Of a stretch of 32,391 nt of DNA, positions 1 through 32,391 are shown piece by piece; positions within the stretch are counted from its first letter, which is position 1; every line of letters starts with the position of its first letter. A model generated the notes under the pieces. That model was not told the DNA's origin. It searched no databases and was given only the letters and a program-made list of their open reading frames with translations. A program made the position numbers and the translations under genes. This DNA comes from Acidobacteriota bacterium. GTDB lineage: Bacteria > Actinomycetota > Acidimicrobiia > ATN3. The DNA is taken from the NCBI GenBank assembly GCA_003577105.1, contig QEUQ01000028.1:1-32391 (forward strand), read 5' to 3'.

Positions 1-253
1 CTGTCTCAGTTCTTGCGGCCAACCAGGCTAGTTGGATGAGCGGATCCGGGATTGGGACGTCTTCGCCGCCTGGCATCTTCCCCGACTTCGAATAGGGGTA
101 CTCGGACTCATATCCGACCGGAACCACCACGTGCTCGACCGTCCAGAGGGACTCGACGCCGTATTCCTCTGCCGCCTCGGCCAAAGCTGCCGCGCTTGCA
201 GGGGTGGCCAAAGGGCCGGCGTTCGCGTATGCAATGCCAATCTTGGGAGGCAA
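1..253 (-). CDS. LLM-class F420/FMN-dependent oxidoreductase, N-terminal part (runs off window)
   Basis: The minus strand encodes an open frame of 84 codons that continues past the left edge. It begins at a TTG at 253 (M-P-P-K-I-G-I-A-Y-A-N), preceded about 6 nt upstream by a GAGGGAAG ribosome binding site. The protein opens with the first beta strand of a luciferase-like TIM barrel (IGIAYANAGP). Next comes helix 1 with AAEEYGVESLW and then TVEHVVVPVGYESEYPYS, a pattern typical of the probable F420-dependent oxidoreductase group of the luciferase-like family. Such enzymes bind reduced flavin or F420 in the cytoplasm; the substrate cannot be told from 84 residues. The gene starts 25 bp after the cyclase stop, so it probably shares its transcript. 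Confidence 0.85.
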   Translation of the reverse strand, partial: MPPKIGIAYANAGPLATPASAAALAEAAEEYGVESLWTVEHVVVPVGYESEYPYSKSGKMPGGEDVPIPDPLIQLAWLAARTET

Positions 254-278
254 CTGACTTCCCTCTACTCGTCTATCT

Positions 279-1460
279 CTAAATGCCGTCGGCGATTATC
301 TCAGCCATCTGCTGGCGACGGGCCTGTAGCCAGTCAGCCCCGGCAGGTCTGCGCTCGGCGGTTCCGGGCCTCCTCACGGTCCAAAGGTCCGCTCGCCCAA
401 TTCCCTTGAGCCTCCTCGGCCGCAACGCTCGCCACTCGAATGCCTCGCTCGATTCAAGTGCTTCGTGAACCTCGTCGGCGACAACAACGGTGCCGGGGAA
501 CGCGATGCCGACAATGCGGCTAGCCAGATTGACGACAGGACCGTAGTAGTCCCCATCCTTTCCAATGACCTCGCCTCTTGCGATCCCGACTCTTACGCCG
601 CTCAGCGCCTCATCACTCTCGTAGCGCTCTGAGAGCTGCAATCCGATCTCTACCGCGTCGGCGATGTCTTCGTCGATGAACATGACTTCGTCGCCGATCA
701 TCTTCACGATTCGACCGCCTAGCGCATCAATTGTCTCGTAGGCGAGCGTCTCGAAGTGCTCGACGGTGCCAGCAAGCTCGTGAGCTGTGAGCTGCTGGCT
801 AAGGGCCGTGAAACCGACAAGATCCGCAAAGCCCACCGCGAGGTCCTGTAGCCCGGCCCGCGTACCTTCCTGCCAAAGGACTTGCCGCCTCGCGGCCTGG
901 GCAAGATGTCTTCTATGTCCATAGTCAATCAGCTTCGACTGCTCATCGACGCGAGCCGTGGCCAGTTCTGTGATCACTTGAACCACTTCAGGCGTGATGT
1001 CTACTGGCTGATCCTGCAGCAGCGGGAGATCGGAGAAGGTGGACTGAATCGCCCCGACCTCTGCTTCGGCAATCCTCGCGATTGACGAGCCAATCACCCT
1101 AGTAAGCTGGAGCGCAACATCCTCGTCGATCCCCTCAGATATTCGGCGCATCACGATACTGAGAGCCTCGGCATCGTCATCTGTCAGAACGCGCGCTTCG
1201 GGCTCTATTGCCGGGAAGCCCATTGCTCGCCAGAACTTGCGAGCGAATTCCACCGACACCCCAAGCCTGTCGGCGAGCTCCTCCTGGGTGTACCTCGGAC
1301 CCCTTCCGACGAAGGCGCAAACGAGGGCGAGCTCCTGCAGGCGACCTTCCGTTTCAGCCTGAGCTATTTGATCTTCGGGAATGAGCTGTCCCCTCAGATA
1401 CTCAATCAGAGCCTGCTTGCCTGGTCCGTCAATGATCGCCATGGGTAAATCGTTAGGCAC
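279..1460 (-). CDS. Class III adenylate/guanylate cyclase with N-terminal regulatory domain
   Basis: 393 aa, predicted to make cAMP from ATP. Residues about 1-170 resemble the autoinhibitory N-terminal domain of actinobacterial cyclases such as Rv1264, including a helix-turn-helix-like stretch (YTQEELADRLGVSVE, 57-71). Residues about 205-365 are the catalytic domain. All six canonical residues are visible: metal-binding D213 (FADLVGFT) and D257 (KMIGDE), substrate-selecting K253 and D304, transition-state N311 and R315 (NLASR). The Lys/Asp pair favours ATP over GTP. No membrane segment is seen, so the enzyme is probably cytosolic; the Rv1264 domain is known to respond to pH, and here that is inference. 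The GTG at 1460 has AGGCGGG just upstream; the next ATG (1442) has no ribosome binding site. It lies 50 bp after the channel gene. Confidence 0.92.
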   Translation of the reverse strand: MPNDLPMAIIDGPGKQALIEYLRGQLIPEDQIAQAETEGRLQELALVCAFVGRGPRYTQEELADRLGVSVEFARKFWRAMGFPAIEPEARVLTDDDAEALSIVMRRISEGIDEDVALQLTRVIGSSIARIAEAEVGAIQSTFSDLPLLQDQPVDITPEVVQVITELATARVDEQSKLIDYGHRRHLAQAARRQVLWQEGTRAGLQDLAVGFADLVGFTALSQQLTAHELAGTVEHFETLAYETIDALGGRIVKMIGDEVMFIDEDIADAVEIGLQLSERYESDEALSGVRVGIARGEVIGKDGDYYGPVVNLASRIVGIAFPGTVVVADEVHEALESSEAFEWRALRPRRLKGIGRADLWTVRRPGTAERRPAGADWLQARRQQMAEIIADGI

Positions 1461-1510
1461 AACCCGCCTGGGGTCAAGCGCAGCGAAACGCGCTGTATGA
1501 ACTGGCGCTT

Positions 1511-3475
1511 CTATGCCGTCCGAAAAATGACGATCACTTCATCGCCATCTTCGAAATCGATCTGCTCAGACTTGGCAGGGTTCAGCACTACCTGACCTGA
1601 TCTATTGCGCGATCCCTGCGATGGGTCGAGGCGGTAACCAATCGCGATCTTCTCCTTGGCGAACACCGCTTCCATCACCTCATCGAAGCGACGGGTACTT
1701 CCAGCCGCCACGTAGTCAGTCGCACTCTCGACACAAATTGATATCCCCTCGGGGTCCAGGAGGCTCTGAAAAACGGTCCACAACTCGGAGTTTTCCGACA
1801 GGTGTGCGAGGAGCAGACTCCCGAGCCGGGCGCTGATCACGAAGTCGTCATGGCGCCCAACGGCCTGGGCGAGACTGAAATCCTTCGGATCGGCGAGTTC
1901 AACCGAGATCCGCTCGTTAAGCACTCCTGAGTCCGGATCGGCCATCAGCTGATGGAGGTGGAACTGGGTCATCAAGACCCTGGCATCGGCTTCAAGAGTT
2001 GAAACTCCATCGCGATAGCAGAGAACAACGGTGTGATCGTGCGTATCGGGCCCGACGAGCTTCTCGAGCATCACCTGATCGTCACCTTCGGTCTCCACTA
2101 CGTCTGCACTCAGATTGGCAAGCGAGCTGGCCCAATCGAACTCGCCCCGATCCACCAGGTTCATGTCCACGACGAGGGTGAGGCTCGATCCGCGTGGAGC
2201 TGAACGGTCAAGCTCGTCAACTAGCCTGCGGCCGAGGTTGTTCCACCCAACGATCAAGTGCCGCTTCGGGCCAAAGCGCGCCCCTTCTTGTTGCTCCAAG
2301 GCTGCGGCTCCCTCGCCCACGACGCCAGAGCTCATCTCGGAATTCTTAGTCGGCGGGAGCTGAACTCCTGTGTAGACGATGGTCGAGTCATCCTCGGCAA
2401 TTAGGATCGCCGTGTCGTCCTCCGTCACAACCAGCGACGGATCCGGACTGATCTCGATCTCGCCGCTCCCATGGCGCACTCCGATCAACGAGGACTCGGC
2501 AAACGCGAACGCAGCTTCGCGAAATGTTCGCCCGGCAAGTCGCGAGTCGGCGTGGAAGTAAATCTCGTCGCCCGCGAAATCAAGTAGGTCCTGATAGGTG
2601 GCCGAGAGCCCGGGCTGGCGAAAGGCCTGCGCTGCGATTGCATCGACTATGCGATCGGTTAGCACCGAAATCACCCTGCCTCCAGTCGCAAGCTCTACTG
2701 AATGCGCCGCGCCGGCGCCCGCGAACTCGGCCACGATCGGTGCCTCAACCTTGAGGTCGTCGTTGACTAGAGCCAGCACCGTCTTGGTGACCACTGCATC
2801 GGGCGATTCCGATTCGGGCAAGACAACGACGATCGACTTGGCGCCAGCCGGATTTACCAGCCGGAGATCCTCCAAATCCGACACCTCTCCGGTTCGATAG
2901 ACCAAGCGGGTCGGCTTGGGGCGCGGCACCCTCGCCGCCACGGTGTCCTTCATGGTGGCTACATCGAGGGGAGACATGATCACGACGCATGCGTGACTCT
3001 CGCTCAAGTTGGCTTCGACGATCTCGGAGACAATCGTAGGCACCCTGTGCGACCACCCTAGGATCAGAGTGTGCCCGGTCTCGACGACCTGGCTGCGCCC
3101 CTTGCCCAGTTCGGTGAGGCGTCGATCGATGCCGTTTGAAATCAAACCGATCAGCGAACTGACGATGAAGATCCCGCCGACGGTAGCCGAGAGCGCTATC
3201 AGGCGAAATCCCCAACCGGCATCCTGCCCCATCGTGCCGGGGTCAAGCGTCCGGACCAGCATCAGCCAAATTCCCTCGACGATCCCGACCTGCTCACCCC
3301 CGCTAGCTGCGAATTTCGCCAGCGCCAGAATGATTCCGGCGACACCGACGACCACAGCAGTCGCTATGGCGAGCCAGATAAGAGCTGCCCCACTCCCGCG
3401 CAACAGTGTCGAGTCGAACCAGTAACGTGCGCGGGCTCGCAATCTTGGCGCCCCAGGCTTTCCGCCCTCAACCAT
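1511..3475 (-). CDS. CASTOR/POLLUX-like ion channel with TrkA-type Rossmann domains
   Basis: About 654 aa. The N terminus has a membrane segment (about 31-56), a re-entrant pore-like stretch containing RTLDPGTMG (about 75-83) and a second membrane helix (about 90-115). Two RCK/TrkA-N-like Rossmann modules follow, beginning at HTLILGWS (about 135) and RHLIVGWN (about 405). The linker with LGKGRSQVVETGHTLILGWS is characteristic of bacterial relatives of plant CASTOR and POLLUX. The likely role is a ligand-gated cation channel in the cytoplasmic membrane; the ion is not known. An ATG at 3487 is also open, but the ATG at 3475 has GGAGGG 4 nt upstream and is preferred. The gene leads a minus-strand set with the cyclase and LLM oxidoreductase and diverges from the GAF gene across 124 bp. 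Confidence 0.88.
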   Translation of the reverse strand: MVEGGKPGAPRLRARARYWFDSTLLRGSGAALIWLAIATAVVVGVAGIILALAKFAASGGEQVGIVEGIWLMLVRTLDPGTMGQDAGWGFRLIALSATVGGIFIVSSLIGLISNGIDRRLTELGKGRSQVVETGHTLILGWSHRVPTIVSEIVEANLSESHACVVIMSPLDVATMKDTVAARVPRPKPTRLVYRTGEVSDLEDLRLVNPAGAKSIVVVLPESESPDAVVTKTVLALVNDDLKVEAPIVAEFAGAGAAHSVELATGGRVISVLTDRIVDAIAAQAFRQPGLSATYQDLLDFAGDEIYFHADSRLAGRTFREAAFAFAESSLIGVRHGSGEIEISPDPSLVVTEDDTAILIAEDDSTIVYTGVQLPPTKNSEMSSGVVGEGAAALEQQEGARFGPKRHLIVGWNNLGRRLVDELDRSAPRGSSLTLVVDMNLVDRGEFDWASSLANLSADVVETEGDDQVMLEKLVGPDTHDHTVVLCYRDGVSTLEADARVLMTQFHLHQLMADPDSGVLNERISVELADPKDFSLAQAVGRHDDFVISARLGSLLLAHLSENSELWTVFQSLLDPEGISICVESATDYVAAGSTRRFDEVMEAVFAKEKIAIGYRLDPSQGSRNRSGQVVLNPAKSEQIDFEDGDEVIVIFRTA

Positions 3476-3599
3476 TCGGCCCTCCATAGGTTCCGATCCT
3501 CAGCGGCCGCAATTGTCGCGAATGGGCGCTGGCAGATGACGTGGTCGTCACAATCCGTCAGGATGGACCGGTAATTCCAGCGGATGGGGATGTTTGGCG

Positions 3600-4544
3600 A
3601 TGAGCATCGACGAAGATCGAAGTGCGTCCGACACAGAAGTTGATGAGCACGGAGAGGATCCGGCGGCCGTACGGGCGGCTGCTCGCAAGGAGCGCCAGAT
3701 CGAGGCGGGCACGAGCGGAGAGAAGAAGGGCCTCGGGCTGAAACGGCAGGAGCAAGATCCGACAGCTCCCGCTGAAGATCCCGATGATCCACTAGCTTCA
3801 CTGCGTGACCCCCGTAGCAAGCTGTGGCTAGCAGGGGCCATTACGGCCATCGCGCTGCTCGCGATCGTCGCGTTCTCGCTTCCTGCAGGCAATGAGGCGA
3901 CAGGCCGCCCCACGCCCCCCTGGGCAGTGTGGGCGATCGTTCTGCTCGCAGTCGCTCTCGCCGCATATGTATTTCTTGCCGAGCGCCAGTACAGCGCTCT
4001 ATACCAAGGCGCTACCGCTCGCATGCTTGCGCTCGGACGCTCCCGAATTGCACCAGCAGATGCCGAGGCCCTTCAGGAGGCGAGCGGCGCCCTCACCGCC
4101 GGCCTCCCCTTGTCGGACACGCTGCAGATCATTCTCTCGGCAGCCGTTCAGCTTCTTGAGGGCAATGAGGGATCGATCATGCTCCTCGACCCCGAAGACA
4201 ACCACCTTGAGACTGTCTGCTACCGCGGTGATCCAGACCGCTACGAACCCTTCGCCAAGATCGCCATGGGGCAAGGAATAGCAGGGCGCGTGGCCGAGTC
4301 CCGAAAGGGTGTGGCACTGTCCGGCCCTGCCGACCCGGAAAAGTTCGCCGGCCTGGTGGACAAGAAGGTCAAGATCGACTCCTCGATCTGTGTGCCTCTG
4401 ATAGCGGCTGGAAAGCTGATTGGCGTCCTCAACGTCAACGACACCGTTGGAGGGCGCGGCTTCGACGATGCGGATCTGACAACACTTCAGGTCTTTGCCG
4501 ACGATGCAGCGGCTGCAATTGTTCATTCGGCCGGAATCCGCTAG
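3600..4544 (+). CDS. Membrane-anchored GAF domain protein
   Basis: 314 aa. A highly charged, Glu/Asp/Lys/Arg-rich N-terminal tail (1-72) precedes two membrane helices (about 74-94 and 107-126). A C-terminal GAF domain spans about 170-314, with GNEGSIMLLDPEDNHLE, GQGIAGRVAES and SSICVPLIAAGKLIGVLNV. GAF domains bind small ligands such as cyclic nucleotides or sense redox state. No output domain (kinase, cyclase, EAL or HTH) is attached, so the protein is probably a sensor or scaffold acting with a partner. The ATG at 3600 has GGGGA 9 nt upstream; a TTG two codons earlier is too close to that site. The sulfatase follows after 57 bp on the same strand. The ligand is unknown; the divergent neighbour pair with a cyclase makes cAMP a guess only. 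Confidence 0.8.
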   Translation: MSIDEDRSASDTEVDEHGEDPAAVRAAARKERQIEAGTSGEKKGLGLKRQEQDPTAPAEDPDDPLASLRDPRSKLWLAGAITAIALLAIVAFSLPAGNEATGRPTPPWAVWAIVLLAVALAAYVFLAERQYSALYQGATARMLALGRSRIAPADAEALQEASGALTAGLPLSDTLQIILSAAVQLLEGNEGSIMLLDPEDNHLETVCYRGDPDRYEPFAKIAMGQGIAGRVAESRKGVALSGPADPEKFAGLVDKKVKIDSSICVPLIAAGKLIGVLNVNDTVGGRGFDDADLTTLQVFADDAAAAIVHSAGIR

Positions 4545-4601
4545 GAAGCCTCGCTCCCGGCGAGACCCGCACGGCAATCCCATGAACCGGAGTCCACTCA
4601 G

Positions 4602-6170
4602 CTGACCGAGATCACCCAACCCAAGAATGCAATAGTCATTTTGCTCGACTCCCTCAATCGCCACATGCTTGGCGCATACGGCGGGACCGAGTTCGAGACG
4701 CCCAACATTGATGCGTTTGCCAGGAAATCAATCCGCTTCAACAACCATTTCGCGGGGTCACTGCCGTGCATGCCCGCGCGCCATGACATGCTCACCGGTG
4801 CCCTTGACTTCCTCTGGCGCCCATGGGGATCAATCGAAATCTGGGAACACTCGATCACCTGGTACCTGAGCCGGATTGGCGTCACTTCCAAGCTAGTGAC
4901 CGATCACCCGCACCTCTTCGAATCCGGAGGGGAGAACTACCACACCGATTTCAGCGCCTGGGACTACCAGCGCGGCCATGAGTCAGATCCGTGGCGCACC
5001 CGCCCAGACCCATCATGGATCGGCGCGCCAAGCTTCGGCCGCGGTCACATGCCATATGACAACTCGCGCGGATGGTTCACGAGCGAGTCCGACTTTCCGG
5101 GACCACGCACCATGGCCGAAGCCGCCCGCTGGATCGAAGAAGAGTCCCCGGGTCCAGAAGACCAAGAACGCTATTTTCTTTTCGTCGACGAGTTCGACCC
5201 GCACGAACCCTTCGACACCCCGGAACCATACGCGTCGATGTATGACAATTCCTGGGAAGGGCCACACCTGATCTGGCCTCCATACGCGGTTGGAGCCAAG
5301 GAGAAGGGCCTTCTCGGAGAGGACGAGGCGAGGCAAATCCGTGCCTCCTACGGTGCCAAGCTCACCATGATCGACCACTGGTTCGGGCGCCTGATCGAGG
5401 CGATCGAGAAGAAGGGCCTCATGGACTCAACCGCCGTGATTCTTTGTACAGATCACGGTCACTACCTTGGTGAACACGACACCTGGGGCAAGCCCGCCTG
5501 TCCGCTCTATGAGCCACTCGCCCACACGCCAATGCTGATCTCCTGGCCGGGAGTTGAACCCGGGGTGCGTGACGCTCTTACTACCAACGTCGACATCTTT
5601 GCGACCGTCGCTGAGATCTTCGAGGTCACGGGGAAGATTGAGCACCGGACACATGGAAAGCCCCTTCAGGATGTGATCTCAGACCCGACCGCGCGGATTC
5701 GGGACTACGCCCTAGCCGGGGTCTGGAGCAGAGAAGTACACGTGATTGCGGGGCCGGGAGTAATTGGATCGCAGGGAAGCGCAGCGACAGCCGCGCCGAC
5801 AAAGTACGCGAGAGCGCCCGAGGTGGAGAACGCGCCACTTAGCATCTGGTCCAATCGCTGGTCCACCATGCCGGTCCCGCAGGTCCCAGGATTAGAGCTC
5901 CCAAGACCCGACGGCCGCGCATCCCTAAAGAGCATGCCGGGATCGGAGATTCCCGTGATATGTCAACCGTTTCAGCCTGGCGATGTTCTTCCGTATTGGG
6001 CATTCGGCCGCTTCAACGGAAACCATCTCTTTGCTCTTGGAGATGACCCCGAAGAAGAGCGCAATCTCGCCGGCTCAACGACTGAAACCGAGGCCGCCGA
6101 TCTACTCAGGTCCGCCCTCGAAGACGTCGAAGCACCCGCCGATCAATTTGCCCGCCTTGGGGTGGCATAG
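4602..6170 (+). CDS. Type I (formylglycine) sulfatase with apparent CTG start
   Basis: 522 aa with a CTG start. It hydrolyses organic sulfate esters, using a formylglycine made from Cys. The core motif is C56-M-P-A-R60 (CxPxR) followed by HDMLTG. Metal ligands include D16 (ILLDSLN) and D284-H285 (CTDHGHYLGEH). No signal peptide is evident, so the enzyme looks cytoplasmic. The start is unusual. The first ATG/GTG/TTG in frame is a TTG at 4641, which would remove the first beta strand (NAIVILLD) that carries the metal site. Upstream the frame stays open to the GAF stop without any ATG, GTG or TTG. A CTG at 4602 has GGAG 9 nt upstream and gives the expected N terminus. FmdB follows after 9 bp. 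The substrate is unknown, and no maturase gene is in the window. Confidence 0.88.
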   Translation: MTEITQPKNAIVILLDSLNRHMLGAYGGTEFETPNIDAFARKSIRFNNHFAGSLPCMPARHDMLTGALDFLWRPWGSIEIWEHSITWYLSRIGVTSKLVTDHPHLFESGGENYHTDFSAWDYQRGHESDPWRTRPDPSWIGAPSFGRGHMPYDNSRGWFTSESDFPGPRTMAEAARWIEEESPGPEDQERYFLFVDEFDPHEPFDTPEPYASMYDNSWEGPHLIWPPYAVGAKEKGLLGEDEARQIRASYGAKLTMIDHWFGRLIEAIEKKGLMDSTAVILCTDHGHYLGEHDTWGKPACPLYEPLAHTPMLISWPGVEPGVRDALTTNVDIFATVAEIFEVTGKIEHRTHGKPLQDVISDPTARIRDYALAGVWSREVHVIAGPGVIGSQGSAATAAPTKYARAPEVENAPLSIWSNRWSTMPVPQVPGLELPRPDGRASLKSMPGSEIPVICQPFQPGDVLPYWAFGRFNGNHLFALGDDPEEERNLAGSTTETEAADLLRSALEDVEAPADQFARLGVA

Positions 6171-6179
6171 AATCAGGCC

Positions 6180-6416
6180 ATGCCTCTTTACGCTTACAAG
6201 TGCAACAGCTGCGGACACGACTTCGATGCCCGCAACGGATTTGATGACCGCGACGACGCAAACTGCCCCGAATGTGGCGACGCTGCTCGCAGGCTCATAT
6301 CAACCGTCGCGGTGACTGGGGTCAAGGGCCCTTCTTCAGAGCCATTTGGCGGGTGCAGCCCGGACATGTGCGCCATGCGCCAAGAAGCCGGCATGCCCTG
6401 CTCTATGAATGCCTGA
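6180..6416 (+). CDS. FmdB-family zinc ribbon protein
   Basis: 78 aa. It starts [15 protein letters not shown], the standard opening of FmdB-type putative regulatory zinc ribbons, with C8/C11 and C29/C32 as the four metal ligands. After the ribbon comes a Gly/Ser/Pro-rich tail with three more cysteines ([16 protein letters not shown]), which is common in the family. The function of these small proteins is not established; the name comes from a regulator of formamidase and amidase genes. It sits 9 bp after the sulfatase, and its last codons overlap the xylose isomerase start by 8 bp, so translation of the two is probably coupled. Confidence 0.9.
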
Positions 6417-7563
6417 GGCCGAGGTTCGCTTCACCTTTGGCCTGTGGACCGTGGGCAACCGCGGTCGCGACCCGTTTGGGTTTGAAACCAGGCCTTCACT
6501 CGACCCGGTAGAAGCAGTACACAAACTCGCGGAGCTTGGGGCATACGGCGTCAACCTCCACGACGACGATCTGATTCCTCCGGGATCAACTGCTGCCGAA
6601 AGAGATTCGATTGTCGCGAGATTCCGCGATGCCCTGGAGCAGACGGGGATGCGAGTCCCCATGGCCACGACCAACTTGTTTTCGCATCCCGTCTTTAAAG
6701 AGGGCGCTTTCACGGCCAACGACCCCAAAGTGCGGCGTTACGCGGTGGCCAAGACGCTCGACTCGATCGATCTCGGGGTCGAATTGGGAGCGAGCGTCTA
6801 CGTCATGTGGGGCGGACGCGAGGGCGTCGAGTGCGATGCCGCCAAGGATCTTCGGGCCGCCCTCGACCGTTATGCCGAGGGCGTCAACCTTTGCTGCGCG
6901 TACGTTCGAGATCAAGGCTACGACCTTCGCTTCGCGCTTGAACCCAAGCCGAATGAGCCGCGAGGCGACATGTTGCTTCCGACGGTCGGGCACGCGCTCG
7001 CATTCATCAATGAGCTGGCCTTCCCCGAGATGGTCGGGCTCAACCCCGAATTCGCGCATGAGACCATGTCGGGCCTGTCATTCACTCACGCCGTTGCCCA
7101 GGCCCTTTGGCACGACAAGCTGTTCCATATCGACCTGAATTCGCAAAGGCCCGGTAAGTATGACCAAGATTTCCGCTTTGGCTCTGAAGGGCTGCGCGAT
7201 GCCTTCTACCTGGTGAAACTTCTTGAGGATTCCAACTGGCCCGGCATGCGCCACTTCGATGCCCATGCCTACAGAGTCGAAGACCACGAAGGCGTGTGGG
7301 ACTTTGCCCGGGGTTGCATGAAGACCTATCTCATCCTCAAGGAAAAGGCAGCTCGCTTTCACGACGACCCCGATATCGGGGAGGCTCTCGAGGCAGCCAA
7401 AGTTTCGGCAATTGCCGAGCCGACTTCGCCGAACGGTCTTGGGAGCGAGGCGATTGCAGCAATTCGCTATGAGCAGTTCGACCTCGAAAGCCTTGGGGCA
7501 CAGGGCTATGGGCATGAGCGCCTCGACCAGCTCGTCAATGAACTTCTTATGGGAGTCAGGTAG
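6409..7563 (+). CDS. xylA: Xylose isomerase
   Basis: 384 aa, the usual size for the actinobacterial (short, class I) type. It interconverts D-xylose and D-xylulose, and D-glucose and D-fructose, in the cytoplasm. The full active site is present, shifted by -3 from the Streptomyces numbering: H51 and D54 (NLHDDD), E178 and K180 ([12 protein letters not shown]), E214 and H217 (NPEFAHE), D242 (HIDLN), D252 and D254 (YDQDFRFG) and D284 (HFDAH). The ATG at 6409 lies inside the end of the FmdB gene (ATGAATGCC context), suggesting translational coupling. No xylulokinase, xylose transporter or ROK repressor is nearby, so the gene stands apart from the usual xylose operon. Confidence 0.97.
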
Positions 7564-7574
7564 AAGGTCGGGGG

Positions 7575-7934
7575 ATGCTGATCATGGATGAGACGGCTCG
7601 CAAGCACCTGTGTGATATCGAGGTGGCCGCTGCCCTGATTCGTGGATTCGTGGCTGGAAGCGACGTCACAAGCTATGAGTCTGACGACATGATTCGCTCA
7701 TCCGTCGAACGACAGCTCCAAGTCATCGGCACCGCCGTGAAGCACATCGGCCGCGGCGACGACAGCCTGGGATCGAAGCTACCCGGCGGCGAACGCTTCG
7801 CTGAAGTTGCGGAAATGCTCGACGATCCGTTTGGCGAAGTGAGCACCGAACTCACTTGGGGGCTCGCCACCGAACTGCTAGATCCGATCGCCGATGCAGC
7901 CACAGAGCTAATCGAGTCTAGCCAGCCCGCGTAA
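7575..7934 (+). CDS. HepT-like (DUF86) protein lacking the RNase motif
   Basis: 119 aa, all-helical. The stretch DIEVAAALIRGF...SSVERQLQVIGTAVKHIGR matches the first two helices of HepT/DUF86 proteins, and STELTWGLATELLDPI matches the last helix region. In active HepT toxins an Arg-x4-His motif lies between these, in a context like MRDRLVHGYF. Here the aligned segment reads MLDDPFGEVS, so both catalytic residues appear to be missing. No MntA-type nucleotidyltransferase antitoxin is adjacent. It starts at an ATG at 7575 directly after GGTCGGGGG, 11 bp after xylA. I infer a non-nucleolytic relative rather than an active toxin. The family call rests on pattern only. Confidence 0.6.
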   Translation: MLIMDETARKHLCDIEVAAALIRGFVAGSDVTSYESDDMIRSSVERQLQVIGTAVKHIGRGDDSLGSKLPGGERFAEVAEMLDDPFGEVSTELTWGLATELLDPIADAATELIESSQPA

Positions 7935-8020
7935 CGGGCACGCTGTGCCCAGCTGCGCGCAGAATACCCATGACGGCGAGAAATGCGAATCGCCAAATCT
8001 GTTCATGGGGAGGAATGGCA

Positions 8021-8497
8021 ATGGGCCAAAACGGTGTAATTGACTTTCGCGTAGAGACGCGGGCGCCTCAGCTTGCTGCGGCAATCAGGGTGGCCGGTGA
8101 TCCTGATGAGATCGAAGCGACAATGGATTCCATAGAGGCGCGGGTAATGTCGGCGCTCGAAGCGCAAGGCGTCGCACCCGTTGGTCCATCGTATTGGCGC
8201 TACTACGAAATGTCAGACACGTGCTTCGATTACGAAGTGGGGTTTCCGATTGATCAAGCTGTTGAGGAGACCGGAGGGATACAACTCACATCCCTACCGG
8301 GTGGCGAAATCGCGGTTCTCACATATCGAGGACATCCGGACCAGACTCCGGACCTATACGAGGCCATGGAAGCTTGGATGGAGGAGAACGACCGATCGCC
8401 TCGAGATGTCCCGTGGGAGGTATACAAGTCGCTCCCACATGATGAATCGGAGAACTGGGATGATGCCGTGACAGAGCTTCATTACCCAAGCAAATAG
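8021..8497 (+). CDS. GyrI-like small-molecule-binding (effector-binding domain) protein
   Basis: 158 aa from the ATG at 8021, which has GGAGG 7 nt upstream; an open stretch back to 7970 is judged non-coding. The order of elements fits a stand-alone GyrI/AraC effector-binding domain: FRVETRAPQLAAAIRV, VMSALEAQGVAPVGPSYWRYYE, FDYEVGFPI, GGIQLTSLPGGEIAVLTYRGHPDQTPDLYEAMEAWMEEN, and PWEVYKS near the C terminus. The fold binds hydrophobic small molecules and some members hydrolyse cyclopropanoid toxins; no DNA-binding domain is attached here. The function is probably drug or metabolite sequestration (inference). It is 86 bp after the HepT-like gene on the same strand. Confidence 0.75.
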   Translation: MGQNGVIDFRVETRAPQLAAAIRVAGDPDEIEATMDSIEARVMSALEAQGVAPVGPSYWRYYEMSDTCFDYEVGFPIDQAVEETGGIQLTSLPGGEIAVLTYRGHPDQTPDLYEAMEAWMEENDRSPRDVPWEVYKSLPHDESENWDDAVTELHYPSK

Positions 8498-8631
8498 GGC
8501 CGTCCGACTTCAACGTAATCCGTCTCGGCCGACAACACACGCTCGCGAAACTGCCCTAGCTTCACTAGTGCGGCACTATTTCTGGATGTTTTGCGAATCC
8601 GTCCGCCAACACTCCGATAGCATCTCCGACC

Positions 8632-10464
8632 ATGACGAACGCACCTGAAATCACAGAAGAAGACCTGACCGCATCGGCGATTGCTTGGGATCTCGAGCCA
8701 CTCCTCAACGGCAAAGAGATCGATGAGTTTCTCGACCGCGCAGACGCGCTTGCTGAAGAGATCGAAGCCGACTTCAAGAACCGAATCAGTGAACTTGATG
8801 CCGGAGGTCTCGCGACCCTCATGGAGAAGTTCGCCGAGTACGAAGAGATCCTGGGGCGCGTGGGCTCGTATGCCGGGCTGAAGTTCTCCGAGAACACGAC
8901 AGATCCCGCAAACGGCGCGCGCCTCGCGAAGGTCGAGGAGCGGGCAACGCGAGCACAGACCCACCTCGTCTTCTTTGAGCTCGAATGGTCGGCGCTCGAC
9001 GAAGCTCACGTCGAAGGACTTCTAGAGGATGAGCGCCTTGAATTCTGCACCCATTACTTGCGCAACATTCGGCGCTATAGGGAGCACCTACTGACCGAGC
9101 CGGAAGAGAAGTTGCTGACCGAGAAGTCGGTCTCGGGCAAGGCTGCGTGGGTGCGGCTTTTCGATGAGCTGACCTCCGCGATAACCGTCGAAATACCCAA
9201 TCCGTCTGACCCCGAGAGCAGCGAGACAACGGTGGCGGGCCTAGAGCAGGGCCTCTCACTGCTACAACACCCAGATCGTGAACTGCGCCGACGGGCGGCC
9301 GAAGCGATCACCGAGGGGCTGGCACCTGGACTCAAGACTCGGGCCTATGTCTTCAACACTCTTCTTCTTGACAAGTCTGTCGATGACCGGCTTCGGACCT
9401 ATGACTCGTGGATTTCCTCGCGCAACCTGGCAAATGAGGCATCCGACGAATCAGTTCAGGCGCTCGTCGATGCGGTGGTAGCTCGCTATGACATTCCCCA
9501 GAGGTGGTACTCGCTCAAAGCCAAGGTGCTCGGGCTCGACCGCCTTGCAGATTACGACCGCATGGCATCAGTTGCAGGGGACGAAGCACAGTTCACGTGG
9601 AGCGAGGCAAGGGAGATCGTGCTCGACTCGTATGCCTCCTTTTCGCCTGAAATGTCGGAAGTCGCCAAACGCTTCATGGATGACGGCTGGCTCGACGCGC
9701 CCGTGCGCCCCGGAAAGCGCCCCGGCGCCTTTTGCGCTTACACGGTCCCGAGCCATCACCCCTACGTCTTGCTCAACTGGACCTCGAAGGCCCGCGATGT
9801 ATCGACTCTGGCTCACGAACTGGGGCATGGAATACATGCGTGGCTTGCTCGAGATCAGGGGATATTTCACCAAAGTACTCCGCTCACCCTGGCTGAGACC
9901 GCATCAGTCTTCGGCGAGACGGTGACAACCAACGCCTTGCTTTCGCGCCTCGATGATCCGGGCGCTCGCTTTTCACTTCTAGCCGAGATACTCGAAGGTT
10001 CAATAGCAACGGTCTTCCGGCAGATCGCAATGAACCGCTTCGAGGACGCGGTTCACACATCCCGACGAGAAGAAGGTGAGATCTCGCCTGATCGCTTCGG
10101 TGAGCTGTGGGCGCAAACTCAAGAAGCCATGCTCGGGCACTCAGTTGAAATCACGGAGGGATACCGCACGTGGTGGAGCTACATACCGCACTTCATTGGT
10201 ACGCCTGGGTATGTCTATGCCTACTCCTACGGCCAGCTCCTCGCGCTTTCCGTCTACTCACGCTTCGAGGTCAATGGCGACGACTTCGTACCGGCCTACA
10301 TCGAGATGCTCTCGGCCGGCGGGTCGAAGTCTCCGGAAGAACTTGGCGCCATTGTGGGATGCGATCTCGGCAATCCTTCTTTTTGGGATGCGGGACTTGA
10401 GATAGTCGCGGGGCAGCTGGAGGCCGCCGAGGCCGCCGCACTGGAGGCCGGACGACTCAGCTGA
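8632..10464 (+). CDS. pepF: M3B oligoendopeptidase F family metallopeptidase
   Basis: 610 aa, typical for PepF. It cleaves short peptides in the cytoplasm using zinc. The zinc site is H395-E396-L-G-H399 (LAHELGHGIHAW), with E422 as the third ligand in LTLAETASVFGE. The N-terminal helical part (about 1-200, IAWDLEPLLNGKEIDEF...) and the C-terminal YSYGQLLALSVYSRF block are as in the family. No signal peptide is seen. The ATG at 8632 has only a weak ribosome binding site (CTCCGA), and 134 bp separate it from the preceding gene, so it may have its own promoter. It converges on the subtilase gene with a 12-bp gap and no visible terminator between them. Confidence 0.93.
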   Translation: MTNAPEITEEDLTASAIAWDLEPLLNGKEIDEFLDRADALAEEIEADFKNRISELDAGGLATLMEKFAEYEEILGRVGSYAGLKFSENTTDPANGARLAKVEERATRAQTHLVFFELEWSALDEAHVEGLLEDERLEFCTHYLRNIRRYREHLLTEPEEKLLTEKSVSGKAAWVRLFDELTSAITVEIPNPSDPESSETTVAGLEQGLSLLQHPDRELRRRAAEAITEGLAPGLKTRAYVFNTLLLDKSVDDRLRTYDSWISSRNLANEASDESVQALVDAVVARYDIPQRWYSLKAKVLGLDRLADYDRMASVAGDEAQFTWSEAREIVLDSYASFSPEMSEVAKRFMDDGWLDAPVRPGKRPGAFCAYTVPSHHPYVLLNWTSKARDVSTLAHELGHGIHAWLARDQGIFHQSTPLTLAETASVFGETVTTNALLSRLDDPGARFSLLAEILEGSIATVFRQIAMNRFEDAVHTSRREEGEISPDRFGELWAQTQEAMLGHSVEITEGYRTWWSYIPHFIGTPGYVYAYSYGQLLALSVYSRFEVNGDDFVPAYIEMLSAGGSKSPEELGAIVGCDLGNPSFWDAGLEIVAGQLEAAEAAALEAGRLS

Positions 10465-10476
10465 CGGACCGTTCTG

Positions 10477-13400
10477 CTAAGCGGGTGTCTCCTGATTGAT
10501 GCCGGACGAAGGCGCGTCAATTGACGTTGCAGCGCCAAATCCGGCTGAGTCGGAGTACCAGCGCGTCTGACCGGACGGCGGAATGAAACGCACTCGGTAC
10601 TGCCATCCCGACGCGGAAGTCGCCGCTACCTTTACGGAGTAAGTTCCGTCTCCGGCGCTCACGGTGTTCTGCGGACTCGCGCAACCGCAGCTGGTATAGG
10701 CCGAGACAGTCGCGCCGGGGAGTGGCGAGCCCGACCGGGTTACCTCACCCGAAATCAGACCGGCACTGCGCAGCGAGAAATTCGCCACCGACGGGACCGT
10801 GACCGGAGTGGCTTCGGCGTATCCGGGAGCACCGTCAGACCAGATGTTCTCGTGCGTCAGCGGTCCCTTGACCAAGATCTTGTAGGTCTTCGCCGGGTCC
10901 AAATTGAACCGGTATCGCCCGAGCGCGTCGGTCTTGGTCCAGCCTGCAAAGGCTCCGGAAGATGCGTCATAGGCGTACGCATAGACCCCCGCAAGATCTG
11001 CGGCTGAGTCTGAATCCTTCACATAGCCGGTGACCTCGCCTGCCCCCGGAATGACCATGTCTATGCCTGTTGCCGGAGCGTCAACGCACTCAGATGAGGA
11101 GAAGTTGGTCTTCCCGTTGTACCAACGGGGCTGGATTCCTTGGCTCGGTGGAAGGAAGAGAACTGCATAGCCATCGCCGGAGGCACACGACGTCTCAGGA
11201 ACCTCGATCGACCACGCGCCTGCTGGATCTGTGATGCAGCACTGATACGCCACAAGTGTCCCGGTCGATTTGGAGTACACAGAGACCGACCCCCACATCC
11301 CGCCGGTGAAGGTTCCAGAGACTGTGACTAGCGGTAGCGCTGTGAGCTGAACTGAGGGGGAGACCCGAGTCCTATTTCCAGCGTCGTCAACCGCTCTGAC
11401 CGCCACCCACTTGCCCTCGAGAGCGCGTGGGAGGTTGAGGCTCTCAGTGCTGCCTGCTGCAGACGGGGATGGCAATGCTCCCCCGTAAACACTTGCCGAC
11501 GACCAGGTGGCGTCTGTTACCGGAGAATCGGCATAACGAACTTCATACGACTGGGCCGAACCGCAGCGTCCGTCATCTCCCGGGGCCACGAACGACACGC
11601 GCGTGCCTGAAGCTGTCGGTGCCGCCGCAACTTCAGTCAGCGCTCGCGGCAGGGTGGCATCTGTGGCCGAATTACCAGAGTTCGCAGGATCGTGCCCGTA
11701 GCGCGGCCATCCCGCACCACAGACAGTGCCTGCGGTATTCCACGCGTAGAGATAGCCCCGACGGGTCATGGCAATTGCCACCTGACTGCCGTCTCCTCTC
11801 CAGTCACCGACGGCCGGTGTAGCCATGTTCCACGACCCTGTGTACTTGCCCCACCCCGCCGGAACTGCTCCGCTGCCGTCAACTGCGCGCACGTCGTTTT
11901 CGCCCGAGGGCATCACCGCGTCAAGGTCGCCGTCTCCGTCAATGTCAGTAGCGATTGGCTGGCTCATGCTCTGCGAATCGTTGGTCGGGTGAGGAAAGCC
12001 GTCGAGCATCACTCCCCCCGACGTGCCATCTGCACCCGGTTGCGTGAGATCGACGCCGGCATACAGGAAGCTCGACGGGCTCGAATCGCCGTCATTAATC
12101 ATGTCAATAAGCTGGCCTGGCCCTGAGGCGGCGATGAGCATGTCGGGAACTCCGTCGCCATTGAGGTCCGAGAGTGCGAGCCCTCCTCCTCCACCTCCGT
12201 AGCCTGGTTCAGGCGATGCTGACCCGACACCGTTGCCACCACCAAAAACGGGCATGTCCTTGCCGTCGCCGTCGCGTCCGTAGTAGCTAATGCCACTAGC
12301 GTTGTAGAGCACCGGAAGGCCGGCTATGCCCTGTGCGGCAACTTCCGGCGTGCCGTTGGAATCAAGGTCGATAGCGACTGCTTGGGAGTTGATCCCGTTG
12401 ACCATGACCGGCGCAATCTCCTTGCTGAAGAGGGGAACCCTGACGGGCCAACCAGGAAGGAATACGTTCGCGTGCAGCGCGCTTCCAGAAGGCACGCCCG
12501 TCGAAGAAAGCCCCTCGGGGTGAATTGCAAAGAGCCGACCGTTTCCTCCGCCCAAAGGAGCAAACGCTGAGAAGTCGTATGCGGCCGGAATATTCAGCGC
12601 CTCGCCGTAGACCTCGTTCGAGCCGATCACAACCTCTGGCTTGCCATCGCCGGTGAGGTCGACGAGCGTAGGCGTGGTCATGATCTTGGTTCCTCTCGCC
12701 ACGCCGGAGCCCGCGACAAATGTCAATCGATGGTTTGTCGCGTTCACCGATGCCACCTTTGCCGGATCCCTCAGCAGTACCGGCCAGCCAGCAAGCTTCG
12801 ATCCGTCGGCATGCCACGCATACACATGCCTGTCTTGGGCGCCGGCCACGATCTCCTTGACGCCGTCGCCATCAAGGTCGCCGACGGCTGGATTGGCCGA
12901 GATCGCCCAATGGACGCGATTTGCGCTGTTTCGCGCAGCGGGGACCGAGTAGTTGGGCTCGGTTCTCACGGGGAATCCTGGCCTCAGCGAGCCGTCAGCT
13001 TGAAAGACATAGACACGCCCTTCGTAGTCTGCGACCACCACTTCGGGCTTGCCGTCATTGTCGAGATCCGAGAGCGCCGGGGCGCCGCGGGCAAGTGAGG
13101 CGCGAACAACCCCTGGCAAGGCCCCACTCACATGACCGGCAGATCCAGTTTGCAGCGGCGCGGGATTGATTGCCGCTGGCCATCCGGCAATCTCGGTGCC
13201 ATCGGGCCGGTAAGCGTGCAGCAACCCGCCACTGTCGCCAATGATCATTTCGTCACGGCCATCGCCATCAAGATCTGCAAAGCCCGGGCTGCTGTCGCCG
13301 CTGACTCCTAGTCGCTTGGGAAAACCAGGCAACAAGTCGGTGTCATCATGTATTGACACCTGCTTCTGGAATTCGCCCTTGTTGCCAAAGGTGTCAATGG

Positions 13401-15225
13401 CTCGCAACCGAAGGCGGATTGCGAACTTCTCTGGATCTCTGTGGTGCTCAGGGGTCGCGGCCGAGCCTGTGGGTGTGATCACCGCGGCGACGGCCGACAT
13501 GTCAAGGGTGCCAAGCACGCCGTTGACAGCTGTTGCCGACGATCCACTTGAGATCGGAGTCCATGTGTCGGCACCCGGCCAATCCGGCGGCTGAACTCCC
13601 GGCGCCCACTCCAATGCCCACGAGAAGCCAGGGGTCCTGTTGGCAGCGACTCGTCCGCTGATCTCCACATCCGCCGATGACGGCAAGACGTCAAACCAAA
13701 GAGGCGACGTGATTTCGACCTCAGGCGGAATCAGCGGTGCTGCTGTCATCGAATCCGAGACCAATTCGGCCATTCGCCTAGCGTTGGTGCGTCCGTATCC
13801 CGTGTGCTGATCCCAGCCTTCGACTGTGTGCCACTTCTCTGTCGGAAAGAACCCGATGGCGGGGGGCATCGCGAAATTGTTTGCGGGATCGCCGCCTCGC
13901 GGCGTCGAGAAGTCAATATCGTCTGCACCAGCTCTGAACAGCTGCCACAGCTCATTTGGTGACAATGCGAACGGCGCCGTGGAGCCGTCATCCCTGATGT
14001 AGTTGGAAAGCCGGCCCTGTGCGACCCGATTCTTCGCGACCGATAGCGTCAGAGCAGCAATACCAGAGTTGTTTCCGGTTGAACCCGACGAGCAGCTGGT
14101 AGTTGAGGTGCTCACATGAATCTTTCCCCCGCGATTTGAGCACCAATTTGAATACAGGTAGCCAGCCGGATTTCCTGGCGAGTCTCTCACTGCCCTGGAA
14201 ACCATCACGCGCTCGAGACCAGCTGGGAAGTTCTGGTGACCCGCCTCTTCGTTAGCAGAGGCCGCTATGACGGTCATCCCTTTGGAATGAGCATAGTCAG
14301 CGGCCTGCTGAGCGAAGTCCTGCACGGAGAAATGGCCCAGTGCGTTGGCGGCCACATCGGCTCCTGTGTCGGCTGCGTAAACGATCCCTCGGCCCCATGC
14401 GCCGGCTTCGATTACATAGGAGTCTCCAACGCGCACGGGAACAAACATGCACGATGGGCAGTTACCGACCCCGCTTCCGTCGCCCGCTTGGCCGGCAGCC
14501 TCATGGGCACGACCCTCGCCGTGACCAAATCCGACGTCATCGTATGGATTGTTGTCGTTCTCAAAGGCGTCCCACCCGGCAATGTCGTCAACGTAGCCAT
14601 TGCCGTCACTGTCAACTCCGTCAGACCACCCGGGGGTAAGGATCAAGTCCTCGGGATCGATCCTGCTGTTGCCGTTGCGATTGGTGACCCTCGTGTCTTC
14701 GCAGATCCATGGCGAAGTGATCTTCGAGCAGTAGTCATTGATGTTGAAGACCCCGTCGTAGTTCTTGTCGTAGGGATGCGCCGGGTCAATCGCCGGCGTA
14801 AGAGGCTGAGGCTCAGGGAGCTCACCTGGATTCAGCCGCACCTTGGGAATCAGGCTCGTGTACTGGCCGCTCGTTGAACGCCAGTTGATCCCGTCATCAA
14901 CAATCGCGACGGTCACGTCGGGGCGACCAGTAGTTATGCGCCATGCCCCCGTCACATCTGGCCCGATTACGCCGTGTAGCTCCTGCGGCGAACTGTCGAG
15001 TGCTGCGTTCCCTGACTGCGCGCCTGATTGCGCGATGTTGTTCGAGTAGTCAGATGGGTTCGTTGAACTGTAAAGATACTCTTGGAAATCGTAGGGGTTG
15101 CTTACAGCTGGAGGCTTAGCGGGCCACGGCTGGGAGGCGTTCGCCGGCTGGAGGATACCAAGTAGCAGCATCGCGATCGCCACGACGCCCCCCCTAGCTG
15201 GACCTCGCAGATACTTCCTCAACAC
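10477..15225 (-). CDS. Secreted S8 subtilase with eight FG-GAP-like repeats and C-terminal Ig-like domains
   Basis: About 1582 aa from a GTG at 15225 (GGGGA just upstream). This start gives a proper signal peptide: basic RKYLRGPAR, hydrophobic VVAIAMLLLGIL, and cleavage after ANA. The frame stays open to an ATG at 15318, which would bury the signal. The subtilisin domain is about 75-430, with D110 (VAIVDDG), H235 (GHGEGR), oxyanion N325 (ASANEEAG) and S387 (NNSGIAAL). The surroundings of His and Ser differ from the usual GHGTHVAG and GTSMAAP. About 645-1145 hold eight DxDxDG-type repeats (such as DLDGDGRDE, DLDNDGKPE, DLTGDGKPE), probably a calcium-binding beta-propeller. A fibronectin III-like domain and three carboxypeptidase-regulatory-like domains follow. 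There is no LPxTG-like anchor. The likely role is an extracellular protease or degradative enzyme. Confidence 0.88.
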   Translation of the reverse strand: MLRKYLRGPARGGVVAIAMLLLGILQPANASQPWPAKPPAVSNPYDFQEYLYSSTNPSDYSNNIAQSGAQSGNAALDSSPQELHGVIGPDVTGAWRITTGRPDVTVAIVDDGINWRSTSGQYTSLIPKVRLNPGELPEPQPLTPAIDPAHPYDKNYDGVFNINDYCSKITSPWICEDTRVTNRNGNSRIDPEDLILTPGWSDGVDSDGNGYVDDIAGWDAFENDNNPYDDVGFGHGEGRAHEAAGQAGDGSGVGNCPSCMFVPVRVGDSYVIEAGAWGRGIVYAADTGADVAANALGHFSVQDFAQQAADYAHSKGMTVIAASANEEAGHQNFPAGLERVMVSRAVRDSPGNPAGYLYSNWCSNRGGKIHVSTSTTSCSSGSTGNNSGIAALTLSVAKNRVAQGRLSNYIRDDGSTAPFALSPNELWQLFRAGADDIDFSTPRGGDPANNFAMPPAIGFFPTEKWHTVEGWDQHTGYGRTNARRMAELVSDSMTAAPLIPPEVEITSPLWFDVLPSSADVEISGRVAANRTPGFSWALEWAPGVQPPDWPGADTWTPISSGSSATAVNGVLGTLDMSAVAAVITPTGSAATPEHHRDPEKFAIRLRLRAIDTFGNKGEFQKQVSIHDDTDLLPGFPKRLGVSGDSSPGFADLDGDGRDEMIIGDSGGLLHAYRPDGTEIAGWPAAINPAPLQTGSAGHVSGALPGVVRASLARGAPALSDLDNDGKPEVVVADYEGRVYVFQADGSLRPGFPVRTEPNYSVPAARNSANRVHWAISANPAVGDLDGDGVKEIVAGAQDRHVYAWHADGSKLAGWPVLLRDPAKVASVNATNHRLTFVAGSGVARGTKIMTTPTLVDLTGDGKPEVVIGSNEVYGEALNIPAAYDFSAFAPLGGGNGRLFAIHPEGLSSTGVPSGSALHANVFLPGWPVRVPLFSKEIAPVMVNGINSQAVAIDLDSNGTPEVAAQGIAGLPVLYNASGISYYGRDGDGKDMPVFGGGNGVGSASPEPGYGGGGGGLALSDLNGDGVPDMLIAASGPGQLIDMINDGDSSPSSFLYAGVDLTQPGADGTSGGVMLDGFPHPTNDSQSMSQPIATDIDGDGDLDAVMPSGENDVRAVDGSGAVPAGWGKYTGSWNMATPAVGDWRGDGSQVAIAMTRRGYLYAWNTAGTVCGAGWPRYGHDPANSGNSATDATLPRALTEVAAAPTASGTRVSFVAPGDDGRCGSAQSYEVRYADSPVTDATWSSASVYGGALPSPSAAGSTESLNLPRALEGKWVAVRAVDDAGNRTRVSPSVQLTALPLVTVSGTFTGGMWGSVSVYSKSTGTLVAYQCCITDPAGAWSIEVPETSCASGDGYAVLFLPPSQGIQPRWYNGKTNFSSSECVDAPATGIDMVIPGAGEVTGYVKDSDSAADLAGVYAYAYDASSGAFAGWTKTDALGRYRFNLDPAKTYKILVKGPLTHENIWSDGAPGYAEATPVTVPSVANFSLRSAGLISGEVTRSGSPLPGATVSAYTSCGCASPQNTVSAGDGTYSVKVAATSASGWQYRVRFIPPSGQTRWYSDSAGFGAATSIDAPSSGINQETPA

Positions 15226-15320
15226 ATCCCCGGCTTTGCCCCGCGCAGAGTCCTTGCACGACGTTAGGCGCGCATCGTGATGGCGCCTGCACCACGTAAG
15301 TGACCATGATAGCCACATTC

Positions 15321-15347
15321 AGATGACTGAACTTACCTCAGTCGTCT
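15321..15347. promoter_or_regulatory. Inverted repeat upstream of the dehalogenase gene
   Basis: AGATGACTGA (15321-15330) and TCAGTCGTCT (15338-15347) form arms of 10 bp with one mismatch around a 7-nt loop. The repeat ends 19 bp before the haloalkane dehalogenase start and lies in the intergenic region shared with the divergent subtilase gene. It could be an operator or an mRNA leader hairpin. No poly-T follows, so it is not a terminator. Confidence 0.4.
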
Positions 15348-15366
15348 CGACATCCAAGGTGCTGAA

Positions 15367-16269
15367 ATGAAATGCCTGAGAACCCCAGACAGCCGCTTTG
15401 CCAGTCTTCCCGGATATGACTTCAAACCAAACTACGTAGAGGTCGACGACACCGATGGAGGTCTCCTGCGCATCCACTACCTCGATGAAGGGCCGCCAGA
15501 TGCCAAGCCGGTTCTAATGCTCCATGGCGAGCCATCGTGGTCCTATCTCTATCGCAAGATGATTCCGATTTTCGTCGAGGCCGGACACCGTGCAATCGCG
15601 CCCGACCTTCCCGGATTCGGACGTTCCGACAAGCCAGCCTCGCGACGCGACTACACCTACGAACGCCACGTTGCATGGATGCGATCGTTCCTTGAGGCAC
15701 TCGACCTCACGAAGATCACGTTGGTCTGCCAAGACTGGGGAGGCCTCATCGGGTTGCGCCTCGCGGCCGAAAATGAAGCCCGCTTTGCTCGAATTGCGGC
15801 GGCAAATACTTTTCTGCCCACGGGCGATGCCGACCCCGGCCCTGCGTTCAAGGCGTGGCGCGAGTATTCGCAGAACGCACCAGATCTCAAGGTTGGCAAC
15901 ATCGTTGCCGGCGGATGTGCGACCCGCCCATCCGACGAAGTAATTGCCGCATATGACGCCCCCTTTCCCGATGACTCCTACAAGGAAGGGGCGCGGGAAT
16001 TCCCAGTCTTGGTGCCAGTTGATCCAGACGATCCAGCTGCCCCGGCCAATCGTGCCGCCTGGGAAGTCCTAGCCAAGTGGACGAAGCCCGTCTTGACTGT
16101 TTTTGGCGACAGCGATCCGATTACACGAGGCGCGGAGCGCGTGCTTCAGCAGGCGATCCCAGGCGCTTCAGGGCAACCCCACGCGACGATTGAGGGCGCG
16201 GGCCACTTCATTCAGGAGGACAAGGGTGAGGAACTGGCTGCCGCGATAGCCGATTGGATGCGCGGCTGA
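15367..16269 (+). CDS. Haloalkane dehalogenase (alpha/beta hydrolase, HLD-I/DhlA-like)
   Basis: 300 aa. It hydrolyses carbon-halogen bonds of haloalkanes to alcohol plus halide in the cytoplasm. Close similarity to the DhlA pattern is visible: HGEPSWSYLYRKMIP, nucleophile D123 with adjacent W124 (VCQDWGG), catalytic acid D250 (GDSDPITRG) and base H280 (GAGHFIQE). W124 is the first halide-stabilising Trp; W164 in the cap (FKAWREY) is a candidate for the second. The cap also has YDAPFPDDSYKEGAREFP, as in this subfamily. The ATG at 15367 is preceded by AAGGTG. The SCP2-type gene follows 103 bp later. The substrate cannot be read from sequence; many such enzymes in bacteria have unknown natural substrates. 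Confidence 0.93.
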   Translation: MKCLRTPDSRFASLPGYDFKPNYVEVDDTDGGLLRIHYLDEGPPDAKPVLMLHGEPSWSYLYRKMIPIFVEAGHRAIAPDLPGFGRSDKPASRRDYTYERHVAWMRSFLEALDLTKITLVCQDWGGLIGLRLAAENEARFARIAAANTFLPTGDADPGPAFKAWREYSQNAPDLKVGNIVAGGCATRPSDEVIAAYDAPFPDDSYKEGAREFPVLVPVDPDDPAAPANRAAWEVLAKWTKPVLTVFGDSDPITRGAERVLQQAIPGASGQPHATIEGAGHFIQEDKGEELAAAIADWMRG

Positions 16270-16338
16270 ACGGAACTTGAGCCCGGACCGCTTTACGCGC
16301 GCGGCCAAGAACAACTAGGGTTGCACATCCGTCACTGT

Positions 16339-16352
16339 GGACCGCAAGGTCC
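16339..16352 (+). other. Small GNRA-loop hairpin in the SCP2 gene leader
   Basis: GGACC, loop GCAA, GGTCC forms a perfect 5-bp stem with a GNRA-type tetraloop, 20 bp before the start codon and just before the AAGGAGATAG ribosome binding site of the SCP2-like gene. It may stabilise the leader. It is too small to call a riboswitch. Confidence 0.3.
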
Positions 16353-16372
16353 CGGGCACAAGGAGATAGAAA

Positions 16373-16792
16373 ATGGCAGATGATCCTCGCGCACAACTTG
16401 CCGAGATGGTCAAAGACAAGTCAGACGAAGAGATCGCAGCTGGCATAGAGGCAGGCGGCGGAGCCGACACTGTTCTCAGCCAGATCTTCGACGCGATGGT
16501 CGGCGCATTTGATGCCGACAAGGCGGCGGGGCAGGAAGCGGTCATCCAGTGGGACATCACCAATGGCGATGACACCCTCAACTACACCCTCGTCGTTGCA
16601 GACGGGAAGTGTGAGCTCAAGAAGGAGCCGGGCGACAACCCACGGGTCACCATGGAGATGTCACTCCCGAATTACCTGCGCCTGATCACTGGCAACCTTG
16701 ACGGCATGCAGGCGTTCATGAGCGGCCAGCTGAAGATCAGCGGCGACATGATGTTTGCCCAGGTCTTCCAGGGCTGGTTCAGCCAGGGCTGA
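16373..16792 (+). CDS. SCP2 sterol-binding domain protein
   Basis: 139 aa, essentially one SCP2 domain. Hallmarks are an N-terminal helix (ADTVLSQIFDAMVGAF), the strands AVIQWDITNGDDTLNYTLVV and CELKKEPGDNPRVTMEM, then SLPNYLRLITGNLDGMQAFMSGQLKISGDMMFAQVFQGWF at the C terminus. Such proteins bind lipids or sterol-like molecules in a hydrophobic tunnel, and in actinobacteria they occur near lipid and sterol catabolism genes. The ligand is unknown. The gene has a very strong ribosome binding site (AAGGAGATAG, 6 nt before the ATG) and is followed 20 bp later by a strong terminator, so it is probably well expressed and ends its transcription unit. Confidence 0.9.
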   Translation: MADDPRAQLAEMVKDKSDEEIAAGIEAGGGADTVLSQIFDAMVGAFDADKAAGQEAVIQWDITNGDDTLNYTLVVADGKCELKKEPGDNPRVTMEMSLPNYLRLITGNLDGMQAFMSGQLKISGDMMFAQVFQGWFSQG

Positions 16793-16811
16793 TTACCTGA
16801 TCTACAAATAG

Positions 16812-16847
16812 AAAGGGCGCCTACCCGCCTGGGTTGGGCGCCTTTTT
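16812..16847 (+). terminator. Rho-independent terminator after the SCP2-like gene
   Basis: A long GC-rich hairpin is formed by AAAGGGCGCCTACCC and GGGTTGGGCGCCTTT, with a GCCT loop and one- or two-base bulges, followed directly by a T-run (CCTTTTTCTG). It lies 20 bp after the SCP2-like stop codon and separates that unit from the coiled-coil gene. Confidence 0.85.
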
Positions 16848-16959
16848 CTGTTTAACACACGCTCTCAGGTTTTGCTCTTGTTTTACATGGTTTACGCATG
16901 ATACGGTACTAGACATACCTCCCCGTGATAAATGTACGATTTGTCCGAAGGGAGCTCTC

Positions 16960-17583
16960 TTGGCATCTGAAGCCGCTAGGCACAAGCTGCACACTGCGCT
17001 AGAGGGGTCAATTGGTGAAGCGAGCGCCGGGGCACTAATGCAAATGCTCCCGCCTTATGAATGGCATGAAATCGCCACAAAGGCCGATCTGGCCACGTTC
17101 AAGGACGTCATGGTTCTTCACTTCAAAGTGATGGAGCAACGATTTGACGCCAACGACCAACAGCATGCCGAATTCATGGGGCGGATCGGGTCCCTCGAAT
17201 CCGATGTGGCCGAGATCAAGACCGATATTGCCAGGCTGGACTCAAAGGTTGGCACACTCGGCGGGCGAGCTGATGCGCTGGACAAGCGGGTTGATGCGCT
17301 CGATTCCAAGGTCGATGGGGTCATAGAGCGGGTTGATGCGCTCGATTCCAAGGTCGACGGGGTCATAGAGCGGGTTGATGCGCTCGATTCCAAGGTCGAT
17401 GGGGTCATAGAGCGGGTTGATGCGCTGGACGCGAAAGTCAGCGATCTTGACGGCAAATTCAACGGCCTGCTGAGCTCAATCAACAATGACGTGGCTCACG
17501 CACTGCACCGGAATACTCTCGCCAACATCGGCATCATGATCGCGTTTCTCTCTCTTCTGGTGACCGCACTCAAGCTCGCCTAA
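16960..17583 (+). CDS. Tail-anchored coiled-coil protein of the actinobacterial 'LPPxxWxxxATKxDL' family
   Basis: 207 aa from a TTG at 16960 with AAGGGAG about 5 nt upstream; the frame is open further upstream but crosses AT-rich intergenic DNA. Residues 1-50 hold LEGSIGEASAGALMQMLPPYEWHEIATKADLATF, a block seen in many actinobacterial proteins of unknown function. Residues about 55-180 are a long heptad coiled coil whose middle is a 14-residue unit (RVDALDSKVDGVIE) repeated three times. The C terminus is one membrane helix (IGIMIAFLSLLVTALKL), so the coiled coil probably sits in the cytoplasm as a tail-anchored rod. No enzymatic motif is seen. It follows the terminator of the SCP2 unit; a weak promoter may lie around 16879-16906. 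Function unknown. Confidence 0.8.
   Translation: MASEAARHKLHTALEGSIGEASAGALMQMLPPYEWHEIATKADLATFKDVMVLHFKVMEQRFDANDQQHAEFMGRIGSLESDVAEIKTDIARLDSKVGTLGGRADALDKRVDALDSKVDGVIERVDALDSKVDGVIERVDALDSKVDGVIERVDALDAKVSDLDGKFNGLLSSINNDVAHALHRNTLANIGIMIAFLSLLVTALKLA
17287..17426 (+). repeat. Three 42-bp in-frame tandem repeats within the coiled-coil gene
   Basis: Copies start at 17287, 17329 and 17371, with 14 identical bases of a fourth copy at 17413. The three full copies differ by a single silent change (GAT/GAC) in copy 2. Each unit encodes two heptads. The near identity at the DNA level points to recent duplication or ongoing slippage. Confidence 0.95.
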
Positions 17584-17600
17584 TCAACGGAGACCCAGTC

Positions 17601-17651
17601 ATGCCGCGCCGCGGACGGCGTGGACTTCCAATCTATTTTCAGTTACTATGA
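17601..17651 (+). other. Mini-ORF with strong ribosome binding site overlapping the DinB-like start
   Basis: ATG at 17601, 9 nt after GGAG, opens a 16-codon frame (MPRRGRRGLPIYFQLL) that ends at TGA 17649-17651, inside the next gene. The DinB-like frame has only a GTG at 17620 without a ribosome binding site. This is either a coupling leader peptide, or the true DinB-like start is this ATG and a one-base insertion in the GC-rich 17603-17619 stretch separates it from its frame. Confidence 0.4.
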
Positions 17652-18258
17652 AACTAGATTGGCGAAAGGTCGGTGGAAGTTGACTGGCGCAGGCGCAGCT
17701 CTGTCATCCCTCAAGAGACGGATCGGGGCCATGCACTCACTCTGGCGCGAGGCTGGTGATTCTCAATCCCTCGACCATGTAAACCACTTCGAGCGCGACG
17801 GGGTGTTGCCAATTGCATTCAGCATGAACCACTGCGTGCGAATCGAAGATCAGACGGTTCAACAGCTCTTTAACGCGTCACCCCCTTTGTGGGTCGCAGG
17901 GTCGTGGGCTGAAAAAGTCGGCGTCACGGTCGATGCAGCCGGCAAGGAGCAGACAGTCGAGGAAATGCAGATTCTTAGATTCGGTGACTACCAAGCGTTC
18001 CTTCGATACATGAGTGAGGTCTTCGATGCGACCGAGACGTGGCTTGACTCACTGAGCCCTGCCGACCTCGAGACGATCTTGTTCGGCGGCGCGAAGCCCG
18101 ATGTGTTTTCGAAGACCTACTCCGCCAGGGTTGTCGGCGACGGTCCATACACGCTTCTTGATGGAATCGAGTGCTGGATCTTCCAACACGGAATTCGCCA
18201 TCTCGGCGAGATGGAACACGCGCGGGCCCTGGTCGGCCTCGGCGGACTCACGTCGTAG
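17620..18258 (+). CDS. DinB-like four-helix-bundle protein
   Basis: 212 aa in frame from a GTG at 17620. Three histidines fit the DinB-fold metal site: H71 (FSMNHCVRIED), and H190 and H194 (FQHGIRHLGEMEHA). The blocks around them match DinB_2/DinB-like proteins, many of which are thiol- or metal-dependent enzymes of unknown substrate in actinobacteria. The start is uncertain: the GTG lacks a ribosome binding site, while an ATG at 17601 with a good one is in another frame (see the mini-ORF entry). It lies 36 bp after the coiled-coil gene and 24 bp before the MBL hydrolase, so it may belong to the sulfatase operon or only precede it. Confidence 0.65.
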   Translation: MDFQSIFSYYETRLAKGRWKLTGAGAALSSLKRRIGAMHSLWREAGDSQSLDHVNHFERDGVLPIAFSMNHCVRIEDQTVQQLFNASPPLWVAGSWAEKVGVTVDAAGKEQTVEEMQILRFGDYQAFLRYMSEVFDATETWLDSLSPADLETILFGGAKPDVFSKTYSARVVGDGPYTLLDGIECWIFQHGIRHLGEMEHARALVGLGGLTS

Positions 18259-18282
18259 TCACGGCAGACGAAAGGGTCAATC

Positions 18283-19110
18283 GTGTTCAGCCTCATCCTT
18301 CTCGGAACGGGAAGCCCAATTCCCGATCCGAAGCGGGCTGGGCCCGCAATGCTTGTCAAGGCAGGCAATCTATCTATCGTCGTGGATGCGGGACGAGGGC
18401 TAATGATGCGCCTCGCGTCTGCAGGCATTCCAGCGCCAGCCGTGTCAGCACTCATGCTCACCCACCTTCACTCGGACCACACTCAAGACATCAGTGATCT
18501 ACTTACCACGCGCTGGGTACTTCCGGTAGATGCGCAACCTCTTGAGATCTTGGGGCCCTCCGGGACTGCCGAACTCCTTGAGCAGACGATCGAGACTATG
18601 ACCACCGACATTGCATACCGGATGGCCCACCACGACGACCTGATCGAGCCTCCCACCTTCAACGTGACAGAGGTTGGCCCTGGAGTAATTCTCGAACGCG
18701 ACGGCTTGGTTGTGAGATCAGCCCTGGTTGACCATGCGCCGGTTGATCCCGCGCTTGGCTTTCGCTTCGAGTACGAAGGGAAGGTGCTGGCCATAAGTGG
18801 CGATACGCGTCCGTGCGCGGGGCTGAGCGAATTGGCCGCAGGTGCAGACGTGTACGTTCAAAACGTAGTGAGGCGATCGCTGATTGAGCACAGCCCGATC
18901 CAACGCTTTCGCGACGTGCTCGATTACCACTCGAATTTGGAAGAGACGGGGGTTACGGCTTCACGGGCTGGCGTTTCAAGGGTCGTACTCAGCCACATCG
19001 TGCCGCCACCCGATGACAGCGCCGATACTGGAATCGTCGCTGAGGTGAGATCGTCGGGATTCGAAGGCGAAGTGATTGTCGGAAGCGACCTGTTGGAAAT
19101 CGCGATCTGA
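18283..19110 (+). CDS. MBL-fold hydrolase, RNase Z/arylsulfatase-like (ElaC type)
   Basis: 275 aa. It opens with FSLILLGTGSPIPDPKRAGP, the RNase Z-like start. The zinc motif is H61-L-H63-S-D65-H66, with further metal-site candidates in ISGDTRP (Asp) and LSHIVPP (His). No exosite arm of true tRNase Z is evident. In this branch the best studied alternatives are MBL-type arylsulfatases and lactonases; given two more sulfatase genes downstream, an arylsulfatase role is plausible but unproven. The GTG start at 18283 has AAAGGG upstream. Its stop overlaps the TetR start by 1 bp (TGATG), so it is the first clearly coupled gene of the run to 24946. Confidence 0.85.
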   Translation: MFSLILLGTGSPIPDPKRAGPAMLVKAGNLSIVVDAGRGLMMRLASAGIPAPAVSALMLTHLHSDHTQDISDLLTTRWVLPVDAQPLEILGPSGTAELLEQTIETMTTDIAYRMAHHDDLIEPPTFNVTEVGPGVILERDGLVVRSALVDHAPVDPALGFRFEYEGKVLAISGDTRPCAGLSELAAGADVYVQNVVRRSLIEHSPIQRFRDVLDYHSNLEETGVTASRAGVSRVVLSHIVPPPDDSADTGIVAEVRSSGFEGEVIVGSDLLEIAI

Positions 19111-19787
19111 TGACCAACTCCACCAAGACCCAAACTGCGAGACCAGAAGCATTGGCGAATCCGGCTTCGAGCCACATGGCGAGCGGGCGGAGTTCGGCTT
19201 CGATCGACGGTCGGGTTCGCCGGGGAGAGCGGAGCCGCGAGGCAATCGTTGGCGCAATGCTCGACCTGATCCGTGAGGGCGTGACGCGTCCATCCTCCAA
19301 TCAGATCGCTGACCGCGCCGGGGTGACTCAGCGAACGCTCTTCAACCACTTCGCCGATGTACCCACCCTTATGGGGGAGGTAGTGGCTGCGCAGGTCGAG
19401 TTTGTCAGACGCAATCTGCCAGAGCCTCCTGAATCTAGCCTCCCAATCCTTGCGCGGGCAGAACAGTTCTTCGGTGAGATCGCCGGCCTGCTCGACGCAA
19501 TCGCGCCGGTGCGAATCGCTGCCTACTCATTCCCAGTACGGATGGACGCAGTGGACGCCGGTGTCGAGAACGTTCGTTCGCTCCTGCGGGAAGCTATCGC
19601 TCAAACCTTCGCTCCCGAACTCGCCCGCCTATCGCACGCCGAGTTCGGCGAGGTACTTGACGAGCTTGAGGTCTTAGCGGATCCCGTCTCATGGCGGCTC
19701 CGCAGAGTCTTGCAGCAACATTCGTCACAAGCAGCAGCAATGCATGCTGCCCATTCGGCCTGCAAGATTGCCAAGCTGCGCTCGTGA
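19110..19787 (+). CDS. TetR-family transcriptional regulator
   Basis: 225 aa. The HTH lies at about 63-82: SSNQIADRAGVTQRTLFNHFADVPTLM, a standard TetR N-terminal domain, preceded by REAIVGAMLDLIREG (helix 1). The first 35 residues are a disordered Ser/Ala/Arg-rich extension. The C-terminal ligand domain is helical and not recognisable to a subfamily. It lies inside the operon, overlapping the MBL gene by 1 bp and the LLM gene by 4 bp, so it is probably an autoregulated local repressor whose ligand is the operon's substrate or product (inference). I did not find a convincing operator palindrome in the short upstream gaps. Confidence 0.9.
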   Translation: MTNSTKTQTARPEALANPASSHMASGRSSASIDGRVRRGERSREAIVGAMLDLIREGVTRPSSNQIADRAGVTQRTLFNHFADVPTLMGEVVAAQVEFVRRNLPEPPESSLPILARAEQFFGEIAGLLDAIAPVRIAAYSFPVRMDAVDAGVENVRSLLREAIAQTFAPELARLSHAEFGEVLDELEVLADPVSWRLRRVLQQHSSQAAAMHAAHSACKIAKLRS

Positions 19788-20833
19788 AGCCGAAGTCCGC
19801 CCAGTCCCCAGAATTCTGGCTCCTGTCATTTCCGATTCCGGGAATCGCGCCACGCCTCGGGACCTTGGCCGAGGAGGGCGGTCTCGACGGAATCGTCTTT
19901 GCGGACACCCAGAACCTCGCGGGTGATCCATACTCCGAGCTTTGTCTCGTCGCTCGATCGACGACGAGACTCAAACTGGGCACTGGCGTCACCAACCCGG
20001 TCACGCGCCACCCGGCGGTCACTGCATCTGCCATCGCAACTGTTCATGCTGAGTCGTCAGGGCGCGCAATCTTGGGGATCGGCAGAGGCGACTCATCCCT
20101 GGCGTACATCGGCATGAAGCCTGCAACGGTGGCCGCACTCGAGCGCTATGTGCAACGCGTGCAGACATACCTTGCGGGTGAGACCGTTGACCTGGATGGA
20201 TTCGAAAGCCGCAATCAGTGGATCTCCCTGACAGGTCTCCCCAAGATCCCGGTCGATATCGCCGCTACGGGGCCGAAGGTGATCGGAGTGGGAGCCCGTC
20301 TCGCGGAGCGAGTTACTTTCGCGGTTGGGGCTGACGCCGAGCGCATTTCCGCAAGTGTCGAGATCGCCAAGTCCGCCTCCAGCGAAGCGGGCAGGAGCGA
20401 TGATCAGCCAAGCCTAGGCGCATTTGTCAACGTCGGGGTCAATGATGACGCGGCGACTGCGCGTGACCTCATCAGAGGCGGACTCGGCTCGTTCGCTCAT
20501 TTCTCAGGAATGTCCGGAGCCGAGACCTCAAGAGTAAGTCCCAATGATCGAGCGATCTTCGAGGCCCTCGGAGCTGAATATGACATGGCGAACCACGGGA
20601 TGCGCTCGGCCAAACACGCCAAGTTCATCGACGACGCATTCGTGGATAGGTTTGGGGTTGCAGGTGACTCCGAATACTGCATCAGACGCCTCGGGGAGCT
20701 ACTGGATGCAGGAATCGAGCGCCTGGTCATAGTCGCGGGCTCACGCGACGCCAACCCAGGTGACTTCTTCAACTCAAATGCAAAGCTCATGCACGAGGTC
20801 GTCCCCGCACTGCGTGAGCAGTTCACGAAATGA
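19784..20833 (+). CDS. LLM-class flavin/F420-dependent oxidoreductase
   Basis: 349 aa from the GTG at 19784, which overlaps the TetR stop (GTGA). It has a luciferase-like TIM barrel: EFWLLSFPIPG (strand 1), GLDGIVFADTQNL (strand 2), RLKLGTGVTNPVTRHPAVTA (strand 4 region), AILGIGRGDSS (strand 5), and PVDIAATGPKVIGVGARLAERVTFAVG. The last resembles the xAxSGPxTxxLAGxxADG-like pattern of F420-dependent LLM enzymes. It could act as a monooxygenase or dehydrogenase, with FMN or F420 as the cofactor. In the sulfur-scavenging context an oxidative C-S or C-O cleavage is possible, as in SsuD-type enzymes of the same fold (inference). It is coupled downstream to the propeller gene through an ATGA overlap. 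Confidence 0.9.
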   Translation: MKPKSAQSPEFWLLSFPIPGIAPRLGTLAEEGGLDGIVFADTQNLAGDPYSELCLVARSTTRLKLGTGVTNPVTRHPAVTASAIATVHAESSGRAILGIGRGDSSLAYIGMKPATVAALERYVQRVQTYLAGETVDLDGFESRNQWISLTGLPKIPVDIAATGPKVIGVGARLAERVTFAVGADAERISASVEIAKSASSEAGRSDDQPSLGAFVNVGVNDDAATARDLIRGGLGSFAHFSGMSGAETSRVSPNDRAIFEALGAEYDMANHGMRSAKHAKFIDDAFVDRFGVAGDSEYCIRRLGELLDAGIERLVIVAGSRDANPGDFFNSNAKLMHEVVPALREQFTK

Positions 20834-22101
20834 TTCCGGGCTACTACGACAGTCCTTGGCCATGTGAGGACGGCGGCCCGAAGCGCCAGGCCACCGTTAG
20901 GGGACTGCCTTCTCTCGATGTCTCGAAGCAAACCGTCGTTGAGGTGAACTCCCGGGAGGCAGTTGCAGCAACGATGGTTCTCCTTCGCGACGAGGGCGAG
21001 GTCTTCCTTCACGGCCAAACCCTCGGGTCGTCCGTCACATCGTGGGTCGAGAAGATTGATCCGCAAACGCTCTCACCGACCCACAGATCACCAGACTTGG
21101 AGGCGGGACCGTTCTGGCCGGGCGGTGTACTCATCCATCAGAACGGCGATATCTACGTGACGTGTGGCCGGTGGTGCCACAGACTCGACCCCGAGTGCCA
21201 TGTCGTCACCTCGGTCGAGTTGCCGCGGGAGCGCCCCTACAACTCGCTTCTCGCGCTGCCTGATGGATCTCTGATCATGAAAGACCAAGTTCGCGACGGT
21301 TCCGGGCCATCACGACTTGTCGTTCTAGATCCTGATGGACTCGAAATGACCTGCGGCGAGGTTGACTGCCCGGAGGGAGTTGTGGCCCGCCTCTCAGCAG
21401 ACGGAGAAACGGTCTACGTCGTTGGAACTAACTCGGTCTTTCGCTACCGATGGAACCGCCATGCCCTCAGTCTCGAGCTCGACGATTTATGGCGCGTCGA
21501 GTACCTTACCCGCCCCGATCAATCGTACGGATGGGATCCGGTCATCGCCGGAGGATGCCTATGGTTCATGGACAACGGAGATCATCGCTTCAGTGGAACG
21601 ATGCGCGGCGCCGGGGTGGCTCAGGGCGCGGTCCATCTCTACCGCGCGCCAATTGAAGGTGGGCATGAAGGCGCCTTCGAGCAAGTTGCTGTTTCGGGAT
21701 TGCCTGCGGGATCGATCACCAACCCTCCCCTCTACGACGAGGACCGCGGCATTGCGATTGGATTCGACTCGGCAAACGGAACACTCGCTGCGTGGCGCCT
21801 CGTTGAGGGCGAATCGGCGGCGCGTGACGGCAAGAAGCTCGAGTCTTCGTGGGAGATGTCCCTCGCCACCGCGAGCCACATGCTTCTTTTCCCCGGATCG
21901 GGCGAGCTCGTAGTCAACGACCATAGTGATTCGGGTGATTCGGCGGTTGTAGTTGACATTGAGAGCGGCTCCGAACTGATGCGAGCCGAGACAACAAGTC
22001 CGATCCAGTCAGTCGTGTTCCCTGCACCGGGGTGGGACAGGGATTTCTACTACTGCTCATTTGCGCGCCTCGCGCGCGTCGTCGTTGGAGAGGTGAATTG
22101 A
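20830..22101 (+). CDS. Uncharacterised beta-propeller protein in the sulfatase operon
   Basis: 423 aa, no family recognised. Repeating strand-turn blocks such as GGVLIHQNGDIYVTCGRW, NSLLALPDGSLIMKD, VVARLSADGETVYVVGTNSVFRY and SHMLLFPGSGELVVNDH suggest a six- or seven-bladed propeller like SMP-30 or YncE-type proteins. There is no signal peptide or membrane helix, so it is probably cytoplasmic. Conserved-looking features are WPGG, the GWDPVIAGGCLWFMDNGDH segment and two C-x(5-6)-C-like spacings. The ATG at 20830 overlaps the LLM stop (ATGA), and its own stop overlaps the sulfatase start (TTGA), so production is tied to those enzymes. It could be a lactonase-like enzyme or a substrate-binding partner; I assign no function. 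Confidence 0.8.
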   Translation: MIPGYYDSPWPCEDGGPKRQATVRGLPSLDVSKQTVVEVNSREAVAATMVLLRDEGEVFLHGQTLGSSVTSWVEKIDPQTLSPTHRSPDLEAGPFWPGGVLIHQNGDIYVTCGRWCHRLDPECHVVTSVELPRERPYNSLLALPDGSLIMKDQVRDGSGPSRLVVLDPDGLEMTCGEVDCPEGVVARLSADGETVYVVGTNSVFRYRWNRHALSLELDDLWRVEYLTRPDQSYGWDPVIAGGCLWFMDNGDHRFSGTMRGAGVAQGAVHLYRAPIEGGHEGAFEQVAVSGLPAGSITNPPLYDEDRGIAIGFDSANGTLAAWRLVEGESAARDGKKLESSWEMSLATASHMLLFPGSGELVVNDHSDSGDSAVVVDIESGSELMRAETTSPIQSVVFPAPGWDRDFYYCSFARLARVVVGEVN

Positions 22102-23621
22102 ACGTCCTGCTGATAACAACAGACCAACAACGGGCTGACTCCATTGGCGCATACGGCAATTCGGTATGCCAGACCCCCAATCTCGATCGCCTCGCGTCTG
22201 AGGGAACGCGTTTCGACGCTTGCAGGACGCAGAACCCGTACTGCCAGCCTTCAAGGGCAACGATTCTCACGGGGCAGTACCCGTCGACTCACGGCGTCGT
22301 GTCCAACGGAGTTGATGCGCCAGACGATCTCGCAGAGCATTCTCTCGCGAAGCTGCTAGGTGAGGCCGGCTATACAACAGGCATCATCGGCAAGGCCCAC
22401 TTTGCCTCTACCTACCCGGTGCTTCCGACCGGGAAGATTGAATCGGTCGAAGGGTCAGCCTCTGTGCCAGAGGACTGGAACGGACCCTACTTCGGCTTCG
22501 ACCATGCTGAGCTGCTTCTGTTCGGTCACATGCTTCGAATCGCGCCCCTCATGGGCATGTGGAATTGGTGTTACGGCCCGCCACCATTTGGACTCCACTA
22601 CGCGAGATGGCTCTTCCGTGACGGCAAGGGAGCCGACAAGGTGCGGCTGATGCAACCGGAGGCCGCAGGGGCCACCTGGGACAAGACTCAGACTTGGCGG
22701 AATCAGCTGCCCGAGGAGGAGCATCCGACGACTTGGGTTGCCGACCGCGCAATCGAGTGGATCAAGAATTCGATGCGGTCTGGCAAGCCATTTTTCGGCT
22801 GGATCAGCTTCGCCGATCCTCACCACCCAATGGATGCTCCGCTCCCGTGGTGCGACATGTATGACCCAATGGACGTGCCACTCCCTGAGAAGCGTCCAGA
22901 CGAATTCGAGTCCAAGAACGCATTTCATCGGATGTGGGGGCAGGGTGCCCTTGAAGGCAGCGGCTTCGAGTGGGCAAATCCAGGCGGAGCAAACCTGAGC
23001 GACGCACAGCTTGCGAAGATGATTGCCGGCTACTACGGCATGGTCAGCCAGCTAGACAGTGCGATCGGCCGGATCATGTCAACGCTAGATGAGCTCGGCA
23101 TCGCCGAAGGTACCCTCGTCGTAATGACCTCAGATCACGGCGAGTTCCTCGGCGATCACCAAATGCTCTTCAAGGGCCCGTTGCACTACGAAGGTCTGCT
23201 TCGGGTACCACTGATCGTAAGGGGCCCTGGATTCCGGGCCAACGAGGTCAACGACGAGCCCGTAGGCACGATCGACCTCGTGCCAACCATCTTGGACTCA
23301 GTCGGCCAAGCGATCCCAGACGATGTGGAGGGCACCCGTCTGCTCAGCGGAGACCGAGAGCATGTTCTCACTGAGAACAATCACAAAATGGTCTTTGAAC
23401 TGCCACTTCGCACGATCACGACACATCGCTACAAACTCACGAGAACACTCATGAACGACGACATCGGTGAGCTCTTCGACCTTGAAGACGATCCGGGGGA
23501 GTTCGTCAATCGCTGGTCCGACCCCGCGTCTGCTTCGCTCAAGAGCGACTTGCTGGCGACCCTTGACGACGTAATGAATCACGACGTCCGGGAAGAGCCA
23601 ATGGTCGGTGTTGTCGCGTAG
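22098..23621 (+). CDS. Type I (formylglycine) sulfatase
   Basis: 507 aa from the TTG at 22098, with GGAGAGG about 4 nt upstream; an upstream ATG at 22032 lies inside the propeller gene and is rejected because the protein should begin NVLLITTDQQ. The active-site motif is C49-Q-P-S-R53 (YCQPSRATILTGQYP), and the Cys becomes formylglycine. Metal ligands include D9 and D10-equivalents in TTDQQRAD, and D346-H347 (TSDHGEFLGDH). It resembles cytoplasmic choline-sulfatase and phosphonate-monoester-hydrolase-like members, without a signal peptide. It probably hydrolyses a sulfate ester taken into the cell. It overlaps the propeller gene by 4 bp and precedes the alkylsulfatase-like gene by 44 bp. Confidence 0.93.
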   Translation: MNVLLITTDQQRADSIGAYGNSVCQTPNLDRLASEGTRFDACRTQNPYCQPSRATILTGQYPSTHGVVSNGVDAPDDLAEHSLAKLLGEAGYTTGIIGKAHFASTYPVLPTGKIESVEGSASVPEDWNGPYFGFDHAELLLFGHMLRIAPLMGMWNWCYGPPPFGLHYARWLFRDGKGADKVRLMQPEAAGATWDKTQTWRNQLPEEEHPTTWVADRAIEWIKNSMRSGKPFFGWISFADPHHPMDAPLPWCDMYDPMDVPLPEKRPDEFESKNAFHRMWGQGALEGSGFEWANPGGANLSDAQLAKMIAGYYGMVSQLDSAIGRIMSTLDELGIAEGTLVVMTSDHGEFLGDHQMLFKGPLHYEGLLRVPLIVRGPGFRANEVNDEPVGTIDLVPTILDSVGQAIPDDVEGTRLLSGDREHVLTENNHKMVFELPLRTITTHRYKLTRTLMNDDIGELFDLEDDPGEFVNRWSDPASASLKSDLLATLDDVMNHDVREEPMVGVVA

Positions 23622-23665
23622 GCTTGGCGGCACGCTCGCCGGCCTCACGTCAAGAGGAGCTGAAA

Positions 23666-24946
23666 GTGCCCATCCCAATAACTGAACTTGCCGAGAAGCT
23701 CATGACCGGAGAGGTCACGGTGGAGGAGCAAAACCCGTTCTTCCCCCCGGGTGATTTCGCCGAGGTTGCCGACGGGATCGGCTTCGTGGCCGCCATGGCA
23801 AATTCATCGGTCTTCAAGACAGATGACGGGCTCGTAATGGTCGACACCGGCAGTCCCTTCAGCGCCAGGGCGATCCACGGCAAGGTCCGCTCCTGGGTCG
23901 GCGACTCGGTGCGGCTCGACACGGCAATCTTCTCCCACGGTCACATCGATCACGTCTTCGGGGTCGGCCCGTTCGAGGAAGATGCCGAGAAGTCGGGATG
24001 GGCGACGCCCAAGGTAGTAGCGCATGAAGCAATGCCCGCCAGATTCGACAGGTACAAGCTCACTGCTGGGTGGAACGGCGCAATCAACCGGCGCCAGTTC
24101 TCCGTGCCAGGTCTTGAGTGGCCCACCGAGTACCGCTACCCGGACGAGACCTATCGCGACACCCACACCGTCGAGGTGGGCGGGATCGAGTTCGAGCTCC
24201 ACCATTGCCGTGGCGAGACCGATGACCACACCTGGACCTGGGTGCCCTCGCGCAAGGCGCTCTGCACGGGAGACCTGATCATCTGGTGCTCCCCCAATGC
24301 GGGCAACCCCCAGAAAGTTCAGCGCTATCCGCGCGAATGGGCGATCGGACTTAGAGAGATGGCCGCTCTTGAACCAGAGATGCTCCTCCCTGGCCACGGC
24401 ATGCCGGTGTTCGGGGCTGAGCACTGCCAGGTGATCCTTCTTGACACCGCCGAGCTGCTTGAGTTCATCCATGACGAAACCGTCTCGCTCATGAATGAGG
24501 GGGCGCGCCTCGATGAGATCATCCACTCGGTCAAGGTTCCGGAAGCTCTAATCGAGAAGCCGTATCTGAGGCCGGTCTATGACGACCCCGAGTTCATTGT
24601 CCGCAATGTCTACCGCCTCTATGGAGGCTGGTACGACGGCAATCCCGCGAACCTCAAACCCGCTCCAGACGCGGCGGTAGCGGCTGAGGTGGCATTGCTT
24701 GCAGGGGGCGTCGCTGCCCTGATTGACAGAGCGCTCGCCCTTGCGGACCAGGGCGAGCTTCGCCTCGCCGGCCACCTTGCTGAGATGGCGACACTGGCAG
24801 AGCCCGAGAACCGAGATGCCCACGCTGCCCGCGCATCCGTCAATGCCAAGCGAGTGGCCCATGAGACGGCTCTCATGTCAAAAGGGGTGTTTGGCGCGGC
24901 CTCCAGGGAGTCAGATGCCCGGGCCAGAGAGCTCGGCGAGGACTAA
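23666..24946 (+). CDS. MBL-fold alkylsulfatase-like protein with dimerisation domain
   Basis: 426 aa from the GTG at 23666, with AGAGGAG 6 nt upstream; an earlier in-frame start at 23624 has no ribosome binding site. The metallo-beta-lactamase domain (about 30-270) carries H91-G-H93-I-D95-H96, then HHCRGETDDHTW, CTGDLIIW and LPGHGMPVFG. The following segment with YRLYGGWYDGNPANLKPAP and KRVAHETALMSKGVFGAASRESDA is the SdsA1/BDS1-type dimerisation region. Those enzymes release sulfate from long-chain alkyl sulfates and have an extra C-terminal SCP2-like domain (about 650 aa in all). Here the protein ends after the dimerisation region, so substrate capture may differ. It is the last gene of the operon and converges with pabA at 8 bp. 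Confidence 0.88.
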   Translation: MPIPITELAEKLMTGEVTVEEQNPFFPPGDFAEVADGIGFVAAMANSSVFKTDDGLVMVDTGSPFSARAIHGKVRSWVGDSVRLDTAIFSHGHIDHVFGVGPFEEDAEKSGWATPKVVAHEAMPARFDRYKLTAGWNGAINRRQFSVPGLEWPTEYRYPDETYRDTHTVEVGGIEFELHHCRGETDDHTWTWVPSRKALCTGDLIIWCSPNAGNPQKVQRYPREWAIGLREMAALEPEMLLPGHGMPVFGAEHCQVILLDTAELLEFIHDETVSLMNEGARLDEIIHSVKVPEALIEKPYLRPVYDDPEFIVRNVYRLYGGWYDGNPANLKPAPDAAVAAEVALLAGGVAALIDRALALADQGELRLAGHLAEMATLAEPENRDAHAARASVNAKRVAHETALMSKGVFGAASRESDARARELGED

Positions 24947-24953
24947 GGTCGCC

Positions 24954-25559
24954 TCAAACCAGAGACAACTCGGCGCTATGGCCTGAAAGGCGCGCGAGGA
25001 AGTTCTGCATCAACTGCTTACCGCCGCCGGTCAAGATCGACTCGGGGTGAAACTGAACTCCCCATGTGTCGAGCTCTCTGTGGTGCAGCCCCATGATCAG
25101 CTCGTCATCGGTCTCTGCCGTTACCTTCAGAGTCGCGGGCAATGTTGTCCGGTCAACGACCAAGGAGTGGTAGCGAGTTGCTTCGAACGGGATCTCCAAA
25201 CCGGCGAAGATCCCCTCGTTGCGGTGGTAGATCATGCTCGTCTTCCCGTGCATGACTTCAGGCGCCCTGACTATCGAACCTCCGAAAACAGCGCCGATGC
25301 ATTGATGACCAAGACAGACGCCAAGAATTGGGGTCGTACTCGAGTAAGCACGAATCACGTCGCACGAGACGCCCGCATCTTCGGGGCGGCCAGGGCCCGG
25401 CGAGATGAGTATTCCGTCGGGGCGCAGCTCACCGGCGTCGCCAACGGAAATCTCGTCGTTCCGGTAGACAAGGGGCTCTGCACCCAGCTCGCCAAGATAC
25501 TGAACCAGGTTGTAGACGAAGCTGTCGTAGTTGTCGATTACGAGAATCCGCTGGGACAT
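24954..25559 (-). CDS. pabA: Glutamine amidotransferase of anthranilate/aminodeoxychorismate synthase (component II)
   Basis: 201 aa, normal size. It supplies ammonia from glutamine for anthranilate (tryptophan) or aminodeoxychorismate (folate) synthesis. The class I amidotransferase triad is C82 (GVCLGHQ), H171 and E173 (FHPES), with the N-terminal [19 protein letters not shown] signature. Its place next to sortase and crgA is the conserved actinobacterial arrangement, where this gene is called pabA or trpG; which synthase subunit it serves cannot be told here, as no component I gene is present. ATG at 25559. It lies 93 bp downstream of the 41-aa membrane protein gene. Confidence 0.93.
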
Positions 25560-25652
25560 GCCCTGATGCTATCGGCACTGAAGCTTCGAACGCACTAGGT
25601 TTTCACTCTCGGCAAGTCGGCCTCGTGGCGGGTAGTGACGATCTAGCGGCAA

Positions 25653-25778
25653 TCAGAAGTTCTCCGGCAGCAAGGTCGTCAGGTAGGGAAAGGCAACGAA
25701 CCAGAGCAGCAGCCCCACGGCCACTGCTATCGCCACCAAGAGAGTCCATTTGAATGCGCGCCTCGCGCCAATTGTCAT
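25653..25778 (-). CDS. Small single-span membrane protein (41 aa) coupled to sortase
   Basis: 41 aa beginning MTIGARRAFKWTLL. A basic N terminus (RRAFK) precedes one hydrophobic helix (about 12-30, TLLVAIAVAVGLLLWFVAF), and the end is PYLTTLLPENF. The ATG at 25778 overlaps the sortase stop (ATGA) and is preceded by CAGGAG at 8 nt, a clear ribosome binding site, so I take it as real despite its length. The positive-inside pattern puts the C terminus outside the cell. Position and coupling suggest it is a partner of the sortase (inference). Not recognised as a named family. Confidence 0.75.
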   Translation of the reverse strand: MTIGARRAFKWTLLVAIAVAVGLLLWFVAFPYLTTLLPENF

Positions 25779-26539
25779 AGGCGCGGCTCCTGTATTCGGT
25801 CAGCCTCGACAATGAGACGCTGAGCAGCGGAGAAACGCGGGTGACACGTTGTAAGGCGCAGACGCGGCTTCTCTCCAGGCGCAAGCGGCAGAGTCACGCT
25901 CGTGTCGACGGGCAAGATGACGTACGACTTGGTCACCGAGTAGACACTTTCGCCTTCGGCAGTGATCACCCGGATTTCGTCTCCGGGTTCAAGCTGGTCA
26001 ATGTTGGAAAACGGTGACGCATAGGTCGTGCGATGCCCCGAAATTACCGAACTCCCGTTGGATCCGGGGAATGCCGTCTCCGGCATGTGCCCTGGACCTC
26101 GAGTCAGCTCCTCATGCCCGACGCCCTCAACCACGATCATGTCCAGCCCCAACCTGGGGATCACCAATCGGGCGATGCTTTCGCCGTTCACCGGCCTCTT
26201 GAACGTTCCCCGAGCAGCGCTCTGCTGAATTTGGGCAAACTCATTGCGCAGTTCGGTCTGGGCCGCGGCCGTCTTCATGCCCGTCCCCCAGAACAGAAAT
26301 GCGGCCAGCTCGAGCAGGACCAATCCGCCAACTATCGAAATCCACCCGATAGGCCTGAAGATCTGACTGATGACTGAGGGGCGGCCAGCGGGTTGATCCT
26401 CCACGTCTTCACGGCTGTGACGGCCTCTTGTGAAACTGCCCGTGCTCTCGCTCGTAACTTCGGGATGCGCGAAACCGGCCGCGGCACCGGCTTCAGGCTC
26501 GGCCGCCAGAAGGCGCTCTTTCACCCGTGAAGTTCCCAT
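25775..26539 (-). CDS. srtE: Class E sortase
   Basis: 254 aa. A transpeptidase that attaches secreted proteins to the cell wall. A charged, low-complexity cytoplasmic tail (1-60) precedes one membrane helix (about 64-84) and the external catalytic domain (about 115-250). Catalytic residues are H169 (ISGHRTTYASPF), C232 (LTTCHPRF) and R241 (AAQRLIVEA). The TTCHP motif and the crgA/pabA neighbourhood fit class E, whose known substrates carry LAxTG-like signals. No protein in this window shows such a signal. The ATG at 26539 is preceded only weakly. The gene is divergent from crgA across 79 bp and is followed by the coupled 41-aa membrane protein. Confidence 0.92.
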   Translation of the reverse strand: MGTSRVKERLLAAEPEAGAAAGFAHPEVTSESTGSFTRGRHSREDVEDQPAGRPSVISQIFRPIGWISIVGGLVLLELAAFLFWGTGMKTAAAQTELRNEFAQIQQSAARGTFKRPVNGESIARLVIPRLGLDMIVVEGVGHEELTRGPGHMPETAFPGSNGSSVISGHRTTYASPFSNIDQLEPGDEIRVITAEGESVYSVTKSYVILPVDTSVTLPLAPGEKPRLRLTTCHPRFSAAQRLIVEADRIQEPRL

Positions 26540-26545
26540 CTGAAC

Positions 26546-26561
26546 ACTCTACTTGTAGAGT
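26546..26561. promoter_or_regulatory. Palindrome between srtE and crgA
   Basis: ACTCTAC TT GTAGAGT is a perfect 7-bp inverted repeat with 2-bp spacer, 7 bp upstream of the srtE start in the short divergent region. A second imperfect repeat, GTTGCCG AAA CGGCGAC (26570-26586), lies next to it towards crgA. Together they could be an operator controlling both genes or leader hairpins; no known regulator motif is recognised. Confidence 0.4.
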
Positions 26562-26618
26562 TCTGCACTGTTGCCGAAACGGCGACTTAGTCGGAAGTGC
26601 TCCGGGGAGACGGCGGAA

Positions 26619-26846
26619 TTGCCCAAGTCAAGATCGAAACGGCGTAGATACCAACCACCTCCAAGGCCACGCCCCAAGCCGAGCCCGGGTTGGTATGGCG
26701 CGGTCGTCATGACTCCCATTGGTGCTGGGATTGTCACGATCATCCTCAACTACACGGGAATCATCTGGGAAGTCAACAATGTGGCTCTGTGGGTGGGGAT
26801 TGCCCTGATTGCTGTGGGATTCGCGCTAGCCACACGCTGGCGATAA
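26619..26846 (+). CDS. crgA: Cell division protein CrgA
   Basis: 75 aa from a TTG at 26619 (MPKSRSKRRRYQPPP), with GGGGAG 9 nt upstream. A frame extension to 26571 gives an N terminus unlike the family and is rejected. CrgA is an actinobacterial inner-membrane protein that helps recruit division and peptidoglycan synthesis factors to the septum. Visible hallmarks are the basic, proline-rich N terminus (about 5-22), SPGWYGAVVMTPIG, a first helix (about 26-46), the short external NYTGIIWEVNN loop and a second helix (54-72) ending in ATRWR. In other actinobacteria it sits near srtE and pabA/trpG and not far from dnaA. Here the DUF881 gene usually found between them is absent. Confidence 0.95.
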   Translation: MPKSRSKRRRYQPPPRPRPKPSPGWYGAVVMTPIGAGIVTIILNYTGIIWEVNNVALWVGIALIAVGFALATRWR

Positions 26847-26861
26847 GCAAGCTTCTCGCAG

Positions 26862-26992
26862 TTTTCCACATGGGTTTCCCCAAATTCTGTGGAGAACCGG
26901 GGCTGGCCGCCTAAGGCCCAGGTGAACCAAGCTTTACCAGGCTAATTACAAAGTCGTAATTCTCCCCAGAGTTATTCACAGCATGTGGATAA
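26862..26992. other. Cluster of four DnaA-box-like 9-mers (candidate replication-origin element)
   Basis: The 149-bp gap after crgA holds TTTTCCACA (26862-26870), TGTGGAGAA (26888-26896, reverse TTCTCCACA), TTATTCACA (26972-26980) and TGTGGATAA (26984-26992, reverse TTATCCACA, the perfect consensus). They form two inverted pairs: GTTTTCCACA facing TGTGGAGAAC, and GTTATTCACA facing TGTGGATAAC with a 3-bp spacer. Between them lies an AT-rich inverted repeat, AATTAC and GTAATT around AAAGTC (26944-26961). The last box ends 3 bp before the stop codon of the convergent zinc-ribbon gene. dnaA and dnaN are not in the window, so this may be part of oriC or a DnaA-binding regulatory or titration site. 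Confidence 0.6.
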
Positions 26993-26995
26993 CTG

Positions 26996-27262
26996 TCACT
27001 GATTCGCTGCGGCGTCAACTGGTTCCATCTCCTCCATGCAGTGGCGCGGAGGTTTCGCGTCGTCGGCCGGGGCGCGGGTCATTCGAATCTCGAGGCCACA
27101 CACGCCGCACCTGTAGCGGACGTCCTCGGCTTCGACATCGACAGTCTCCGATCCATCTCGATCCGGACCGGGATTCGCGAGCCCGCGCAAAATCGCCAGA
27201 CCGGCCCAAATCGCAAGCACGAAGAAGGCCGATCCGGCGATTAGTTTTAGCCAAAGGGGCAT
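26996..27262 (-). CDS. Membrane-anchored zinc-ribbon-like protein
   Basis: 88 aa. An N-terminal membrane helix (about 4-27, WLKLIAGSAFFVLAIWAGLAIL) is followed by an acidic linker. The small metal-binding end has C52-x2-C55 (YRCGVCGLEIRMTRA) and H74-C75 (KPPRHCMEEME), a pattern seen in short actinobacterial proteins of unknown role. The ATG at 27262 lies 24 bp after the thiolase stop, so the gene is probably co-transcribed with it; no good ribosome binding site is seen. It converges on crgA with the DnaA-box region between them. Function unknown. Confidence 0.75.
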   Translation of the reverse strand: MPLWLKLIAGSAFFVLAIWAGLAILRGLANPGPDRDGSETVDVEAEDVRYRCGVCGLEIRMTRAPADDAKPPRHCMEEMEPVDAAANQ

Positions 27263-27286
27263 CTGAAGTTGCCGGGTTGAACAGTC

Positions 27287-28462
27287 TCAGCCAAGCCGCT
27301 CGATGATGGTGGCGTTCGCAAGTCCGCCGCCTTCGCACATCGTCTGGAGACCGTAGCGCCCGCCTGTCCTCTCGAGTTCGTGGAGAAGCGTGGTCATCAG
27401 CTTGGCGCCCGAGCACCCAAGTGGGTGACCCAAGGCAACCGCGCCACCGTTCACATTGACCTTTTCCATGTCTGGGTTGTATTCACGCGCCCACGCCAAT
27501 ACAACGGTGGCAAATGCCTCGTTGATCTCGACTAGGTCAATCTCATCGAGGGTGAGTCCGGCCTTTGCCAATGCCTTCTCTGTTGCCGGAATCGGGCCCG
27601 TCAACATGATCACCGGATCTACTCCGGCAAGTGCGAAGGTGTGGAACCGGGCTCGCGGCGTGAGGCCAAGCGAGAGTGCCTTCTCCTTCTCCATGATCAG
27701 CACGGCTGCCGAGCCGTCACTTATCTGGCTGGAATTCCCTGCAGTTACAACGCCGTCGGGCCGGAAACTCGGCTTGAGGGATCCAAGCTTCTCAAGCGTC
27801 GTGTCGAACCGAACGCCTTCGTCCTGAGTGAATTCCTCTTCGTTGCCGTCGATCTTCACCGGCACAGGAACGATTTCCTTCTCGAATCTGCCCTCTTCGA
27901 TTGCGCGCGCCGCGTTCTTGTGAGAATTGAGCGAGAACTCGTCGATCTCCTCGCGGGAGAGGCCCCACTTCTCAGCAATCATCTCTGCGGAAAGCCCCTG
28001 GGGAACGAGTCCTGGATAGCGACTGCTCATCATCGGCCCAAAGCCGGTGCCGGTCGCTCCGTCGGGCCGAGGCGCTGTCGCGGTGATTCCCATCGGTACC
28101 CGAGTCATGCACTCCACACCTGCAGCGATTGCGACGTCATAGGCGCCGGCGATCACACCTTGCGCGACGAAATGAGCTGCCTGCTGCGACGAGCCACACT
28201 GCCGGTCAACGGTTGTGGCTGGTACCGATTCGGGTAGTCCAGCAGCAAGCGCACCGTTGCGAGAGATGTTGAGTCCCTGCTCGCCTGTCTGGCTCACGCA
28301 TCCGGTTACGACGTCGTCGATTAGCTCAGGGTCGATTCCGGAGCGGTCAACAAGCGCCTTGAGCGTGTGTCCGAGAAGGTCTGCCGGGTGCCAGTCCTTC
28401 AGCTTTCCGTTGCGGCGACCCACTGGCGTCCGCACAGCCTCAACGATCACGGCTTCGCGCAT
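27287..28462 (-). CDS. Thiolase (acetyl-CoA acetyltransferase family)
   Basis: 391 aa, standard length. It cleaves 3-ketoacyl-CoA with CoA in beta-oxidation, or condenses acetyl-CoA in reverse. Catalytic residues are C89 (VDRQCGSSQQA), H346 (GGAVALGHPLGCSG) and C376 (MCEGGG), with NEAFA before the last two. The VDRQCGSSQQA form and overall pattern resemble degradative actinobacterial thiolases such as FadA5-like enzymes, but the substrate chain is not determined. The ATG at 28462 has AGGAGG about 8 nt upstream. A perfect 7-bp inverted repeat of TetR-operator type lies 40 bp upstream. It is followed by the zinc-ribbon membrane protein. Confidence 0.94.
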   Translation of the reverse strand: MREAVIVEAVRTPVGRRNGKLKDWHPADLLGHTLKALVDRSGIDPELIDDVVTGCVSQTGEQGLNISRNGALAAGLPESVPATTVDRQCGSSQQAAHFVAQGVIAGAYDVAIAAGVECMTRVPMGITATAPRPDGATGTGFGPMMSSRYPGLVPQGLSAEMIAEKWGLSREEIDEFSLNSHKNAARAIEEGRFEKEIVPVPVKIDGNEEEFTQDEGVRFDTTLEKLGSLKPSFRPDGVVTAGNSSQISDGSAAVLIMEKEKALSLGLTPRARFHTFALAGVDPVIMLTGPIPATEKALAKAGLTLDEIDLVEINEAFATVVLAWAREYNPDMEKVNVNGGAVALGHPLGCSGAKLMTTLLHELERTGGRYGLQTMCEGGGLANATIIERLG

Positions 28463-28501
28463 TTCTGATGCCTCCTAACGACATGAGTGCGACCAGGTAA
28501 G

Positions 28502-28517
28502 TTGACCGCACGGTCAA
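28502..28517. promoter_or_regulatory. TetR-type operator-like palindrome upstream of the thiolase gene
   Basis: TTGACCG CA CGGTCAA is a perfect inverted repeat of 7 bp with a 2-bp spacer, 40 bp upstream of the thiolase start. ACCGnnCGGT-centred sites are common targets of TetR-family regulators of actinobacterial fatty-acid genes. On the minus strand the outer arm also reads TTGACC, a -35-like sequence, but I see no well-placed -10. Confidence 0.55.
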
Positions 28518-28591
28518 GTTGCGATTGTAGGTTCCGGCTCACCCTCGGTCAACCGGCGCCGACGACCGCGCGTGCGTGGTGACGAAGGGCA

Positions 28592-28607
28592 TGTGAGCAA
28601 TTTCACA
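28592..28607. promoter_or_regulatory. Consensus CRP (cAMP receptor protein) binding site
   Basis: TGTGA GCAATT TCACA matches the CRP consensus TGTGA-N6-TCACA exactly. It is in the 230-bp divergent region between thiolase and FTR1. Its centre is about 64 bp upstream of the start point expected from the FTR1 promoter, close to the classical activating position near -61.5. Actinobacterial Crp proteins (such as Rv3676) use the same consensus. Confidence 0.7.
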
Positions 28608-28628
28608 GCTGCGGCAGCCCACCTCTGA

Positions 28629-28657
28629 TTGACTTAGGCATGCCTAACTTCTATGGT
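28629..28657 (+). promoter_or_regulatory. Sigma-70-type promoter of the FTR1 iron permease gene
   Basis: TTGACT (28629-28634), 17-bp spacer, TATGGT (28652-28657). The expected start point is near 28664, leaving a leader of about 30 nt that contains the AGGAGG ribosome binding site. The spacing is ideal, and the spacer is filled by a DtxR-like palindrome. Confidence 0.7.
28634..28647. promoter_or_regulatory. DtxR/IdeR-type iron box in the FTR1 promoter
   Basis: TTAGGCATGCCTAA is a perfect 14-bp palindrome with the TTAGG/CCTAA arms of DtxR-family (IdeR, MntR) operators. It starts on the last base of the -35 and fills most of the spacer to the -10, so bound repressor would block RNA polymerase. 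The iron permease downstream makes an iron-responsive repressor the best guess. Confidence 0.7.
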
Positions 28658-28692
28658 TACCTTCTACTAATCAACAGGAGGGCGGATAGCTA

Positions 28693-29664
28693 GTGCTTTC
28701 TGCATTCGTCATAACGCTGCGTGAGGGTCTCGAAGCTTCGCTGATAGTTGGAATTCTCGCCGCATATCTGGTCAAGACAGAGCGCACGAGAGAAATCCGC
28801 AAGTTGTGGATCGGGGTTGCGGCCGCGGTTGTTGTTAGCGTGCTTGCGGCGGTCTTGCTGATTGCCGGCACGGCATCGCTCTCTCGCAAACAGCAGGAGC
28901 TCGTCGAAGGAATTACGGGCCTTGTGGCGGTCGGCGTTCTTACTTGGATGATCTTTTGGATGCGCCATCACGCGCACCACCTGAAGGATTCACTTCACGC
29001 AAAGATCGACGAGGCTGTTGAGTCCGGCGCCACCTTTACTCTGGTTTTTCTCGCATTTACTGCCGTCGCCCGGGAAGGGCTCGAAACCGTGCTCTTCTTG
29101 CATGCGGCCCTGAACTACTCAGATTCCGCTGTGCAAAGCGGCGGCGCGGCATTTCTCGGGCTAGTCGTGGCCGTTGCCCTCGGATATGGCCTTTATCGCG
29201 GAGGGATCCACCTCAACCTCAAGACGTTCTTCCAGTTTACGGGGGGATTTCTGATTGTTATCGCCGCCGGGATACTCGCATCTTCAATTCATGAGCTGAA
29301 CGAGGCGGGGCTGTTGCTCTTTCTCGGCCAGCGCGCATGGGACACCTCATCGATTGCGAGCCCGAGTGCCGGGGGGATTGCGGGTGTCATTGGATCAGTC
29401 CTCAAGGGAGTGATCGGCTACGAACCGCGCCCGACGGTTCTCCAGGTCATCGCTTATTGGGGCTACTTGATCCCGGCGATGTTTGCCTTTTTCGCCATGC
29501 CCGCAATCAAGGCGCGGCGTTTGGCCGACGAGGCCGACGACGCCGTGGAAGCGGCTAAAGCGGTGGAAGCCGACGAATCCAACGCCGAAGTAGTGGCCGA
29601 GCGGCGGCAAGAATCGCAAACAACAAAGAGAGAATCACGGAAGCTGAGCGAGGTACCTGGATGA
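28693..29664 (+). CDS. efeU: FTR1-family high-affinity iron permease (EfeU-like)
   Basis: 323 aa, about seven membrane helices. It moves ferric iron across the cytoplasmic membrane. The two family motifs R-E-x-x-E are present: R10-E-G-L-E14 in the first helix and R127-E-G-L-E131 in the fourth. HELNEAG (about residues 200-206) is also typical. The C-terminal 60 residues are a charged Ala/Glu-rich cytoplasmic tail (DEADDAVEAAKAVEADE). The GTG at 28693 has AGGAGG 10 nt upstream. The promoter carries a DtxR-like iron box and an upstream CRP site. The stop overlaps the start of the cupredoxin gene (ATGA). There is no EfeB peroxidase gene in the remaining window. Confidence 0.93.
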   Translation: MLSAFVITLREGLEASLIVGILAAYLVKTERTREIRKLWIGVAAAVVVSVLAAVLLIAGTASLSRKQQELVEGITGLVAVGVLTWMIFWMRHHAHHLKDSLHAKIDEAVESGATFTLVFLAFTAVAREGLETVLFLHAALNYSDSAVQSGGAAFLGLVVAVALGYGLYRGGIHLNLKTFFQFTGGFLIVIAAGILASSIHELNEAGLLLFLGQRAWDTSSIASPSAGGIAGVIGSVLKGVIGYEPRPTVLQVIAYWGYLIPAMFAFFAMPAIKARRLADEADDAVEAAKAVEADESNAEVVAERRQESQTTKRESRKLSEVPG

Positions 29665-30095
29665 AAAGAATAGCGGTGGCCCTGGTGGCAATGGCCCTGA
29701 TGGCATTTCTTGGAGCATGCTCTAAGAAGTCCGAGTCGGGAGTCAGTGGGACTTCGGCGACCGCGGGCGCCCCCGCGACGGCAGCGACTCCCGCGAAGTC
29801 ATCGGAGGTCAAGATCGTCGCAACCGAGCACCAGTTCTCCCCCAAAGAGGTGACAGTCACGGCTGGACCCACCAAGTTCCTGATCAAGAACGAGGGCAAG
29901 ATCGAGCACGAGTTCGAAATTTTCAAAGGCACCGAACTTGGCGGGCACGATGACTTGATTGACGAGGTCGAAGACATCGCTCCCGGTATCACGCGTGAGC
30001 TGAAGGTTGACCTGAAACCGGGCACATACGCATTTGCCTGCATGCTCCCCGGGCACTCGGAGCAAGGCCAGCGCGGGATACTCACGGTCACCTGA
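29661..30095 (+). CDS. Cupredoxin-domain lipoprotein (EfeO cupredoxin-like)
   Basis: 144 aa. It has a lipoprotein signal peptide with lipobox FLGAC (Cys20 lipidated), then a Ser/Ala/Thr/Pro linker (21-48) and a cupredoxin fold (49-144). Type 1 copper ligands appear as H83 (IEHEFEIF), C127 and H132 (FACMLPGHSEQGQRG). The axial position, usually Met in the PGHxxxGM pattern, is Gln137, as in stellacyanin-like sites. It matches the N-terminal domain of EfeO, which works with the FTR1 permease EfeU; the M75 domain of full EfeO is missing. It overlaps the FTR1 gene by 4 bp. The likely role is oxidising or binding iron outside the membrane for the permease (inference). Confidence 0.88.
   Translation: MKRIAVALVAMALMAFLGACSKKSESGVSGTSATAGAPATAATPAKSSEVKIVATEHQFSPKEVTVTAGPTKFLIKNEGKIEHEFEIFKGTELGGHDDLIDEVEDIAPGITRELKVDLKPGTYAFACMLPGHSEQGQRGILTVT

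Positions 30096-32391
<2,296 letters not shown>

Follow-up and report, generated by a model that had tools for sequence, protein, structure and literature searches.

The window, i.e., the whole stretch of DNA analyzed here (32,391 nucleotides), is one entire contig of a 2.87-Mb draft genome that comprises 104 contigs and is 95% complete. As originally predicted, six genes lie in one direction between positions 18283 and 24946, and the overlaps of 1, 4, 4 and 4 bp followed by a 44-bp gap were confirmed by reading the sequence. The first two genes share a single base at position 19110. The third starts with GTG and overlaps its predecessor by 4 bp (GTGA), the propeller gene overlaps the third by 4 bp (ATGA), and the sulfatase gene at 22098-23621 has a TTG start within a 4-bp TTGA overlap with the propeller gene. 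The last gene, at 23666-24946, starts with GTG behind the 44-bp gap. Comparison with Pfam and NCBIfam profiles upheld the domain assignments of the original prediction. Its boundaries, on the other hand, were drawn too narrowly, because four further co-directed genes precede the six. The run starts at 15367 with a haloalkane dehalogenase gene, which is followed by genes for an SCP2/Alkyl_sulf_C protein, a coiled-coil ORF and a DinB-fold protein. The dehalogenase gene at 15367-16269 had been overlooked. The features are:

15367..16269, + strand: haloalkane dehalogenase (HLD) of subfamily I type (NF002043, PDB matches, catalytic pentad)
16373..16792, + strand: stand-alone SCP2/Alkyl_sulf_C lipid-binding domain protein (SCP2 71.2 bits; Alkyl_sulf_C 35.7 bits, cut-off 27)
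16826..16840, + strand: terminator-like hairpin, weak (8 such sites detected, 7.3 expected by chance)
16834..17583, + strand: coiled-coil ORF with internal repeats (coiled-coil-type Pfam matches only; TTG start uncertain)
17620..18258, + strand: DinB-fold protein (DinB_2 27.9 bits, cut-off 24.8), distantly like mycothiol S-transferase
18283..19110, + strand: MBL1, RNase Z/ElaC-like hydrolase of metallo-beta-lactamase (MBL) fold (Lactamase_B_2, HxHxDH)
19110..19787, + strand: TetR-family regulator (Pfam TetR weak, 21.9 bits, cut-off 24)
19784..20833, + strand: LLM (luciferase-like, F420/FMN) oxidoreductase (PF00296 Bac_luciferase, 161 bits)
20830..22101, + strand: PROP, uncharacterized beta-propeller (under every Pfam/NCBIfam cut-off)
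22098..23621, + strand: SULF, formylglycine-type sulfatase, PYCQPSRATILTGQYPSTHG (PF00884, 173.8 bits; motif)
23666..24946, + strand: SDS, SdsA1-like MBL alkylsulfatase (Lactamase_B and Alkyl_sulf_dimr, 118.5 bits)

The hairpin may separate 15367-16792 from the remainder of the run. It is doubtful that the coiled-coil ORF belongs to the cluster. This ORF, situated between the SCP2 and DinB genes, contains near-identical internal repeats (VDALDSKVDGVIER), and a homologue is found near one further propeller (locus L071). The DinB-fold protein reaches 38.9 bits with the mycothiol transferase profile NF047843, under the cut-off of 170. Downstream, the cluster is met by a convergent glutamine amidotransferase gene. 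Upstream and divergent from the HLD gene, positions 10480-15318 on the minus strand encode a 1613-aa FG-GAP-repeat protein with CarboxypepD_reg domains and a weak match to a lambda-carrageenase propeller. Three PF00884 proteins are encoded in the whole genome and two of them in the window; the second sulfatase-family protein on the contig (4641-6170, + strand) has CMPAR in place of CxPSR.

Enzymes encoded in the gene run

SULF matches PF00884 with the score listed above and carries the C-x-P-S-R formylglycine motif (PYCQPSRATILTG). It shares fold and motif with S1 formylglycine sulfatases and phosphonate monoester hydrolases such as 2vqr and the choline sulfatase 7oz8, but is distant from these (E about 1e-50) and, together with orthologues of 56-66% identity in seven genomes of the class, constitutes a subfamily of its own. 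The cysteine of such sulfatases must be converted to formylglycine. A radical-SAM maturase (anSME) is encoded elsewhere in the genome, on contig C101, with 476 bits for TIGR03942 (cut-off 349) and the motif CNLACTYC. FGE was rejected as the SULF maturase, as the sole FGE-domain match lacks the cysteine at the expected site. The matching FGE-sulfatase domain (genome G000, contig C14:15175-16149, L106) resides inside a large multi-domain protein with an open frame of 1142 aa.

The HLD is recognized by NCBIfam model NF002043 with 489.6 bits (cut-off 265), and its best PDB matches are all haloalkane dehalogenases (6f9o, 4mj3 and 5esr with 460, 425 and 366 bits). It agrees with these over the full length and in the complete catalytic pentad D-W-W-D-H, i.e., the aspartate nucleophile, two halide-binding tryptophans, the acidic aspartate and the histidine base, and differs from them in its linkage to a sulfatase.

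MBL1 possesses the HxHxDH motif, and its nearest solved structure is 8gyg, annotated as 'Arysulfatase' (E=2e-19). A function as a true RNase Z/ElaC was rejected on the basis of NF000806 (297.7 bits, cut-off 363) and TIGR02651 (103.8 bits, cut-off 293). Within the PDB, the LLM protein is closest to the F420-dependent Mer (8qpm). SDS combines an MBL domain bearing HxHxDH with Alkyl_sulf_dimr, the architecture of the alkylsulfatases SdsA1 and Pisa1 (2cfu, 2yhe), and its nearest PDB entry is the sec-alkyl sulfatase 2yhe (E=8e-28). Unlike those enzymes, it has no SCP2-like (Alkyl_sulf_C) domain at the C-terminus of its chain; the domain is encoded by the separate gene at 16373-16792, 7 kb upstream.

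A propeller family and the genes around it

At a threshold of E≤1e-20, 79 of the 395 genomes of the window's class encode a PROP homologue, as do three genomes of other classes within a phylum-wide sample. The window's class is probably Acidimicrobiia, judging by gene content and by the very small genomes that it includes. Homologues are also present in Burkholderiales MAGs, several of which bear freshwater-type titles. No relatives were detected in the plasmid collection searched, no Pfam or NCBIfam family scored above cut-off, and profile searches found no solved relative in the PDB. The nearest approach was Pfam SGL with 17.6 bits against a gathering score of 26.3 (E=0.003); SMP-30/gluconolactonase and PQQ enzymes were rejected as identities since no profile exceeded its cut-off. 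An AlphaFold2 model built from five sequences is a beta-propeller (pLDDT 70.7, pTM 0.76). Foldseek returned generic propellers only, with TM scores normalized by query of at most 0.59 among the matches listed, and the fold therefore does not disclose a function. Across 36 diverse members, about 50 columns show no or hardly any variation, including E13, R19, E74, D77, H103, H117, N138, K151, E182, R187, Y225, D236, D248, D313, S314 and R385. This exceeds what a plain scaffold would need, and PROP is thus likely to possess an active or binding site.

For 79 propellers, surrounding sequence of up to about 20 kb was inspected. Among the 70 loci with enough upstream sequence, 29, belonging to 12 of 24 families, have a sulfatase gene directly upstream of PROP (same strand, gap below 300 bp). 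In 652 kb of flanks at 3-9 kb distance only eight sulfatases were counted, from which about 0.3 would be expected in the upstream slot, such that the observed frequency is roughly 100 times the distal background. A sulfatase directly downstream of PROP on the same strand, as in the window, was seen at this locus only. At least three kinds of sulfatase fill the slot. Those of type A measure about 520 aa and carry VVCMPSRST, those of type B measure about 755 aa and carry LCSPTRA, and Burkholderiales contribute a type with SCSPTR(A/S). Wherever the N-terminus is present, nearly all have a modifiable cysteine motif (CxPSR or CxPTR). The original prediction regarded propeller homologues scattered without sulfatases as evidence against it, and in part this is the situation encountered: 28 of 54 well-flanked loci lack a sulfatase at a distance of up to 5 kb. 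The link between PROP and sulfatases is strong but not obligatory.

Further recurrent neighbours of PROP are genes for TetR regulators, SRPBCC proteins, DinB-fold proteins, DUF2855 proteins, MBL1 and HLD. In Burkholderiales the genes are arranged as FA_hydroxylase, DsbA-like, sulfatase, PROP, MBL1, HLD and GST. FA_hydroxylase and DsbA-like genes stand upstream of the sulfatase gene in clusters L002, L003 and L005, and DUF1254/DUF1214 genes occur in L002. The DUF2855 genes are repeatedly located between a DinB and a TetR gene next to the sulfatase-PROP pair (L062, L073, L085, L035).

Of the gene set proposed originally, the sulfatase, the TetR regulator and the RNase Z-like MBL1 thus recur around the propeller, the latter two also with sulfatases and TetR near HLD as well. 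The LLM and SdsA1-like genes do not. Only 11 of 247 genomes encode a close LLM homologue, and the seven loci anchored on LLM share nothing with the set. Homologues of SDS are found in 105 of 247 genomes, and the gene adjoins PROP in none of the other propeller loci; conversely, 24 SDS loci (55-65% identity) contain neither PROP nor a formylglycine sulfatase, and HLD is found in two of them, including that of the closest SDS homologue. Following these anchored surveys, LLM and SDS were rejected as conserved members, and their genes are most readily understood as having been added locally.

The absence of links between these two genes and the others elsewhere, along with the sulfatase-free half of the PROP loci, would suit a chance aggregate of catabolic genes that are common in the class and came under one promoter without a shared pathway. 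We consider this quite improbable, as pairs of PROP and sulfatase, HLD and sulfatase, and MBL1 and HLD are repeatedly encountered in many families as well as in Burkholderiales. The scheme first proposed, in which the six genes degrade a multiply sulfated, non-halogenated compound step by step, deserves even less credit: two sulfatase chemistries do occur in one coupled set, but conservation does not extend to the LLM and SdsA1-like genes, and the conserved HLD lies outside the six.

Linkage of haloalkane dehalogenases to sulfatases

HLD with a full pentad is located near PROP in the window and at 11-12 other loci. Within the class, these other loci belong to families f4, f5, f12, f21, f22 and f47; the remainder are from Burkholderiales. 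All close HLD homologues near propellers retain the pentad, and family f1 is represented among them as well. HLD orthologues adjoin genes for PROP, MBL1, TetR and several sulfatase types. The association extends to loci devoid of PROP. Within the subfamily of the window's sulfatase, HLD adjoins the sulfatase gene in five of seven such loci (L120-L124; sulfatases 62-65% and HLDs 63-64% identical to those of the window), and three of 20 PROP-free type-A sulfatases reside in the order TetR-(MBL1)-HLD-sulfatase (L201, L207, L209). HLD itself never served as an anchor. Loci anchored on other genes, 2.5 Mb in total, contain 24 HLD genes, and for 20 of these a sulfatase lies no more than 6 kb away. 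Because many of the loci had been fetched for a sulfatase or PROP, this ratio overstates the link and is partly built in. A description of a genomic linkage between HLD and sulfatases was not found in the literature searched.

Several observations count against the interpretation we favor below: the PROP loci without sulfatases, the low numbers of HLD genes in loci anchored on SDS (2 of 24), MBL1 (1 of 22) and LLM (0 of 7), the plasmid-borne HLD homologues, none of which lies beside a sulfatase in three plasmid neighbourhoods, and the possible split of the run by a terminator. On plasmid pMSHV of Sphingobium herbicidovorans (L152), a 54% identical HLD homologue directly follows a sulfotransferase gene rather than a sulfatase gene.

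HLD, MBL1, TetR, sulfatase and PROP nevertheless recur in varying subsets across unrelated bacteria. We thus state that a recurrent catabolic module is real, with a membership differing from that listed at first. Its constant chemical theme is the sulfatase together with the HLD, and it is most likely that both groups, sulfate and halogen, are removed from one substrate. In view of the HLD, the multiply modified sulfated compound proposed originally would rather be a halogenated sulfate ester.

In principle, the same genes could serve general scavenging of sulfate esters (steroid, aryl or alkyl sulfates), the HLD homologue being an ordinary hydrolase whose substrate is a non-halogenated intermediate. 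Unrelated sulfatase types in the same slot, the arylsulfatase as nearest structure to MBL1, and neighbours suggesting a lipid or steroid substrate (SCP2, SRPBCC (Polyketide_cyc2), SDR, acyl-CoA dehydrogenase and enoyl-CoA hydratase) are all consistent with this possibility. Yet the pentad, including both halide-binding tryptophans, is retained in every linked HLD homologue of at least 40% identity, and we rate this alternative as rather unlikely.

A candidate pathway for halogenated sulfate esters

We favor the interpretation, to which we assign a probability of about 0.5, that the genes at 15367-24946 form a catabolic cluster under TetR control, directed at an organic molecule with one or more sulfate esters and carbon-bound halogen. 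SULF, matured by the anSME encoded elsewhere, would remove sulfate, assisted in this genome by SDS, and HLD would exchange halogen for hydroxyl by means of its aspartate nucleophile. MBL1 would hydrolyze a further ester-type bond. The DinB-fold protein, or GST in the Burkholderiales version, may transfer thiols to electrophilic or residual halogenated intermediates; the presence of either protein fits the handling of reactive intermediates by thiols. The SCP2-type protein may hold an amphiphilic chain; an amphiphilic substrate would agree with the presence of SCP2 and SRPBCC proteins. The LLM enzyme would represent a locally recruited oxidation step and PROP an undiscovered enzyme or substrate-binding partner of the sulfatase. 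TetR would derepress the set when substrate or product is present.

Among the closest known systems is the SLF alkyl-sulfate operon on Psychrobacter plasmid pP62BP1 (PMC10779009), likewise a compact regulated operon around an alkyl sulfatase. SLF comprises an aldehyde oxidoreductase, an alcohol dehydrogenase, an acyl-CoA synthetase and an AraC-type regulator, and neither a propeller nor an HLD is described for it (PMC10779009). The cluster in the window instead has TetR, HLD, an RNase Z-like MBL enzyme and the propeller, and SLF-like genes for alcohol/aldehyde oxidation and acyl-CoA ligation beside the sulfatase are absent from 15367-24946.

Chlorosulfolipids are polychlorinated alkyl sulfates of freshwater chrysophyte algae. 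They were discovered in two such algae, Ochromonas danica and Poterioochromonas malhamensis, and can bear as many as 11 chlorines and two sulfates (PMC13413282). That these compounds or close relatives are the substrate of the cluster is speculation, and we regard it as unlikely. A paper on bacterial breakdown of chlorosulfolipids was not found in the literature searched and, as far as this literature shows, the cluster would, if the idea holds true, constitute the first bacterial route for them. Chlorosulfolipids would then be a natural substrate for haloalkane dehalogenases, and PROP would be a new enzyme or binding family of the pathway. The biological role of haloalkane dehalogenases has been called unclear or poorly understood (PMC10503415, PMC10619424), and the cluster offers a testable proposal in this regard. 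A propeller family that is without a Pfam entry and yet present in a fifth of the class genomes sampled is now given a functional context, and the tie between HLD and sulfatases, seen both in the window's class and in Burkholderiales MAGs of freshwater type, points to a concrete and assayable class of substrates, halogenated sulfate esters.
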